A stretch of DNA of 64,000 nucleotides from Allobosea vaviloviae. Lineage in GTDB: Bacteria > Pseudomonadota > Alphaproteobacteria > Rhizobiales > Beijerinckiaceae. The notes under the pieces are model-generated. The model saw only the letters and a program-made list of their open reading frames with translations, made no database searches and was not told the origin of the DNA. Shown here piece after piece: positions 1 through 64,000 of the stretch. Numbering within the stretch: the stretch's first letter is position 1; each line of letters opens with the position of its first letter. Position numbers and translations under genes: made by a program. The DNA is taken from the NCBI RefSeq assembly GCF_001298265.1, contig NZ_LGSZ01000047.1, positions 62,001 to 126,000 of the forward strand, in the 5' to 3' direction.

Positions 1-956
1 ATCTTCTTGTCACTGTCGGCCATGAAGGCCTCGAACGCGGCACCGTCGGCATATTTCATCGTGAGACCGCGCGAATCCATGAACTCCTTGTAGTCCTTGG
101 AGTCGTAGATCTTCTTCAGCTCGGCGCCGAGCAGCTTCGTGATATCGGCGGGCAGGTTCTTCGGGCCTCCGATGCCGCGCCAGGAACCGAGCGTGATGTC
201 AATGCCCAGCGTCTCCTTCAGCGTCGGCACGTCCTTGAACTGCGGCATCCGCGCATCCGCCATGATGGCGAGGGACTTGGCCTTGCCGGCGTCGATCATG
301 GCGCGGGCCTCCGGCACCGAGCAGGTGTTGAAGTCGAGGCCGCCGGCGGCGAGGTCCTGCATCGCCGGCGCGGCCCCGTTCGAGGGCACCCAGGCGACAT
401 GGTCCGGCTTCAGCCCCATGCCCTGCAGCCAGCCGACCAGGGCGAGATGCCAGATGCCGCCTTGTCCGGTGCCAGAAGCCTTGAACTTGCCGGGAGGCGC
501 CGCCTTGATCGCCTCGGCCAGCGCCTTGATGTCCTTGTAGGGCGAATCGGACTTCACATGGACGCCTGGCGCATCGTCGTTCATCTGCGCAAGCGAGGTG
601 TAGTTCTGATAGGTGAGCTGCGTCAGGCCCTGGTGATGCATCATCGCGATTTCCGACGTGATGATGCCGAGCGTGTAGCCGTCCGGCGCCGCGGTGGCGA
701 TGGCGGAATGGCCGACGACGCCCGAGCCGCCGGTGCGGTTGACGACGCCGAAGGGCTGGCCGAGGCTCTTTTCCAGGAGGCCGGCGATGATCCGCACCAC
801 AGCGTCGGTGCCGCCGCCGGCGCCCCACGGGCAGATCATGGTGACCGGCCGGCTCGGCCATTTTGCCTGCGCGATCGCAGGTGCCGCGATCAAACCGGCT
901 GCGCCGGCAGCCGCAGCGCCTTTGAGAACACCGCGCCTGCTGATGATGTCGGTCAT
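1..956 (-). CDS. TctC-family (Bug) tripartite tricarboxylate transporter binding protein, 3' end cut by window edge
   Basis: About 318 codons are visible, close to the full length usual for this family (about 320-330 aa); only the last few residues lie beyond the left edge. The protein starts MTDIISRRGVLKG and continues with an Ala-rich hydrophobic stretch ending APAIAQA, so it carries a twin-arginine-like export signal. The mature start (WPSRPVTMICPWGAGGGTD) is the hallmark of Bug proteins, which bind organic acids in the periplasm. No TctA or TctB membrane gene is in the window, so it is an orphan here or its partners lie to the left. The ligand cannot be told from sequence. Confidence 0.9.
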   Translation of the reverse strand, partial: MTDIISRRGVLKGAAAAGAAGLIAAPAIAQAKWPSRPVTMICPWGAGGGTDAVVRIIAGLLEKSLGQPFGVVNRTGGSGVVGHSAIATAAPDGYTLGIITSEIAMMHHQGLTQLTYQNYTSLAQMNDDAPGVHVKSDSPYKDIKALAEAIKAAPPGKFKASGTGQGGIWHLALVGWLQGMGLKPDHVAWVPSNGAAPAMQDLAAGGLDFNTCSVPEARAMIDAGKAKSLAIMADARMPQFKDVPTLKETLGIDITLGSWRGIGGPKNLPADITKLLGAELKKIYDSKDYKEFMDSRGLTMKYADGAAFEAFMADSDKK

Positions 957-1117
957 GGGTGGTTCCTCTTCCCTAAATCGTTTGAATTCCCGGGCGCTCC
1001 TCGTCGCTTGAACGGGGCACCCCTGCGGGACGGTGGCTCGTCAGACGGTTACATCTGAGACGGTTGCATCTGAGCCGATTGTCGCAGCGGAGACAACAGG
1101 ACTTTTCGGCGAATATC

Positions 1118-2560
1118 CTACAATCCGCACATCACCGGGAGAACGGAACTCGCCACCTTGGCGACGACAGCGCCCGTGCTGAGTTCGGGGCCCGGCGTTG
1201 CGGCCACCGGCGAAACGCCTGCCTTCGTCAGCAGCGCATGCAGCGCCGCCCCATCCGCGATCGCATAGGCGCGCTGCGGCGCGACGCCTGCGATCAACAC
1301 CTTGTCGGAAGGGTTGGCGGTGACGATCCCCACAAGGCGGCCCTGGCGGTCGAAGGCCGGACTGCCGGCATGCCCTGGCTGAAGCGGCGCGAGCACCGCC
1401 GCATGGCTGCCGACATGCACGGCCTGTCCGGGGAGCGCGACAGCCATGCGGCTAACGCCGTGGAGGGCAGGCCCCGTACGGCGGTAGCCGTCCTCGTCAT
1501 AGGCGACGAGCGTGAGGCTCTCGCGGTCGGAGGGCGCCTCTCCTCGCAAGGGCTGGACCGCGAAAGCCGGGCCGCCCGCGACATCGAGCAGAACGAGCCC
1601 GCTTTCAGGCGATCCACGCAGCTTGGCTCCGCGATCGCCGACCTGCACGGACTTGCAGCCCTCGACGACGGCGGACGCCGTCACTGCCACGCGCTCGGCC
1701 ACTGCGAGCGCGACGCCGTAGCGCAGCTGAGGCACCAGCCACCCCGTCGCACGCGCCGGAGGAGCCGCTGCGACGGCGGGGGCAGCCGGCATCGGCCCGG
1801 TCGGGAAAGGCTCGAAGCTCGACGCGATGGCGATCACCAGCTTGTCGACCGTGCCCGAGAGCGCCTTGTCATAGCCGATCGAGAAGCCGCGCAGGCCAGA
1901 CGGCCCGGCCGCCAGCCGGCGGTAGAACTTGCCTGTCGGCGTCTCGCCGGTGACGACGAAGAAGTCCGGCCGCAGCAATTTGTAGGTGATTTTGCGGCCG
2001 GGATTGTTCGGGGTCGGCGCCGTCGCCTTCTCGAACACGGCCTCCAGCGTCTCTCCCGGCGTCGTGGCCGAGGTGTCGAGCGTGACCTTTCCGTCCTCGC
2101 TCTGCCAGCGGCTGCCGGAGGGCGAGACGTCGCGCTTCGGCAGGATTTTGGCCGGAATGCCGATGCGCACGCCGGTTTTCTCGTCGGCGATCAGCCGGAA
2201 ACCAGCCGCATCGCGCGCGGCTTGAGCTGCCTGAGCCAGCGCCCGCCGCTCGGCCGGGTTCAGCATGCCGTCGGGCGCCCCGCGCGCGGCGGCTTTCATC
2301 GCGTTGATGGCCCGGAAGGTCAGAGGGCCATAGGAGCCGCTCGCCGCGCCGTTGAAATGGCCGGTCCAGATCAGATCGGTCTGGATCGCCTTGCGTTCCG
2401 CCTCGGGCAGGCTCTCGAAGCTCGCTTGGGCCGCCGCGAGCTGAGGATTGGGTCCGGGCGCGGGCTGCGCGCTTGCGAGCGGCGCGCCCAGCAGGGCGAG
2501 CGCCAGTGCGACGGCCAGGACCTGCTGGGTGCGGGAATGAGGCAGACGGGCGCGCGACAT
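1118..2560 (-). CDS. Secreted protein with peptidoglycan-binding-like region and degenerate trypsin-like domain
   Basis: 480 aa. The start at 2560 is preferred over an upstream ATG at 2596 because AGGA lies about 10 bases before it and it gives a clean signal peptide (hydrophobic core, then LASAQPA). Residues of about 30-90 resemble a short peptidoglycan-binding/lytic repeat, with the phrase GAASGSYGPLTFRAI. The C-terminal 220 residues look like a chymotrypsin-fold (S1C/DegP-like) domain. The place of the usual TNAHVV histidine motif reads TASAVV, and the place of the GNSGGP serine motif reads GHAGSP, so the catalytic His and Ser both appear replaced by Ala. I infer a binding or scaffold pseudo-protease in the periplasm rather than an active enzyme. 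It is divergent from the macroglobulin gene; the 275 bases between hold the two promoters and a 16-bp tandem duplication near 2675-2705. Confidence 0.75.
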   Translation of the reverse strand: MSRARLPHSRTQQVLAVALALALLGAPLASAQPAPGPNPQLAAAQASFESLPEAERKAIQTDLIWTGHFNGAASGSYGPLTFRAINAMKAAARGAPDGMLNPAERRALAQAAQAARDAAGFRLIADEKTGVRIGIPAKILPKRDVSPSGSRWQSEDGKVTLDTSATTPGETLEAVFEKATAPTPNNPGRKITYKLLRPDFFVVTGETPTGKFYRRLAAGPSGLRGFSIGYDKALSGTVDKLVIAIASSFEPFPTGPMPAAPAVAAAPPARATGWLVPQLRYGVALAVAERVAVTASAVVEGCKSVQVGDRGAKLRGSPESGLVLLDVAGGPAFAVQPLRGEAPSDRESLTLVAYDEDGYRRTGPALHGVSRMAVALPGQAVHVGSHAAVLAPLQPGHAGSPAFDRQGRLVGIVTANPSDKVLIAGVAPQRAYAIADGAALHALLTKAGVSPVAATPGPELSTGAVVAKVASSVLPVMCGL

Positions 2561-2835
2561 GGGTCTCGTCCTCGAAGCTGGGCGAAGCGGCGCCATTGAG
2601 CGTCAGAACGGCCCGCGCCGCAACTGCGGGCTCCCGACATCGCGCGGCGAGATGATCCGCAGGGCGGATCTTGCAACGACCTTCATTCGCGACGACCTTC
2701 ATTCGCATGACTTGAACGCGCGCGACGCAGTGATAGCCTGCCGCCCGGTCTCACCCCGCGATGGGCTGAAGCGTTTGTCCACCGACGCCGTCGACGGACC
2801 CGACGCAGAGGCGGACCGGACCCAGAGGAACGACG

Positions 2836-5800
2836 ATGACCCTGCTCGCCCGTCTTGCGCTCCTCCTCGGCCTCACCCTCGCCGCCCATCCGGCCCTGGC
2901 CCAGAAGGCCTATGTCCGCAACGATCTCGCAGCCGACGGGCAGCGGCTGGAGGAGCGGCTCAAGCGCGAGGTTTCGAGCACACGCCCCGCAGCCGACGCC
3001 GTGCGCGCCGGCGAGGCGGCGCTGGCCCGCGGCGATGCCCGCGCCGCTTTGCCCCAGGCCAATGCCGCCGTCGTCGCCGACCCCGCCGGCGCCGCCGGCT
3101 GGCGCCTGATGGCGCGCGCTGCCAACGCGATCGAGCCGCGCGACTATCGCGAGCGCTGGGAGTTGCGCGAGCGCGCCATCAGCGCCGCCTATCTCGCCTA
3201 TCAGCGCGCCATCGGCCGCAACGACGAGGCCGCATCGCTCGGCGTGCTCGCGCGCATATTCGAGAAGAACGAGCTCTGGCGTCCGGCGCTGACGACCTAT
3301 CGGCTCAGCCTCGACCTCGTCGACAACGCCTCGCTGCGCACCGCCTATGAAGGCCTGCGCGAGCAGCGCGGCTTCCGTCTGACCTCCAACAAGGTCGATG
3401 CCGACGCCGCCTCGCCCCGCGCCTGCTTCGAGTTTTCCGAACCGCTGGCGCGCGGCCGCGTCGATTTCGCGCCTTACGTCGCGATCTCAGGCGGCAAAGG
3501 CGACTTCGCGGTCTCGGCCGAAGACAAGCAGATCTGCGTCGACGGCCTGCGCCATGGCGAACGCTACGGCTTCGTCATCCGCCAGGGCGTGCCCTCGGCG
3601 ATCCCTGACGAAAAGCTGCTGAAATCGGCGGACTACGAGGTCTATGTCCGCGACCGCACGCCGTCCGTCCGCTTCACCGGCAAGAACTACGTCCTGCCGC
3701 GCACCGGCCAGCAGGGCGTGCCGGTGGTCTCGGTCAACACCGGCCGGCTCGACCTCGATGTCATGCGCATCGGCGACCGCAACCTGATCAACTCGGTCCA
3801 TTCCGAGGACTTCCTCGGCCAGCTCGGCGCCTATCAGTCCAGGCAGATCGCCTCCGACAAGGGCCAAAGCGTCTGGACCGGCTCGATGGAGGTCAAATCC
3901 GAGCTCAACAAGGACGTCGTCACTGCCTTCCCTGTGGTCGAGGCGGTCGGCGCCCTGAAGCCCGGAATCTATGTGATGTTCGCCAAGCCGGCCGGCGGCA
4001 ATGCTGTCGCGCCCGTCTCAGATGGAGACGGCGATGGCGACTACGGCGACGGCACGACCCGCGCGACGCAGTGGTTCGTCGTCTCCGATCTTGGCCTGAC
4101 CTCCTTCTCCGGCCCCGACGGCGTGCATGTGCTGGTGCGCTCGCTCGCCAATGCGGCCCCCGTCGCCAATGCCGAGCTGCGCCTTCTCGCCCGCAACAAC
4201 GAGGTGCTGGCGACCGTCCGCTCCGATGCCAATGGCTATGCCCGCTTCGATGCCGGCCTCGCCAAGGGCCAGGGCGGCAATGCGCCTGGTCTCGTCACCG
4301 CCTCGCTCTCCGAGGATTACGGCTTCCTCGACCTCAAGCAGACGGCGTTCGATCTCTCCGATCGCGGCGTCAAGGGGCGCGTCGCGCCCGCCGGGCTCGA
4401 CGCCTTCCTCTACACCGAGCGCGGCGTCTACCGCTCCGGCGAGACCGTCTACCTCACCGCCCTGCTGCGCGATGCGCGCGGCGCCGCCGTCACGGGCCTG
4501 CCGCTGACGCTCTCGGTCAAGCGCCCCGACGGCGTCGAATACCGCCGCCGCCAGGTCGAGGACCAGGGCGCCGGCGGACGTGCCCATTCGATCCAGCTCC
4601 TGTCGGGGGCCGCGACCGGCACCTGGCGGGTCCAGGCCTATGCCGACCCCAAGGGCCCGGCCATCGGCGAGGTCTCCTTCCTCGTCGAGGATTATGTCCC
4701 CGAGCGTCTCGAACTGACGCTGGCGCCCAAGGCGCCCGTCCTCCAGGCCGGCGAGCCGGCCGAGATCGGAGTCACCGCGCGCTATCTCTACGGGGCGCCG
4801 GGCTCGGCGCTCGACGTCAACGGCTCGATGACGATCCGCGCCGCCGGCCAATCGGCGATTCCGGGCTTTGCCGGTTATCAGGTCGGCCTGACCGACGAGG
4901 AGTTCCAGCCGGTCCAGTCGGACTTCGAGGAGAGCACCACCACCGACGCCGCTGGCAAGGTCACGGTGACCAACCCGGTCGCGCAGCCCGAGACCAACCG
5001 GCCGCTCGAAGCGGAGTTCACCATCCGCGTCGGCGAGCCCGGCGGGCGCGCCATCGCGCGCTCCGTGACCCTGCCGATTGTGCCCAAGGGCGCCGCCATC
5101 GGCGTGCGCAAGGCGTTCAAGGATGGCGAGGTCGGCAACGGCCAGACCGCGACCTTCGACGTCATCATGGCCAATGGCGACGGCCGGCGCCTCGCACGAC
5201 CCGGGGTCAAATGGACCCTGTCCAAGGTCACCCGCAACTACCAGTGGTTCTTCCAGGACGGCCGCTGGAACTTCGAGGGCGTGAAATCGACCCGCCGCGT
5301 CGCCGATGGCGAGGTGGCAGTGACGGAGGCCGCAGTGGCCCGCATCGCCGCGCAGGTCGCATGGGGCAATTACCGCCTCGATGTCGCCGCCGACGGCCCT
5401 GATTCGACCGAGACCTCGGTATCCTTCAGCGTCGGCTACGAGGCGGACAAGACCGCCGATACGCCCGATGTGCTCGACGTCGCCCTCGACAAGGCATCTT
5501 ACGCCGATGGCGAGAGCCTGCAGGTGCGGCTCGCCCCGCGCTTCGCCGGCAAGGCGACGCTGGCCGTGATCAGCGACCGCGTCGCTGATATCCGCACCAT
5601 CGACATCGCGCCCGGCGGCACCACCGCCAGCATCCCGGTCAAGGCCGAATGGGGCGCAGGCGCCTATCTCGTCGTGCTCGCGCACAGGCCGATGGACACC
5701 GCAGCCCAGCGCCTACCGGGCCGCGCCATCGGCTTGTCCTGGTTTGCGATCGGCAAGGAGAACCGCACGCTGGCGCTCGATCTCGGCGCTCCCAATCTGG

Positions 5801-8091
5801 TGCGCCCACTCTCGAAGCTCTCCCTGCCGGTCAAGGTCACCGGCGCGCGCGCCGGCGAGGACGCCTTCATCACGGTCGCGGCCGTCGATGTCGGCATCCT
5901 CAACCTGACCCGCTTCGAAAGCCCCGACCCGAGCAAGTTCTTCTTCGGCCAGCGCCAGATCGGCCATGAGCTGCGCGACCTCTATGGCTATCTGATCGAC
6001 GGCATGCAGGGCGTGCGCGGCGCGATCCGCACCGGCGGCGACATCTCGCCCGCGCTGGAAGGCGAGAAGCCGACGCAGGAGCCCGTCGCCCGCTATTCGG
6101 GCGTGGTCAAGGTCGAAGCCGACGGCATGGCCAGGATCGAGTTCGACCTGCCGGCCTTCAACGGCGCGCTGCGCGTCATGGCGGTCGCCTGGTCGGCCGG
6201 ACGCACCGGCCAGGCCAGCACTGAGGTCATCGTGCGCGACCAAGTGGTCGCGCAAGCGACGCTGCCGCGCTTCCTCGCGATTGGCGACCAGTCGCGCTTC
6301 CACCTCGCCATCGACAATGTCGAGGGACCGGCCGGTGCCTATGTCGTCGATCTCGATGTGCGCGGGCCGGTGCTGGTGGCAGCCGACGCGACCCGCCGCA
6401 CGATCCAACTCGCGGCAGGCGCCAAATCGCAGATGACGATCCCCGTCACCGCCGCCGGGCTCGGCCGCGCCGAGTTCGACGTCCGCATCACCGGGCCGGG
6501 CGGCGTCGGAACGGTCCAGAATCTCGCCGTGCGCGTGCAGCCTTCCGCCAACACGATCGCCCGCCGGATCGTGCGTCCCATCCCGGGCAATGGCGGCGCA
6601 ATCACCGTCTCGTCCGATCTGATGGCCGATCTCGTGCCCAATTCCGGCCAGGTCTCGGTGTCGGTCTCGCCGCTCGCCGCGCTCGACGTACCCGCCTTGC
6701 TCAAGGCGCTCGACCGCTATCCCTATGGCTGCACCGAGCAGACCGTCAGCCGCGCCTTGCCGCTGCTCGCCGTCAACAAGCTCGCGAGCCTGGAGAACCT
6801 CGCGCTTGACGCCAATGCCGACGAGCGCGTGCAGAACGCGATCGAACGGGTGCTGGCCCGCCAGGGGGCCAACGGCTCCTTCGGTCTCTGGGGCGTCGGC
6901 GGCGACGATCTCTGGCTCGACGCCTTCACCGCCGATTTCCTGACGCGGGCCCGCGAGCGCCAGTTTCCGGTGCCGCAGACCGCCTTTAACCTCGCACTCG
7001 ACCGCCTGCGCAACCAGGTCGTCAACACCGGCGAGATCGTCAAGGAGGAGGCGGCCGGCATCGCCTATGCGCTCTATGTGCTGGCCCGCAACGGCCGGCC
7101 GGTGATGGGTGATCTGCGCTATCTCGCCGACAACAAGCTCGCGGATTTCGCCACCCCGCTCGCCCGCGCCCAGATCGGCGCGGCGCTGTCGGCACTGGGC
7201 GATCGCGGGCGCGGACGCGCGGCCTTCACCAGCGCGCTCGCCAGCCTGCAGGACGCCCGCGACGACGGCCTCTCCCGGCCCGACTACGGCACCCGCCTGC
7301 GCGACGGTGCGGCAGTCCTCGCCCTCATCGCCGAATCCTCAGGCGAGCGCGCCGACATCACACGCGCCGCCGGCATCCTCGACAGTGCCCGCAACGCTTC
7401 GCGCTACACCTCGACGCAGGAGCAGATGTGGATGGTGCTGGCGGCCCAGGCCATGGCCAAGGACGCCGAGGGCATGTCGCTGACCGTCGATGGCGCCGAG
7501 CGCAAGGGTCCGCTCTACCGCACGATCTCGGCGGAGGCGCTGGAAGCGAAATCGCTGACCGTGGCCAATCCCGGCGCCGCGACCGCACAGGCCGTCATCA
7601 CCGTTTCGGGCATTCCGACGAGCCCCGAACCCGCCCTCAACCAGGGCTTCGGGCTGGAGCGGGTGATCTACACGATGAAGGGCGAGCGGGCCGACCCCGC
7701 CCGCCTACGCCAGAACGAGCGCTATGTCGTGGCGCTGACGGTGACGGAAGCTGCGAGCCGCTATGGCCGGCTGCTGCTGGTCGATCCCGTTCCCGCCGGG
7801 CTGGAGATCGAGAACGCCAACCTCACCGAGGGCGCCTCTGTCGCGGGGCTCGACTGGCTGAAGCAGGAGGTTTCCCCGGTCCACACCGAGGCGCGCGACG
7901 ACCGCTATGTGGCGGCCTTCGAACGGCTCGGCGGCACCAGCGCAAAGCTCGTCTATACGGTGGCCTATATCGCGCGCGCCGTGTCGCCGGGCAGCTATGT
8001 CGCGCCGGCCGCCGTGATCGAGGACATGTACCGGCCTGACCGGTTCGGGCGGACGGCGTTCGGGACTGTCGATATCGCCTCGGCTCGGTAA
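2836..8091 (+). CDS. Bacterial alpha-2-macroglobulin with thioester motif
   Basis: 1751 aa, the usual size for the large proteobacterial form. Start supported by AGAGGAAC just upstream. A signal peptide (LTLAAHPALA) predicts a periplasmic protein; no lipobox Cys is visible, unlike the E. coli lipoprotein form. The N-terminal 150 residues are Ala-rich and TPR-like, followed by the long series of macroglobulin beta-domains, then the thioester region YPYGCTEQ at residues 1296-1302 (Cys1299, Gln1302), and the receptor-binding-like C terminus. The family traps foreign proteases in the periplasm by covalent capture. The following gene is PBP1C, the classic partner that repairs peptidoglycan; the genes overlap by one base (TAATG). 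Presence of Cys and Gln says the trap is of the thioester-forming class. Confidence 0.95.
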   Translation: MTLLARLALLLGLTLAAHPALAQKAYVRNDLAADGQRLEERLKREVSSTRPAADAVRAGEAALARGDARAALPQANAAVVADPAGAAGWRLMARAANAIEPRDYRERWELRERAISAAYLAYQRAIGRNDEAASLGVLARIFEKNELWRPALTTYRLSLDLVDNASLRTAYEGLREQRGFRLTSNKVDADAASPRACFEFSEPLARGRVDFAPYVAISGGKGDFAVSAEDKQICVDGLRHGERYGFVIRQGVPSAIPDEKLLKSADYEVYVRDRTPSVRFTGKNYVLPRTGQQGVPVVSVNTGRLDLDVMRIGDRNLINSVHSEDFLGQLGAYQSRQIASDKGQSVWTGSMEVKSELNKDVVTAFPVVEAVGALKPGIYVMFAKPAGGNAVAPVSDGDGDGDYGDGTTRATQWFVVSDLGLTSFSGPDGVHVLVRSLANAAPVANAELRLLARNNEVLATVRSDANGYARFDAGLAKGQGGNAPGLVTASLSEDYGFLDLKQTAFDLSDRGVKGRVAPAGLDAFLYTERGVYRSGETVYLTALLRDARGAAVTGLPLTLSVKRPDGVEYRRRQVEDQGAGGRAHSIQLLSGAATGTWRVQAYADPKGPAIGEVSFLVEDYVPERLELTLAPKAPVLQAGEPAEIGVTARYLYGAPGSALDVNGSMTIRAAGQSAIPGFAGYQVGLTDEEFQPVQSDFEESTTTDAAGKVTVTNPVAQPETNRPLEAEFTIRVGEPGGRAIARSVTLPIVPKGAAIGVRKAFKDGEVGNGQTATFDVIMANGDGRRLARPGVKWTLSKVTRNYQWFFQDGRWNFEGVKSTRRVADGEVAVTEAAVARIAAQVAWGNYRLDVAADGPDSTETSVSFSVGYEADKTADTPDVLDVALDKASYADGESLQVRLAPRFAGKATLAVISDRVADIRTIDIAPGGTTASIPVKAEWGAGAYLVVLAHRPMDTAAQRLPGRAIGLSWFAIGKENRTLALDLGAPNLVRPLSKLSLPVKVTGARAGEDAFITVAAVDVGILNLTRFESPDPSKFFFGQRQIGHELRDLYGYLIDGMQGVRGAIRTGGDISPALEGEKPTQEPVARYSGVVKVEADGMARIEFDLPAFNGALRVMAVAWSAGRTGQASTEVIVRDQVVAQATLPRFLAIGDQSRFHLAIDNVEGPAGAYVVDLDVRGPVLVAADATRRTIQLAAGAKSQMTIPVTAAGLGRAEFDVRITGPGGVGTVQNLAVRVQPSANTIARRIVRPIPGNGGAITVSSDLMADLVPNSGQVSVSVSPLAALDVPALLKALDRYPYGCTEQTVSRALPLLAVNKLASLENLALDANADERVQNAIERVLARQGANGSFGLWGVGGDDLWLDAFTADFLTRARERQFPVPQTAFNLALDRLRNQVVNTGEIVKEEAAGIAYALYVLARNGRPVMGDLRYLADNKLADFATPLARAQIGAALSALGDRGRGRAAFTSALASLQDARDDGLSRPDYGTRLRDGAAVLALIAESSGERADITRAAGILDSARNASRYTSTQEQMWMVLAAQAMAKDAEGMSLTVDGAERKGPLYRTISAEALEAKSLTVANPGAATAQAVITVSGIPTSPEPALNQGFGLERVIYTMKGERADPARLRQNERYVVALTVTEAASRYGRLLLVDPVPAGLEIENANLTEGASVAGLDWLKQEVSPVHTEARDDRYVAAFERLGGTSAKLVYTVAYIARAVSPGSYVAPAAVIEDMYRPDRFGRTAFGTVDIASAR

Positions 8092-10292
8092 TGGAGCCCA
8101 TCACCACATCGTCATTCTCGGGTGAAGCAGGGCTTCGACCCGAGAATCTCTCGCAGGATGGAGCGACCTCCCTGCCTGAGATGCTCGGGTCAAGCCCGAG
8201 CATGACGGCGCGGCGACAAGGCTTCCGCACATTGAAGATCGCCGCGGCATCCTGCGCCCTGTTCGTTCTCGCCACAGCGGCCGCCCTCCTCCACTACGCC
8301 GCCACCCTCCCCCCGCTCGACCTCGCCGCCGCGACCGACCGCTCGACCGTCGTGCTCGACCGCGAGGGAAAGCTGCTGCGCCCCTTCCTGACCGCCGATG
8401 GGCGCTGGAAGCTCCCGGTCGGTGTCGATGATGTCGATCCGCGCTACCTCGCCATGCTCAAAGCCTTCGAGGACAAACGCTTCGACAGCCATCCCGGCAT
8501 CGATCCGCTCGGCCTCTTCCGCGCCGCCGGCCAGATTCTGCTGAACGGCCGCATCGTTTCCGGCGGCTCGACGCTGACCATGCAGGTCGCCCGCCTGCTC
8601 GAACCGCGCGAGGAGCGAAGCCTGGCCGCCAAGCTGCGGCAGGCGGTGCGCGCCGTCGAGCTCGAACGCCGCTTCACCAAGCCGCAGATTCTCGGCCTCT
8701 ACCTGACGCTGGCCCCCTTCGGCGGCAATCTCGAAGGTGTGCGCGCCGCGAGCTTCGCCTATTTCGGCAAGGAGCCCAAGCGCCTCTCGACCGCGGAGGC
8801 GGCGCTGCTCGTCGCGCTGCCGCAATCGCCGGAGACGCGCCGGCCAGATCGTTTTGGAGAGTCCGCCCGCAAGGCGCGCGAACGCGTGCTCGCCCGGGTC
8901 GAACAGGCCGGGCTCGCTACGGCCTTCGAGGTCGCAGCCGCACGCGACGAGCCGCTGCCGAGCGCGCGCAAGCCTTTCCCGAACCTCGCACCGCATGTCG
9001 CCGAGCAGGTCGTCGCGGAGGCGCCCGCAACGCGCCGGCATCGCCTCAGCCTCGATGCCCGCCTGCAGGCCGGGCTCGAAAGCCTTGCCCGCGAGCGCAG
9101 CCTGGGTCTCGCGCCCCAGGTCTCGATCGCCATCCTCGCCGTCGACAACGAGACCGGCGAGGTCCGCGCTTCGGTCGGCGGCGTCGACTACTTTGCAGCG
9201 GAGCGCGCCGGCTCACTGGACTTGACCCGCGCCTTGCGCTCGCCAGGCTCGGCGCTCAAGCCCTTCATCTACGCGCTGGCCTTCGACAATGGCATCGCCC
9301 ACCCCGAGACCATGCTGGAGGACCGGCCGGCGCGCTACGGCATCTACGTGCCCGAAAATTTCGACATGACCTTCCAGGGCATGGTCTCGGCGCGCAAGGC
9401 GCTGCAGTTGTCGCTGAACGTCCCGGCGGTGGAACTGCTCTCGGCGCTTGGGCCGCAGCGCTTCCTGTCGCGCCTGCGCGATGCCGGCGTCGCCATCGCC
9501 ATGCCCAGGGAGGGCGGCGCACCGGGGCTGGCGGTCGGGCTCGGCGGACTGGGGATCACGCTGCAGGATCTGACGCGGCTCTATGTCGGGCTGGCGCGTG
9601 GCGGCGAGGTGCCGGAACTGAGGTTGCGGGCCGATGCCGGGGCTTCCCCCGCCCCCCGTCTCGTCGAGCCCGTCGCGGCCTGGTATGTCGCCGATACGCT
9701 GCTCGGCGCGCCGCCCCCGCTCAACGCCATGCCCGGCCGCATCGCCTACAAGACCGGGACCTCCTACGGCTATCGCGATGCCTGGGCCGTCGGCTTCGAC
9801 CGCAAGCATACGATCGGAGTCTGGGTAGGCCGGGCCGATAACGGCGCCGTGCCCGGGCTGGTCGGGCGCACCGTCGCCGCGCCAATCCTGTTCGATGCCT
9901 TCGCCCGCCTCGGGCTCGATCCGCGTGCCTTCCCGCAGCCACCCGACGCCATGGTCGCGACATCGGCGCATCTGCCCCCGCCGCTGCGCCACCTGCGCCA
10001 GGATGTGCCCAAGACCGTGTCCGCGATGGCCACACCGACACTCAAACTGGCCTTCCCGCCCGAAGGGGCCACGATCGATCTCGCCGCCTCAGCTGCGGAG
10101 GGTCAGGTCCAGCTCAACCTCAAGGTCGCGGGCGGCGTCGCGCCCTACACCTGGCTGGTGGATGGGGCACCGGTCCTCGCGCCGACGCGGCGGCGTGAAG
10201 CCGCCTGGCAGCCGCCGGGCAAAGGCTTCATGCGGATCTCGGTGATCGACGGCAGCGGCGCCAGCGAAAGCGTCTCGGTCAGGCTGCAGTGA
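8091..10292 (+). CDS. pbpC: Penicillin-binding protein 1C (bifunctional transglycosylase/transpeptidase)
   Basis: 733 aa if translated from the ATG that overlaps the macroglobulin stop codon; an in-frame ATG at 8202 gives 696 aa and avoids the first 37 residues, which are encoded by a palindromic repeat. A TTG at 8234 just before the membrane anchor is a third option. One transmembrane anchor (near residues 50-70) precedes the glycosyltransferase-51 domain (EDKRFDSHPGIDPLG; GGSTLTMQVARLLEP) and the transpeptidase domain (SxxK in SPGSALKPF, SLN, KTGTSYGYRDAW), ending with a beta-rich C-terminal domain as in PBP1C. Inner membrane, periplasm-facing peptidoglycan synthesis. Its link to the macroglobulin gene is a widely conserved pair. 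Confidence 0.93.
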   Translation: MEPITTSSFSGEAGLRPENLSQDGATSLPEMLGSSPSMTARRQGFRTLKIAAASCALFVLATAAALLHYAATLPPLDLAAATDRSTVVLDREGKLLRPFLTADGRWKLPVGVDDVDPRYLAMLKAFEDKRFDSHPGIDPLGLFRAAGQILLNGRIVSGGSTLTMQVARLLEPREERSLAAKLRQAVRAVELERRFTKPQILGLYLTLAPFGGNLEGVRAASFAYFGKEPKRLSTAEAALLVALPQSPETRRPDRFGESARKARERVLARVEQAGLATAFEVAAARDEPLPSARKPFPNLAPHVAEQVVAEAPATRRHRLSLDARLQAGLESLARERSLGLAPQVSIAILAVDNETGEVRASVGGVDYFAAERAGSLDLTRALRSPGSALKPFIYALAFDNGIAHPETMLEDRPARYGIYVPENFDMTFQGMVSARKALQLSLNVPAVELLSALGPQRFLSRLRDAGVAIAMPREGGAPGLAVGLGGLGITLQDLTRLYVGLARGGEVPELRLRADAGASPAPRLVEPVAAWYVADTLLGAPPPLNAMPGRIAYKTGTSYGYRDAWAVGFDRKHTIGVWVGRADNGAVPGLVGRTVAAPILFDAFARLGLDPRAFPQPPDAMVATSAHLPPPLRHLRQDVPKTVSAMATPTLKLAFPPEGATIDLAASAAEGQVQLNLKVAGGVAPYTWLVDGAPVLAPTRRREAAWQPPGKGFMRISVIDGSGASESVSVRLQ
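8111..8207. repeat. Palindromic repeat element, family A (CTCGGG type)
   Basis: Two hairpins: ATTCTCGGG at 8114-8122 pairs with CCCGAGAAT at 8139-8147, and ATGCTCGGG at 8181-8189 pairs with CCCGAGCAT at 8195-8203. The unit is bounded by GTCAT and ATGAC. It lies at the start of the pbpC reading frame and is open in that frame. Confidence 0.9.
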
Positions 10293-10300
10293 AACTGCGC

Positions 10301-10410
10301 GTCATGCTCGGGCTTGACCCGAGCATCTCGGGACGCGTCCCAACTCGGTCGATGCAGCCGGCGTGGTCCGAGATTCTCGGGTCTGCGCTTCGCTTCGCCC
10401 GAGAATGACG
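10301..10410. repeat. Palindromic repeat element, family A, between convergent genes
   Basis: Same GTCATGCTCGGG / CCCGAGCATC and GATTCTCGGG / CCCGAGAATGAC architecture as the copy at 8111-8207, arranged in the opposite order. It fills the space between the ends of pbpC and the RND pump gene, so its hairpins may also stop transcription from both sides; there is no T-tract, so that is inference. Confidence 0.9.
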
Positions 10411-10418
10411 CCGAGCGC

Positions 10419-13400
10419 TTACTCCGCCGGCTGCGGATGCGCCGCGTGATCACTGCCATGCACCGCATGTCCATGCACCAAGCGCTTCTTGCTGGCGAGA
10501 TAGGAGTAGGCGACCGGCACCACGTAGAGGGTCAGCAGCGTCCCGAAGCTCATGCCGCCGACGATGACCCAGCCGATCTGCGAGCGGCTTTCGGCGCCCG
10601 CACCATGGGCGAGCGCCAGCGGCACGGCGCCGAGCACCATCGCGCCCGTCGTCATCAGGATCGGCCGCAGGCGAAGCTCAGCCGCCTCGACCAGCGCATC
10701 GATCATCTCCTTGCCCTCTTCCCGGAGCTGGTTGGTGAACTCCAGGATCAGGATGCCGTGCTTGGTAATCAAGCCGACCAGCGTGATCAGACCGATCTGG
10801 CTGTAGACGTTCATCGTGCCGCCGGTGAAGTACAGCGCTGCCAGCGCGCCCGTCAGCGAGAGCGGCACCGAGACCATGATCACGACCGGATCGATGAAGC
10901 TTTCGAACTGCGCCGCCAGCACCAGGTAGATGAAGCCCAGCGCCAGCAGGAACACGATCGCGATCGAGGCGCCCGACTGCTTGAACTCGCGGCTCTGGCC
11001 GGAATAGTCGATCTGCACCGCTTTCGGCAGCACCTTGGCCGCAGCCTGATCGAGCACCGCCAGTGCGTCGCCGAGCGAATAGCCCGCCCCCGGGACGGCC
11101 GTAATCGTCGCGGAACGGAGCTGGTTGAAGCGGATCAGCTCCTTGGGCGCCACGGTTTCCTCGATCTGGACCACGCTTGAGAGCTGCACGATCGCGCCGC
11201 TGCGCCCCATCAGATAGATCGACTGCAAGGCCTGCGGCGTATTGCGATCCTCTCCGCCGACCTGGATGACGACGTCATACTGTTCGCCGTTCATGTTGAA
11301 GCGCGTGACCTGCCGGCCACCGAGCAGCGTCTCCATGGTCCGACCGATCACATCGACACCGACGCCGAGATCGGCGGCGCGCTGCCGATCGATAGAGACT
11401 TTGATCTGCGGCTTGTCGAGGATCAGGTTCGACTCGACATTGGTCAACACGGGCGAACCGGCGACCTCCGCCAGCACCGCGTCGACATAGTCCTTGATCT
11501 GCGCATAGGGCTCCGACGAGCGCAGCACGAACTCGACAGGCTTGCTGTTGGCGCCGCCCTGCCCGAGCGAGGGCGGGTTGGTGGCGAACATCCGGATGCC
11601 CGGGATCTGCGACAGGTTGCGGTTGATGTCGGTCACCATCGCCTGCTGCTTGGTGTCACGCTCCTCCCACGGCTTCAGCCGCGCGAAGGCGATGGCGCGC
11701 GTCACGTCCGGAAAGCCGACGATGACGAGATTGGTCTGGACATCCGGGTATTTCTTGAAGAATTCCTCGGCCCGCCGCGCATATTCGGAGGTGAAACCCA
11801 TGGTCGCCCCTTCCGGCGCGACGCCGATGACCGTGAAGCTGCCGCGATCCTCGACTGGCGCCAGTTCCGAGCGCAGGCTCGTGAAGAAGTAGTAGCTCCC
11901 GCCGGCAACGCAGACCGCCAGGAGAACGATCAGCGGACGGACGGCCAGCGCCCCTCGCAGCGAGGCCCGATAGCCGCGCGACAGCGCGTTGAAGCCGCTC
12001 TCGAAGAGATTGTAGACCCAGCCATGGGAGCTCTCGTGCTTGAGCAGCTTGGCGCACATCATCGGTGTCAGGGTGAGCGCGACGAAGCCCGAGACCAGCA
12101 CCGCGCCGGCGAGCGTCAGCGCGAACTCGATGAAGAGCTTGCCGGTGCGGCCGGTCGAGAAGGCCATAGGCGCATAGACCGCGACCAGCGTCAGCGTCAT
12201 CGCAATGACGGCGAAGGCGATCTCGTTGATGCCCTTGATCGCCGCTGCGTTGGCCTCCATTCCGTCCTCGATATGACGGTGGACATTCTCGAGAACGACG
12301 ATGGCATCGTCGACGACGAGGCCGATCGCCAGCACCATGGAGAGCAGCGTCAGCGTATTGACGGTGAAGCCCAGCGCATACATCAGCGCGAACGAACCGA
12401 CGAGCGAAACTGGAATCGTGACCAGCGGGATCAGCGTCGCGCGCACCGAGCGCAGGAAGATGAAGATGATCAGGACGACCAGCCCCACGGCTTCGAGGAT
12501 CGTGCTGTAGACCGCCTGGATCGAGCGGTCGATGAAGACGGAGCTGTCGTAGGAGGTCGCGATTGTCATGCCATCGGGCAGGTCCTCGATGATGTCGGGC
12601 AGTGCCGCGCGGATGCCGTTCGACACGTCGAGCGGGTTGGCTGTCGCCTGCTTGACGATACCGATCGTGACCGAGGGGTTGCCCGAGAACCAGGCGGCAT
12701 TGCGCTCCGCCAGCGCACCGAGTTCGACTTTGGCAATGTCGCGCAGCTTGACGGGAAAGCCGGTAACATCCTTGACGACGATCTGCTGGAACTGCTCCGG
12801 CCTCGTCAGCCCGGTTTGCGAGAGGACCGTAAATTCGCGGTTGTTGCTCTCGATGCGGCCGGATGGAATCTCGACGTTCTGGGCGCGAACCGCCGCCTCG
12901 ATCTCTTGAACCGTGATGTTGTAGGCCGACATGCGGGCGCGATCGAGCCAGATCCGCATCGCGTAGCGCCGCTCGCCACGGATCTGCACCTCGGCGACGC
13001 CGGTGATGTTCTGCACGCGGTCTGTGATGAAGCGGTCGGCGAAATCGGTCAGTTCAAGCGGGTTGTGGCGCTTGCTGATCAGCGAGAGGAACAGGATCGG
13101 CTGCGCGTCCGCCTCGACCTTGGCGATGATCGGCTCTTCGATCTCCGTCGGCATGCGGCCGCGTACACGGCTGACCCGGTCGCGCACGTCGGACGCCGCG
13201 ACATCGGGATCGACATCCGGCCGGAAGCGGACGGAGATGAAGCTGCGTTCCTGGCGGCTGGTCGACGAAATGATCTCGATGCCTTCGATGCCGGCGATCG
13301 AATTCTCGAGGACCTGGGTGACCTGGGTCTCGATGATCTCCGCGCTGGCGCCGGTATAGTCCGTCCGCACCGAGACGATCGGCTCGTCGATATTCGGGTA

Positions 13401-13508
13401 TTCGCGCACCGTCAGCCGCGTATACGACACCGCGCCGATCAGCAGGACGAGCAGGCTCAGCACCGTCGACAGGACGGGTCGGCGAACGAAGAGCTCGAAC
13501 AGGCTCAT
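10419..13508 (-). CDS. RND-family multidrug efflux inner-membrane transporter
   Basis: 1029 aa, full length for the HAE1/MexB-AcrB family. It starts MSLFELFVRRPVLSTVL as is typical. The proton-relay pair is present in transmembrane helix 4 (GLVVDDAIVVLENV, Asp near residues 398-399), and the helix-10 Lys lies in GLITKHGILILE (near residue 915). It works with the membrane fusion protein encoded just upstream (ATGA overlap at 13505-13508) and an outer-membrane factor that is not in the window. Substrate unknown. Expression is probably controlled by the divergent TetR gene. Confidence 0.95.
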   Translation of the reverse strand: MSLFELFVRRPVLSTVLSLLVLLIGAVSYTRLTVREYPNIDEPIVSVRTDYTGASAEIIETQVTQVLENSIAGIEGIEIISSTSRQERSFISVRFRPDVDPDVAASDVRDRVSRVRGRMPTEIEEPIIAKVEADAQPILFLSLISKRHNPLELTDFADRFITDRVQNITGVAEVQIRGERRYAMRIWLDRARMSAYNITVQEIEAAVRAQNVEIPSGRIESNNREFTVLSQTGLTRPEQFQQIVVKDVTGFPVKLRDIAKVELGALAERNAAWFSGNPSVTIGIVKQATANPLDVSNGIRAALPDIIEDLPDGMTIATSYDSSVFIDRSIQAVYSTILEAVGLVVLIIFIFLRSVRATLIPLVTIPVSLVGSFALMYALGFTVNTLTLLSMVLAIGLVVDDAIVVLENVHRHIEDGMEANAAAIKGINEIAFAVIAMTLTLVAVYAPMAFSTGRTGKLFIEFALTLAGAVLVSGFVALTLTPMMCAKLLKHESSHGWVYNLFESGFNALSRGYRASLRGALAVRPLIVLLAVCVAGGSYYFFTSLRSELAPVEDRGSFTVIGVAPEGATMGFTSEYARRAEEFFKKYPDVQTNLVIVGFPDVTRAIAFARLKPWEERDTKQQAMVTDINRNLSQIPGIRMFATNPPSLGQGGANSKPVEFVLRSSEPYAQIKDYVDAVLAEVAGSPVLTNVESNLILDKPQIKVSIDRQRAADLGVGVDVIGRTMETLLGGRQVTRFNMNGEQYDVVIQVGGEDRNTPQALQSIYLMGRSGAIVQLSSVVQIEETVAPKELIRFNQLRSATITAVPGAGYSLGDALAVLDQAAAKVLPKAVQIDYSGQSREFKQSGASIAIVFLLALGFIYLVLAAQFESFIDPVVIMVSVPLSLTGALAALYFTGGTMNVYSQIGLITLVGLITKHGILILEFTNQLREEGKEMIDALVEAAELRLRPILMTTGAMVLGAVPLALAHGAGAESRSQIGWVIVGGMSFGTLLTLYVVPVAYSYLASKKRLVHGHAVHGSDHAAHPQPAE

Positions 13509-14620
13509 TGTTGGGCGCTCGATGCCGAGCCCGGCAGGGCGCTCGTCTGCACGGGCGGCTGGGCGTTCTTGATCGAGACGGTCGAGCCTTCACGCAGGCG
13601 CATCTGGCCGGAACTGACCACCATCATCTGCGGCGTCAGCCCTTTGACGATCTCGACCTTCCCCGGCAGGCGCTTGCCGAGCACGACGGCAACCCGCTTC
13701 GCCTTGCCGTTCTCGACGACGTAGACGATCTTGCCGACGCCATCGGGAACGACGGCCGATTCAGGGATCAGCATCGCATTCTCGCGGCGGTCGACCACGA
13801 TGGTCACGCGGGCGAAGAGACCCGGCTTCAACACCAGGTCGGCATTGGGCACCGTTGCGCGCAGCTTGATCGCGCGGCCGTTGACATCGACCACCGGATC
13901 GACGGCAAAGATCTTGCCCTGGAAATCCTGGCCCGGAACCGCGTCCACCTTGAGGCTGATCGACTGGCCGAGCTTCACCTGGGACAGGAAGATTTCCGGC
14001 ACGCGGAAATCGACCTTGATCGGATCGATATTGGTCAGCGTGATCAGTTGCTTGCCGACCGCGACATAGTCGCCGACGCTGACCGAGCGCAGCCCGACGA
14101 CACCACTGAACGGCGCCATCAGCGCCGATTGGGCGAGCTTGGCCTGGGACAACTGGACACGCGCCTCGGCGGAAGCGAGCTTGGCGGTCGCCTCGTCATA
14201 GGCAACCTGGGTGCCGACGCCGCGCTGGTTGAGCGAACGGTTGCGCTCGAAGGTATCCTTCGCCAGGCCGAGATCGGCCTGCAATTGCTTCAGCTCGGCA
14301 TCGAGGATCGCGGTGTCGAGCTTGACGAGGGATTGACCCTTCTCGACGCGCTCGCCTTCCTTGAAACCCAACGCGATGACGCGGCCGGCGATCTCGGGAG
14401 CGATCACGACGGACTCATCGGCGGCCAGGGTGCCGAGTGCCTCGACCTCCTCGTTGACGGTTGCCCGCTCGATTTTGGCAACCTCCACAGGCACGCTGGA
14501 AGCGCGCGCGGGGGCAGCAGCCGTCTGAGCCGCCGGAGTTCCAGCCTTGAAATGGCGATAGCCGTAATAACCACCGCCCGCCAAGCCGATGATCAGGAGC
14601 AGATAGACAAACCGCTTCAT
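13505..14620 (-). CDS. RND efflux membrane fusion (HlyD-like adaptor) protein
   Basis: 371 aa from the ATG at 14620; a longer reading to 14704 adds 28 residues with no sign of coding and would cross the TetR operator. It begins with a membrane anchor (MKRFVYLLLIIGLAGGGYYGY), then the lipoyl-like and hairpin regions (EEVEALGTLAADESVVIAPE; coiled stretch near residues 105-165), then beta-barrel domains. It links the inner-membrane pump to an outer-membrane channel. First gene of a two-gene operon, divergent from tetR. Confidence 0.93.
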   Translation of the reverse strand: MKRFVYLLLIIGLAGGGYYGYRHFKAGTPAAQTAAAPARASSVPVEVAKIERATVNEEVEALGTLAADESVVIAPEIAGRVIALGFKEGERVEKGQSLVKLDTAILDAELKQLQADLGLAKDTFERNRSLNQRGVGTQVAYDEATAKLASAEARVQLSQAKLAQSALMAPFSGVVGLRSVSVGDYVAVGKQLITLTNIDPIKVDFRVPEIFLSQVKLGQSISLKVDAVPGQDFQGKIFAVDPVVDVNGRAIKLRATVPNADLVLKPGLFARVTIVVDRRENAMLIPESAVVPDGVGKIVYVVENGKAKRVAVVLGKRLPGKVEIVKGLTPQMMVVSSGQMRLREGSTVSIKNAQPPVQTSALPGSASSAQQ

Positions 14621-14655
14621 AGAACTGGACGCTCCGGAGTTGCTTGGTATCTTAG

Positions 14656-14670
14656 ACTGGACGGTCCAGT
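14656..14670. promoter_or_regulatory. Perfect 15-bp palindromic operator between efflux operon and tetR
   Basis: ACTGGACGGTCCAGT: two 7-base arms around a central G. It lies 16 bases before the tetR start and 36 bases before the adaptor start, the expected place for a TetR dimer to repress both divergent promoters. Confidence 0.85.
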
Positions 14671-14685
14671 TTGATAAGGGGCTCG

Positions 14686-15387
14686 ATGGGCGACAACATG
14701 GCACTCACGGCCGCGGAAAGAAAATCCGCGACATCGGTGACGGATGCAAGACGCTTGCCGTCCGACAAGGTGCGTCCGAGCAAGCATAGCGCGATCACCA
14801 AGGCCGCCTCGGAAATGTTTCTGGCGGACGGCTTCGAACGGGTCAGTCTCGACCAGATCGCCCAGCGCGCCAGCGTCTCCAAGCAGACCATCTACAGCCA
14901 TTTCTCAGACAAGGAAGGGTTGTTCCGGGCGATCTGCACGGAGCTCACTGAAAGACTGACGATTCCGCTGCGTAAATCCGCAGCGGAAGGCGATCTTCGC
15001 AGCACGCTGACCCGGCTGGGAGAGGATACGCTAGCGATGATGCTGCACCCGGCCTCTCTCGACCTGCACCGGCTCGTCATGAGCGCCGCCGCGCGCTTTC
15101 CGGATCTGGGCCGTGTCGCCTATGAGGCGGGGGCCATGCGGATGATTCATGACCTGTCCACGCTCTTGATGCAGCGTTCACAAATCGGTGATAGCCTGGC
15201 AACCCCCCTGAGCGAGGACAAGGCCCGTATTCTCGCCGAGCAGTTCATCGGCATGTTGCGCGGTTTTCACCAGGTGCGCGGCCTGCTGAGCATCGAGCCG
15301 GCAACCGCGGCCGGCCGCAGCGCCTATGTCGAGGCCTGCGTCGACCTGCTTCTGCGCGGCGCCGGAACCCAGCACACGCCTGCCTGA
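14686..15387 (+). CDS. TetR/AcrR-family transcriptional regulator of the efflux operon
   Basis: 233 aa from the ATG at 14686, which has AAGGGG seven bases upstream. The N-terminal helix-turn-helix is clear (ITKAASEMF, FERVSLDQIAQRA, VSKQTIYSHF, about residues 40-80), preceded by an unusually long hydrophilic arm of about 35 residues. The C-terminal half is the helical ligand and dimer domain typical of AcrR-like regulators. It is divergent from the RND genes and a perfect palindrome lies between them, so it most likely represses the pump and itself. Confidence 0.92.
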   Translation: MGDNMALTAAERKSATSVTDARRLPSDKVRPSKHSAITKAASEMFLADGFERVSLDQIAQRASVSKQTIYSHFSDKEGLFRAICTELTERLTIPLRKSAAEGDLRSTLTRLGEDTLAMMLHPASLDLHRLVMSAAARFPDLGRVAYEAGAMRMIHDLSTLLMQRSQIGDSLATPLSEDKARILAEQFIGMLRGFHQVRGLLSIEPATAAGRSAYVEACVDLLLRGAGTQHTPA

Positions 15388-15442
15388 CCAATCGCTGGCC
15401 GGGACACGGCCATCAGCGACCGGCCCGCCCCTCAGGGATGAC

Positions 15443-15460
15443 CTGTCACGGGCCTGTCAT
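15443..15460 (+). promoter_or_regulatory. Pho box (PhoB site) upstream of phnC
   Basis: CTGTCACGGGCCTGTCAT holds two heptamers, CTGTCAC and CTGTCAT, whose starts are 11 bp apart, matching the alphaproteobacterial Pho box. It ends 32 bases before the phnC start. This predicts induction of the phosphonate transporter under phosphate starvation. Confidence 0.88.
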
Positions 15461-15492
15461 CTGCGCTGGCTAGCTCTCTCGCATCAGGAAGC

Positions 15493-16377
15493 ATGAACCC
15501 GACGGCAGCCGCTGCCTCGGGCCAAATTCATGCTCGTGCCGCAACCGAGAAAGCCGTCATGCTGCGCATCGAAGGCCTGACCAAGCGCTTCGGCGGAAAC
15601 GCCGCCGTCGACAATGTCACGCTCTCCATTCCCAAGGGCGAGATGGTCGGCATCATCGGCCGGTCCGGAGCCGGCAAATCAACCTTGCTGCGCATGCTCA
15701 ACCGCCTTGCCGATCCCAGCGAAGGCCGCATCATCTCCGGCGAGCGCGACGTCACGGCACTCAAGGGCGCGGCGCTGCGGGGCTGGCGTCGCGACACGGC
15801 GATGATCTTCCAGCAGTTCAACCTTGTCGGCCGCCTCGACGTTCTCACCAATGTCCTGCTCGGTCGGCTGAACCATCGTTCCACAGCACTGACGCTGGTC
15901 AAGAGCTTTTCCCGAGACGACAAGATCCGCGCCATCGCCGCCCTCGAGCGGCTCGACATGGGCCATCTGTTGGCGCAACGGGCCGAGACGCTCTCGGGCG
16001 GGCAGCAGCAGCGCGTCGCGATCGCCCGCGCCCTGGTGCAGGAGCCGCAGATCATCCTCGCCGACGAGCCGATCGCCTCGCTCGACCCGCGCAACACGCA
16101 GGTCGTGATGGATGCCCTGTTCCGGATCAATCGCGAGGACGGGATCACGGTCGTCTCGAACCTGCATCACCTCGATATCGCATCGAAATACTGCGACCGC
16201 CTGATCGGCATGGCCGGCGGCAAGGTCGTCTTCGACGGCCCGCCCCACCAGCTCACCAGCGAAATCGCGGCCAAGCTCTACGGCATCGAAGCCAAGGATG
16301 CCGGCGCCGAGGCGCTCGACCAGCTCGACGCCATCGCCAGCGAGGAAGCCCAGCGCGCCAAGCAGAACGTCGCCTGA
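15493..16377 (+). CDS. phnC: Phosphonate ABC transporter ATP-binding protein
   Basis: 294 aa. Walker [10 protein letters not shown] lies at residues 56-64, the signature LSGGQQQR near 165, and Walker B IILADEP follows. The middle region ([21 protein letters not shown]) is characteristic of PhnC. The start at 15493 has AGGAAG very close upstream; an in-frame ATG at 15559 ([11 protein letters not shown]) is an equally good start and matches the length of most homologues. First gene of phnC-phnD-phnE-phnE2, behind the Pho box. Cytoplasmic face of the inner membrane; powers phosphonate import. Confidence 0.95.
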
Positions 16378-16455
16378 AGCCAGCCCGGCTCGCCGGGGCA
16401 TTCGACACCACCCAGACCTTCCAAACGAAGACCATTGCAACACCAGGAGCATACC

Positions 16456-17373
16456 ATGCTGACCCGTCGTCATACCCTGACGCTTGCCACCGCGGCCCTC
16501 GCCGCCTCGCTCGCGGCCCCCGCTTTCGCGCAGGACTGGAAGGCGAAGTACCCCGAAATCGTGTTCGGTATCGTGCCCGCCGAGAACGCCTCGGGCGTGG
16601 TCGAACGCTACACCCCCTTCGTCAACTACCTGTCGAAGGAACTCGGCACCAAGGTCACACTGCGCGTTGCCAACGACTACGCCGCCGTGATCGAGGGCCA
16701 GCGCGCCGGCAACATCCATGTCGGCATGTACGGACCCTCCTCATTCGCCCGCGCGCTGATGACCGGCGCCAAGATCGACGCCTTCGCGATCGAGACCAAC
16801 CTTGACGGCACCAAGGGCTATTACTCGGTCTTCTACGTAAAGAAGGACTCGCCCTATCAGAAGATCGAAGACCTGAAGGGCAAGAACCTCGGCCTCGTCG
16901 ATCCGAACTCGACCTCGGGCAACAACGTCCCGCGCTTCGCGCTCGACGGCATGAAGATCGAGCCCGAGACCTATTTCAGCAAGGTCGTCTACACCGGCAG
17001 CCACGAGAACGCCATCATCGCGCTCGGCCAGGGCACCGTCGACGTCGCCGCCAACTGGTGGAATGACGAGCAGGAATCCAACCTTCTGCGCATGGGCCGC
17101 AAGAACATGGTGAAGCCGGAAGATTTCCGGATCATCTACAAGTCCGAGCAGATCGTGAACTCGCCGATGGCCTATCTCTCCGACATGCCGACCGATCTCA
17201 AGGCCAAGATCCGCGACAGCGTCCTGAACCTCGCCACCAAGGACAAGGTCGCCTTCGACAAGATCTATGAAGGCAAGCAGGGCCCGCTCGTTGCCGTCGA
17301 CAACAAGGCCTACGACCCGATCATCGAACTGAACAAGTTCGTCGACGCGCTCCGCAAGAAGAAGTCGTCGTAA
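16456..17373 (+). CDS. phnD: Phosphonate ABC transporter substrate-binding protein
   Basis: 305 aa from the ATG at 16456, which follows AGGAG by six bases; a TTG further up is not needed. The leader MLTRRHTLTLATAALAAS and APAFAQ make an export signal with a twin-Arg look. The mature protein has the PhnD phrases VFGIVPAENASGVVERYTPFVNYLSKELG and NSTSGNNVP. It captures phosphonates in the periplasm and delivers them to PhnE. It is separated from phnE by 214 bases filled by a repeat element. Confidence 0.95.
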   Translation: MLTRRHTLTLATAALAASLAAPAFAQDWKAKYPEIVFGIVPAENASGVVERYTPFVNYLSKELGTKVTLRVANDYAAVIEGQRAGNIHVGMYGPSSFARALMTGAKIDAFAIETNLDGTKGYYSVFYVKKDSPYQKIEDLKGKNLGLVDPNSTSGNNVPRFALDGMKIEPETYFSKVVYTGSHENAIIALGQGTVDVAANWWNDEQESNLLRMGRKNMVKPEDFRIIYKSEQIVNSPMAYLSDMPTDLKAKIRDSVLNLATKDKVAFDKIYEGKQGPLVAVDNKAYDPIIELNKFVDALRKKKSS

Positions 17374-17400
17374 GCTCTCCCCTCGCTTGACGGACGCCGC

Positions 17401-17560
17401 GCGGGGAACCCCTCTCCTGTAAGGAGAGGGGCAGGGGTGAGGTGTAGGCCCCTGGACCAGCAAGGCGAAAACCCAACGGCGGCTGCGGTCAGGTCACAGC
17501 CACGGTGTCCAACGGCCGCCCCCTCACCCTGCCCTCTCCCTACGGGAGAGGGTTCCCCGC
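17401..17560. repeat. Long inverted repeat, family C, between phnD and phnE
   Basis: The outer arms GCGGGGAACCCCTCTCC (17401 on) and GGGAGAGGGTTCCCCGC (to 17560) pair; the inner parts contain GGCAGGGGTGAGG and CCCTCACCCTGCC, which pair again. Each half also folds locally (CCCTCTCC-TGTAA-GGAGAGGG). Inside an operon, such a structure could protect the upstream phnCD message or reduce read-through into phnE. Confidence 0.85.
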
Positions 17561-17587
17561 GCCCCATCGGCAACGGAAGCGCCCTTC

Positions 17588-18469
17588 ATGACCCTCGCGA
17601 TCGACCGCGACGACCCCGCCATTCGCGCCCATGCCGCGACCTATGCCGCCGCCATGGCGGCCAAGCGTCGCCAGGCGCTGATCGGCGCGGCCATCCTCGC
17701 GGTGCTGATCTGGCTCGCGGCGCTCGGCTCCGAGGTCGATCCCGGCAAGTTCATCGCGAACGCCTGGCGCTTCCCGAAATACATTCTCGAGACCGTGCCC
17801 GTGCTGCGCTGGAACAGCTTCGGTGCCGACATGGCCGAGTGGTTCTGGGGCTGGAAGGGCTGGCTCAAGCTGCTCTGGCAGACCATCCTGATCGCCTATA
17901 CCGGCACCATCCTCGGCGCGGTCGGCGGCTTTCTGCTCTGCTTCGTTGCCGCCGCCAATCTCGGCCGCTCCGGCTGGCTGCGCTTCGTTACCAAGCGCTA
18001 CCTCGAATTCTGCCGCACGGTTCCCGAAATCGTTTTCGCCCTGATCTTCGTGATCGCCTTCGGCCTCGGCCCCCTGCCCGGCGTTCTGGCCATCGCCATC
18101 CATACCACCGGCGCCATGGGGAAGCTGTTTTCGGAAGTCGTCGAGAACATCGACATGAAGCCGGTCGACGGCCTGACCGCGACCGGCGCGGGCTGGTGGC
18201 AGGTGATCCGCTTCGCGGTGGTGCCGCAGGTGCTCTCCAACTTCGCCAGCTACACGCTGCTGCGCTTCGAGATCAACGTGCGGGGCGCCTCGATCATGGG
18301 CTTCGTCGGCGCCGGCGGCATCGGCCAGGACCTGATCGAGGCCATCCGCAAATTCTACTTCACCGATGTCAGCGCCATCCTGCTTCTGATCATCGCCGCC
18401 GTGATGCTGATTGATTACGGCACCGAGCGGCTGCGCCATTCCCTCATCAGCCTGGAGCACGGCAAGTGA
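17588..18469 (+). CDS. phnE: Phosphonate ABC transporter permease, first subunit
   Basis: 293 aa with several membrane segments. The binding-protein-dependent permease loop is visible in the second half (AIHTTGAMGKLFSEVVENI; GLTATGAGWWQVIRFAVVPQ; GFVGAGGIGQDLIEAI), as in PhnE. The start ATG at 17588 has GGAAG nine bases upstream. Its stop overlaps the GTG start of the second permease. It forms the inner-membrane channel with the next gene product; the two-permease layout is common in rhizobial phn clusters. Confidence 0.94.
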   Translation: MTLAIDRDDPAIRAHAATYAAAMAAKRRQALIGAAILAVLIWLAALGSEVDPGKFIANAWRFPKYILETVPVLRWNSFGADMAEWFWGWKGWLKLLWQTILIAYTGTILGAVGGFLLCFVAAANLGRSGWLRFVTKRYLEFCRTVPEIVFALIFVIAFGLGPLPGVLAIAIHTTGAMGKLFSEVVENIDMKPVDGLTATGAGWWQVIRFAVVPQVLSNFASYTLLRFEINVRGASIMGFVGAGGIGQDLIEAIRKFYFTDVSAILLLIIAAVMLIDYGTERLRHSLISLEHGK

Positions 18470-19320
18470 GCCTCGCCCTCTCCCCCGTCGATCAGGCCGC
18501 GCTCGTCAGCCGCCACCAGGCCGCCATCGACGGCTCGCTGAAGACGAAGCTGACCACCATCGCTGTCGTCGCAGGCATGCTCGGCCTGTTCGTCTATGGC
18601 GTCAGCACATTCGACGTATCGATCTGGCGCATCCTATCGGGCTTCGGCAATCTCGGCACCTTCGTCGTGCTGATGCTGCCGCCCGATCCGGGTTCGCTGG
18701 CCCGCGCCATCATCTTCGTGAAGGCCCTCTTCGAGACGATCGCGATCGCCTTCCTCGGGACGATCCTGGCCGCGATCCTTGCTTTCCCGCTCGGCTTCAT
18801 CGCCGCCCGCAACGTGGTCGCCAACAAAATCGTTCATTTCTTCGCACGCCGCTCGCTCGACACGGTGCGTGGCGTCGATGCGCTGATCTGGGCGCTGATC
18901 TGGATCAACGTCGTCGGTCTCGGCCCCTTCGCCGGCATGCTCGCGATCATGACCAGCGATCTCGGCGCCTTCGGCAAGCTCTATTCGGAGGCGATCGAAT
19001 CCGCGGATCGCAAGCCGGTCGAGGGCGTCACATCGCTCGGCGGCGGCAAGCTGCACGAGATCCGCTTCGGCCTGATCCCGCAGGTGCTGCCGGTGATCGC
19101 GAGCCAGGTGCTGTACTATATCGAGTCCAACACCCGCTCCTCGACCATCATCGGCATCGTCGGCGCCGGTGGCATCGGCCTTTACCTCGCCGAGACCATC
19201 CGCACGCTGGAATGGCAGCAGGTTTCCTTCCTGATCCTGCTGATCCTGGCGGCGGTAACCGCGATCGACTTCCTCTCCGCCAAGCTGCGCTTCGCCATCA
19301 TCGGCAAGCGGGCCGTCTGA
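18466..19320 (+). CDS. phnE2: Phosphonate ABC transporter permease, second subunit
   Basis: 284 aa, starting with GTG in a GTGA overlap with the first permease. It is a paralogue of the first permease with the same loop (DLGAFGKLYSEAIESADRKPVEGV; GIVGAGGIGLYLAETI). Together they probably form a heterodimeric channel served by PhnC. Last gene of the Pho-box operon; it meets a minus-strand hydrolase gene 21 bases downstream. Confidence 0.94.
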   Translation: MSLALSPVDQAALVSRHQAAIDGSLKTKLTTIAVVAGMLGLFVYGVSTFDVSIWRILSGFGNLGTFVVLMLPPDPGSLARAIIFVKALFETIAIAFLGTILAAILAFPLGFIAARNVVANKIVHFFARRSLDTVRGVDALIWALIWINVVGLGPFAGMLAIMTSDLGAFGKLYSEAIESADRKPVEGVTSLGGGKLHEIRFGLIPQVLPVIASQVLYYIESNTRSSTIIGIVGAGGIGLYLAETIRTLEWQQVSFLILLILAAVTAIDFLSAKLRFAIIGKRAV

Positions 19321-19341
19321 ACCGCTGGCGACCTATCCCGG

Positions 19342-20421
19342 TCAGTTGCCCGCCGGCCGCTTCGGCACGTTCGTGAGCCAGGCACCCATATCCTTCGCCC
19401 AGAACCTGGCGAGCCCCGTCGTGCCGTGGCCGCGCGTATCGGCGCTGGCCGGGATCAGCAGTAGCCGCGCGCTGCCGAGGCGCTTCAGCTCGCGCTCCAT
19501 AATGCCGGTCTCGGGCGGGTTGCGCTCGTCATCGGCGGAGTTGATCGCCAGCACCGGCGCCTTGATCGCGTCGAGCTTCGGCGCAGGATTGTAGTCGCGC
19601 GACGCATCCCACTGGTAGAGGAAGTCGTTCGCGTCCGCGTTGAACGCCGCCTTCAGCCGTTCGTCGAGCAGCTTGTCGGCGGCCTCGCGCGTCGGCGCCA
19701 TCTGCTGGAAGGCGAGCGTGCCGCCGCTGGTGGCGATGCCGAAGAACACATTGGCGATCCGGAGCGCTGGCGGCTGGACCGTATAATCTCCGCCCTTCCA
19801 CTCCGGATCATTGCGAACGGCATCAATGATCATCCGCCGCATCATCCAGTTACGGCTGGACATGTCGGTCGGCTGCGATGCCATCGGCACCAGGGCATCC
19901 ATGAAATCGGGGTATGTCACGCCCCACATCCAGGTCTGCATGCCGCCCATCGAATTGCCGAGCACGAGACGGACATGGCGGATGCCGAGGCCCTCGCTCA
20001 CCAGCCTGTACTGGGCCTTGACCATGTCTTCGTAATTATAGCGGGGAAACTTTGCCCTCATCCCATCGGACGGTTTCGATGACGCCCCCGCACCGAGCGC
20101 GTCGGGGATGATGATGTAGTATTTGCTGGCATCGAGCGGCTGGCCTGCTCCGAACAGCTCTCCGGCAAAGATCGGCGACAGCATGCTCGCGGCCGAGCCG
20201 GCCGTGCCATGCAGGATCACGACGGGCTCGCCCGTCGGCTCTCCAACCGTGGCATAGCCCAGCTTCAGCTCCGGAAACGTATCGCCGGTGCTGAAGCGGA
20301 AATCCTTGGCGACCCAGACGCCGCGCTTGGGCGCGGGATAATCCGCCGCCAGCGCCAGCCCCGCAATGCCGCACGATGCAATGAGGACGGCCGCGCGCAG
20401 CAGCCCGATGACAGGATTCAT
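19342..20421 (-). CDS. Secreted alpha/beta-hydrolase, MetX/homoserine-acetyltransferase-like
   Basis: 359 aa from the ATG at 20421, preceded by GAGGAG; an upstream reading to 20508 is unlikely. A signal peptide (IASCGIAGLALAADYP) predicts a periplasmic protein, whereas true homoserine acetyltransferases are cytoplasmic. The nucleophile is Ser157 in GNSMGG; the acid is probably in NSADDERNPPE and the base in DTRGHGTT. Exported MetX-like hydrolases act as esterases or acylases of unknown substrate, so I do not assign a gene name. It lies between the two phosphonate operons on the opposite strand; any role in phosphonate use is unproven. Confidence 0.85.
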   Translation of the reverse strand: MNPVIGLLRAAVLIASCGIAGLALAADYPAPKRGVWVAKDFRFSTGDTFPELKLGYATVGEPTGEPVVILHGTAGSAASMLSPIFAGELFGAGQPLDASKYYIIIPDALGAGASSKPSDGMRAKFPRYNYEDMVKAQYRLVSEGLGIRHVRLVLGNSMGGMQTWMWGVTYPDFMDALVPMASQPTDMSSRNWMMRRMIIDAVRNDPEWKGGDYTVQPPALRIANVFFGIATSGGTLAFQQMAPTREAADKLLDERLKAAFNADANDFLYQWDASRDYNPAPKLDAIKAPVLAINSADDERNPPETGIMERELKRLGSARLLLIPASADTRGHGTTGLARFWAKDMGAWLTNVPKRPAGN

Positions 20422-20527
20422 GACGATTACTCCTCGGATCGGTTTCCGCGCGATCTTGATGTCGCGTGTTCCCACCCGAAGCATCGCTCCGAACCCGTGC
20501 CGGCACAAGCGGCGCCGACATTATGAG

Positions 20528-21277
20528 TTAGCGGGCCTCCTCGTTGAAGGGCTCGACCACCATCTCCATGCGCTCGCCGGCAAAGACACTGCTGACGAGG
20601 TGGATCGGGGTCAGGTCCGGCAGGGCATCCACCGCAACCGACACCATCACCGGAGCGCCAAGCTCGATCCGCAGCAGCTCTGCCTCGCGCTCGCTGGCGA
20701 GCCTGGCGGTCAGGCGTGTCGAGAGGCGGACATAATCGGTGATGCCACAGGCCTTCAGCGCCGCCGTTATAGACCCGTCGGCCCCGCGGTAGGCAGCATC
20801 GAAGGCGGGGAACCGCGCCACTGACAGCCAATGCGTTCCGGTGCCCATCGGCGTGCCGTCGGCGAGGCTGAGGCCCTCGAGCCGCCACAACGCCGCCCCC
20901 TGATCGAGCCCGAGCACCTCGCAGGTCTCGGGCTCGCCGATGATCTGTTCGCCCGACAGGACCGTGCTCGACCCGACGATGCCGATCCGGCCGAGATTGG
21001 CGCGCATGCTGACGCGACGGCCGAGCGGATAGGGCACGCGCCTGGCACTGACCTGCGTGCCGCGTCCGCGCGAGACCGTCACCAGCCCCTGCTCGGCAAG
21101 ATGCCGGAACGCCTGCCGCACGGTGTGTCGATGGACGCCATAGCGTTCCGCCAGCGCGGTCGCAGCCGGCAGCGTGTCGCCAGCGGCATAGTCGCCCTTG
21201 CCGATCGCGCCCGCGAGTTCGTCCGCGATCCGGCGCCAGGCGGTGCCTGCATCGGCCGGGGCCTCATCCGCAGTCAT
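20528..21277 (-). CDS. phnF: GntR/HutC-family regulator of the phosphonate operon
   Basis: 249 aa from the ATG at 21277; a GTG at 21310 would add 11 residues but would place the start inside an operator. Neither has a good ribosome site. The N-terminal winged helix (ELAGAIGKGDYAAGDTLPAATALAERYGVHRHTVRQAFRHLAEQGLV, shown here only as landmark) is followed by a UTRA ligand domain (WLSVARFPAFDAAY). Lengths and fold match PhnF (about 240 aa). It is divergent from phnG with two HutC-type sites in the gap, so it most likely represses both phnG and itself, responding to a phosphonate or pathway intermediate. Confidence 0.93.
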   Translation of the reverse strand: MTADEAPADAGTAWRRIADELAGAIGKGDYAAGDTLPAATALAERYGVHRHTVRQAFRHLAEQGLVTVSRGRGTQVSARRVPYPLGRRVSMRANLGRIGIVGSSTVLSGEQIIGEPETCEVLGLDQGAALWRLEGLSLADGTPMGTGTHWLSVARFPAFDAAYRGADGSITAALKACGITDYVRLSTRLTARLASEREAELLRIELGAPVMVSVAVDALPDLTPIHLVSSVFAGERMEMVVEPFNEEAR

Positions 21278-21295
21278 CAAAGTTTCATGCAAAAT

Positions 21296-21336
21296 GTATA
21301 GACCTTTCACCGTGACAGGCCTATTATAGTCTAGAC
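21296..21336. promoter_or_regulatory. Twin HutC-type operators in the phnF-phnG gap
   Basis: GTATAGAC at 21296-21303 and GTCTAGAC at 21329-21336 both fit the HutC-subfamily rule GT-n-TA-n-AC; their starts are 33 bp apart, three helical turns. A TATAAT on the minus strand (21323-21328) lies between and can serve phnF, and TATAGT-like elements on the plus strand can serve phnG, so bound PhnF would block both. Confidence 0.75.
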
Positions 21337-21359
21337 ATTAGAAAACGACCAGACGGCGG

Positions 21360-21827
21360 ATGACGATGACGGCGCACACCGCGGACAAAACGCGAAGCGA
21401 AGCAACACCAAGGCAGCGCTGGATGGCCGTGCTCTCCCGCGCCTCGCGCGCCGAGATCGCGCAACTCGTCGGCACGGACGTCCCGCGCCACGACATCCTC
21501 AAGGCGCCGGAGACCGGCACCGTCATGGTCGAGGGCCGCGCCGGCGGCGCCGGACGCCGCTTCAATCTCGGCGAGGCGACCGTGACCCGCTGCATCATCA
21601 GGCTCGACGACGGCGCGATGGGCTTCTCCTATGCGCTCGGCCGCGACGGTCGCAAGGCGCGCCTCGCCGCCATCCTCGACGCAAGGCTTCAAAGGGCGGC
21701 GCCGGGCGCCGCGCTGCATCGCGCCGTCGACGCTCTCGCGGAGCGCCAAAGCGCGGCACGCGATCTCGCCTCGCGCAAGGCGGCCGCGACAAAGGTCGAT
21801 TTCTTCACTCTGGTCAGGGGCGCGTGA
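21360..21827 (+). CDS. phnG: Phosphonate C-P lyase core complex subunit PhnG
   Basis: 155 aa, normal PhnG length. It holds the family core (LSRASRAEIAQLV; GTVMVEGRAGGAGRRFNLGEATVTRC). With PhnH, PhnI and PhnJ it makes the cytoplasmic core complex; PhnG and PhnI together catalyse exchange of adenine for the phosphonate on ATP. Two ATGs (21360 and 21366) are possible starts. First gene of a tightly coupled nine-gene series. Confidence 0.95.
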   Translation: MTMTAHTADKTRSEATPRQRWMAVLSRASRAEIAQLVGTDVPRHDILKAPETGTVMVEGRAGGAGRRFNLGEATVTRCIIRLDDGAMGFSYALGRDGRKARLAAILDARLQRAAPGAALHRAVDALAERQSAARDLASRKAAATKVDFFTLVRGA

Positions 21828-22429
21828 TGACGACGGAAACGCTGATCGGACCGGGCTTCTCCGACCCCGTCTTCCAGTCGCAAGGCGCCTTCCGCGCGCT
21901 TCTGGCCGCCCTCGCCGAACCTGGCACGCGCCATGTCCTCCCGGGCGCGATCATCCCGCCTGAGGGCCTGCAGGCTGCGACGGCGACCGCCCTGCTGACG
22001 CTCGCCGATTACGAGACGCCAATCTGGCTGCCCCCTACGCTGCGTGACGGCGCCGCCGGCGCCTGGCTGCGGTTCCATTGCGGCGCGGCGCTGGTCTCCG
22101 ATCCCGCCCAGGCCGCCTTCGCCGTGATCGATGGCACAGCGCCGGAACCAGCGCTGGCGGCGTTCGACGCCGGCAGCGACCAGTTTCCCGACCGCTCGAC
22201 GACGCTCATCGTGCAGTGCGCGGCGCTCAAGGGCGGCGAGGCCGTGACGCTGACGGGGCCGGGCATCGCCACAACCCGCGTGATCGCGCCGTCCGGCCTT
22301 CGCCCCGGCTTCTGGGCCGAGGTCGCCGCCAACAACGAAGCCTATCCGCTCGGCATCGATCTCCTGCTCAGCCACGCGGACGCCGTCCTCGGCCTCCCGC
22401 GTTCGACCCGCATTGTGGAGTTCGCCTGA
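21827..22429 (+). CDS. phnH: C-P lyase core complex subunit PhnH
   Basis: 200 aa. The ATG at 21827 overlaps the phnG stop (TGATG); the preceding GTG at 21824 is an alternative. Family features: IGPGFSDPVFQSQGAFRALLAALAEPG near the N terminus and GLPRSTRI near the end. PhnH is a structural core subunit of the C-P lyase complex. Overlaps phnI by one base (TGATG). Confidence 0.95.
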   Translation: MTTETLIGPGFSDPVFQSQGAFRALLAALAEPGTRHVLPGAIIPPEGLQAATATALLTLADYETPIWLPPTLRDGAAGAWLRFHCGAALVSDPAQAAFAVIDGTAPEPALAAFDAGSDQFPDRSTTLIVQCAALKGGEAVTLTGPGIATTRVIAPSGLRPGFWAEVAANNEAYPLGIDLLLSHADAVLGLPRSTRIVEFA

Positions 22430-23604
22430 TGTATGTCGCGGTCAAGGGCGGCGAGGCCGCAATCCTCGCCACGCATGATCTGGTCGCGCAGGCGCGGCGC
22501 GGCGACGCGGCCGTGCCCGAAATCTCGGTGGCGCAGATCCGCGAACAGCAGGGCCTCTCCTGTGCCCGCGTCATGAACGAAGGCTCGCTCTACGACGCCG
22601 ATCTCGCCGCGCTGGCGCTGAAACAGGCGCAGGGCGACGTCATCGAAGCCGCCTTCCTGATGCGCGCCTACCGCACGACGCTTCCACGCTTCGGCTCGTC
22701 GGAGCCCGTCGACACCGCGCGGATGGCGATCCGCCGCCGGGTGTCTGCGACCTACAAGGATCTGCCCGGCGGGCAGGTGCTCGGCCCGACCTATGACTAC
22801 ACCCACCGGCTGTTCGATTTCGCGCTGATGGACAACGAGGGCGTCATGGTCGGGCTTGACCCGACCATCTCGGGACGAGAGGGCGCAACCGCGGCAGGAG
22901 ATGCTCGGGTCAAGCCCGAGCATGACGTGGCTTCCCTCGACGCCCACATGCCGCGCGTGCCCGACATTCTCGGCGCCGAGGGCCTGATGGAGCCCGAAGT
23001 CCCGCCCGAGGGCGACCCGCGCCCCTTCGACCTCACCCGCGAGCCGGTCTCCTTTCCGGCCGATCGCGATGTCCGTTTGCAGGCGATGGCGCGCGGCGAC
23101 GAGGGTTTCCTGCTCGGGCTCGGCTATTCCGTGCAGCGCGGCTTCGGCGGCAACCATCCCTTCGTCGGCGAGATCCGCGTCGGCGAAGTCAGCGTCGAAT
23201 TCATCCCCGAGGAACTCGGCTTCGCGGTCGATCTCGGGGAGATCACCCTGACCGAATGCCAGATGGTCAATCAGTTTGCCGGCTCAAAGGACGTCGCGCC
23301 GCAGTTCACCCGCGGCTACGGGCTCTCTTTTGGCCATAGCGAGCGCAAGGCGATGTCGATGTCGCTGGTCGACCGGGCGCTGAAATGCCGCGAATTCGGC
23401 GAGGCGGCGGAGTATCCCGCCCAGCAGGACGAGTTCGTCCTTTACCACTCCGACAATGTCGAGGCAGCCGGCTTCGTCGAGCATCTCAAGCTGCCGCACT
23501 ATGTCGATTTCCAGGGCGAGCTCGAACTGATCCGCCGCATTCGCCACGAGCGCGAACAGCGCCTTGCCGGCGAAAACGAAGCTCTGCCGGAGGCAGCAGA
23601 ATGA
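22429..23604 (+). CDS. phnI: C-P lyase core subunit PhnI, carrying an in-frame repeat insertion
   Basis: 391 aa; without residues of about 139-166, which are encoded by a palindromic repeat, it would be about 364 aa, the length expected from homologues. Family landmarks lie on both sides of the insert (MYVAVKGGEAAI at the start; PGGQVLGPTYDYTHRLFDFALMDNE just before; LAFDLTRE-like SFPADRDVRLQAMARGDEGF and GYGLSFGHSERKAMSM after). PhnI is the nucleosidase/transferase subunit that attaches methylphosphonate to the ribose of ATP. Overlaps phnH and phnJ. The insert falls in a surface-loop-like position, so the enzyme may tolerate it, but activity has to be inferred. Confidence 0.94.
   Translation: MYVAVKGGEAAILATHDLVAQARRGDAAVPEISVAQIREQQGLSCARVMNEGSLYDADLAALALKQAQGDVIEAAFLMRAYRTTLPRFGSSEPVDTARMAIRRRVSATYKDLPGGQVLGPTYDYTHRLFDFALMDNEGVMVGLDPTISGREGATAAGDARVKPEHDVASLDAHMPRVPDILGAEGLMEPEVPPEGDPRPFDLTREPVSFPADRDVRLQAMARGDEGFLLGLGYSVQRGFGGNHPFVGEIRVGEVSVEFIPEELGFAVDLGEITLTECQMVNQFAGSKDVAPQFTRGYGLSFGHSERKAMSMSLVDRALKCREFGEAAEYPAQQDEFVLYHSDNVEAAGFVEHLKLPHYVDFQGELELIRRIRHEREQRLAGENEALPEAAE
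22843..22926. repeat. Palindromic repeat element, family A, inside phnI
   Basis: ATGGTCGGG-CTTGA-CCCGACCAT followed after 24 bases by ATGCTCGGG-TCAAG-CCCGAGCAT, bounded by GTC and GACG. Length 84 bases, a multiple of three, with no stop in the phnI frame, so it is translated. Confidence 0.92.
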
Positions 23605-24665
23605 ACGCCCATCAGACTCTGCCGGCCGACGAGGCGGTTCCCGCCTACAACTACGCCTATCTCGACGAGCAGACCAAGCGGATGATCCGCCGCGCCTTGC
23701 TCAAGGCCGTCGCTGTGCCCGGCTATCAGGTGCCGTTCGGCTCGCGCGAGATGCCGCTGGCGCGCGGCTGGGGCACCGGCGGCATTCAGGTCACCGCCGC
23801 GATCATCGGCCCGGCAGATACGCTGAAGGTCATCGACCAGGGCGCCGACGACACCACCAACGCCGTCTCGATCCGCCGCTTCTTCGAGAAGACGGCGCAA
23901 GCCCGCACCACCGAGGCGACGGAAGCTGCGACGATCATCCAGACCCGCCACCGCATCCCCGAGGCGCCCCTGACCGCAGGCCAGATCATGGTCTACCAGG
24001 TCCCGCAGCCGGAACCGCTACGCAAGCTCGAGCCGCGCGAGGCCGAGACGCGCAAGATGCACGCCTGGGCCGAATACGGGCTGATGCAGGTCAAGCTCTA
24101 CGAGAACATCGCCCGCTTCGGCGAGGTGACGACGACGTATGACTATCCCGTCATGATCAACGGCCGCTACATCATGGCGCCCTCGCCCATCCCGAAATTC
24201 GACAACCCGAAGATGCACATGTCGCCGGCCCTCCAGCTCTTCGGGGCCGGCCGCGAGAAGCGCATCTATGCGCTGCCGCCGCACACATCCGTCCGCAGCC
24301 TCGATTTCGAGGACCACCCCTTCCGCATCCAGAGCTGGAAGGAGCCCTGCGCGCTCTGCGCCGCAACCGACTCCTATCTCGACGAGGTGGTGATCGACGA
24401 CCAGGGCTCGCGCATGTTCGTCTGCTCCGACAGCCATCATTGCGAGACGAGGCGGGCTGAGGGTCATCGCGGCACCATGCTGGGCGATGCCACGGCGAAT
24501 GGGCTCGTCGATCCTTCATCCTCCACCGTCATCCCGGGCGACCGCAGGGAGACCCGGGATCCATTCCGGAACCCAGCCGGCCAAGGCTCAGGCATGGATC
24601 CCGGGTCTCCGCTTCGCTCTGCCCGGGATGACGATGCGAAGGTGGAAACGGGAGCTGACTCATGA
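23601..24665 (+). CDS. phnJ: C-P lyase radical-SAM subunit PhnJ with repeat-derived C-terminal tail
   Basis: 354 aa against 281 in E. coli. The iron-sulfur and radical cysteines are intact with the E. coli spacing: Cys250, Cys253, Cys275 and Cys281 (C-x2-C-x21-C-x5-C, within EPCALCAATDSYLDEV and FVCSDSHHCETR). It cleaves the C-P bond by radical chemistry, releasing alkane. Residues from about 310 on are encoded by a palindromic repeat, which adds a 40-50 residue tail rich in Arg, Asp and Pro. Despite this the ATGA overlap with phnK is kept, so coupling survived the insertion. Overlaps phnI by four bases. Confidence 0.95.
   Translation: MNAHQTLPADEAVPAYNYAYLDEQTKRMIRRALLKAVAVPGYQVPFGSREMPLARGWGTGGIQVTAAIIGPADTLKVIDQGADDTTNAVSIRRFFEKTAQARTTEATEAATIIQTRHRIPEAPLTAGQIMVYQVPQPEPLRKLEPREAETRKMHAWAEYGLMQVKLYENIARFGEVTTTYDYPVMINGRYIMAPSPIPKFDNPKMHMSPALQLFGAGREKRIYALPPHTSVRSLDFEDHPFRIQSWKEPCALCAATDSYLDEVVIDDQGSRMFVCSDSHHCETRRAEGHRGTMLGDATANGLVDPSSSTVIPGDRRETRDPFRNPAGQGSGMDPGSPLRSARDDDAKVETGADS
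24528..24633. repeat. Palindromic repeat element, family B (CCCGGG type), in the 3' end of phnJ
   Basis: GTCATCCCGGGCGACCGCAG then GGAGACCCGGGATCC form one hairpin, and GGATCCCGGGTCTCC then CTGCCCGGGATGACG the second. It is read in the phnJ frame up to 32 bases before the stop. Confidence 0.92.
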
Positions 24666-25468
24666 CCCTCCACGCCACCTTCCCCGACACTGCCCTCGAC
24701 CCCGCCCCGCTGCTCTCCGTCGCCGGCGTCTCGCGCTTCTATGGCGAGCGCATCGGCTGCAAGGACGTCTCCTTCGACCTCTGGCCGGGCGAGGTGCTCG
24801 GCGTCGTCGGCGAATCCGGCTCCGGCAAGTCGACGCTGCTGCGTTGCCTCGCCGGCATCGACAGGCCCGATGCGGGCGAGGTTCTGTTCCGCGGTCTCGA
24901 TACCCCGCTCGACATCTACTCCGTGCCCGAGCAGGAGCGCCGCAAGCTGATGCGCACCGCCTGGGGCATCGTCCACCAGAACCCGCGCGACGGTCTGCGC
25001 ATGGATGTCTCGGCCGGCGGCAATGTCGGCGAGCGGCTGATGGATCGCGGTGACCGGCATTACGGGCAGATCCGGGAGCGCGCGCTCGATTGGTTGTCGC
25101 GGGTCGAGATCTCCGGCACCCGCATCGACGACCGGCCGCGCCAGTTCTCGGGCGGCATGCAGCAGCGCCTGCAGATCGCGCGCGTGCTGGTGTCCGAGCC
25201 GCGCCTGGTCTTCATGGACGAGCCGACCGGCGGGCTCGACGTCTCGGTCCAGGCCAAGCTGCTCGACCTGCTGCGCGTGCTGGTGCGCGATCTCGGCCTT
25301 GCCGCGATCATCGTCACGCACGACCTTGCGGTGGCACGCCTCCTCACCGACCGTTTGATGGTGATGAAGGACGGCCATGTCATCGAGCAGGGTCTGACCG
25401 ACCAGGTCCTCGACGACCCCCACCACGCCTATACGCAACTGCTGACCTCGGCGGTGCTCAGCGTATGA
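24662..25468 (+). CDS. phnK: C-P lyase ABC-type subunit PhnK
   Basis: 268 aa. Walker A GESGSGKSTLLR, signature SGGMQQRLQIARV, Walker B LVFMDEPTGGLDV are all intact. PhnK binds the PhnGHIJ core rather than a membrane permease and its ATPase activity drives C-P lyase turnover. ATGA overlaps with phnJ and with the small ORF that follows. Confidence 0.95.
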   Translation: MTLHATFPDTALDPAPLLSVAGVSRFYGERIGCKDVSFDLWPGEVLGVVGESGSGKSTLLRCLAGIDRPDAGEVLFRGLDTPLDIYSVPEQERRKLMRTAWGIVHQNPRDGLRMDVSAGGNVGERLMDRGDRHYGQIRERALDWLSRVEISGTRIDDRPRQFSGGMQQRLQIARVLVSEPRLVFMDEPTGGLDVSVQAKLLDLLRVLVRDLGLAAIIVTHDLAVARLLTDRLMVMKDGHVIEQGLTDQVLDDPHHAYTQLLTSAVLSV

Positions 25469-25725
25469 GCGGCTTCGTCCACCCGCCCTGGTCGGGCTTT
25501 TCCGGCGCCGCCGCATCCGCGATCAGCGGAACGGGTGATGCCAGCAAGAGGGCTGGGCATGAGGTGGAGCGCCTGGTTCTCGGGCAGGCGGCAGCCCAGA
25601 TCCAAAATCTGGCAGCGGCCGCGCTACCGCTCGAAGCTGGACAGGCCGCCGCGCCACCGCCTTCCGTCACACCCGCGTCACCGCGCCCGGACAAGGCACT
25701 CATCCCAGGATTCTGGACACCATGA
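25465..25725 (+). CDS. Small coupled ORF of unknown function between phnK and phnL
   Basis: 86 aa. It starts with ATG in an ATGA overlap with phnK and ends in an ATGA overlap with phnL, so it is joined on both sides like every other gene of the operon. Without it phnL would be 253 bases away from phnK in an otherwise gapless operon. The sequence has an N-terminal [19 protein letters not shown], a helical middle ([21 protein letters not shown]) and a Pro/Ala-rich end. No membrane segment, Cys or motif I know. It could be an accessory C-P lyase protein, a translational relay, or a decayed piece of an insertion; I do not recognise a family. Confidence 0.55.
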
Positions 25726-26420
25726 CCACGATGATTCGCGTCGAGAACGTTGCCAAGGCCTTCACCCTGCACAATCAGGGCGGCGTGCGGCTGCCCGTCT
25801 TCGGCGACGTCAATTTCTCGGTCGAGGCCGGCGAGGCGCTGGTGCTCGCGGGCGCGTCGGGCGCCGGCAAGTCGAGCCTGCTGCGCATTCTCTACGGCAA
25901 CTACCGGCCGAGCTCGGGCACGATCCACATCACCCATGGCGGCAAGCCCGTCGACATCGTCGCGGCCGTTCCGCGTACCGTGCTCGACATCCGCCGCCGC
26001 ACGCTCGGCTTCGTCTCGCAATTTCTGCGGGTGATCCCGCGCGTCAGCGCGCTCGACATCGTGCGCGACCCGCTGCTGGCGCGCGGCGCCACGCCCGAGG
26101 AGGCCAGCGAGCGCGCCAAAGCCATGCTCGCCCGCCTCAACCTTCCCGAACGGCTCTGGAATCTCGCGCCTGCGACCTTCTCGGGCGGCGAGCAGCAGCG
26201 CGTCAACATCGCCCGCTCCTTCGTCGATCCCTCAGCCATCATGCTGATCGACGAGCCGACCGCCTCGCTCGACGCCGCCAACCGCGACGTCGTGGTCGAG
26301 CTGATCGCCGAAGCCCGTGGTAAAGGCTCCGCCATCGTCGGGATCTTCCACGACGAGGCCGTGCGCGAACGTGTCGCGACGCGCTATCTCGACATTACCG
26401 ACTTCCGGAAGGCCTCCTGA
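25722..26420 (+). CDS. phnL: C-P lyase ABC-type subunit PhnL
   Basis: 232 aa, the usual length. Walker [13 protein letters not shown], signature [13 protein letters not shown] and Walker [13 protein letters not shown] are present. PhnL is the second ABC protein of the C-P lyase system and stacks with PhnK on the core. It starts in an ATGA overlap and ends in TGATG with phnM. Confidence 0.95.
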
Positions 26421-27559
26421 TGCAGACCGTTTTGACCAATGCCCGGCTGATCCTCGAAGACGAGGTCGTCACGGGAACGATCGTCTTCGACGAGAGCGGC
26501 ATCACAGCTGTCGATCAGGGCCTGTCCTCGCTGCCGTCAGCCATCGACGCTGGCGGCGACTATGTCGCGCCCGGTCTCGTCGAGATGCACACCGACAATA
26601 TGGAAAAGCATTTCATGCCGCGGCCCAAGGTCTTCTGGCCGAACGGGCTCGCGGCTGCGCTCGTCCATGACGCCCAGATGGCGGCGGCCGGCGTCACCAC
26701 CGTCTATGACGCGATCTGCGCCGGCACGCCCTTCTCGGCCAAGGACTATCGCAAGGACATCTTCGCCGACGTCATGAAGGCGCTCGCCGAGGGCCGGCGC
26801 GAGGGTGTCTTCCGCATCGACCACCGCATCCACATGCGCTGCGAGCTGACCAGCCCCGGCCTGCTGGAGGACATCGAGCCCTACCAGAACGACGACCTCG
26901 TCCAGCTCGTCTCGCTGATGGATCACACGCCCGGCCAGCGGCAATGGCGCAATCTCGAGCACCTCAAGACCTATGCGGTCGGCAACGGCAAGACCGTGGC
27001 CGAGTTCGAGGAAGACGTCGTCATGCGCCAGCAGGAGGGCGCCGCCAATGTCTCCAGCAACTGGAGCGCCGTCGTCGAGCTGTTCCGCGCGCGCGGCATC
27101 CCGATCGCGACCCATGACGACACCACGGTCGAGCATGTCGAGGAGGGCATCGCGTCCGGTGCCGTCATCTCGGAATTCCCGACCACCGTCGAGGCGGCCC
27201 AGGCGGCCAAGCAGCGCGGGCTGGCCACCATCGCCGGGGCGCCCAATGTCGTGCGCGGCGGTTCGCATTCGGGTGGCGTTTCGGTCTCCGAACTGGCAGA
27301 GAAGGGCCTGCTCGACGGGCTGTCCTCGGATTACGTGCCCGCCAGCCTGCTCCAGGCGGTCCTGAAACTGCATGCCGATCACGGACTCGGCCTCCCCGAC
27401 GCGATGGGCATGGTGACCTGGAAGGTGGCCGACATCCTCGGGCTGAAGGATCGCGGCCATCTTCGCACCGGCCTTCGCGCCGATCTGGTCCGGTTCAAGG
27501 CTCTCGGCCCGACCCCGGTCCTAGCCGCCGTCTGGTCGCAAGGGCATCGCGCATTTTGA
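26420..27559 (+). CDS. phnM: Alpha-D-ribose 1-methylphosphonate 5-triphosphate diphosphatase
   Basis: 379 aa amidohydrolase-fold protein (E. coli 378). Metal-site landmarks: APGLVEMHTDNMEKH near residue 55, HRIHMRCE near 138, HDDTTVEH near 233. It removes diphosphate from the ribose 5-triphosphate intermediate before PhnJ acts. Overlaps phnL by one base and the next gene by four (TTGA). Confidence 0.95.
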   Translation: MQTVLTNARLILEDEVVTGTIVFDESGITAVDQGLSSLPSAIDAGGDYVAPGLVEMHTDNMEKHFMPRPKVFWPNGLAAALVHDAQMAAAGVTTVYDAICAGTPFSAKDYRKDIFADVMKALAEGRREGVFRIDHRIHMRCELTSPGLLEDIEPYQNDDLVQLVSLMDHTPGQRQWRNLEHLKTYAVGNGKTVAEFEEDVVMRQQEGAANVSSNWSAVVELFRARGIPIATHDDTTVEHVEEGIASGAVISEFPTTVEAAQAAKQRGLATIAGAPNVVRGGSHSGGVSVSELAEKGLLDGLSSDYVPASLLQAVLKLHADHGLGLPDAMGMVTWKVADILGLKDRGHLRTGLRADLVRFKALGPTPVLAAVWSQGHRAF

Positions 27560-28254
27560 GCACGCCGCGCTACGCCCTCTATTACGCCCCCGCCTCCGAC
27601 AGCGCGCTCTGGCGCTTCGGCTGCGCGACGCTGGGCTATGACGCCTTCACGGGCCAGGACATCGCCTTCTCCGTCCCGGCCGGCTGCGATGCGGAAGGTT
27701 GGCCGCAAGCCACCGCCGAGCCGCGCCGCTACGGCTTCCACGCCACCCTGAAGGCGCCCTTCCATCTGGCGAACGGCCGCAGCGAGGGGCAGTTGCGCGC
27801 CTTCGCCCATCAGATCGCGGCCGGCCTCTCAGCCGTGCCCCTGGCTGGCCTGAACGTCACCGCGCTTGGCCGCTTCGTCGCCTTGACGCCGTCGGAGCCG
27901 AGCCCAGCCTTGCAGAAGCTCGCCTTCGACATGGTCCAGGCCTTCGAGCCTTTCCGGGCGCCGCTGGGTGCCGCCGATCTGGAGCGCAGGCTGGCAAGCC
28001 CGCTGACCCCGGCGCAGCGCGCCTACCTCGAAGCCTATGGCTATCCTTATGTCGGCGACGCCTTCCGCTTCCACATGACGCTGACCGGCTCGCTGCCGCA
28101 GGACGCGGTCAGCGGCACCGCGGTGGCACTCGCCGGCGCCTATGCCGCTGCAATCCCGGCCGAGCCCGTCGCGATCGACCGGGTTTGCCTGTTCCGGCAG
28201 CCCGACCGCGAGAGCCGCTTCCATCTGCTCGACAGCTTCGTGCTCGGCCGCTGA
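27556..28254 (+). CDS. DUF1045 phosphonate-operon protein, 2H-phosphoesterase-like
   Basis: 232 aa, starting with TTG in a TTGA overlap with phnM; no other start fits. Two H-x-T motifs are visible, YGFHATLKAPF near residue 58 and FRFHMTLTG near 175, the signature of the 2H phosphoesterase fold. The family is a known companion of C-P lyase operons. Since phnP (the cyclic phosphodiesterase) is not in this operon, it is a reasonable candidate for opening the ribosyl 1,2-cyclic phosphate made by PhnJ; that is inference from motif and context. Confidence 0.85.
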   Translation: MSTPRYALYYAPASDSALWRFGCATLGYDAFTGQDIAFSVPAGCDAEGWPQATAEPRRYGFHATLKAPFHLANGRSEGQLRAFAHQIAAGLSAVPLAGLNVTALGRFVALTPSEPSPALQKLAFDMVQAFEPFRAPLGAADLERRLASPLTPAQRAYLEAYGYPYVGDAFRFHMTLTGSLPQDAVSGTAVALAGAYAAAIPAEPVAIDRVCLFRQPDRESRFHLLDSFVLGR

Positions 28255-28287
28255 GCGAGCCTGCCCCGAAAACGCGGAGACGACGAC

Positions 28288-28914
28288 ATGGCGTCCAAGA
28301 ACCTCGGCCTCGAGCCTGCCATCGATCCCACGGCGAGCGTGCGCGACGCCACCCTGGGGCGCTACACCGAGATCGGTGCGCGAACCTCCTTCGTCGAGTC
28401 GACGATGGGCGACTATTCCTATGTCGTGAACGATTCCAACATCATCTACACCACCATCGGCAAGTTCTGCTCGATCGCTGCGATGACCCGGATCAACCCC
28501 GGCAACCACCCGATGCAGCGCGCCAGCCAATCGCATTTCACCTACCGCGCCAGCGCCTATTTCGCCGGTGCCGAGGATGATGCCGCGTTCTTCAACTGGC
28601 GCCGCTCCACCCCCGTGACCATCGGCCACGACGTCTGGATCGGCCATGGCGCGATCATCCTGCCCGGCCGCAGCATCGGCACCGGCGCCGTCGTGGCAGG
28701 CGGCGCGGTCGTCACCAAGGATGTCGCACCCTACACCATCGTCGGCGGCAACCCGGCCCGGCCGATCCGCCGCCGCTTCCCGGAAGCCATTGCAGATCGG
28801 CTCGTCGCACTGGCCTGGTGGGATTGGGAGCATGCGCGCTTGCAGGCGGCGTTGCCCGATTTCAGGGCATTGTCCGTCGAGGCTTTTCTCGAGCGCCATG
28901 AGACGACGGCCTGA
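28288..28914 (+). CDS. Phosphonate-associated hexapeptide-repeat acetyltransferase
   Basis: 208 aa. Left-handed beta-helix repeats (IDPTASVRDATLGRYTEIG, then VTIGHDVWIGHGAIILPG and SIGTGAVVAGGAVV) ending in IVGGNPARPIRRRF mark the xenobiotic-acetyltransferase type found in phn operons. It probably acetylates an aminophosphonate or antibiotic-like compound; substrate unknown. It is 33 bases after the DUF1045 gene, last of the phn series. phnN, which normally finishes the pathway, is not nearby. Confidence 0.88.
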   Translation: MASKNLGLEPAIDPTASVRDATLGRYTEIGARTSFVESTMGDYSYVVNDSNIIYTTIGKFCSIAAMTRINPGNHPMQRASQSHFTYRASAYFAGAEDDAAFFNWRRSTPVTIGHDVWIGHGAIILPGRSIGTGAVVAGGAVVTKDVAPYTIVGGNPARPIRRRFPEAIADRLVALAWWDWEHARLQAALPDFRALSVEAFLERHETTA

Positions 28915-29101
28915 CAGGCCGCCTGCCGGATAGGCATCGCACAATCCCGCCGTGTCGATTTCATCTTGACGCAGAGGCAGACACAACCAGTCCGTGTCGA
29001 TTTTACAAAGAACAACTGTGACATTCATTGGTAGTTAACCAAACGAGCGCTTTATGGGCGTCGGCGCTGCGTATCTGCGGCTCGGGCGTAGGGAGCCTCG
29101 T

Positions 29102-30615
29102 ATGTCATCTTCGGATCACCTCGACAGCCGCCTGTCCTTCATGAAGCTCGATGCCCAGGCGCGAGCGAAGATCGACGGCATCCATGACGACGTCGTCGCC
29201 GCGCTGCCTGGGGCTCTCGAAGCCTTCTATACGCAGCTCAGGAATTCGCCGGAGACGCAGCGTTTCTTCAGCAGCGAAAAGCACATCGAGTCCGCCAAGC
29301 AACGCCAGTCCTCGCATTGGGATCGCATCGCCCGCGGCCAATTCGACAAGGACTATGTCGCCGCCGTCACCACGGTGGGCGAGGTCCATGCCCGCATCGG
29401 CCTTGAGCCGCGCTGGTATATTGGTGGCTATGCGCTGATCCTCGAGAAGATCATCACCGATGTGCTGATCGCCCGCTGGCCCAAGCACCGCTTTGGCGGC
29501 AAGGTCGCAGGCGCAGCCGACCGCGCAGCCGAGATCAGCGCGATCGTGAAGGCCGCCCTGCTCGATATGGACTACGCCATCTCGGTCTATCTCGAGGCCT
29601 CGGAAGCCGCCCGCCTCAAGGTCGAGGAGCAAGCGAAAGCCGTCGAGCGGGCACAGGCGAGCGAACGCGAAAAGGCCGTTGCTTCCGTCAGCGAAGGCAT
29701 GGCTGCGCTCGCAAAGGGGGACCTGACCTTCCGCATCGGCCAGGACATTCCGCAGGAATACGGACTGATCCGCGACAATTTCAACGATGCCATGGGCCGC
29801 CTCGAGCAGATGGTCGCGACCATCAAGGCCAGTTCCACAGCCATTGCGGCCTCGTCCCAGGAAATCAATTCCGGCGCCGAGGATCTGTCCCTGCGCACCG
29901 AGCAGCAGGCCTCCGCCCTTGAGGAAAGCGCAGCGACGACCGAGCAGCTGGCCGCATCCGTCAAGACCTCGGCGCAGGCCTCGCGGCGCTCCGTCTCCCT
30001 CGCCGACGACGCCACCCAGATCGCCCGCGCACCGGCGGCGCCATCGTCAAGAACGCGACGGACGCCATGGCGCGCATCGAGGAAGCCTCGAAGAAAATCT
30101 CCGAGATCACCAGCGTCATCGACGGCATCGCCTTCCAGACCAATCTGCTGGCGCTCAATGCAGCCGTCGAGGCGGCCCGCGCCGGCGATGCCGGGCGCGG
30201 CTTTGCGGTCGTCGCGGCCGAAGTCCGCGCCCTGGCGCAGCGCTCGTCGGACGCGGCCAAGGACATCACCGGACTGATCGCCTCCTCCGACGCGGAGGTG
30301 ACCGAGGGCGTGAAGCTCGTCAGGCTGGCCGGCGATACGCTTGAACAGATCGTCGAGGCCTCGGCGGCCGTCTCCACCACCGTCGAGGAAATCGCCAGCG
30401 CCACCGGCGAGCAGGCCAACGGCATCGACGAGATGAGCCAGACCGTCACTCACATGGACGAGATCACCCAGCAGAACGCGGCGCTCGCAGAGCAGAGCGC
30501 GGCCTCCGCCCGCACGCTGCTCGACCAGATCGCGCAGCTCAACCGGCTGATCTCGACCTTCCGCACGCAGGATAGCCGCGGGGCGAGCGTTCCGGCCGCC
30601 CGCCGGGCAGCGTGA
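29102..30615 (+). pseudogene. Globin-coupled methyl-accepting chemotaxis protein, frameshifted
   Basis: The start at 29102 follows AGGGAG. The first frame encodes a protoglobin sensor domain (about residues 1-175) with the expected proximal haem His96 in VGEVHARIGLEPRWYIGGY, then a HAMP-like linker and the start of the signalling helix. There is no membrane segment, so the receptor is cytoplasmic and probably senses oxygen. At 30027-30030 the sequence reads CCGCGCACC where CCGCACC would keep the frame: a duplicated GC. The second frame, from about 30031, supplies the rest of the hairpin ([21 protein letters not shown], the conserved tip) to 30615. Joined, the protein would be about 504 aa. 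Broken gene, sequencing error or reversible slip cannot be told apart. Confidence 0.85.
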
Positions 30616-30627
30616 CCACGCGGCCGG

Positions 30628-30657
30628 CTGAAGCCACGGCGTGGTCTATGGCTTCAG
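30628..30657. terminator. Inverted repeat between convergent genes, probable terminator
   Basis: CTGAAGCCA at 30628-30636 pairs with TGGCTTCAG at 30649-30657. It lies between the chemoreceptor and the methyltransferase ends and overlaps the latter's stop codon. No T-run, so rho-independent action is uncertain. Confidence 0.45.
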
Positions 30658-31308
30658 AAGCCAGACACAGCTCTGCTTGATCTCGGCATCCTCCAGCGAG
30701 CGCGTCACTGGAACCTGATAGGAGGCCAGCCTGTCGAGCTGGTCCTTCGGCAGATAGCTGCGGCCGGGATCGCCGATCAGCACCTGGGTGCCCCGGCCCG
30801 AGAGCGCGCTCAGCCACGCGATCACGCGATCTGCCATCCCCCGTTCATAGCAGACATCCCCGGCGCAGACGATGTCCCAGCCCTCGTCTTGTCCGACGAG
30901 GTCCTCGAGCCTGACCGTGACGCGCACCCCGTTGGCGGCAGCGTTCAGCGCGATCGCCTCCGCCGCGAAGGCATCGATATCGCAGGCCTCGACTGACGCC
31001 GCACCGGCCTTTGCCGCCGCGATCGCGACAAGCCCCGACCCGCTGGCGAAATCGAGCACGCGCAGACCGCGCACGGTCTCCGGAGCATCGAGCAGATAGC
31101 GCGCCAGCGCCTGCCCGCCGGCCCAGGCGAAGGCCCAGAACGGCGGCGGCAGGCCGATCGTCGCCAGCTCGTCCTCGGTCTTCTGCCAGAGTTCGGTCGC
31201 CTCCTCCGCGACATGCACGCTGATTTCGGGCGCGTGCGGCACCGGCAGGATGCGTGTGTGCTCCAGGATGAAGCCGCGCCGGTCGAGCTGCGCGGCTGGC
31301 GCGCTCAT
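30646..31308 (-). CDS. Class I SAM-dependent methyltransferase, ETFB-lysine/nicotinamide-N-methylase-like
   Basis: 220 aa from the ATG at 31308, which overlaps the upstream glycosyltransferase stop (ATGA). Family landmarks: PPFWAFAWAGGQALARYLLD and the SAM loop VLDFASGSGLVAIAAAKAGA followed by ACDID. Relatives of this group methylate lysines on electron transfer flavoprotein beta or ribosomal protein; the target here is unknown. Second gene of a two-gene operon. Confidence 0.88.
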   Translation of the reverse strand: MSAPAAQLDRRGFILEHTRILPVPHAPEISVHVAEEATELWQKTEDELATIGLPPPFWAFAWAGGQALARYLLDAPETVRGLRVLDFASGSGLVAIAAAKAGAASVEACDIDAFAAEAIALNAAANGVRVTVRLEDLVGQDEGWDIVCAGDVCYERGMADRVIAWLSALSGRGTQVLIGDPGRSYLPKDQLDRLASYQVPVTRSLEDAEIKQSCVWLLKP

Positions 31309-32459
31309 GCCACGACATCCGTGGTCGGCCGGCCCAGCATCGACCGATACAACGCCTTGATGGCATTCATCACATCGCGCTCGGTGTGCCCGTCGATCAG
31401 CCGGGCCCGGGCGCTGGCGCCCATCCGCTCGGCCAGCGCCGGTGCGCGCGCGAAAACGATCAGCGCTCGCGCCAACGCCGCCGCATCGCCGGCCGGCACC
31501 ACCATGCCGTCTTGCCCGTCGCGCACGAAGCTGCGGCAGCCCGGCACATCCGTCGTCAGGATCGGGCGGCCGCAGGACGCCGCTTCCAGAATGGTGCGGG
31601 GCAGGCCCTCGCCGCCGCGCGAGGGCAGGATGCACAGATGATGGTTGCGCCAGACGCCTTCGATATCGCGGGTCGGCCCGGCCCAGATGATGCCCGGCCG
31701 CGACGCCCACTGCTTCAGCGTGTCCTCGGGGATCGCCTTGGGATTGGAGGGATCAGGTGCGCCATGAATGGTCAGCTCGACCCGCGCCCCCTCGGCCCGC
31801 GCCAGCCTGATCGCCTCGACGGCGAGATCGATGCCCTTCGACCAGAGCATGCGTGCGACCAGCGCGACCTTGAGCGGCGGCGTCGCGGGCATCGGCTCCG
31901 GCATCAGGATCAGCGGATCGACACCGGCACCGCCGACGAGGGCGACCTTGTTTTTATCCTGGGGGTCGAGCCCGAGCGTCACCGGATCGTCGGGATTCTC
32001 GAACAGAAAACGCACTTGTGGTCCATCGATCGCGCCCCGCAGCCAAAGCGTCGCCGCCAGCCGCGCCGCGCTGGCGACGAAACCCTGCTTGGCACCGAGG
32101 AAGCCCAGGCCCGTCAGCGCGTAGACCCGCCGCTCGACGCCCGCGAGTCGGCCGGCCAGTCCCGCCAGCGCAATCGGCTTCAGCGCGATGCAATGCAGGA
32201 TATCGGGCCGCTCCGCCTCGATCAGCCGCTTCAGCGTCACGATCTGCCGAAACAGGGCGCGCGGATCGAGGCTGCGGCGCTCAGCCTCCAGCGCGATCAA
32301 CCGTGCCCCCGTCGCCTCGATGACGCGGCGATGCTGCCGCTCGCGCGCGATCACCGCCACGTCGAAATCGAGCTCGCGCGCCGCCCGCGCCATCGGCAGG
32401 AAATGCGAGGCGAAGAACCAGTCTTCGGTCGCGACGAAAAGAAGTCGTGGGCGGGCCAT
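31305..32459 (-). CDS. Family 4 glycosyltransferase
   Basis: 384 aa with the GT-B layout: an N-terminal acceptor domain (FVATEDWFFASHFLPMARAARE; YALTGLGFLG) and a C-terminal donor domain (VALVARMLWSKGIDLAVEAI; ILPSRGGEGLPRTILEAASCGRPILTTDVPG). This resembles enzymes that add a sugar to a lipid-linked or capsule precursor. No other polysaccharide genes lie nearby, so the product is unknown. Divergent from a small NTF2-like gene. Confidence 0.9.
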   Translation of the reverse strand: MARPRLLFVATEDWFFASHFLPMARAARELDFDVAVIARERQHRRVIEATGARLIALEAERRSLDPRALFRQIVTLKRLIEAERPDILHCIALKPIALAGLAGRLAGVERRVYALTGLGFLGAKQGFVASAARLAATLWLRGAIDGPQVRFLFENPDDPVTLGLDPQDKNKVALVGGAGVDPLILMPEPMPATPPLKVALVARMLWSKGIDLAVEAIRLARAEGARVELTIHGAPDPSNPKAIPEDTLKQWASRPGIIWAGPTRDIEGVWRNHHLCILPSRGGEGLPRTILEAASCGRPILTTDVPGCRSFVRDGQDGMVVPAGDAAALARALIVFARAPALAERMGASARARLIDGHTERDVMNAIKALYRSMLGRPTTDVVA

Positions 32460-32581
32460 GGCGCGACATCAGTCCGATGCGGCGCGCAACGTCAAGCGCG
32501 CCGTGCATGGAAACCCGCGCATTCGGATGTTGATCTAACGGCCCGCCGGCATGCTAGCGTCGCAGCGTCACGGAGGCGCGC

Positions 32582-33049
32582 ATGGACGGATCATCGAAAC
32601 ACGCGGCGGCGGAAACCTTTCCGGCTGCCTATAACGCACTGCGCGCGGCGCTCGCCCATGTCGCCAATGGCGATGTCGGGCCGATCAAGGCGCTCTATTC
32701 CCATGCCGACGACGCGACCAGCATGTATGGCTGGGGCGGCTACGAGAAGGGGTGGGAAGCTATCTCGCGGCGCTGGGACTGGGCCGGGCAGCAGTTCAAG
32801 GGCGGCACCGTCCGCCACGAGAACGTCACCACCGTGGTTGCCAACGAACTCGCCTATACCACCGACATCGAAACCTTCGACGTGACGCTGCCGGACATGG
32901 ACCGGCCGACGCAATGGACCAACCGCGTCACACATGTCTTTCGCTTCGAGGAGGGCGGCTGGCGGCTGCTGCATCGCCACGCCAACCGGCTGGAAGGCCA
33001 GTACGAACCGGCGCAGCGCCTCGCCGGAACCGCCAAGCCGACGTCGTAG
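32582..33049 (+). CDS. SnoaL/NTF2-like small protein (DUF4440 type)
   Basis: 155 aa, start supported by GGAGG. The single cone-shaped domain is indicated by ALAHVANGDVGPIKALYSHADD, MYGWGGYEKGWEAISRRWDW and the closing VTHVFRFEEGGWRLLHRHANR. Members bind small molecules or act as ketosteroid-isomerase-like enzymes; no catalytic residue stands out. An 18-bp perfect palindrome, CGTCGTAGCGCTACGACG at 33042-33059, overlaps its stop and may act as a terminator toward the convergent subtilase gene. Confidence 0.8.
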   Translation: MDGSSKHAAAETFPAAYNALRAALAHVANGDVGPIKALYSHADDATSMYGWGGYEKGWEAISRRWDWAGQQFKGGTVRHENVTTVVANELAYTTDIETFDVTLPDMDRPTQWTNRVTHVFRFEEGGWRLLHRHANRLEGQYEPAQRLAGTAKPTS

Positions 33050-33067
33050 CGCTACGACGACGTAGCC

Positions 33068-34480
33068 TCAGGGCCGCGACGCTGTCAGCGGCACGGCCCT
33101 CGCCAGCGCCGCGGCCGCGTCGATGCGCCCTGCGCCATAGACCTGATCCCGCCCCTTGGCGCCGAGATCGACCGCGCTGTCCATCAGCAGCCGGCGGACG
33201 CCCGCGGGGTCGAGATCGGGACGCTTCTCGAGCACCAGCGCGACCAGCCCCGAGACATGGGCGGCAGCGATCGAAGTGCCCGAGGAGAAGGCGTAGCGCC
33301 CCTGCGGCTCGGCTGCGAGGACATCGACGCCCGGTGCCGCAAGCGCGATATACGACCCGCGATTGGCGCGCGGAAAAATCCTGTCGTCGGCATCGGTGGC
33401 CGTGACGGCGATCACGCTCGGATCCGCGCCCGGAAAGAGCGGCGCGGCGGTGGGCCCGCCATTGCCGGCCGCGGCAACCGCGATCACGCCCCTGGCCGCG
33501 ACCGCGGCGAGACCGCGCGAGAGCAGGCGATCCTCCGGGCCGGCGAAGCTGAGATTGATGACGCGGGCGCCCTGGCCGACCGCCCATTCGATCGCCGCCA
33601 GGATGTGCAGGCTCGTGCCGCTGGCCGAAGCCGAACTGGCCCGACCCGAAAAGGCGCGGGCCACCAGAAGCCGCGAAGCCGGCGCCACGCCTTGCAACTG
33701 GCCTTGCGCGACCATGGCCGCGGCCATGGCAGTGCCATGGGCATGAGGCACGAACTCCTCGGAGAGCGCATCGAAATGCCCGGCGACGGCGCCACGCAAC
33801 TCGGGATGGCCGATATCGACGCCCGAATCGATCACGGCCACCCGGACCGTGGCGCCGCGCGACAGCTTGTGCACGTCGAGCAGGCGCAGCTTGTCGACGA
33901 CATATTGCATCGGCAGATCGCGGCTTGGCGCAGGGGCCGCCCGAACGGCCGTCGGATCTGACAACCTGAGCGTCGGCATATCGGCAGACCTCTGTCCACC
34001 CGAAGCGGTGCTGACCGTCTGGGCCAGCTCCTGCTGGAGTTCGTAGGTGAAGTTGGGTTGGGCGCCCGCGATGGCGCTGTCATCGGCCATCTGCGCCAGC
34101 ACCGCGCGCAGATCGCGCCCGGCCTCAAGCCGCGCCCGGATGATGGTGGTGCCGGCGAGTTCGATGCGGCGGCTGGCGATCAATGTCGCGCCATACCGCC
34201 GCAGCACGGTCTCCGCCAACACGTTGGGCGCGAGTTCGAACAGGATCTCGTCGGGCACGAAGCGGGTCTCGCTCGCCGCCGGTACCACGGTGCGCGACGG
34301 GCGTGGCGCGACCCGCATCGAGCGGTCGGCCTGCCCGACCGTGGGCGTGCCCGCGCCCGATCCAGGCTGTTGCGCCGAAGCCGGAACGGCGCCCAGGGCA
34401 ATCGCGAGGGCAAGACAGCCGCCGCCGGCCAGACGCAGGGCCGGGCCGGCATGATGATGCTGGAGGCGGGGCAACGTCAT
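33068..34480 (-). CDS. Secreted subtilase (S8 serine peptidase) linked to an ECF sigma factor
   Basis: 470 aa from the ATG at 34480, chosen for GGGAG seven bases before it. Signal peptide ends near AVPASAQQ. An N-terminal inhibitor-like prodomain (about 70-150) is followed by the catalytic domain with Asp218 (VAVIDSG), His248 (HAHGTAM), oxyanion Asn340 (AAAGNGG) and Ser403 (SSGTSIAAAHVSG). All catalytic residues are present. It follows the ECF sigma and anti-sigma genes on the same strand, 94 bases after the latter, and is therefore either a target of that sigma factor or part of the signalling that releases it. Confidence 0.9.
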   Translation of the reverse strand: MTLPRLQHHHAGPALRLAGGGCLALAIALGAVPASAQQPGSGAGTPTVGQADRSMRVAPRPSRTVVPAASETRFVPDEILFELAPNVLAETVLRRYGATLIASRRIELAGTTIIRARLEAGRDLRAVLAQMADDSAIAGAQPNFTYELQQELAQTVSTASGGQRSADMPTLRLSDPTAVRAAPAPSRDLPMQYVVDKLRLLDVHKLSRGATVRVAVIDSGVDIGHPELRGAVAGHFDALSEEFVPHAHGTAMAAAMVAQGQLQGVAPASRLLVARAFSGRASSASASGTSLHILAAIEWAVGQGARVINLSFAGPEDRLLSRGLAAVAARGVIAVAAAGNGGPTAAPLFPGADPSVIAVTATDADDRIFPRANRGSYIALAAPGVDVLAAEPQGRYAFSSGTSIAAAHVSGLVALVLEKRPDLDPAGVRRLLMDSAVDLGAKGRDQVYGAGRIDAAAALARAVPLTASRP

Positions 34481-34574
34481 GATACGCACTCCCGATGCAG
34501 GCTGGCTCAGCCACCGAGCACCAGAATGGCGCCGATCCGTCACCGCGTCCATCACTGTCACGGCACCCTTTGCC

Positions 34575-35252
34575 TCACGGCGCTGGTGCGACGAAACGGA
34601 CGATGGCTGCTTCGGATTTCATCCGCGCCGCGATCGCGTCGACCTGGGCCTGAGTCAGCGAGGCGTCGCCGACGCGAACCTTGAAGAAGCCGTTGGCGCG
34701 GGGACCATCGACCACCGAGGCATCGAAGCGCTTGAAGAACGAGGCGATGTCGCCAGCCCGTGCATCCGAAGCGAAGCTCAGCAGCACATAGCGCTCCGAG
34801 GAGAGCGAAGGCGCCGACGCCGTCTCGTAGCCGGTGGTTTCACGCAAGGCGAAGCTGGTCAGTGCGAGCCCCTGGATTGCGATCAGGGCGCAGGCTGCGG
34901 CCCCCGCATAGGCCAGCCGGCGCGGCGGCTGCGCGGCGAGCAGATTGCCGAGCCAGGTCATGAACCCGCCCTTTGCGGTGGCGAGAAGACCGAGATGGCG
35001 GGGTTCGGCGTCCATGCCGGCCATCAGCCTGTCGAGAACCCGTGGCGAGGGCGCGCCGAGGCTCTCATTGAGCAGCGTCGTCTCGGCCATGTCGTCGCGG
35101 ATGATGTCGAGCCGCGCCGCCAGTTCGGCATCGCTCGCCAGCGCCGCATCGAGCCGTGCCTTGTCGGCCGGCGAGATCCGGCCATTGGCATAGAACGGCA
35201 GCAGTTCCTCGAGTTCCGAGCGCTTCGGGTCGGTCGCGATGGTGTCGGTCAT
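34575..35252 (-). CDS. Membrane-bound anti-sigma factor
   Basis: 225 aa from the ATG at 35252 (GGAG eight bases upstream). The cytoplasmic N-terminal 100 residues carry an anti-sigma-like segment (ELEELLPFYANGRISPADKARLDAAL), one membrane helix spans about 112-136, and about 90 residues face the periplasm, including an APC-like fold (YVLLSFASDARAGDIASFFKRF). The zinc motif HxxxCxxC is absent, so it is not a ZAS anti-sigma. It lies 78 bases after the ECF gene and should hold that factor inactive. Confidence 0.85.
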   Translation of the reverse strand: MTDTIATDPKRSELEELLPFYANGRISPADKARLDAALASDAELAARLDIIRDDMAETTLLNESLGAPSPRVLDRLMAGMDAEPRHLGLLATAKGGFMTWLGNLLAAQPPRRLAYAGAAACALIAIQGLALTSFALRETTGYETASAPSLSSERYVLLSFASDARAGDIASFFKRFDASVVDGPRANGFFKVRVGDASLTQAQVDAIAARMKSEAAIVRFVAPAP

Positions 35253-35330
35253 GACTGAACTCCAGAACAGCTCGATGAACGAAGCGGGCTCGGTTGACGG
35301 CAAGAACGCGGCGGCAGGTCCCGGCTGGCC

Positions 35331-35891
35331 TCAGGGCCAGCCCCGGTCGATACCGGCCGCCTTGAGCAGTTCGCCCAGCTTCTTGCGGGCGTGAAACAGG
35401 CGTGTCTTGACGGTATTCTCGGGGATGCCCACGATTTTCGCGACCTCCTCGACTGAACCCTCGTGATAATAGACGAGATCGATGACCTCGCGATGCTCTC
35501 GCGAGAGCTGGTTGAGACAGGCGCGGATCGCCAGACCCTTGTCCTGCTTTTGCAGCACGATCTCCGGATCGTCGCCATCGTCCTCGATGCTCTCGGCGAA
35601 CTCGTCGTCGAGGGCAGCGTCGCGGCGCTTGCGCAAGGCCGAATAGGACTTGTTGCGCGCGATGGTGAGCAGCCAGGTCGTGACCGAGGAACGAGCCTCG
35701 AAACGGTCGGCCTGACGCCACAGATCCATGAAGACGTCACCGGTCACATCCTCCGCCATCGTCTCGTCGCGCAACAGCCGCAGCGCGAAACGATAGACCC
35801 GCGTCTGGTGCCGCGAAAACAGCACCTTCATTGCGAGCCGGTCCGCGCTGGCGATCCGCTTGACGAGATCTTCGTCCGATTCCGTATGCAT
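35331..35891 (-). CDS. ECF RNA polymerase sigma factor
   Basis: 186 aa from the ATG at 35891 (MHTESDEDLVKRI); an upstream TTG reading to 35954 has no support. Region 2 is clear (FSRHQTRVYRFALRLL, DVFMDLWRQADRFE), as is region 4 (HREVIDLVYYHEGSVEEVAKIVGIPENTVKTRLFHARKKL, shown only as a landmark span near 120-165). First gene of sigma / anti-sigma / subtilase. The acidic linker between regions 2 and 4 (ESIEDDGDDPEIV) is common in this group. Confidence 0.92.
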   Translation of the reverse strand: MHTESDEDLVKRIASADRLAMKVLFSRHQTRVYRFALRLLRDETMAEDVTGDVFMDLWRQADRFEARSSVTTWLLTIARNKSYSALRKRRDAALDDEFAESIEDDGDDPEIVLQKQDKGLAIRACLNQLSREHREVIDLVYYHEGSVEEVAKIVGIPENTVKTRLFHARKKLGELLKAAGIDRGWP

Positions 35892-36322
35892 TGCCCTCGA
35901 GGCCTGACATCCGGCTCGCAAAGGTTGGTCGCGGCGAGCGAGGAAATGGTTCAATCGGCGGAGAGATTAATCGCGCCGCCGCGATTCTCCATAGGTAATC
36001 GACAACCGTGGTCAATCGGATGTGACGGAACCTGCGTCGAACGGCGCGGTGGGGCGAAACATGCGGGCAGGATGGGCCTGAATCGGGCGTTCAAGCCGCA
36101 TTTTCGCGCACGTGATCGAACGCCCGACGCTACGCGGCATCGACGAGGATCACGCGCGTGGTCACGTGCCCGATGAAATGGGGCGATGAAGACGTCATTG
36201 TGCGGAGAGGCGCAGCCTGATCGCGGAGGCGCGCGGAGAACAGGCGGCGCAATGGCCGCTGGATGGGGCTGCATGCCAGGGCTGGAAGCGAGCCTATCGG
36301 CTCGTTCGCGAACCGGAACGCC
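35892..36322. other. Long intergenic stretch upstream of the ECF operon
   Basis: 431 bases with no convincing gene on either strand; the open frames here lack ribosome sites and recognisable protein. It should contain the ECF operon promoter. A GC-rich imperfect hairpin around GGCGGAGAG...CGCGATTCTCC sits near 35955-35990. I could not pick a certain -35/-10 pair. Confidence 0.5.
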
Positions 36323-36646
36323 TCAGACGACCGGCTTGGCCTTGACCTTGGCCGCCTTCTTGACCGCAGCGGCAGTCTTGGCGCTCTTCGCGGCAGCTTT
36401 CGCCTCGGCGATTTCGGCCTTGGCGCGGGCCTGCTCGGCTGCGACGATGGCCGCCGTTTCGGCGTCGGCCGATTCCTTGGCAAGGCGCAGCGCCTTCAGT
36501 CGCGCGGTCTTCTGCAGCACGGCATCGCGCTCGAGCTGCTCGGCTTCCATCGCGCGAGAGGCTTCCTGCTTGCGCGCATCGGCCTTGTCGAAGGCGAGCT
36601 GGGCGCGACGCTTGATCTCGTCGGGGGAGAGTCCTCGCGTCGCCAT
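36323..36646 (-). CDS. Ala/Lys-rich small protein, function unknown
   Basis: 107 aa. The first half is a predicted helix with alternating charges (SPDEIKRRAQLAFDKADARKQEASRAMEAEQLERDAVLQKT); the second half is a low-complexity Ala/Lys tail resembling histone-H1-like domains (KSAKTAAAVKKAAKVKAKPVV). It could bind nucleic acid or be a coiled-coil partner of the similarly shaped next protein. I recognise no family with certainty. Confidence 0.65.
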   Translation of the reverse strand: MATRGLSPDEIKRRAQLAFDKADARKQEASRAMEAEQLERDAVLQKTARLKALRLAKESADAETAAIVAAEQARAKAEIAEAKAAAKSAKTAAAVKKAAKVKAKPVV

Positions 36647-36876
36647 GGTGGCTCGCTCCGGATTAGCGGGGAAGGCGGGTTCACGGTTCAGGCCGAACGG
36701 CCGGAAGCGACCCGTCTCCTCAGGGGAGGCGTGTCACGCCGGCCAGAACGCATGCCACTGGGCATCCACCTTGGCCGGGTCATCGACTGCCGAGCCTCCT
36801 GCCGCCATGGGCGTGCGCGCGAAACCCCGTCAGCACGGCGCCGGGAACGCAATCGTACCCGGCGTCGGAAGTTCTC

Positions 36877-37257
36877 TTAGCGGCGGCCGCCCTTGCCGGC
36901 CGAACGCATCTGCATGTACTGGACGGCCTCCAGCAGCACCTTGCGCGGGCGCTCGGCATCGCGCCTGGCCTGCTCGGCCTTGCGTTCGACTTCACGCGCG
37001 ATCTCGGCGATGCGCTCTTCCTCCTCGAGGCGGAGGCGCTCGATTTCGGCGAGGCGCTCCTGCTCCGCGCGGGCGGCGGCCTTTTCGGCCTCGCGCTCGG
37101 CGCGGGCGGCGGCGACGGCTTCGCGTTCCGCGCGTCGCTGCTGCATGATCGGGTCATCCGGACCGGGCCGTGCCTTGAAACGCTCGAGGAGCGCCTTCTT
37201 GGCGGCCGCGGAGTTGGCCTGACGATCAGTGAAGCTGCGGTCGGTCGGGTTCTTCAA
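36877..37257 (-). CDS. DUF6481-like coiled-coil protein
   Basis: 126 aa. N terminus MKNPTDRSFTDRQANSAAAKKALLERFKARPGPDDP is the conserved part in relatives; residues 40-115 form one long charged helix full of Glu, Arg and Ala, a likely coiled coil. No Cys and no membrane segment. Function unknown; often found beside rpsU and cold-shock genes in this order, as here. Confidence 0.72.
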   Translation of the reverse strand: MKNPTDRSFTDRQANSAAAKKALLERFKARPGPDDPIMQQRRAEREAVAAARAEREAEKAAARAEQERLAEIERLRLEEEERIAEIAREVERKAEQARRDAERPRKVLLEAVQYMQMRSAGKGGRR

Positions 37258-37302
37258 GGCTGGCCTTCTCTCGGGTTGTCACGGGCGCATCGCGGCCCGC
37301 GA

Positions 37303-37327
37303 GGGCGCAATAATCCAAATTGCGCCC
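37303..37327. terminator. Hairpin downstream of rpsU
   Basis: GGGCGCAAT-AATCCAA-ATTGCGCCC, perfect nine-base arms, 14 bases after the rpsU stop on the minus strand. No clear T-run follows, so termination is inferred. Confidence 0.55.
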
Positions 37328-37341
37328 GAATGGTACTGAAA

Positions 37342-37605
37342 TCAGCGCGGCGCAGGTGCGCTTCCAGCGCGGACCGGCTTCGGCTTGGGCTTCGGCGCTG
37401 CGATCAGGCCTTCACGCTGCATCTGCTTGCGGGCGACCTTGCGGGCGCGGCGGATGGCGTCGGCCTTCTCACGAACGCGCTTCTCGGACGGCTTCTCATA
37501 GGCCGAACGGCGCTTCATCTCGCGAAACACGCCTTCGCGCTGCATCTTCTTCTTCAGGACCCGAAGGGCCTGGTCGACATTGTTGTCGCGAACGAGAACC
37601 TGCAT
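37342..37605 (-). CDS. rpsU: 30S ribosomal protein S21
   Basis: 87 aa. Starts [27 protein letters not shown], typical S21, and ends in a basic, Pro/Lys-rich tail as in alphaproteobacteria. It joins the 30S subunit near the anti-Shine-Dalgarno and supports initiation. Downstream of the cold-shock gene on the same strand but separated from it by a terminator. Confidence 0.95.
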
Positions 37606-37630
37606 GTCTCACTCCTGCGGTTGGAGGATG

Positions 37631-37660
37631 AAAAAAGGGCCGGGCATTGGTCCCCGACCC
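37631..37660 (-). terminator. Rho-independent terminator after the cold-shock gene
   Basis: On the minus strand GGGTCGGGGACCAATGCCCG then GCCC form an eight-pair stem with one wobble, followed by TTTTTT. About 98 bases after the stop codon. Confidence 0.85.
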
Positions 37661-37757
37661 TTCGTCATGCCGCATCGTCTAGGCTGGGAATGGCGGGCGC
37701 CAGTACATCCGTGGTCGCCCTTCCTGATCTCCTGGCCCGCTGACGCGGCTTGTCGGC

Positions 37758-37967
37758 TCACTCGGCGCGAAGCTGATCGGCCGACATCTTGCCCGAGCGC
37801 TTGTCCTGCGTCAGCTCATAGGAGATCTTCTGACCTTCCCTGAGATCGCGCATGCCGGCGCGCTCGACGGCGCTGATGTGGACGAACACGTCCTGGCCGC
37901 CATCATCCGGCTGAATGAAACCGAAACCCTTGGTAGAATTGAACCACTTGACTGTGCCGGCGCTCAT
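37758..37967 (-). CDS. Cold-shock-domain protein (CspA family)
   Basis: 69 aa from the ATG at 37967, with AAGGG before it; the longer frame to 38075 is leader RNA. The RNP motifs are present ([10 protein letters not shown] and DVFVHIS). It binds single-stranded RNA as a chaperone in the cytoplasm. The 5' leader of more than 100 bases may fold with temperature as in other csp genes. Confidence 0.94.
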
Positions 37968-38252
37968 GACGAACCCTTTCTCAGCATTTGTTGAAGCGCG
38001 TGAGAACTCACGCGCCGGTTTTTCGAATTTGAGCAGGAAGGTCGTCAGCAGGCGCATTTTCATGCGCGGGGCCACGTCGTTCGGCCTAAATATCGACTTG
38101 GCTCATATGGGCGCTTGAAACCTCATTGTCAATGCAACTGTCGCGCGAATGCGCTGGTCGCGTGGCTTCCCCCCGGTCCAGGCGCTTTACAACGGCGCGC
38201 TTTTCGCCAACAGGCAGCGTGTCTCCATCGTCAACCCGTCCGGCTCCATCCT

Positions 38253-39410
38253 GTGCAGACGCCGTCGCTGAACCAGTTCCGCCGCATCGTCGTCAAGGTC
38301 GGATCGAGCCTGCTCGTGGACCGCGACCGCGGCCGCCTGCGCCAGGCCTGGCTCGCGGCCCTGGCCGAGGACATCGCCGCGCTGCATCAGCGCGGCGCCG
38401 ACGTGCTGGTCGTCTCCTCGGGGGCGATCGCGCTCGGCCGCACGGTCCTGGGCCTGCCCTCGGGCGCGCTGCGCCTGGAGGAAAGCCAGGCGGCAGCCGC
38501 TGTCGGCCAGATCGCGCTGGCGCGAACCTGGTCGGAGGCGCTCGGCGCCCATGGCCTGACGGCCGGCCAGATTCTGCTGACGCTGGCCGATACCGAGGAG
38601 CGCCGCCGCTACCTCAATGCACGCGCCACGCTCGGACGCCTGCTCGATCTCCGCGCCATCCCCATCATCAACGAGAACGACACCGTCGCCACCACCGAGA
38701 TCCGCTACGGCGACAATGATCGCCTCGCGGCCCGCGTCGCCACGATGGCCGGCGCCGACCTGCTGGTTCTGTTCTCCGACATCGACGGTCTTTATACTGC
38801 CCCTCCCGCCGGCAACCCCGACGCACGGCACATCCCCTTGGTCGAGCGCATCACCCCGCAGATCGACGCAATGGCGGGCGGCGCGGCGTCCGAGCTGTCG
38901 CGCGGCGGCATGCGCACCAAGATCGAGGCCGGCAAGATCGCGGCGAGCGGCGGCACCCATATGCTGATCGCCGACGGGCGGCCCAAGAATCCGCTGGAGG
39001 CGATCGTCGCAGGCGCTCGCTGCACCTGGTTCCTCACGGCCTCGACGCCCGCGACCGCCCGCAAGACCTGGATCGCAGGCTCGCTCGAACCGCGTGGCGC
39101 GCTCTATGTCGATGCTGGCGCCGCGCGGGCTCTGCGTGGCGGCGCGAGCCTTCTGCCGGTCGGCGTCAGCCGTATCGAGGGCGATTTCGCCCGCGGCGAT
39201 GCGGTGTTGATCCGCGATCCCGACGGCCACGTTCTCGGACGCGGGCTCGTCGCCTATGATGCGGGAGAGGCTTCGCTCGTGCTCGGCAAGGCCTCGCGCG
39301 ACATCGAGGCGATCCTGGGCTATCCCGGCCGTGCCGAGATGATCCATCGGGACGACATGGCGCTCGGCATCGACGAGAGCAGGATGATTTCGGATCGAAT
39401 CTCGGAGTGA
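38253..39410 (+). CDS. proB: Glutamate 5-kinase
   Basis: 385 aa from GTG at 38253, placed by homology ([22 protein letters not shown]); the ORF is open up to 38115 but that part looks non-coding. No ribosome site is obvious at this GTG. The kinase domain shows [15 protein letters not shown] and NENDTVAT; the C-terminal PUA domain starts near residue 285. First step of proline synthesis. In many relatives obgE sits directly upstream; here it is absent and the upstream neighbour is a divergent csp gene. Confidence 0.94.
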
Positions 39411-39446
39411 TCCCATCCAAAATCTGAATCCGTCTCTCATCAAAGA

Positions 39447-39502
39447 GTTAGAGCATGATGTCGTCTGAAATCCGGTTCCCACTTTTCGGCATCTTGCTCT
39501 AG
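39447..39502. repeat. Interspersed inverted repeat, family D, between proB and proA
   Basis: TTAGAGCATGATGTCG ... TCGGCATCTTGCTCTA: imperfect arms around a CCGGTTCCCACTTTT core. I know closely similar units as a very common dispersed repeat in this bacterial order; only one copy is in the window. Confidence 0.8.
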
Positions 39503-39535
39503 GGTTGCACCGCAATGGCTTTTGGCAGGGTGGAA

Positions 39536-40897
39536 ATGACGAGCGAAAGCGCTCTCCGCGTGGTCGCAAACAGCGGCGCGGCCCGTAACGGCGGGATGAC
39601 GGGCAGAGACGATCTGGCCGGTGACGCCGCGACGCGAGGCGACGTCGCCGCGCAGATGCAGGCGCTCGGCCAGCGTGCCCGTGCCGCTGCGCGCGTCATC
39701 GCGCTCGCCCCGGACAGCCAGCGCAATGCGGCGCTGCGCGCCATGGCCGCCGCCTTGCGCGAGCGCGCCGCGTCGATCCTCGCCGCCAACGCACAGGACC
39801 TCGCGGAGGCTCGCGCCAATGGCCAGAACGCCGCCTTCATCGACCGCCTGCTGCTCGACACCGGCAGGCTCGACGGCGTCGCGAAGGCCGTCGCCGGCGT
39901 CGCCGACCTGCCCGACCCGCTCGGGAAAGTGCTCGCCTCCTGGACACAGCCCAACGGGCTTCGCTTCGAGCGCGTCGCCACCCCGCTCGGCGTCATCGCG
40001 GTGATCTTCGAGAGCCGGCCCAACGTCACCGCCGATGCCGGCGCGCTCTGCCTCAAGAGCGGCAACGCCGCGATCCTGCGCGCCGGTTCCGACAGCTTCC
40101 GCACGGCCACCGAGATCGCCACGGCCCTGCGCCAGGGTCTGGAGGCCGCCGGCCTGCCCGGCGACGCGATCCAGCTCGTGCCGACGCGGGACCGCGCCGC
40201 CGTCGGTGAAATCCTGAAGGGCCTCGACGGGGCCATTGATGTCGTCGTGCCGCGCGGCGGCAAGAGTCTGGTCGCCCGCGTCCAAAGCGAGGCTCGCGTG
40301 CCGGTCTTCGCCCATCTCGACGGCAACTGCCATGTCTATGTCCATGCGCAAGCCGATTTCGCCATGGCCCGCGAGATCGTCCTCAACGCCAAGCTCAGGC
40401 GCACCGGCGTCTGCGGCTCCGCCGAGACGCTTCTGGTCGACGAGGCCTGCGCCGAGACCCTTCTCGCGCCGCTGGTCGCGGCACTGCTCGATGCCGGCTG
40501 CGCGGTGCGCGGCGACGCCGCGACACAGGCGCTCGACGCCCGCGTGACGCCTGCGACCGAAGCCGACTGGGCGACGGAATATCTCGACGCGATCATCGCG
40601 GTGAAGCTCGTCGCCGGGCTCGATGCCGCGATAGCGCATGTCGAGCGCTACGGCTCGCACCACACCGACGCCATCGTCACCGGCGATACGGACTCAGCTG
40701 CCCGCTTCCTGGCGGAGGTCGATTCGGCCATCGTCCTCCACAATGCCTCGACGCAATTCGCCGATGGCGGCGAATTCGGCTTCGGCGCGGAGATCGGCAT
40801 TGCCACCGGTCGCATGCATGCGCGCGGACCGGTCGGAGTCGAGCAGCTCTGTTCCTTCAAATACCGCGTCCATGGCAGCGGCCAGATCCGGCCGTGA
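39536..40897 (+). CDS. proA: Gamma-glutamyl phosphate reductase
   Basis: 453 aa from ATG at 39536 (GGGTGGA just upstream); an ATG at 39515 would add seven residues. NAD(P)-dependent aldehyde-dehydrogenase fold with the catalytic Cys in [15 protein letters not shown] and the substrate phrase [21 protein letters not shown]. Second step of proline synthesis. The extra 30-odd N-terminal residues before [10 protein letters not shown] are not found in short homologues. Ends in a GTGA overlap with nadD. Confidence 0.95.
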
Positions 40898-41556
40898 CCC
40901 AGGATTTGGAGGACAATCGTCCCGCGGCGACGCACACTCTTTCCGTGACCACCGAGCACCTGCGCCTGCCGCCGCATGCGCCGGGGCTGCGCATCGGCCT
41001 GTTCGGCGGCACCTTCAACCCGGCCCATGACGGCCACCGCATGGCGAGCCTGACGGCCCTGCGCCGGCTCCAGCTCGACCGGGTGTGGTGGCTGGTAACG
41101 CCCGGCAATCCGCTCAAGGACAACACCGCCCTGCCCTCGCTGGCGCAACGGGTTCGCTTCAGCCGCAAGCTCGCGGACCATTCGCGCATCCATGTCACCG
41201 GCATCGAGGCGATGCTGCGCACCCGCTACACCGCCGACACCCTGCGGGCGCTGAAGCGGCGCTGCCCCGGCGTCAATTTCGTCTGGATCATGGGATCGGA
41301 CAACCTCAAGAATTTTCACCGCTGGAACGAATGGCGCGCCATCGCCCGGATGATGCCGATCGCGGTGATCGACCGGCCGGGCTCGACCCACTCCTCCGTC
41401 GCCTCCCCGGCCGCCAACTGGTTGTCGCGCTGGCGGATTTCCGAGAGCCAGGGCGCAGCGCTGGCCGATGCCAAGGCACCGGCCTGGATATTCCTGCATG
41501 GCCGCCGCTCGGAGCTGTCTTCGACGATGTTGCGCCAACAGGCGCAGCACGATTGA
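40894..41556 (+). CDS. nadD: Nicotinate-nucleotide adenylyltransferase
   Basis: 220 aa, GTG start overlapping the proA stop. Nucleotidyltransferase motif [14 protein letters not shown] near residues 35-48 and the closing SSTMLRQQ (the usual SSTxIR) are present. It makes nicotinate adenine dinucleotide for NAD synthesis. Conserved order proA-nadD-rsfS-rlmH. Confidence 0.95.
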
Positions 41557-41695
41557 ATTTCGGCCCGATCCGGCGTATTTTTCCTAGGTCGCGCTCTGAG
41601 CGCGTCGGACATGTGAGGATACGGAACTGAACCGTTCAACCGTTGGCCAGGCACCCTTTGGCGAAGCCGAGCCCAAGCCGCTTCCCCAGGCCGCT

Positions 41696-42052
41696 GTGCC
41701 GGAGAACCCCTCCGCCGACAGCATAGCCCTTGCGCTGCACGTCCTCGAAGACATGAAGGCCGAAGACATCACCGTCATCGACCTGGTTGGAAAGACCTCC
41801 CTGGCGGACGCGATGATCATTGCGACGGGCCGGGTGAATCGGCATGTCGCGTCCATCGCCGACTCGCTGGTCGAGGCGCTCAAGGCGTCGGGCCTCCAGA
41901 CCCCGAAGGTCGAGGGTATGCCGGCTTGCGACTGGGTGCTGATCGACACCGGCGACATCATCGTCCACGTCTTCCGCCCTGAAGTTCGCCAGTTCTACAA
42001 TCTCGAGAAGATGTGGGGCGCCGACCGGCCCAACGAACGCCTCGTCAGCTGA
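41696..42052 (+). CDS. rsfS: Ribosome silencing factor
   Basis: 118 aa from GTG at 41696. RsfS/DUF143 landmarks: VLEDMKAEDITVIDLVGKTSLADAMIIATG and DWVLIDTGDIIVHVF. It binds L14 and blocks subunit joining in starvation. Upstream, in the same frame and with no stop, a CTG at 41627 follows GAGGA at a good distance, so initiation there (141 aa) is possible; no ATG exists in the open frame. Confidence 0.93.
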   Translation: MPENPSADSIALALHVLEDMKAEDITVIDLVGKTSLADAMIIATGRVNRHVASIADSLVEALKASGLQTPKVEGMPACDWVLIDTGDIIVHVFRPEVRQFYNLEKMWGADRPNERLVS

Positions 42053-42065
42053 CGCCTCCGGCCGG

Positions 42066-42545
42066 ATGCGTCTTGCCCTCATCGCGGTCGGCCGCCTCAA
42101 GGACGGGCCGGAGCGGGAGCTCTGCGAGCGCTACCGCGAGCGCGCCGCGACATTGGGGCGCGGGCTCGGGCTGAGCGGCCCCGAAATCATCGAACTGCCG
42201 GAAAGCCGCGGCCGCAGGCCCGACGAGCGCAAGCGCGACGAGGCCGCGGCGATCACGGCGAAACTGTCGCCCGGATTGGTGATCGCGCTCGACGAGCGCG
42301 GCAAAAGCCAAGATAGCGACGCCTTCTCCGCCCGCATCGCCGCCGCCCGCGACGCCGGCACCCCCTGCGCCAGCCTCATTATCGGCGGTGCCGACGGGCT
42401 CGCCGAGGAGATTCGCGACGCGGCCGGGCTGACGCTCGCCTTCGGCGCGCTGACCATCCCGCACCAGCTCGTGCGCGTGCTCGTGCTCGAACAGCTCTAC
42501 CGGACGATGACGATCCTGGCCGGACACCCCTATCATCGCGCATGA
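42066..42545 (+). CDS. rlmH: 23S rRNA pseudouridine-1915 N3-methyltransferase
   Basis: 159 aa, normal length. SPOUT methyltransferase motifs: ALDERGK, IIGGADGLAEEI and the C-terminal IPHQLVRVLVLEQLYR. Acts on the large subunit rRNA in assembled ribosomes. The stop overlaps the next start (ATGA). Confidence 0.96.
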   Translation: MRLALIAVGRLKDGPERELCERYRERAATLGRGLGLSGPEIIELPESRGRRPDERKRDEAAAITAKLSPGLVIALDERGKSQDSDAFSARIAAARDAGTPCASLIIGGADGLAEEIRDAAGLTLAFGALTIPHQLVRVLVLEQLYRTMTILAGHPYHRA

Positions 42546-44047
42546 GCCATTTCCGGCCCCTGATTCGTCGAAGCGCACACTGTCCCCTTCCCCCCGCTTG
42601 CGGTGGGGAAGGGTTAGGGATGGGGGGCGGTAAAGCCAGAGCACCATCCTTCATCGTCTCGCCGGGCGGCACTGCCCCCCGCCCCAACCCTGCCCACCGC
42701 AAGCGGGGGGAGGGAGTTCTGTCATGCCTGGCCGCCATCGCTGTCGCCGTCTCGCTGGCCTGCTCTCCCCCCGCCGCCCAGCCCCAGACGCCCGACCCCG
42801 CCGCTCTCTCCCGCGAGGCGATGCAGAAGCTGGTCGAGAAGCAGGCTCGCGAGGCCGAATTGAAGGCGATCGAGCAACGCTTGGCGGGAAATGCAGAGGC
42901 CCGCGCCAGGCTGGAGGCCGAGATCGCCGGCATCCGTTCCGACCGCGCCGCGCTCAACAAGGCCTTGCTCGACACCGCCGCCCGGACGCAGGCTGCAGAA
43001 CAGCGCGTCAGCGCGATCGAACAGCGGCTCGCGCTCCTGCAATCGAGCGAGGCGGCGATCCGCCGCTCGCTGGAAGGCCGCCGCGGCTTGATCGGCGAGG
43101 TGCTGGCCGCCCTTCAGCGCATCGGTCGCCGCCCGCCTCCGGCCGTGCTGGTCCGCCCCCAGGATATTCTCGAAGCCGTGCGGGCCTCGATGCTGCTGGG
43201 CGCGGTGGTTCCCGATCTGCGCCAGGAGATCGAGGTCCTCGGCACCGATCTCGGCGAACTCGTCCGCCTGCGCGAGAGCATCGGCAAGGAGCGCCAGGCC
43301 ATCGGAGCCGAGATGGAACAGCTCGCGGGCGAGCGCCAGCGCCTCGCCTCTCTGGTCGAGGCCCGCAGAGACCGCGAGGCCAGCGCCACCAGGGACGCCG
43401 ACGCCCAGCGCGGCCAGGACAGCGCACTCGCCGCCCAGGCCCGCAGCCTGCGCGATTTCGTGGAGCGGATGGAAAAGGAAATCTCCGTCGCCACCCGCGC
43501 TGCAGACGCAGCCCGCCAGGCACTGGAGGCCGAGACTCGCGAGCAGCGCCAGCGCATGGCGGCGCTTGCCTTCAAGGACCCGGCGCGGCTCGCCCCGAAG
43601 ATCGCTTTTGCCGAAGCCAGGGGCCTGCTGCCGTGGCCCGTGGCAGGATCACAATTGCGTGGCTTCGGTGATTCCGACGGCGCTGGCGGCTCGACGCGCG
43701 GAATTTCCGTGGAGACGCGTCCCGGTGCCCTAGTTTCGGCGCCTTCGGACGCTTGGGTGGTTTATGCAGGGCCGTTCCGCTCCTTCGGGCAACTCTTGAT
43801 CCTGAACGCCGGCGGGGGGTACTATCTTTTGCTAGCGGGCATGCAGCGGATCGATGTCGCGTTGAACCAGTTCGTCCTTGCGGGAGAGCCGGTTGCGATT
43901 ATGGGTGAAACGTCCGAAGCTGCTTCGACGATCGTAGGTTCGGGAGCCGGCCAGCCGGTTCTGTATATCGAGTTCAGAAAAGACGGCGTCTCGGTCGATC
44001 CGGGGCCCTGGTGGACGAAACCGCTTGGCGAAAAGGTTCGCGGATGA
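42542..44047 (+). CDS. EnvC-like murein hydrolase activator with degenerate LytM domain
   Basis: 501 aa. A long coiled coil (about residues 90-330) is followed by an M23/LytM-like domain (about 380-495). The metal and catalytic His positions are missing (RGISVETRPG; GGYYLLLAGM; LYIEFRKDG), which is the mark of EnvC-type activators that switch on cell-wall amidases at division instead of cutting. The ATG overlaps rlmH (ATGA). Residues of about 14-58 are encoded by a palindromic repeat, and the hydrophobic export segment (LSCLAAIAVAVSLACS) only comes after it, so the n-region of the signal peptide is unusually long. The usual next gene ctpA follows. Confidence 0.88.
   Translation: MSHFRPLIRRSAHCPLPPACGGEGLGMGGGKARAPSFIVSPGGTAPRPNPAHRKRGEGVLSCLAAIAVAVSLACSPPAAQPQTPDPAALSREAMQKLVEKQAREAELKAIEQRLAGNAEARARLEAEIAGIRSDRAALNKALLDTAARTQAAEQRVSAIEQRLALLQSSEAAIRRSLEGRRGLIGEVLAALQRIGRRPPPAVLVRPQDILEAVRASMLLGAVVPDLRQEIEVLGTDLGELVRLRESIGKERQAIGAEMEQLAGERQRLASLVEARRDREASATRDADAQRGQDSALAAQARSLRDFVERMEKEISVATRAADAARQALEAETREQRQRMAALAFKDPARLAPKIAFAEARGLLPWPVAGSQLRGFGDSDGAGGSTRGISVETRPGALVSAPSDAWVVYAGPFRSFGQLLILNAGGGYYLLLAGMQRIDVALNQFVLAGEPVAIMGETSEAASTIVGSGAGQPVLYIEFRKDGVSVDPGPWWTKPLGEKVRG
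42583..42715. repeat. Long inverted repeat, family C-like, at the 5' end of the EnvC-like gene
   Basis: CCCCCCGCTTGCGGTGGG with AAGGGTTAGGGATGGGGGGC on the left pairs with GCCCCCCGCCCCAACCCT and CCCACCGCAAGCGGGGGG on the right. It is open in the gene's frame and translated if the upstream ATG is used. Confidence 0.88.
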
Positions 44048-45381
44048 TGCGCAAGGTTTCTCTCGTTTTCGCCGGAGCCGTTCTCGGCGCGGGCCTGACC
44101 GGCATGGTCACGCAGACGCGCCTGCTGACCTCCACCAGCGCGGTCGCGGCATCGGCCGAGGTTTATCGCAGCCTGAACCTGTTCGGTGACATCTTCGAGA
44201 AGATCCGCACCGACTATGTCGAGAAGCCCGACGAGCAGAAGCTGATCGAGGCCGCCATCAACGGCATGATCTCCTCGCTCGATCCACACTCGTCCTATCT
44301 CGACGCGAAGTCCTTCCGCGACATGGACACCGACATGCGCGGCCAGTTCGGCGGGCTGGGCATCGAGGTCACGATGGATGACGGCATCCTCAAGGTCGCC
44401 AAGCCGATCCGCGACACGCCCGCCTCCAAGGCCGGCATCCTGACCAACGACATCATCAGCCAGATCGATGGCCAGGAGGTGAAGGGTCTCTCCCTCACCC
44501 AGGCGGTCGAGAAGATGCGCGGCATCATCAACACCCAAGTCAAGCTCAAGATCGACCGCCCGGGCAAGCCCGAGCCGCTCGAATTCACGCTGACGCGCAC
44601 CACCATCGTGGTGCCGGCCGTCGAGGAGCGGGTCGAGGGCGATGTCGGCTATATCCGCATCGGCACCTTCAGCGAGCAGACCTATGAAGGCCTGCGCAAG
44701 GGCATCGAGAAGGTCAATGCCGATATCGGCATCGACAAGATCAAGGGCTATGTCATCGACCTTCGCAACAATCGCGGCGGGCGCCTCGACCAGTCCGTAC
44801 TGGTCTCCGACGCTTTCCTCGAACGCGGCAAGATCGTCTCGACGCGCGGCCGCAACGCCGAGGAGACCCAGGTCTTCAACGCCAAGGCGGGCGACCTGAC
44901 CAAGGGCAAGCCGGTGGTGGTGCTGATCAACGGTTCGTCGGCCTCGGCCGCCGAGATCGTCGCCGGCGCCCTGCAGGACCACAAGCGCGCGACCATCATG
45001 GGCACGCGCTCCTTCGGCAAGGGTTCGGTCCAGACCGTGATCCCGCTCGCCGGCAATGGCGGCCTGCGCCTGACCACGGCCCGGTACTATACGCCGTCGG
45101 GCTCCTCGATCCAGGCCAAGGGCATTACGCCGGACGTCGAGGTCCTCCAGGACATTCCGCCCGAGCTCAAGGACAAGCTCGTCGAGAACAAGGGCGAGGC
45201 CTCGCTCAAGGGGCACCTCAAGACCGGCGACGGCAAGGACGAGCAGTCGGGCTCGGCCTCCTATGTTCCCAGCGATGCGGCCAAGGATACCCAGTTGATC
45301 GCTGCGCTGGACCAGATCCGTGGCGTCAAGAAGGACGCCGCAGCTCCGGCTCCCGCGACAGAGGCTCCCAAGCCCAACTGA
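44044..45381 (+). CDS. ctpA: C-terminal processing peptidase (S41)
   Basis: 445 aa from the ATG at 44044 (ATGA overlap with the EnvC-like gene). N-terminal membrane anchor/signal, PDZ domain near residues 90-165 (GGLGIEVTMDDGILKV), then the Ser-Lys dyad: Ser301 in GSSASAAEIVAG and Lys326 in GTRSFGKGSVQ, 25 residues apart as in the family. It trims or degrades periplasmic proteins and is linked to cell-wall enzymes. Confidence 0.95.
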   Translation: MMRKVSLVFAGAVLGAGLTGMVTQTRLLTSTSAVAASAEVYRSLNLFGDIFEKIRTDYVEKPDEQKLIEAAINGMISSLDPHSSYLDAKSFRDMDTDMRGQFGGLGIEVTMDDGILKVAKPIRDTPASKAGILTNDIISQIDGQEVKGLSLTQAVEKMRGIINTQVKLKIDRPGKPEPLEFTLTRTTIVVPAVEERVEGDVGYIRIGTFSEQTYEGLRKGIEKVNADIGIDKIKGYVIDLRNNRGGRLDQSVLVSDAFLERGKIVSTRGRNAEETQVFNAKAGDLTKGKPVVVLINGSSASAAEIVAGALQDHKRATIMGTRSFGKGSVQTVIPLAGNGGLRLTTARYYTPSGSSIQAKGITPDVEVLQDIPPELKDKLVENKGEASLKGHLKTGDGKDEQSGSASYVPSDAAKDTQLIAALDQIRGVKKDAAAPAPATEAPKPN

Positions 45382-45533
45382 AGCCAGTACAGCCAGCGCC
45401 CCAGTTCGCCGGGCGCCGCAGAGAAACAGCTGTGAGGCAATACGGACTCTGTCTGATTCCATCCGAATCTGACAGAGTCTCGCTTTGCGGCCACTGATTC
45501 GGGTCCGCTTCGCAAGCTTGAGGACGGCTTCGC

Positions 45534-46760
45534 TTGGCCGAAATGCCGCTCACTGAGCTCAACCGGCCACTGGGCCAGGATCGTGCCGCCCCCCCTGGCA
45601 AGCCCTGGGGACGCTGGCTCGCCTTGTCGCTCGCAGGCGTGGTCGGTCTGGCTTGGGCGTCGATCGCCCTGATCGTCGCTATTCGCCGCGATCCCGACGG
45701 CGGCCAGCCGATGGCGATCGCCCGGATCGAGAAGCGCGCCGCCCCGATCCAGCCCGCGCCGACGATCTCCCAGCCTGGCGCGGCCCAGCCAGACACGACG
45801 CAGGTCGCGCGCGGCCAGTCGAGCGCCCGACAGCTCGAAACCGAATCGGGCGTCCATGTCGTGCGGCCCGGCGCCGAAGTGCCCGGCGCCATCGTCATCA
45901 CCATCCCCGACAGCGACGCAACCGTCAGGCTGGCCCCCGCCCCCGACAGCCGGCTGGTCGAGCGCACCCGCTACGGACTGCTGCCCAAGATAGGCCCAGA
46001 CGGATCGACGCCGGCACAGATCTATGCGCGTCCGGCCGGTCCCCCACCCACCGGCAAGATCGGCGGGCGCATCGCCATCCTGGTCGGTGGCCTCGGCATC
46101 AGCCAGAGCGGCACCGCGGACGCGATCGCGCGGCTGCCCGGTGCCGTGTCGCTCGCCTTCGCTCCCTATGGCGCCGAGCTGGAACGCACCGTCCAACGCG
46201 CGCGCAGCGAAGGCCACGAGGTCTTCCTCCAGTTGCCGATGGAGCCGTTCGACTATCCCGACAACGATCCCGGACCTCACACCCTGCTGACCGGTCCCAA
46301 ATCGGCCGACAACATCGACCGGCTGAATTGGGTGCTCGGCCGTTTCACCGGCTATGTCGGCATCGTCAATTTCCTCGGAGGGCGCCTGACTTCCGATGAG
46401 GCCGCGCTCTCCCCGATCCTGCGCGAACTCGCCGGCCGCGGGCTGATGGTGGTCGATGACGGCTCGTCCTCGCGCAGCCTGCTCGCCTCCTCCGCCACCC
46501 GCGCGCAGATCCCCACGATGAAAGTCGATCGCGTCCTCGACAGCGTGGCCCGCCCCGATGCCATCGACAAGGAGCTGGCAGCGCTCGAGGCGATGGCGCG
46601 CGACCAGGGCGTGGCGGTCGCCAGCGCCAGCGCCCTGCCCGTCTCGATCGAGCGGATCGCGCGCTGGGCGCAGTCGCTCGAAGGCAAGGGCCTGGCACTC
46701 GTGCCGATGAGTGCGGCGCGCGGCCTGCGCAACCCCAAAACCACCGGATCGCTGCGATGA
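45534..46760 (+). CDS. Divergent polysaccharide deacetylase family protein
   Basis: 408 aa. Start TTG at 45534, with GAGGA nine bases upstream; an ATG nine bases later is the alternative. One N-terminal membrane helix ([22 protein letters not shown], about 28-50), a Pro-rich linker, then a carbohydrate-deacetylase-like barrel ([58 protein letters not shown]). A usual neighbour of ctpA and rppH in this order. Probable envelope role; no proven substrate. Confidence 0.9.
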
Positions 46761-47281
46761 CCAAGACCGTGATGACCGACACGGCGCCGGACGGCTATCG
46801 CCCCTGCGTCGGATTGGCGCTGTTCAATGCGCAAGGCCTGGTCTTCATCGGCCGGCGCGCCAACAAATCCCAGCGCGAGCATGTCGACGACCAGCATAGC
46901 TGGCAGATGCCACAGGGCGGCATCGACAAGGGCGAGGCTCCCCTGCAGGCAGCCACGCGCGAACTGCAGGAAGAGACCAACGTCACCTCCGTCACGCTGC
47001 TGGCGGAGGCGCCGGGCTGGCTGACCTATGAATTGCCGGTCGATATCGGCAAGGAGGCCTGGAAGGGCCGCTGGCGCGGGCAGTCGCAGAAATGGTTCGC
47101 CTTCCGCATGAGCGGTCCCGACAGCGAGATCGACATCGACACGCCGGCCGGAGGCCACAAGGCCGAATTCGACGCCTGGCGTTGGGAACGCCTCGACGCG
47201 ACGCCCTCGCTGATCATTCCCTTCAAGCAGGGCGTCTATCGCGAAGTCGCGGCGCTCTTCGCCCCCTTCGCAAGGGGCTGA
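46757..47281 (+). CDS. rppH: RNA pyrophosphohydrolase / dinucleoside polyphosphate hydrolase (Nudix)
   Basis: 174 aa, ATGA overlap with the gene before. The Nudix box is [20 protein letters not shown] followed by TNV. WQMPQGG and the C-terminal YREVAALF match RppH/IalA. It removes pyrophosphate from 5' ends of mRNA and starts decay. Confidence 0.94.
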
Positions 47282-47324
47282 TCCGGCGCGCACGACCCGG
47301 TAAGCCGACATCAAGGAAGCCTTC

Positions 47325-48080
47325 ATGCGGTCTGACGACGATCTCGAACCGGTCTCACCGGCCCTGCGCGAACGCCTCGCGCCCGGCGGCACGTTGCGCG
47401 CTGGCATCAACCTGTCGAACTTCCTGCTGGTCTCGTCCCGCACGTCCGATGGTGGCCCCGCCGGCGTTTCGCCCGACATGGCGCGCGCCATCGCCGACCG
47501 GCTCGGCGTGGCGCTGCTTTATGTGCCCTACGCTTCCCCGGCCCTGCTCGCCGATGCGGCGACGCGCGGCGAATGGGACATCGGCCTGATCGGCGCCGAG
47601 CCCCAGCGCGCCGAGACGATCGCCTTCACCACGGCCTATGCCGCCATCGAGGCGACCTATCTCGTGCCAGCGGGCTCCAACCTGACCAGCATCGCCGACG
47701 TCGATGCCCCGGGCGTGCGGATCGCCGTCACCGCCAAGACCGCCTATGGCCTCTGGCTCGACCGCAATATCAGCCGCGCCGAGCTGATCCGCTCCACCAC
47801 CATGGACGAGACCCTGGCCGATTTCCGCGACAGGAAGCTGGACGCGCTCGCAGGCCTGCGCGCCCGGCTGATCACCGATGTCGTGCAATTGCCCGGCGCC
47901 CGCATCCTCGATGGCCGCTTCATGACCGTGCAGCAGGCCATCGGCATCGCGCGAACCGGCGATTCCCAGACCGATGCCGCTTTGGCCTGGCTCACCCGCT
48001 TCGTCGAAACCGCCAAGGCCTCCGGCTTCGTCGGCGAACTGATCGCCAGGCATGGCGTTGCAGGCCTCAGCGTCGCCTGA
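47325..48080 (+). CDS. Substrate-binding-domain protein without signal peptide
   Basis: 251 aa; the ATG has AGGAAG at good spacing. The fold is that of amino-acid ABC binding proteins (LRAGINLSNFLLVSSR; GVSPDMARAIADRLGVALLYV; GEWDIGLIGAEPQRAETIAFTTAY; FVETAKASGFVGELIARHG). Yet the N terminus is MRSDDDLEPVSPALRERLAPG, charged and with no export signal, so it should stay in the cytoplasm. No permease or ATPase gene lies nearby. It may be an intracellular sensor, an enzyme related to cyclohexadienyl dehydratase, or a relic. Confidence 0.82.
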   Translation: MRSDDDLEPVSPALRERLAPGGTLRAGINLSNFLLVSSRTSDGGPAGVSPDMARAIADRLGVALLYVPYASPALLADAATRGEWDIGLIGAEPQRAETIAFTTAYAAIEATYLVPAGSNLTSIADVDAPGVRIAVTAKTAYGLWLDRNISRAELIRSTTMDETLADFRDRKLDALAGLRARLITDVVQLPGARILDGRFMTVQQAIGIARTGDSQTDAALAWLTRFVETAKASGFVGELIARHGVAGLSVA

Positions 48081-48213
48081 AGCGTGCGACGGGGTTGATT
48101 CGCGGCGCCCCTCGGACCACCCTTCCGCAGACCGACCTGGAACCGGCGCCCCGCTCGACGGGTTGCCGGAGCGGCCATGACCGTGGCCCATGGCATGAAA
48201 CAGGAGCTTCATC

Positions 48214-49839
48214 GTGCAGGACGAGATTTGGGCGCAGCTCGCCGACCATCGCGCTGCGACGAAAACGCGCCATCTGCGCACGCTTTTCAGCGACGATGCC
48301 GCCCGCTTCGACAGGTTCTCAGCCCGATCCGACGATCTCCTGCTCGACTATTCGAAGACCGGCGTTACCTCTGACACGATGGCGCTGCTGCTCGAACTGG
48401 CGCAAGCGGCCGATGTTGCGGGCCAGCGCGATGCGATGTTTGCAGGCGAGGCGATCAACACCACCGAAAAGCGCGCCGTGCTCCATACCGCGCTCCGCGC
48501 CCCGGCCGGCAGTCGCGTCATGGTCGACGGCGCCGATGTGATGCCGGAGGTCCATGCCATGCTGGACAAGCTCTCGGCCTTTGCCGACGGCATCCGCAGC
48601 GGTTCGATCGCATCCTCCGACGGCGCCCCGTTCACCGACGTGATCAATATCGGCATCGGCGGCTCCGATCTCGGCCCGGTCATGGCGACGCTGGCGCTGG
48701 CGCCCTATCACGACGGCCCGCGCCTGCATTACGTGTCCAATGTCGACGGCGCCCATATCGCTGACACGCTGAAGACGCTCGATCCGGCGCGCACCCTGGT
48801 GATCGTCGCCTCCAAGACTTTCACCACAGTCGAGACCATGACCAATGCGGCGACCGCCCGGCGCTGGATCGCAGGCGTGCTCGGCGAGGCGGCGGTAGGC
48901 TCCCATTTCGCCGCGGTCTCGACGGCGCTCGACAAGGTCGGCGCCTTCGGCATCGCGCCCGACCGCATCTTCGGCTTCTGGGACTGGGTCGGCGGCCGCT
49001 ACTCCGTCTGGTCCGCGATCGGCCTGCCGGTCATGATCGCGATCGGGCCTGCGAATTTCCGCAGCTTTCTCGCCGGCGCCCATGCGCTCGACGAGCATTT
49101 CCGCACCGCGCCGCTGGCGCAGAACCTGCCCGTTCTGCTCGGACTCGTCGGCATCTGGCACCGCGACGTTTGCGAATACCCGGCCCGCGCCATCCTGCCT
49201 TACGACCAGCGCCTGCTGCGCCTGCCGGCCTATCTTCAGCAGCTCGACATGGAATCGAACGGCAAGCGCGTCCGCAAGGACGGCTCACCGGTCACGCGAC
49301 CGACCGGCCCGCTGGTCTGGGGTGAACCCGGCACCAACGGCCAGCACGCCTTCTACCAGCTCATCCATCAGGGCACCGACACGATCCCCTGCGAATTCCT
49401 GGTCGCGGCCGAGGGACATGAGCCGGACCTGGCCCGGCACCATCAGCTGCTGCTGGCCAACTGCCTCGCCCAGAGCGAGGCGCTGATGAAGGGGCGCACG
49501 CTCGAGGAAGCGCGGGAGATCCTGGCAAGGCAGGGCATGGCACCGGATGCGATCGACGCGCTGGCTCCCCACAAGGTCTTCCCCGGCAACCGCCCCTCCG
49601 TGACGATCGCCTATCGCAAGCTCGACCCCTTCACGCTCGGGCGCATCATCGCGCTCTACGAACACCGCGTCTTCGTCGAGGCCGCCATCTGGGGCATCAA
49701 CGCCTTCGACCAATGGGGCGTCGAGCTCGGCAAGGAACTCGCCACGGCCCTGCTGCCGGTCATCGAGGGCAAGGCACCCGCTGACGCGCATGATTCTTCG
49801 ACCGCCGGGCTTGCGGGCTATCTCACTGGCAAGGGCTGA
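48214..49839 (+). CDS. pgi: Glucose-6-phosphate isomerase
   Basis: 541 aa from GTG at 48214 (CAGGAG seven bases before). Landmarks: [35 protein letters not shown] and [17 protein letters not shown]. Cytoplasmic, interconverts glucose and fructose 6-phosphates. It stands alone between the binding-domain gene and a toxin-antitoxin pair. Confidence 0.96.
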
Positions 49840-49929
49840 GACGCGTCGCGCAGCGGGTCGAACCGGCCCGCCGCTTGTCTCACATGCAATCACTGCTTAA
49901 TTTGCCATCAGTGATGACGGAGCGTGGCG

Positions 49930-50178
49930 ATGGCGAGCATGACGATCCGCAACATCGATGACCAGTTGAAGACACGCCTGCGGATGCGGGCGGCTTCGCA
50001 TGGTCGCTCCATGGAAGACGAGGCCCGCGACATCCTGCGCGCGGCGCTTTCGACCGAAAAGCGCCCCTCGCACAATTTGGTCGCGGCGATCCGCGCGCGC
50101 ATGGCGCAGAGCGGCGGGGTGCAATTGGACCTGCCCCCTCGCGAGCCCATCCGTGAACCCGTCGATTTCGGCGGATGA
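49930..50178 (+). CDS. FitA/VapB-like ribbon-helix-helix antitoxin
   Basis: 82 aa from ATG at 49930 (GGAG eight bases upstream). MTIRNIDDQLKTRLRMRAASHGRSMEDEARDILR is the typical RHH DNA-binding segment of FitA-type antitoxins; the C-terminal half (QLDLPPREPIREPVDF) wraps the toxin. It represses its own promoter and neutralises the PIN toxin that overlaps it by four bases. The toxin frame is broken. Confidence 0.88.
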   Translation: MASMTIRNIDDQLKTRLRMRAASHGRSMEDEARDILRAALSTEKRPSHNLVAAIRARMAQSGGVQLDLPPREPIREPVDFGG

Positions 50179-50596
50179 TCGTCCTCGACACCAATGTGAT
50201 ATCCGAAATGCTGACAGCGGCGCCGAACGCCTCCGTCGAGGCATGGCTGGCCGCGCAGCCGCCGCCGTCGATCTTCACGACGGCGATCACGCAGGCGGAA
50301 ATCCTTTACGGGCTCCGCCTTCTCCCGGACGGAAAACGCCGGGCCGAGCTCGAGGCGGCGATCCGACCGATATTCGCCGAGGATTTTGAAGACCGCGTCC
50401 TGTCCTTCGATCCGCAGGCCGCCGATATCTATGCAGGCATCGCCGCCGCTCGCCGGCAGGCCAGCCGATCAGCCAGTTCGATGCACAGATCGCAGCGATA
50501 GCGCTGTCGCGCGGCGCCGCCCTTGCCACGCGGAACGTGGCCGATTTCGCCGGGATTGGCCTGACCGTCCTCAATCCATGGCACTTCGCGGCGTAG
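50175..50596 (+). pseudogene. FitB/VapC-like PIN-domain toxin, frameshifted
   Basis: It begins in an ATGA overlap with the antitoxin. The first frame gives MIVLDTNVISEML (first active Asp) to IYAGIAAARRQA and then runs to a stop at 50501 without PIN features. A one-base loss near 50461-50468 explains this: from 50468 another frame reads ISQFDAQIAAIALSRGAALATRN and DFAGIGLTVLNPWHFAA, the usual PIN end with its further acidic residues, to a stop at 50594-50596. The repaired toxin would be about 140 aa, the family norm. Probably inactive ribonuclease with intact antitoxin. Confidence 0.82.
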
Positions 50597-50766
50597 AGGC
50601 CAGGCTCGGAACGACCGGCTGTCAACGGAGATCTGGTTTGATCCGTGGTGCCCGCCGGCATCGGCATGCGCTATGCAACGCAGCACGGGCTGACCAGCGA
50701 TGCGCTGCACCCGCGCTTGCTTCGGCAACGACATCCCGCAAGGCCCTCAGGTGAGAATAAATCGAT

Positions 50767-53118
50767 ATGAGTGACGGCCTGACCGCTTTGGATTCCTCCC
50801 GGCTCACATCGCCACCAGACGATTCCCGTTCGCTCCGCCGTCGTGAGGACCAGCGCTTCCTGACCGGACAAGGCGATTACCTCGACGACCGGCTCGTCAC
50901 GGGCGAACTCTCCGCTGCCGTGCTGCGCTCGCCACATGCCCATGCCACGATTGTCTCGATCGACGTCAGCGCCGCCGCAGCCCTGCCCGGCGTGCGCGGC
51001 GTCTTCACCTCGGCCGACCTCGACGGCCTGGGCCCGCTGCCGACCTCGATCACGGTCGCTACCGTCGAGCCGCTGATCGTGCCGCCGCGCCTGCCGCTGG
51101 CAGCGGGGCGGGTCCGCCATGTCGGCGATCCCGTCGCCTTCGTCGTCGCCGACAGCGCGGCGCTGGCACGCGAGGCCTGCGAGCATATCGCGGTTGATTA
51201 CGACATCCTGCCCTCGGTCACCGAGCTGCGTCACGCGCCCGAGCCCGACGCGGCGCAGATCTGGCCGCAGGCGCCGGGCAACCTCGCCTTCCGCTTCCAT
51301 CGGGGCGATGCGGCCGCCGTCGAGAAGGCTTTTGCGAAAGCGGCCCATATCGTCACCTGCGATCTCGTCAACAACCGCATCGTCGCTGCCGCTCTCGAAC
51401 CGCGCATCGCGGTTGGGCGCTTCGACGCAGGTACCGGCGTCTACCATCTCGAGATCAGCGGCGCCTCGGTCCACGCCATCCGCCGCGAACTGGCGGAGGG
51501 CGTCTTCGGCCTGCCGCTGGACAGGATTCAGGTCTCCTGCCCAGATGTCGGCGGCGGCTTCGGCATGAAGAACGTCACCTATCCCGAACATGCGCTGGTG
51601 CTCTGGGCGGCGCGCAAGCTCGACCGGCCGGTGCGCTGGAGCGCCGAGCGCATCGAGGATTTCACCGGCGGCATTCACAGCCGCGACAATCTCAGCACCG
51701 CCAGGCTTGCGCTCGACAGGAAGGGACGCTTTCTCGCGCTCGCCGTCGAGACGATCGGCAATCTCGGCGCCTATGTCTCCTCGCTCGGGCCGGGCAGCGC
51801 GACCAATGCGCCGGCCGCCGCCATGGGCGGGCTCTACGACATCCCCGCGATGACGATGGATGTGCGCGGCGTCTTCACCAACACGGCGCCCATCGACGCC
51901 TATCGCGGTGCCGGAAAGCCGGAGGCGAACTACCTGATCGAACGCCTGGTCGAGAAGGGGGCGCATCAATTGCGGATCGATCCGGCGAAACTGCGCCAGC
52001 GCAACTTTATCCGGACATTCCCGTACCGATCCGCCTTCGGCACGACGATCGACTGCGGCACATTCGGAGAAAATCTCGACCAGGTTCTGCTGGCGGCAGA
52101 CCGGGCCGGCTTCCCGGACCGCAAGCGCGCTGCAAGCAAGCGCGGCAAATTGCGCGGCTTCGGCATCGGCTGCTTTCTGGAGACCTCGCGCGGCCAGCCC
52201 AATGAGGAAGCCTGGCTACGCATGCGCGACGACGGCACAATCGACATGGCGGTCGGCACGCAGTCCAACGGCCAGGGCCACGAGACCTCCTTCGCCCAGG
52301 TCGCGTCGACGAAACTCGGTCTGCCGGTCGAGACCTTCAATCTGGTGCAGGCCGACACGACCCGCGTCCCACGCGGCGGAGGCCATGGCGGCGCCCGCTC
52401 GCTCCACCTCGGCGGCACCGCGCTGGTGATGGCGGCCGACGATCTGATCGCCAAGGCAAAGCCGATCGCGGCGCAGTTGCTGCAGGTGACGCCCGAAGGG
52501 CTCACCTTCGAGAACGGTCGCTTCCATGCCGCTGCCGGGCCTGACGGCGTGAGCCGCGAGATCGACCTCTTCGCCGTGGCGCGGCATGTCCTCGACAGCA
52601 CCGGCCAAGGCGTCGAAAGCCATGGCGACAATGTCTGCGACATCATCACCTTCCCCAATGGCGCGCAGGTCGCCGAGGTCGAGATCGATCCCGAGACCGG
52701 CGCGATCTCGCTGGAACGCTATGTCGCGGTCGACGATTACGGGACCTTGGTCAATCCGCTGCTGACCGAAAGCCAGGTCCATGGCGGGCTGGCCCAGGGC
52801 ATTGGACAGGCCCTGCTGGAGGAGGCCGTTTACGACCCCGATTCCGGCCAGCTCCTCAGCGCGACCTTCATGGACTACGCCATGCCGCGCGCGGACGACC
52901 TGCCCTTCTTCGACCTCGCCATGGTCGAGATTCCGACCAAGGCCAACCCGCTCGGCGTCAAGGGTTCGGGCCAGGCCGGCTGCATCGGCGCGCCGCAGAC
53001 CGTGATGAACGCGGTGCTCGACGCGCTGCGCCCGCTCGGCGTGACGCATCTCGACATGCCCGCCACGCCCGCAAAGGTCTGGCGGGCAATCCGGGATGCA
53101 AAGGCGAAGACCGCTTAG
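50767..53118 (+). CDS. Xanthine dehydrogenase/aldehyde oxidase-family molybdopterin-binding subunit, orphan
   Basis: 783 aa, full length for the large subunit. Family phrases: FLTGQGDYLDD, GGGFGMKN, AYRGAGKPEANYLIERLV, SNGQGHETSFAQV and HGGLAQGIGQALLEE. The AYxCSFR loop of CO dehydrogenase is absent. At the place of the catalytic Glu (KGVGEAG in the family) it reads KGSGQAGCIGAP, with Gln736. No FAD or 2Fe-2S subunit gene is in the window. It would hydroxylate an aromatic ring or aldehyde if active. Its stop overlaps the SDR stop on the other strand by four bases. Confidence 0.88.
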   Translation: MSDGLTALDSSRLTSPPDDSRSLRRREDQRFLTGQGDYLDDRLVTGELSAAVLRSPHAHATIVSIDVSAAAALPGVRGVFTSADLDGLGPLPTSITVATVEPLIVPPRLPLAAGRVRHVGDPVAFVVADSAALAREACEHIAVDYDILPSVTELRHAPEPDAAQIWPQAPGNLAFRFHRGDAAAVEKAFAKAAHIVTCDLVNNRIVAAALEPRIAVGRFDAGTGVYHLEISGASVHAIRRELAEGVFGLPLDRIQVSCPDVGGGFGMKNVTYPEHALVLWAARKLDRPVRWSAERIEDFTGGIHSRDNLSTARLALDRKGRFLALAVETIGNLGAYVSSLGPGSATNAPAAAMGGLYDIPAMTMDVRGVFTNTAPIDAYRGAGKPEANYLIERLVEKGAHQLRIDPAKLRQRNFIRTFPYRSAFGTTIDCGTFGENLDQVLLAADRAGFPDRKRAASKRGKLRGFGIGCFLETSRGQPNEEAWLRMRDDGTIDMAVGTQSNGQGHETSFAQVASTKLGLPVETFNLVQADTTRVPRGGGHGGARSLHLGGTALVMAADDLIAKAKPIAAQLLQVTPEGLTFENGRFHAAAGPDGVSREIDLFAVARHVLDSTGQGVESHGDNVCDIITFPNGAQVAEVEIDPETGAISLERYVAVDDYGTLVNPLLTESQVHGGLAQGIGQALLEEAVYDPDSGQLLSATFMDYAMPRADDLPFFDLAMVEIPTKANPLGVKGSGQAGCIGAPQTVMNAVLDALRPLGVTHLDMPATPAKVWRAIRDAKAKTA

Positions 53119-53882
53119 CTCATCACCAACCCGCCATCGACATGCAGTGTCTGGCCGGTGACGAAGCCGCTCCAGTCAGAGGCCAGGAACAGCACCGGGC
53201 CTGCCACATCCTCCGGGGTCGCGATCCGCCCCAGCGGGGTCTGCGCGATCAGCATGTCCTTGACCGCCTCGCGCGTTCCCCGGCTGGCATCGGTCGGATA
53301 GACCAGCCCCGGCGCGACGCAGTTCACCCGGATGCCGAGCGGCCCGAGTTCCGTCGCGAGATTGCGGCTGAAGCCGATCAACGCGGCCTTGGCCGTCGTG
53401 TAGTCGTGATAGGCGATGCTCGGCCGCGCCACGAGATCGGTCGCCATGTTGACGATCGAGCCCCTGCCCCGCTGCCGCATCAAGGGCAGCACGGCCTGGC
53501 AGACAGTGTAGGTCGCCTTCAGCGCCCCATCGACTTGCGCCTGATAGGCCGACCACGGCGTTTCCCAGAAACGCGCCCGGTCGTCGGGGTCAAAGACATA
53601 GGGCGCGAATGCGTTGTTGACGACGGCATCGAGCCGGCCGGCCTCCTCGGCGATACGAGCGATCATCGCTGCGACCGCCTCCGGGTCGGTGACATCGGCC
53701 GCGATAGCGACCGCCTGCCCGCCCGCCGCCCGGCAGGCCTCGACGACCGCCTGCGCCGCCGCCTCGCTGCGCCTGTAGTTCACGATCACCAACCCGCCCT
53801 CGGCGGCGAAGGCTTTTGCGAGCGCAGCGCCGATGCCCCGGCTCGCCCCGGTGACGAGGATGGTTTTGTCGCGGAATTTCAT
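53115..53882 (-). CDS. Short-chain dehydrogenase, last gene of the TPP-riboswitch operon
   Basis: 255 aa, FabG-like. Cofactor motif TGASRGIGAALA, NNA (NNAFAPYVF) and the Tyr/Lys pair in HDYTTAKAALIGF. The usual active Ser region reads NMATDLV, with Thr or none in the Ser position. It is separated from the binding-protein gene by 166 bases containing a repeat, so it may be only partly co-transcribed. As the only reductase of that type in the operon, it could reduce the aldehyde made by the LuxC-like enzyme to an alcohol. SDR genes (named oarX, from memory) have been noted in other thiamin regulons. Confidence 0.88.
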   Translation of the reverse strand: MKFRDKTILVTGASRGIGAALAKAFAAEGGLVIVNYRRSEAAAQAVVEACRAAGGQAVAIAADVTDPEAVAAMIARIAEEAGRLDAVVNNAFAPYVFDPDDRARFWETPWSAYQAQVDGALKATYTVCQAVLPLMRQRGRGSIVNMATDLVARPSIAYHDYTTAKAALIGFSRNLATELGPLGIRVNCVAPGLVYPTDASRGTREAVKDMLIAQTPLGRIATPEDVAGPVLFLASDWSGFVTGQTLHVDGGLVMS

Positions 53883-53929
53883 GATGTCTGTCCGACCGGC
53901 GTTCGCGAGCCTTGCATGAAAACCGCCGC

Positions 53930-54023
53930 GTCATCCCGGGCGACCGAAGGGAGACCCGGGATCCATGCCTGAAGCGTTCCGGAATGGGTCCCGGGTCTGC
54001 GCTGCGCTCCGCCCGGGACGACG
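53930..54023. repeat. Palindromic repeat element, family B, between binding protein and SDR genes
   Basis: GTCATCCCGGGCGACCGAAG with GGGAGACCCGGGATCC, then GGGTCCCGGGTCTGC with CCGCCCGGGACGACG: same layout as the copy in phnJ. Confidence 0.92.
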
Positions 54024-54048
54024 GCGCGCTTGAAGGGAAACTTTGTCC

Positions 54049-55158
54049 TCACGGAATCAAATCCGACTTCACGACCTGCCCGATATCGATCGGCTTCCCG
54101 ATCAGCCCGAGCCTGTGGAAGGTGTCGGCCCCCTTCTGCATCAGCTCCGGATCGAAATGGCCGAGACCCTTCGCTGCCGTCGTTGGCGACACCGTGGAGA
54201 TGTTGCGCAGCTTGATGATCTCGAGGTTGAGCGCCTCGTCGCGGCCGTTGATCGCCCGCGTCACCGCGACCTTGGCGGCCTCCTCGGGCTTGGCGATCAT
54301 CCAGGCGGCGCTGTCGCGATAGGCTTCGAGGAAGCGCTTCAGCAGCGGCTTCTTCGCCTCATAGGTTGCCTGCGTCACGACGAAGATGTCGCTCGGCAGG
54401 TTGAGATGGTTCTTCACCTCGATGACGTCGAAATCGGCCAGCCCCTTCGACTTTGCCACCAAGAGCCCGGTATCGGTCGCCGCGGTCGCATCGACCTGTC
54501 CCTGGATCAGCGGGGCGAAGTTGAGCAGGCCTGTGACCTCGATCGTCGCGTCCTTTTCGGTCAGCCCGACCTGGTTCAGCAGCACCTGCAGGTTCTGCCG
54601 CGTGCCGCTCGACAGCGAGTAGACGCCGATGCGCTTGCCCTTGAGATCGGCCGGCCCCTTGATGCCCTTGGCCTTGGGCGCGACGACGTTGAACACGTTC
54701 TGCGGATAGATGTTGTAGATCGCGACCAGCTTCTCGCCCTTGTCGAGCGCCAGATACAGCGCGGCCGGGTCGGTGAAGGCGATGTCGGCCTGGCCGGTCA
54801 GCATGGTCTGGATCGCCGAGCCGCCGCCGGTGCCGGGCACGTAACCGAGATCGATGCCTTTTGCCTTGAAGAAGCCCTTGTCGGGCTCGGCCAGCAGATT
54901 GGTGATCTCGCTGATCGGCTGGCTCCAGCCCGCGACCGTGACCTTGTCGAGGGGTTGGGCATGGGCGGAACCGAAGCTGGAGGCGACCGTCATCAGAGCG
55001 ACAGCCATCCACTCAGCCCTCATCCTGAGGAGCCGCGAAGCGGCGTCTCGAAGGATGCTCCAGATGGCTCTGGCGCCTACTGAACCATCCTTCGAGACGG
55101 CCCTGCGGGCCTCCTCAGGATGAGGGCTCGGGGGAACGAACCGGCCTCTGGCAATCAT
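54049..55158 (-). CDS. ABC transporter substrate-binding protein (NMT1/THI5-like, ThiY type)
   Basis: 369 aa from ATG at 55158, which follows AAGGG six bases after the permease stop. Residues of about 11-46 are encoded by a palindromic repeat, and the export signal (MAVALMTVASSFGSAHAQP) follows only then. An ATG at 55008 with GAGGG before it gives 319 aa and a normal signal. The mature part (KVTVAGWSQPISEITNLLAE; GFFKAKGIDLGYVPGTGGGSAIQ; GQADIAFTDPAAL) is NMT1/THI5-like. Under a TPP riboswitch such proteins bind thiamin precursors or related compounds; here the ligand may be a carboxylic acid. Confidence 0.88.
   Translation of the reverse strand: MIARGRFVPPSPHPEEARRAVSKDGSVGARAIWSILRDAASRLLRMRAEWMAVALMTVASSFGSAHAQPLDKVTVAGWSQPISEITNLLAEPDKGFFKAKGIDLGYVPGTGGGSAIQTMLTGQADIAFTDPAALYLALDKGEKLVAIYNIYPQNVFNVVAPKAKGIKGPADLKGKRIGVYSLSSGTRQNLQVLLNQVGLTEKDATIEVTGLLNFAPLIQGQVDATAATDTGLLVAKSKGLADFDVIEVKNHLNLPSDIFVVTQATYEAKKPLLKRFLEAYRDSAAWMIAKPEEAAKVAVTRAINGRDEALNLEIIKLRNISTVSPTTAAKGLGHFDPELMQKGADTFHRLGLIGKPIDIGQVVKSDLIP
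55018..55127. repeat. Palindromic repeat element, family E, at the 5' end of the binding-protein gene
   Basis: CCTCATCCTGAGGAG at the left pairs with CTCCTCAGGATGAGG at the right; TCTCGAAGGATG and CATCCTTCGAGA pair inside it. The 110-base unit is open in the gene's frame. Confidence 0.92.
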
Positions 55159-55161
55159 GGC

Positions 55162-55911
55162 TTACCCTTTCAGATGGTGGCGCAGCAGCAGCCGCTCGGC
55201 CAGGAGCGCGGCCTGATAGAAGACCATGCCGAGCAGCGTGATCACGATGAAGAGGGCGAACATCAGGCTCGAATCCATCACGCTCTGGGCGGCGATGATC
55301 GAGGCGCCGAGCCCGGCCCGGCCGCCGATGAACTCGCCGACGACGGCGCCCACCAGCGCCAGAACGACCGCGACGCGAAACCCGGCGAGGATGACCGGCA
55401 GCGCGCTGGGCAGCGTCAGCCGCAGCAGCGTCTGGAGCCGGCCCGCACCGAGCATGCGAAAAAGCTCGCGCCGGGACGGATCGACCTGGGCGAGCCCCGT
55501 CAGCGTGTTCTCCATCAGCGGGAAAAAACAGATCAGCGCGGTGATCACCACGGTCGGCGTCATGCCGAAGCCGAACCAGACGATGAAGAGCGGGCCTAAA
55601 GCGAGCTTGGGGACGACCTGGCTGGCGACGATGTAGGGGTGCAGGAGGCGGCGCAGGAAGCTGGCTTCAGCCAGCAGAACGCCGGTCCCGAGCCCAACCG
55701 CGCAGCCGAGCGCCAGCCCCAGCGCCATTTCGGTCGCGGTGAGCCGCAGATGCGGCCAGAGGCGCCCCGTGGCGATCTCGCTCCACAAGGTCGCGAACAC
55801 GGCCGACGGCGCCGGCACGATCAGCGCCGGCACGCCGCTGAGCCGGCACCAGGCCTCCCATGCGGCGAGCAGGGCGACCAACAGCAAAGCCGAGGCGAGG
55901 CGCGTTTTCAT
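55162..55911 (-). CDS. ABC transporter permease (ThiX/SsuC type)
   Basis: 249 aa from ATG at 55911, overlapping the ATPase stop (ATGA). About six membrane segments; the inner-membrane coupling loop is AQVDPSRRELFRMLGAGRLQTLLRLTLPSALPVILAGFRV near 155-195. It belongs to the nitrate/taurine/thiamin-precursor permease group. Third of six genes in the riboswitch operon. Confidence 0.92.
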   Translation of the reverse strand: MKTRLASALLLVALLAAWEAWCRLSGVPALIVPAPSAVFATLWSEIATGRLWPHLRLTATEMALGLALGCAVGLGTGVLLAEASFLRRLLHPYIVASQVVPKLALGPLFIVWFGFGMTPTVVITALICFFPLMENTLTGLAQVDPSRRELFRMLGAGRLQTLLRLTLPSALPVILAGFRVAVVLALVGAVVGEFIGGRAGLGASIIAAQSVMDSSLMFALFIVITLLGMVFYQAALLAERLLLRHHLKG

Positions 55912-56672
55912 GGCGCTTCGTCCATCGCCTGCCGCAACGCCAGGCAGAGCGCATTGAACGGCTGGGCGTAGCGCATCTCCCGGCGGCGCGGACGCGGCAG
56001 ATCGATGGGGAGGTCGTGATGCAGCCTGCCGGACGCCATGATCGCGACGCGGTCGGCGAGATAGACGGCCTCCGTGATGTCGTGGGTGACGAAGAGCACG
56101 GTCGTCGCATGCAGCGCACACAGCGCCAGCAGGTCGTCCTGCAGTTCCTCGCGCGTCAGCGCATCGAGCGCCGCGAAAGGCTCGTCGAGCAGCAGCAGAT
56201 CCGGCTCTGTGATCAGCGCGCGGGCGACCGCGACCCGGCTCTGCTGCCCGCCCGAAAGCTGCCCGGGATGCCGCTCGCCATAGGCGCCGAGCCCGACCCG
56301 GTCCAGCAGGGCGCGGGCCTCGTCGCGATCCTGCGCGGTGGGGCGGCGCTTCAGCGACACTGGCAGCAGCACATTGTCGAGGACGCTGAGCCAGTCTAGC
56401 AGTGTCGGCTGCTGGAAGACGAAGCCGATGCGCGAAACCGGCCCGGTCAGCGCGACGCCGTCAATGCGCACGCTGCCTTGGTCCGGCGCCAGCAGCCCCG
56501 CCGCCAGCTTGAGCAAGGTGGTCTTGCCACTGCCGCTGCGGCCGACCAGGCAATGGAAGGCGCCGCGCGGGATCGCCCAGTCGACGCGATCAACGATCGG
56601 CGGCTCCGCTCCATAGCGAAAGCTCGCCTCGTCGATGACGACGAAGCCATCCGTCCCCGGCTCAATCGACAT
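55908..56672 (-). CDS. ABC transporter ATP-binding protein (ThiZ/SsuB type)
   Basis: 254 aa from ATG at 56672, which lies inside the end of the LuxC-like gene (11-base overlap). Walker A GRSGSGKTTLLKL, signature LSGGQQSRVAVARAL, Walker B LLLLDEPFAALD and the His switch FVTHDITEA. Drives import with the permease above. The 11-base overlap with the LuxC gene shows the importer and the reductase genes are one translational unit. Confidence 0.93.
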   Translation of the reverse strand: MSIEPGTDGFVVIDEASFRYGAEPPIVDRVDWAIPRGAFHCLVGRSGSGKTTLLKLAAGLLAPDQGSVRIDGVALTGPVSRIGFVFQQPTLLDWLSVLDNVLLPVSLKRRPTAQDRDEARALLDRVGLGAYGERHPGQLSGGQQSRVAVARALITEPDLLLLDEPFAALDALTREELQDDLLALCALHATTVLFVTHDITEAVYLADRVAIMASGRLHHDLPIDLPRPRRREMRYAQPFNALCLALRQAMDEAP

Positions 56673-58113
56673 AATCGGCGAAGCCTTCGGCGGCGAGTTC
56701 CGCCGATTGCTCGATCTCGGTGATGGTGACGAGGTCGAGCAGGTTGAACCGTCCGTCATTGTGCCAGCCGGCCTCGGGCGCAGTCATCCGCCCGAAGGCG
56801 CAGATCCGCGTCACGCCGGCCTCGCCCAGCAGCGCCGCGACGCGGAACAGCTCCTCGGGCGCGGCCGCGACGGCTGCGCTCTGGAGGAACGCCCTAAACG
56901 GCGCGATCAGCGGGATGACCGCATCGAGACTGTCCACGGCGACGATCTTGAGCGTGCGGTTCAGCCCGCTCGGCGCCAGCGGCTGCGCCTCTTCGACGAG
57001 CACGACGCTCCAGGGATCGGCGGCGTCGCCGAACACGACCGGGCCCTCCCCATCGAAGGCGCGCATCTCCTCGGTAGTCCGCCAGGACGCGACGCCGGCC
57101 GCCTCCGCCACCGACAGCGCTCGGCGCGGATGCCGGCGCGCGAAGCCCGCCAACTCGCGCGAGACCTGTTCGGCAAAGTCGCGTGGCGAGAGCCTGCCGC
57201 CGCGCGCGACGAACAGCATCTGCGGCGAGTAGCAGCCCTGCTGCTCGTAGCGCGCCACGTCATGGGCGACGAGCCGCGCCAATGGCCCGGCCCGGCGTGT
57301 GTCGAGCGCCGCCGCCGAGACCAGCCCGAAGCCGATCTTGTGGCCATGGGACAGGAAGCGCGCCGTCACCGGCACGCGATCCCGGAGTGCCGCGAGCGCC
57401 GCATTCCCGCCAAAGGCGACGATCGTGTCCGCCTGCGACAGCCAGACCCGTTCGTGCTCGGCGTCGCCGCCCTTCCACCACACGACCGCGAGGCACTCGC
57501 CCAGCTTCGGGTCGATCTCGGCCAAAACCTTCGCAAACCAGCCGGCCAGAAGCGGCTCGGCGCTGGCGACCTTGCCGACCGTTCCCGCCTTGACCAGCAG
57601 CCCCGACATCAGGCTCCACAGCGGCAACCCCGGCACATTGCCGGCCCAGACATGCAACAGCAGCTCCGGCCCATGGGCGCGCGTGAAGCCACCCTTCATC
57701 GCCGGCTGGAAGGCATCGAGAACGCCGGGATTGGCGAAATCCTCGGCGAGGAAGCGCTGCAATTGCGGCGCCCGAAACGTCCTGAGATAGCCCGACAATC
57801 CGAGGCGCACCGTCTCGGCATCGTATCCTGTCACGATCGGCAGCACGGCCTCCGCCTTGCGGCGCCAGGGATCGTCACGGTCGAGCAGCCGCGCCACCGC
57901 CTTGTCGAGGGTCGCGACGATCTGCGCCACGGACAGCGTCTTGAGATAGGCCCGCGCATTCTCCCGGACGCGAGCGGCCAGCGCGAGCGCTTGCGCCTCG
58001 CTGAGCACCGGCACCGACACCTGCACGCTCTCGCCCCAGGCGGCGAAGTCGAGCACGCGCCATTCGACCTCCTCGGCCGACAGCCCTGGCAGATGCCCGG
58101 CGACCTCGCGCAC
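56662..58113 (-). CDS. LuxC-like acyl-protein/acyl-CoA reductase
   Basis: 483 aa, GTG start two bases after the LuxE-like stop. LuxC family core: HVWAGNVPGLPLWSLMSGLLVKAGTVGKVASAEPLLAG and the active Cys294 in YEQQGCYSPQMLFV. In the lux system this enzyme takes an acyl group from LuxE and reduces it with NADPH to an aldehyde. luxA, luxB and luxD are absent, so the role is not light. The TPP riboswitch and the attached importer suggest an acid linked to thiamin. Confidence 0.92.
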   Translation of the reverse strand: MREVAGHLPGLSAEEVEWRVLDFAAWGESVQVSVPVLSEAQALALAARVRENARAYLKTLSVAQIVATLDKAVARLLDRDDPWRRKAEAVLPIVTGYDAETVRLGLSGYLRTFRAPQLQRFLAEDFANPGVLDAFQPAMKGGFTRAHGPELLLHVWAGNVPGLPLWSLMSGLLVKAGTVGKVASAEPLLAGWFAKVLAEIDPKLGECLAVVWWKGGDAEHERVWLSQADTIVAFGGNAALAALRDRVPVTARFLSHGHKIGFGLVSAAALDTRRAGPLARLVAHDVARYEQQGCYSPQMLFVARGGRLSPRDFAEQVSRELAGFARRHPRRALSVAEAAGVASWRTTEEMRAFDGEGPVVFGDAADPWSVVLVEEAQPLAPSGLNRTLKIVAVDSLDAVIPLIAPFRAFLQSAAVAAAPEELFRVAALLGEAGVTRICAFGRMTAPEAGWHNDGRFNLLDLVTITEIEQSAELAAEGFADYVD

Positions 58114-58115
58114 GG

Positions 58116-59225
58116 CTAACCCCGCGCCGCCTTGAGGAACTCCGCGACAGCGAGCGAGCAGCCCTTGGAATCGGCGCCATCCACCCGCCCGAGCAGCTTG
58201 AAGCCGCCCTCGACCATGATCCCGGCATCCTCGGTCAGGATCGCCGAGACGCAGTTGAAATGGGCGAGGTCGTGATGCACCAGCACGCCGGTGGACCCCT
58301 CCGGTAGGTCGCGCCCGCTGACGGGATCGACGACCCGGCTGCGGATCCAGTGCGGCCCGGATTTCACTGGCGGGCAGATCGCGTTGCCGTCGTCGTAGAA
58401 CTGCGTGCTGAGCTCGGTCATCCCGTACATGTTGATGCAGGCGCTGCGGTCTACGCCGAGTGCGGCCGAGAGCGCATCATAGAAGGCATCCGCCCCCATC
58501 TCGCGCGACTGCCCCTTGAAGCCGCCGGTATCGAGGATGCGGCTGCCCTTCGGCAGGGCAAAGCGGCGCCCCTGCGCCGCCAGCGCATCCAGCAGATGCA
58601 CGAAGCTGTAGCTGGCGCCGAGCAGCGCATAGGGGCGCCCGGAGGCCTGCGCCCGCTCTAGCGCAGCGGTCAGCCGGGCGAGATCGAGGCCATCCGCGCC
58701 GATGAAGCCTTCGCTGTCGGCCGTTCCGCACTCCTGCTTCGCCAGCGCGAGATAATGCGCCAGGGACGAGTTCGGCATCGCCTCCTCGTCGGGGAAGAGA
58801 ATGCCCATCTCAATCCGCTCCAGCCCCCGCATGAAGCGCGCTCGAAAATTCACCAGCATCGAGCGGTCCCAGACGGCCAGCGTCGGGTGATGGCTCTTGC
58901 CCCGGACTCCGCCTTGCGTCGTCCCGCTCGTCATGAAGACGCGCTGTGCCCTCTCCGGCGGAGTGCAGCTCAGCGTCATATCCTTGAAGGCGGTGATCGG
59001 CACGGCCGGAATGTCGCGCCAGTCGCGGACCGTGAGCGTGGTGCGCCCGCGCTGGATGGCGAAGCGCCGATAGGGGGGGTTGTTGGCGAACTGGTAGGCG
59101 AAAACGTCGAGCGCCATCCGCTCGAACTCGGCCTCGCTCGCCTCGTCGCGGTCGATGAAGGCGAGCAGCGCCTCGATGATCTCAGCTTCCGTCACGTCCA
59201 GCCATGCCTTCCCACGGGACACCAT
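58116..59225 (-). CDS. LuxE-like acyl-protein synthetase (acid-activating enzyme)
   Basis: 369 aa. Adenylate-forming motifs: MTSGTTQGGVRGKSHH at residues 98-113 and NMYGMTELSTQFYDDG near 265-280. A Cys near the C terminus (Cys356 in SKGCSLAVAEF) sits where LuxE carries its acyl-accepting Cys. The enzyme would activate a free acid with ATP and hand it to LuxC. Start ATG at 59225 has no clear ribosome site; a GTG at 59195 has GGGAAGG upstream and is an alternative. First gene after the riboswitch, 88 bases downstream of it. Confidence 0.9.
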   Translation of the reverse strand: MVSRGKAWLDVTEAEIIEALLAFIDRDEASEAEFERMALDVFAYQFANNPPYRRFAIQRGRTTLTVRDWRDIPAVPITAFKDMTLSCTPPERAQRVFMTSGTTQGGVRGKSHHPTLAVWDRSMLVNFRARFMRGLERIEMGILFPDEEAMPNSSLAHYLALAKQECGTADSEGFIGADGLDLARLTAALERAQASGRPYALLGASYSFVHLLDALAAQGRRFALPKGSRILDTGGFKGQSREMGADAFYDALSAALGVDRSACINMYGMTELSTQFYDDGNAICPPVKSGPHWIRSRVVDPVSGRDLPEGSTGVLVHHDLAHFNCVSAILTEDAGIMVEGGFKLLGRVDGADSKGCSLAVAEFLKAARG

Positions 59226-59312
59226 GGTCCGGCGACATGCCTTGCACGGGGCCTTGAGAATCCGGCCTTCGGCGCGAGCCTGGAAAAGGAGCGGCGATCC
59301 GCCCGATGTCCC

Positions 59313-59415
59313 GCATCCCTACGCCGGTATGAACCGGATCAGGTTCGGAGGGTCACCGCGTCGTCCGGATAGGACCCGAACCGGCGGAATCTCAGCCTCC
59401 TAGCGAGGCCCCCCT
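59313..59415 (-). ncRNA. TPP (thiamin pyrophosphate) riboswitch
   Basis: On the minus strand the class signature reads GGGGGGCC...GAGGCTGAGATT, then ACCCTCCGAACCTGATCC and GGTTCATACCGGCGTAGGGA, which matches the THI element including CTGAGA, GAACCTGATC and the closing CGTAGGGA. It lies upstream of the LuxE-like gene with no other gene between, so thiamin pyrophosphate should reduce expression of the whole operon. I could not assign a terminator in the 88-base expression platform; hiding of the ribosome site is more likely. Confidence 0.96.
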
Positions 59416-59549
59416 TGGAACGCGGCCAGCATGACGGCGCGCATGCGGCGATGTCAAGAATGGCGGCCGAACAGCCGCCATGGCGCCAGGGATGAAACAT
59501 TGCGGCGGCGACGCGCGTTGTCGAAGCGAACCACGCAAGGAAACGAAAC

Positions 59550-59759
59550 ATGGAACTCCCGCAGGACGCACCTCTGGTCGTGATTGCCAGCGAGGACGAA
59601 TATCAGGAGGCCCTGGCGCAGATCCGCGCCGCCAGCGTCCTGCCGGTCGGCACGCCCGAAACGATCGAGGCGGCCGGCCTGTCCGCTGCTGTCCGCGCAT
59701 GGGAGCAGGAGCACGGCACCGGACCCGGCACGCACGCCGCCGACGCGCCGGCGCACTGA
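59550..59759 (+). CDS. Small acidic protein of unknown function
   Basis: 69 aa, ATG preceded by AAGGAAACGAAAC. The N-terminal half alternates strand and helix (APLVVIASEDEYQEALAQIRAAS), the rest is helix then a Gly/Ala/His tail. No known motif. Followed 79 bases later by another small gene on the same strand. Confidence 0.6.
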   Translation: MELPQDAPLVVIASEDEYQEALAQIRAASVLPVGTPETIEAAGLSAAVRAWEQEHGTGPGTHAADAPAH

Positions 59760-59838
59760 TCGCGCTTGCCTCTCACACGTGCCCGCGTCGCGCTGGCGCT
59801 ATCCCGGCACCCCTCGATCAATCGTAAGGAGAAGACCG

Positions 59839-60105
59839 ATGGACCCCAATCGCGAGAACGCCACCTCGCCCGTCGAAGATGATACCGGCCGTATCGCCGA
59901 GGCCGACGGCGCCGCCCATCAGACGAGCCTGCGCACCAATGTCCACGACGAAGGCAGCGATGCCAACGACACCAATGACGGGCTGACGGAATCGCAGGAG
60001 GCTGTCCGTCACGCCGCGGAGGATATCCCGACCGGCCAGCGCCCCGAGGGCCGGGCTGACACGATCCCCGTCTTCGATCGCGGGTCGCTTCCGCCGAAGG
60101 TCTGA
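59839..60105 (+). CDS. Small hydrophilic protein of unknown function
   Basis: 88 aa from ATG at 59839, with TAAGGAG seven bases upstream. Very polar, rich in Asp, Glu, Asn and Thr (HDEGSDANDTNDGLTESQEA), no hydrophobic core; probably disordered. Could be a stress-related hydrophilin; I do not recognise a family. Confidence 0.6.
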   Translation: MDPNRENATSPVEDDTGRIAEADGAAHQTSLRTNVHDEGSDANDTNDGLTESQEAVRHAAEDIPTGQRPEGRADTIPVFDRGSLPPKV

Positions 60106-60172
60106 CAGCGCCCGGCCGATCAGGCTACGCGTCACAGCGCTGGTTGCAGCGAGCGGCGCAAGATCAAGGAAG

Positions 60173-60262
60173 TGGCGGACAGGGAGGGATTTGAACCCCC
60201 GATACCCTTGCGGGTATGCCGCATTTCGAGTGCGGTGCATTCAACCACTCTGCCACCTGTCC
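60173..60262 (-). tRNA. tRNA-Ser (anticodon CGA)
   Basis: Acceptor arm GGACAGG/CCTGTCC with discriminator G and encoded CCA at 60175-60173. Anticodon loop CTCGAAA, anticodon CGA (Ser codon UCG). A long variable arm (ATACCCGCAAGGGTAT) and T arm GGGGGTTCAAATCCC fit a class II tRNA-Ser. Confidence 0.97.
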
Positions 60263-60380
60263 GCGGTCGCCTTCGGTCGAAGCAGGCGGGTTACTACACG
60301 CGGCTTCGGGCCAAAACAAGTCTCCGGTCGCAACAAGTCGTGTGCCCGTCATATTTCGGGCAGGGAGCGCGTGCTTTCCC

Positions 60381-60409
60381 TTGACCTCACGAGGCCATCC
60401 GACTATCGA
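60381..60409 (+). promoter_or_regulatory. Probable housekeeping promoter of rplU-rpmA
   Basis: TTGACC at 60381 and TATCGA at 60404, 17 bases apart, 173 bases before the rplU start. The rest of the 319-base gap after the tRNA holds no gene that I can support; a structured leader is possible. Confidence 0.5.
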
Positions 60410-60581
60410 GCCTCATCCGGCGTGGGGAAACCCGCGCCCGATCTCTTTTGGCCTCATGGTGTCGCGGTTTCGCGAGCGGGGGCCGGCAAGAGCGAACCCG
60501 ACCCGCAACGACTGCCAAAAAGCTGTCCCGCGTGCCCTCCCCGGAGGCCATGACAGGGCAGGGCCGAACATGGAGGATAAA

Positions 60582-61268
60582 ATGTTCGCAGTCATCAAGA
60601 CCGGCGGAAAGCAATTCCGCGTTGCCGCCAACGACCGCATCACCACCGCCAAGATCGAAGGCAACCCGGGCGACACCGTCGCCTTCGGGACCGTGCTGAT
60701 GCTCACCGACGGCGAGAAGACCACGCTCGACGCCAAGGCCCTCTCCGAGATCACGGTTGCTGCCGAGATCGTCGAGCAGGCCCGTGGCGAGAAGGTCATC
60801 GCCTTCAAGAAGCGTCGCCGCCAGAATTCGAAGCGCAAGCGCGGTTTCCGTGCCGAGCTGACCGTCATTCGCATCACCGACATCCTCACCGGCGGCAAGA
60901 AGCCGGAGATGAAGAAGGGCGAGGCGTCCCCCGTCGCGCTGAAGGCCGCCTCCACCGAGACCAAGGGCAAGGCCGCTCCGAAGGCTGCCAAGGCCACCGA
61001 GGCCGGCGCCATCGACGCCTCCAACCTCTCGCTGATCTCGGGCGTCGGCCCGACCATCGAGAAGAAGCTGCGCGCCGCCGGCATCACCTCCTGGAACGAC
61101 ATCGCGTCCTGGAGCGAGGCCGATGTCGCCAAGTGGGACGAGGAGCTCAAGCTCCGCGGCCGCGCCACCCGTGAGGAATGGGTCGAGCAGGCCAAGGAAC
61201 TCCTGGCCGGTAAGCCCCCGCGGGCCAAGGCTGACCAGGCCGAGCAGGCTTCCGGCGAGGACTACTGA
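60582..61268 (+). CDS. rplU: 50S ribosomal protein L21 with C-terminal helix-hairpin-helix extension
   Basis: 228 aa against about 103 for plain L21. ATG at 60582 follows GGAGG. Residues 1-105 are L21 (MFAVIKTGGKQFRV; KVIAFKKRRRQNSKRKRGFR). After a Lys/Ala linker, residues of about 145-215 form a helix-hairpin-helix domain (LSLISGVGPTIEKKLRAAGI; SWNDIASWSEADVAKWDEEL). The extension is known in this bacterial order. Operon with rpmA. Confidence 0.94.
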   Translation: MFAVIKTGGKQFRVAANDRITTAKIEGNPGDTVAFGTVLMLTDGEKTTLDAKALSEITVAAEIVEQARGEKVIAFKKRRRQNSKRKRGFRAELTVIRITDILTGGKKPEMKKGEASPVALKAASTETKGKAAPKAAKATEAGAIDASNLSLISGVGPTIEKKLRAAGITSWNDIASWSEADVAKWDEELKLRGRATREEWVEQAKELLAGKPPRAKADQAEQASGEDY

Positions 61269-61368
61269 CGCACCCCGTCAGTCCGTCTCCGTCTTTCGCG
61301 CCCGGACCGGCTGGCTTTTGCCGCCGATTCGGGTTAGAGACCACATATCAGTTTTGAGGTAGGGCGTT

Positions 61369-61635
61369 ATGGCTCATAAAAAGGCAGGCGGTTCATCCCG
61401 CAACGGTCGCGACTCCGCAGGCAGGCGCCTCGGCGTCAAGAAGTTCGGCGACCAGGCCGTGATTCCGGGCAACATCATCATTCGGCAGCGTGGGACCACC
61501 TGGCATCCCGGCGCCAATGTCGGCATGGGCAAAGACCATACCCTCTTTGCGACGACGACCGGTCGCGTCCGATTCACGACCAAACTCGGCCGAGCTTTCG
61601 TGAACGTAGTCCCGGCCCAAGAGGCCGCAGAATAA
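61369..61635 (+). CDS. rpmA: 50S ribosomal protein L27
   Basis: 88 aa. [22 protein letters not shown] is the typical N terminus that reaches the peptidyl-transferase centre. Second gene of the rplU operon, followed by a strong terminator. Confidence 0.97.
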
Positions 61636-61728
61636 GACGGCGGATAGGGAAACTCCTCGATCCGCCGGTTCCATCGAACCGGAACGGATCAGGGGTCTAG
61701 CCCTCTCAAGGGTCACCCAAGGTCAGCG

Positions 61729-61765
61729 AAAGGGAGATGGGACAAAATCCCGCCTCCCTTTTTTC
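61729..61765 (+). terminator. Rho-independent terminator after rpmA
   Basis: AAAGGGAGATGGGA-CAAAA-TCCCGCCTCCCTTT followed by TTT: the arms pair except for a small bulge and end in a T-run. It lies 94 bases after the rpmA stop and before the GNAT start. Confidence 0.88.
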
Positions 61766-61787
61766 GTTTGCGCCGACGGAGAGACCG

Positions 61788-62441
61788 ATGTTCCCCGAAC
61801 TGACCCGCGACGATGTCTTCCGGCTCGAGACCCGCCGTCTCTGGCTGCGCTGGCCCCGCATGGCGGACGCTTCCGCCATCCTGCGCCAGGCCGGGGAGAA
61901 AGCCGTGGCCGAGATGACGGCCTCGATCCCGCATCCCTATCCGGTGGCTGCGGTCGAGCCCTTCATCTTCGCCATGCGCAAGGGCAACGCGCTGGGTGAG
62001 CATCTGGTGCTGGCGATCACGCCGCGCGCGAAGCCCAACGAGCTGATCGGCATGATCGGCGCGCACAAGCAGGCGACGGGCGTACCCTTCGTCGGCTACT
62101 GGCTCGGCACACCGCACTGGAACAAGGGCTATGCCACGGAAGCCGTGCAGGCTCTGATCGACACGCTGTTCTCGCTCGTCGAGATGCCGGCGATCGAGGC
62201 CGACACGCGCGTCATCAACCCCGCTTCGCGGCGCGTGCTGGAGAAGTCCGGCTTCCGGGCCGAGGGCTCGTTCCTCAAGTCGTTGCCGGCGCGCGGCGGG
62301 TTGTTCCCCTGCGAGCAGTTCCGGCTCGACCGGTCGACCTGGTCGGCGCTGAAGAGCTGGGGCGCGAGCGGCTGGGCGCATGCGCCGGAGAACGAGCCGT
62401 CCGTCGCCGTCGATACACCGGGCGAACCCTGCCCGGCGTGA
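61788..62441 (+). CDS. GNAT-family N-acetyltransferase (RimJ/RimL-like)
   Basis: 217 aa from ATG at 61788 (GGAGAG six bases before); an upstream ATG lies inside the terminator. Landmarks: LETRRLWLRWPRMADASAIL at the start, GYWLGTPHWNKGYATEAVQALI and VINPASRRVLEKSGFRAEG. Usual neighbour after rpmA in this order. Substrate unknown, perhaps a ribosomal protein N terminus. Confidence 0.9.
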   Translation: MFPELTRDDVFRLETRRLWLRWPRMADASAILRQAGEKAVAEMTASIPHPYPVAAVEPFIFAMRKGNALGEHLVLAITPRAKPNELIGMIGAHKQATGVPFVGYWLGTPHWNKGYATEAVQALIDTLFSLVEMPAIEADTRVINPASRRVLEKSGFRAEGSFLKSLPARGGLFPCEQFRLDRSTWSALKSWGASGWAHAPENEPSVAVDTPGEPCPA

Positions 62442-62450
62442 GTGTGACAC

Positions 62451-62526
62451 GTCATTCCCGGGCGGCGCTCTGCGCCGACCCGGGAATCTCGATCCGGAGA
62501 TGCTCGGGTCGAGCCCGAGCATGACG
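62451..62526. repeat. Palindromic repeat element, family A/B hybrid, between convergent genes
   Basis: ATTCCCGGG with CCCGGGAAT, then ATGCTCGGG with CCCGAGCAT, bounded by GTC and GACG. Lies between the GNAT and DenD-like gene ends. Confidence 0.92.
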
Positions 62527-62537
62527 AACAGTTCCGC

Positions 62538-63521
62538 CTATTTCACGAACGTCCCGCCGAGCTCATCCGCGATATGGATGCGGATGATCTCGTCGAAGCT
62601 CGATTCCGCCTTGAAGCCGAGCGCGATCGCCCGCTGCGGGTCGAAATTGCGCGGCCAGCCTTCGACGATTTTGTCGATGACCGGGTCGGGCACCCGCTTG
62701 ATACGCGCCACGACGGCGTCGCCTGCGACCTTGCGCAAAGCCTCGATCTGCTCGGCCACGGTGCAGGAATAGCCCGGCATGTTCAGCGCGCGGCGCGGGC
62801 CGACGACCGCCAGGTCCATGGTCGCGGCATGGATCAGGAAGTTGACCGCCGAGCGCGGCGAGGCGTGCCAGTGGCGCACCTGGTCCGAGACGGGCAGCAC
62901 CGCATCGATGCCGTTCAGCGGCTCGCGGATGATGTTGGAGAAGAAGCCCGACGCAGCCTTGTTGGGGCTGCCCGGCCGCACACAGATCGTCGGGAAGCGG
63001 ATGCTCAGCCCATCGAAGAAGCCGCGGCGGCTGTAGTCCGACAGCAGCAGTTCGCAGATCGCCTTCTGCGTGCCGTAGCTCGTTAGCGGCGTCGTGAAGA
63101 ACTCGTCGCCGATCTTGTCGTGGAAGGGCGCGCCGAACACGGCGACCGAGGAGGTGAAGACGACGCGCGGCTTGTAGCCGTCGCCGGTCAGGCGGATCGC
63201 CTCGAACAGGAAGCGCGTCCCGTCGAGATTGATCTTGTAGCCCTTCTCGAAATCGGCCTCTGCCTCGCCCGAGACGACCGCCGCCAGATGCACGATCAGT
63301 TCCGGCCGTGAGGCGATCAGCGTCTCCGCCTCGCCGGGCACCGAGAGATCCGAGACGATGGCCTCGAACGTGAAGGCCGCGCCTTTCGGCGCCTGCGCCG
63401 CGACGACATCCTGGGCCGTGACCTTGGCGATGGGCTTTCCGCCGAGCTGGCCATCGCGGGCGAGACGTTCGATGAATTTGCGGCCGGCCATGCCGGCGCC
63501 GCCGAGAACGAGAATATGCAT
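62538..63521 (-). CDS. denD: D-erythronate dehydrogenase-like NAD-dependent epimerase/dehydratase
   Basis: 327 aa from ATG at 63521 (GGGAGG six bases upstream). Cofactor loop LVLGGAGMAGRKFIERL, VVFTSSVAVFG and the Tyr/Lys pair in SYGTQKAICELLLSDYS. The phrase FPTICVRPGSPNKAASGFFSNIIREPL is typical of the DenD group, which oxidises C4 sugar acids (D-erythronate) to 2-oxo acids. Upstream on the same strand lies an SDR gene 31 bases away, so this is probably part of a sugar-acid operon that continues to the right. Confidence 0.85.
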   Translation of the reverse strand: MHILVLGGAGMAGRKFIERLARDGQLGGKPIAKVTAQDVVAAQAPKGAAFTFEAIVSDLSVPGEAETLIASRPELIVHLAAVVSGEAEADFEKGYKINLDGTRFLFEAIRLTGDGYKPRVVFTSSVAVFGAPFHDKIGDEFFTTPLTSYGTQKAICELLLSDYSRRGFFDGLSIRFPTICVRPGSPNKAASGFFSNIIREPLNGIDAVLPVSDQVRHWHASPRSAVNFLIHAATMDLAVVGPRRALNMPGYSCTVAEQIEALRKVAGDAVVARIKRVPDPVIDKIVEGWPRNFDPQRAIALGFKAESSFDEIIRIHIADELGGTFVK

Positions 63522-63552
63522 GGGTTTCCTCCCTGTTGTTGTTCTTGTGCGC

Positions 63553-64000
63553 TCAGAGAGCAAAACCGCCATCGGCGAGATGGATCTGGCCGGTGGTGTA
63601 GCTCGCCTCGTCGGAGGCAAGATAGACCGCGAGCCAGGCGATCTCCTCGGCGGTGCCGAGCCGGCCCATCGCCTGGCGGTCGATGAAGGCCTGGCGGGCG
63701 GCGGCTTCCGTGGTCTTGTTCGCCGTGGCGAGGTCCTTGATGCGCTGGTCGAGCGAGGGCGACTGGATCGTACCGGGGCAGATAGCGTTGGAGCGGATGC
63801 CCTTCTTGATGTAGTCGGCCGCGACCGCCTTGGTCAGGCCGATGACGGCAGCCTTCGTCGTGCCATAGGCGTAGCGGTTCGGGATGCCGCGCACCGAGCC
63901 CGCGCCCGAGGCGATGTTGACGATCGAGCCCGCGCCCTTGGCCAGCATGCCCGGCAGGAAGGCCTGGATCGTCCTGTGCATCGAAACGACGTTGAGATCC
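63553..64000 (-). CDS. SDR-family sugar (acid) dehydrogenase, 5' part beyond window
   Basis: 149 codons visible; the cofactor-binding N terminus lies beyond the right edge. Active site Ser in IVNIASGAGSV and Tyr/Lys in YAYGTTKAAVIGL. The phrase ICPGTIQSPSLDQRI resembles 2-keto-3-deoxy-L-fuconate dehydrogenases and BDH2 relatives. It ends 31 bases before the DenD-like start, on the same strand. Confidence 0.88.
   Translation of the reverse strand, partial: DLNVVSMHRTIQAFLPGMLAKGAGSIVNIASGAGSVRGIPNRYAYGTTKAAVIGLTKAVAADYIKKGIRSNAICPGTIQSPSLDQRIKDLATANKTTEAAARQAFIDRQAMGRLGTAEEIAWLAVYLASDEASYTTGQIHLADGGFAL

Follow-up and report, generated by a model that had tools for sequence, protein, structure and literature searches.

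A conserved TPP-riboswitch operon with LuxE- and LuxC-like enzymes that may salvage the pyrimidine half of thiamin

Background

Two described systems come close to the operon reported here. The first is the ThiXYZ/ThiY route, which salvages N-formyl-aminopyrimidine (FAMP), with YlmB for deformylation and TenA for hydrolysis of the amine. The second is the fatty acid reductase formed by LuxC and LuxE, in which the acyl group is carried on one cysteine of LuxE and one of LuxC.

With the FAMP route the operon has in common a binding protein of ThiY type encoded downstream of a TPP element, an ABC importer and, on our reading, salvage on the pyrimidine side. It differs in that acid reduction would take the place of deformylation and amine hydrolysis, and neither ylmB nor tenA is among its six genes. 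With the fatty acid reductase (PDB 7xc6, and the Photorhabdus lux genes) it shares Pfam families, the pairing of the two genes and the catalytic cysteines. In contrast to the lux genes of luminous bacteria, however, the six-gene run has no luxA, luxB or luxD, as an earlier note on this DNA had remarked. It also stays below the lux equivalog cut-offs, and adds a TPP riboswitch, a transporter and a short-chain dehydrogenase/reductase (SDR).

An SDR linked to a THI element was reportedly named 'oarX' by Rodionov et al. in 2002, and the SDR of this operon is possibly of the same family. Should that work show the operon, some of the linkage has already been published.

Genes for biosynthesis and precursor transport are found under RF00059 in known TPP-riboswitch regulons (PMC3766115), as they are here. 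That study mentions 20 ortholog groups for biosynthesis and 19 for transport in such regulons; luxC, oarX and short-chain are not matched anywhere in its main text. PMC3219970 describes a luxCDE reporter strain and, in a separate context, the thiC riboswitch. In the open-licence literature, no description was found of LuxC or LuxE joined to thiamin or to TPP control, in agreement with the earlier note, which knew of no such system.

Results

The window is the whole stretch of DNA that was analysed, 64,000 nucleotides of Allobosea vaviloviae. On its minus strand a TPP riboswitch is followed by a run of six genes, listed here in the order of transcription.

59299..59425, minus strand: TPP riboswitch aptamer (a THI element), its variable stem enlarged (Rfam RF00059)
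58116..59195, minus strand: LuxE-like acid-activating acyl-protein synthetase (Pfam PF04443, PDB 7xc6_E); the reading frame is also open to an ATG at 59225
56662..58113, minus strand: LuxC-like acyl reductase (Pfam PF05893, PDB 7xc6_A), catalytic Cys294
55908..56759, minus strand: ABC transporter ATPase (Pfam ABC_tran); longest ORF, true start probably downstream
55162..55911, minus strand: ABC transporter permease (Pfam BPD_transp_1); start taken from relatives, longest ORF reaches 56121
54049..55158, minus strand: THI5/ThiY-type substrate-binding protein (Pfam NMT1/THI5 PF09084)
53115..53882, minus strand: SDR (Pfam PF13561, adh_short_C2; NCBIfam NF006393), YxxxK with Tyr161 and Lys165

The order, strand and coordinates that the earlier note gave for these genes agree with the ORF list and the Pfam matches, apart from amended start codons. 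For the LuxE-like gene the end at 58116 holds, but the start is probably not ATG 59225 and more likely GTG 59195, which is preceded by GGAAGG and is in register with relatives. For the ATPase, 56759 is simply the mechanical start of the longest ORF, as 56121 is for the permease; comparison with relatives points to a permease spanning roughly 55162-55911 and to an ATPase that starts further downstream. The gap between LuxE and LuxC is 2 nt, that between permease and binding protein 3 nt, and that between binding protein and SDR 166 nt.

The riboswitch scores 66.1 bits at 59425-59299 (minus strand), where the Rfam gathering cut-off is 54.3 (E 9.1e-11). The THI element previously claimed at 59313-59415 lies inside this call. 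The match predicts that the leader binds TPP and changes expression of the operon. The leader folds no better than its shuffles (z 0.91), and this folding identified no expression platform. The genome has three TPP elements in total, including that of the operon. By coordinates, the other two are upstream of thiC-thiM and of thiG-thiE.

The LuxE-like protein matches PF04443 at 68.8 bits (gathering 24.9) and LuxE of PDB 7xc6_E at 1.1e-20. The LuxC-like protein matches PF05893 at 280.9 bits (gathering 21; 2e-83) and 7xc6_A at 6.5e-12. The cysteines align with those of Photorhabdus: Cys356 of the LuxE-like protein, numbered from ATG 59225 of the longer ORF, is conserved in all 95 rows, and Cys294 of the LuxC-like protein in all 94. 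Against the NCBIfam equivalogs, both score far below the cut-off, with 70.7 bits versus 550 for LuxE (NF052244) and 73.1 versus 750 for LuxC (NF052251).

The other four proteins are all over their Pfam cut-offs: ABC_tran on the ATPase (112.7 bits, 2.7e-32), BPD_transp_1 on the permease (104.8 bits, 6e-30), PF09084 on the binding protein (155.6 bits) and PF13561 on the SDR (207.1 bits). The SDR also passes NF006393 (296.4 bits, cut-off 292), and the Tyr and Lys of its YxxxK motif are kept in 92 of 92 aligned rows. Fold comparison (VIA-align) gives the binding protein a ThiY-like fold, with ThiY nearest.

For the comparison with relatives, 80 named ones were used, listed out of 362. In all 80, LuxC partners LuxE. 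The SDR is present in 78, the remaining two running into contig ends, and a TPP element lies 60-122 nt upstream of LuxE in 78. A search of 1.54 Mb with a TPP model gave 71 matches at E <=1.9e-15, 70 of them before LuxE and one before ThiC (locus L092); this model was made from eight elements, six of this operon, and so favours operon elements. Chance linkage of riboswitch and LuxE is rejected, because of the 78 in 80 listed relatives and also on the 70 in 71 strong matches. Judged by these comparisons, the TPP element with LuxE, LuxC and SDR is a conserved module in many unrelated bacteria. Absence of conserved linkage in other genomes had been named as a refutation of the earlier proposal; the linkage is present in distant ones, which leaves that proposal unrefuted. 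The ABC importer is not constant: some relatives lack it, and in others a nucleobase-type NCS2 permease takes its place.

Family-wide, 5 close relatives occur in 149 genomes, and 11 of 398 Bacilli carry the operon. Viral contigs gave 36 pattern matches, none of them a relative. The annotated plasmid records examined label the enzymes as fatty-acid--CoA ligase or acyl-CoA synthetase and as acyl-CoA reductase, with a bioluminescence tag.

In the few kb on each side of the 80 loci (L024-L103), no flanking family among those listed is seen in more than 8. The larger ones come from close relatives only; a handful, at 3-5 loci each, span different genera.

Genomes with the operon were also searched for thiamin genes. 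ThiD is found in 67 of 67 (66 over cut-off, and G560 in pieces) and ThiE in 57 of 57 (G548 by short pieces). ThiC is present in 44 of 57, including 11 of 12 Bacilli, and 13 genomes are ThiC-less; because of this frequent ThiC, the operon would not simply be an auxotroph's replacement. ThiG is strong in 53 of the 57. ThiM is strong in 22, has no match in 27, and has only weak matches in 8 (E 1.2e-7 to 7.6e-4, one of them, G576, over the Pfam cut-off). The 35 without convincing ThiM include one of the window's genus (G110), Enterovirga, Azorhizobium, and every Azospirillum and Methylobacterium tested. Thiamin pyrophosphokinase was found in 2 genomes and not found in 55.

Thiamin genes are joined to the operon at L131, L123 and L106, and ThiC adjoins it at L092. 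At L123, thiM is directly 3' of the SDR. In Niallia (L106), the operon is headed by ThiW, a transporter usually tied to thiazole.

Discussion

We favour, with fair confidence, the explanation that the operon is a TPP-repressed salvage system for the pyrimidine half of thiamin, which would import a carboxylated pyrimidine and reduce it to HMP. The acid is probably 4-amino-2-methylpyrimidine-5-carboxylate. At low TPP the operon would be on, and uptake of the acid would fall to the THI5/ThiY-type ABC importer, whose place the NCS2 nucleobase-type permease would take in some Firmicutes. The LuxE-like enzyme would activate it with ATP and load the acyl group on Cys356. The LuxC-like enzyme would receive this on Cys294 and reduce it with NADPH to the aldehyde, which the SDR may turn into HMP. 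Phosphorylation by ThiD and coupling to thiazole by ThiE would then follow.

The earlier proposal, import and reduction of a thiamin-related acid, is partly supported by the TPP element, the acid-activating and acid-reducing families, the ThiY-type importer and the linkage. Of its three candidate substrates, pyrimidine carboxylate fits best.

Some data count against pyrimidine salvage, among them the frequent ThiC and the leader folding given above. The B1 vitamers listed in PMC10881298 (HMP, AmMP, FAMP, HET and cHET) include no carboxylated pyrimidine. The second-best fold match of the binding protein is a thiamin-bound protein. At 17 of the 80 listed loci (of 362) no binding-protein gene was seen, one of these being at a contig end, and in L127 and L129 the cassette has neither an ABC nor an NCS2 gene. 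L085 and L021 have the operon with no detectable TPP element. The spread is also patchy: besides the low counts in the family and in Bacilli, six further genomes sampled from the window's genus include 2 with the operon.

The genome-context evidence is identical for some other pyrimidine acid, and does not fix which acid it would be. Such a compound might have a longer side chain or a modified ring, or be an antivitamin of the bacimethrin kind, and would be salvaged or detoxified to HMP or a harmless alcohol. We consider this unlikely; persistence in the 13 ThiC-less genomes would be easier to explain by use as a nutrient than by detoxification alone.

Marginally less likely is thiazole salvage, in which the operon would import 4-methylthiazole-5-acetate or a related thiazole acid and reduce it to HET for phosphorylation by ThiM. 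Thiazole acetate is disfavoured because 35 of the 57 genomes have no convincing ThiM, and strong ThiG in 53 and a binding protein nearest to ThiY also speak against it. The 22 strong ThiM matches, the thiM directly after the SDR and the ThiW in Niallia are on its side.

Slightly lower we place the import of oxidised thiamin (thiamin acetic acid) and its reduction back to thiamin: these bacteria would have difficulty using free thiamin, because thiamin pyrophosphokinase was found in only 2 of the 57 genomes, in a count that ThiK-type kinases fall outside. That the operon does no vitamin salvage, and reduces fatty or other carboxylic acids merely under TPP control, is very improbable despite enzyme families that are those of the LuxC-LuxE fatty acid reductase, given the distance to both equivalog cut-offs, the ThiY-type or nucleobase-type transporters and the thiamin genes in or beside the operon at four loci.

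On balance we lean towards seeing pyrimidine salvage by this operon as a new B1 recycling route, in which carboxylated thiamin pyrimidine would be reclaimed by a Lux-type ATP/NADPH reductase and an SDR. Besides making light, the LuxC-LuxE pair would then serve widely in vitamin salvage, and riboswitch and genes would be a cassette passed between phyla, also on plasmids. For a widespread operon whose products the plasmid records examined label as fatty-acid or acyl-CoA enzymes, this reading offers a function that can be tested. It also predicts a B1 vitamer that could be exchanged among soil, plant-associated, marine and food bacteria, so that the B1 economy would be incompletely captured by surveys restricted to the vitamers listed in PMC10881298. 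If true, an enzyme pair known from luminescence would be doing ordinary vitamin chemistry.

Structure of the operon

In Allobosea vaviloviae (G000), a TPP riboswitch heads a compact set of genes. The features in the window are:

59425-59299, minus strand: TPP riboswitch (66.1 bits)
58116 to 59195 or 59225, minus strand: LuxE-like gene
56662-58113, minus strand: LuxC-like gene
55908-56759, minus strand: ABC ATPase
55162 to about 55911, minus strand: ABC permease
54049-55158, minus strand: binding protein
53115-53882, minus strand: SDR

GTG 59195 is probably the start codon of the LuxE-like gene. The gaps are 2 nt between LuxE and LuxC and 3 nt between permease and binding protein, and the reading frames between LuxC and the permease overlap. 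The SDR lies 166 nt downstream of the binding protein. G000 has three TPP elements, which by their coordinates lie upstream of thiC and thiM, of thiG and thiE, and of the LuxE operon. Its relatives put G000 close to Bosea.

The plus-strand gene at 50767-53118, whose product is the large, molybdopterin-binding subunit of an enzyme of the CO/xanthine/aldehyde dehydrogenase type, runs towards the SDR, and the two ORFs share 4 nt at their ends. This gene also adjoins the operon in 8 of the best 80 of 362 relatives. On the other side are a tRNA gene whose variable arm is long (60176-60262, minus strand; Rfam tRNA, 59.6 bits), probably tRNA-Ser, and ORFs judged by eye to encode ribosomal proteins L21, which has a long extension at its C terminus, and then L27 (60216-61635, plus strand).

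Enzymes

The nearest solved structure for both lux-type proteins is the LuxC-LuxE complex 7xc6. Both score far under the NCBIfam lux equivalog cut-offs, and because of this they are, judging by sequence, relatives and not luminescence enzymes. Cys356 of the LuxE-like protein is kept in 95 of 95 rows and Cys294 of the LuxC-like protein in 94 of 94; each aligns with the Photorhabdus cysteine. Tyr161 and Lys165 of the SDR are kept in 92 of 92.

LuxC-LuxE turns an acid into an acyl-enzyme and then an aldehyde. By analogy, the LuxE-like and LuxC-like proteins would do the same, and the SDR would convert the aldehyde to an alcohol.

Annotations in five plasmid records (L104, L105, L107, L108, L110) call the LuxE-like protein either acyl-CoA synthetase or long-chain fatty acid--CoA ligase; the LuxC-like protein is given as acyl-CoA reductase and carries a GO term for bioluminescence.

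Distribution and TPP elements

Among 149 genomes of the family there are five relatives at 73-88% identity, all five with a TPP element over cut-off, and a sixth at 24% only. Within the genus, the operon occurs in 2 of 6 further genomes sampled. The order sample of 397 genomes gave four matches: G000 itself, one already counted, G521 from another family (58%), and one at 31%. This last locus (L022, 11 kb to the contig end) had no TPP element, and 0 of 6 genes matched at 30% identity and >80 bits.

Scanning genome contigs gave 362 relatives, and the comparison below uses the best 80. These include Bosea, Methylobacterium, Azospirillum, Pantoea, Erwinia, Enterobacter, Asaia, Rhodoferax, Polaromonas, Geobacillus and Domibacillus, among others. 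LuxC occurs in all 80, the SDR in 78 and the binding protein in 63; the SDR is missing only from L031 and L099, where the contigs end first. Nine loci from Pantoea, Erwinia and Enterobacter (L055, L066, L067, L069, L071, L074, L076, L081, L082) keep TPP-LuxE-LuxC-SDR with no ABC genes seen; the related rows L049 and L050 have them.

In 78 of these 80 loci, a TPP element lies 60-122 nt upstream of the first aligned LuxE residue. Our own TPP model matched 70 of them strongly and Rfam supplied 8: four over cut-off (L084, L087, L100, L102) and four below it, at 48.8-53.6 versus 54.3 bits (L093, L099, L101, L103). The remaining two are L047, a partial match cut at the contig end, and L085 (9600-10040), with a short leader and no detectable element. 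None was detected at the G521 operon either (L021, 11160-11600). In L085 and L021, control may have been lost or exchanged in nature.

Bacilli gave 11 matches in 398 genomes, one being Domibacillus again. Of the 10 further loci, 8 have a TPP element over cut-off at the operon head or beside it; L123 and L124 score 42.2 and 52.7 bits. Plasmids gave 30 matching records. Seven loci were examined, six with TPP over cut-off and one at 49.0 bits. That the cassette is conserved together with its TPP element is close to certain.

Probable transfer as a unit

LuxE, LuxC, SDR and binding protein agree closely in their pairwise distances (correlations of 0.85-0.95), for related rows and with no significance claimed. 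Neighbour families outside the cassette each occur in at most 8 of the best 80 of 362 loci. In a LuxE tree of 96 rows, whose root is for drawing only given a very long Photorhabdus outgroup, 11 gammaproteobacterial rows fall inside a clade that also holds 35 Rhizobiales-type rows (support 100/98). Given this nesting, Gammaproteobacteria probably acquired the cassette, riboswitch included, from Alphaproteobacteria. Firmicutes rows lie deeper.

L104 and L105 carry the same NCS2-LuxE-LuxC-SDR set, with identical protein accessions, on two different plasmids of 10.3 and 21.2 kb. The hosts are Lactiplantibacillus and Levilactobacillus. Such sharing would mean that the vitamin cassette has moved between food bacteria recently.

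Which half of thiamin

Pyrimidine carboxylic acid is a thiamin breakdown product in urine. Gene content was tested in 57 operon genomes: G000, six relatives and 50 of the best 80 of 362 loci, chosen for diversity and not random. ThiE was found in 57 (in G548 in short pieces only) and ThiD in 57, or in 67 of 67 when ten Bacilli are counted too. In Pantoea rodasii (G560, contig 86) the ThiD match is in two pieces (112324-112542 and 112536-113093), either an assembly error or a broken gene. ThiG is strong in 53, weak only in 3 and without a match in G521. ThiC occurs in 44, a few in fragments, and in 11 of 12 Bacilli. ThiM is strong in 22, weak only in 8 (G576 alone of these over the Pfam cut-off) and without a match in 27, and thiamin pyrophosphokinase was found in 2.

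ThiC is missing from 13 of the 57, of which 12 are MAGs by title and the thirteenth 64% complete, so that assembly gaps could have dropped genes; ThiE and ThiD were nonetheless found in all 13. Twelve also have no ThiM match, while G521 (64% complete) has one. Nine have strong ThiG (G532, G564, G565, G567, G570, G571, G573, G574, G575).

Given these ThiE, ThiD, ThiM and pyrophosphokinase counts, HMP, the pyrimidine precursor, could be used in all 57 genomes. Products that depend on ThiM or the pyrophosphokinase would be of no use to most of them, unless other kinases serve.

Two loci speak against a pyrimidine route and look as a thiazole route, or mixed salvage, would: L123 has thiM downstream of the SDR, and L106 has ThiW first in the operon. 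Two other loci, L092 and L131, also set thiamin genes with the cassette. The order in L092 is TPP, ThiC, TPP, LuxE operon, with ThiC positioned as in genome G568. In L131, a single run behind a TPP element holds tenI/thiE-type (PF02581), thiO, thiS, thiG, thiF and then the cassette. L129 has a divergent TPP element and a PF09819 membrane protein.

In the open-licence literature searched, no paper linking LuxC or LuxE to thiamin was found. One source lists HMP, AmMP and FAMP as pyrimidine vitamers and HET and cHET as thiazole ones (PMC10881298). For marine bacterioplankton, another gives thiC absence as the commonest thiamin auxotrophy (PMC11452348).

We consider it likely that the pyrimidine is the half being salvaged, and somewhat likely that the 5-carboxylate is the substrate. 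The operon would then serve thiamin-precursor salvage, working like the LuxC-LuxE reductase.
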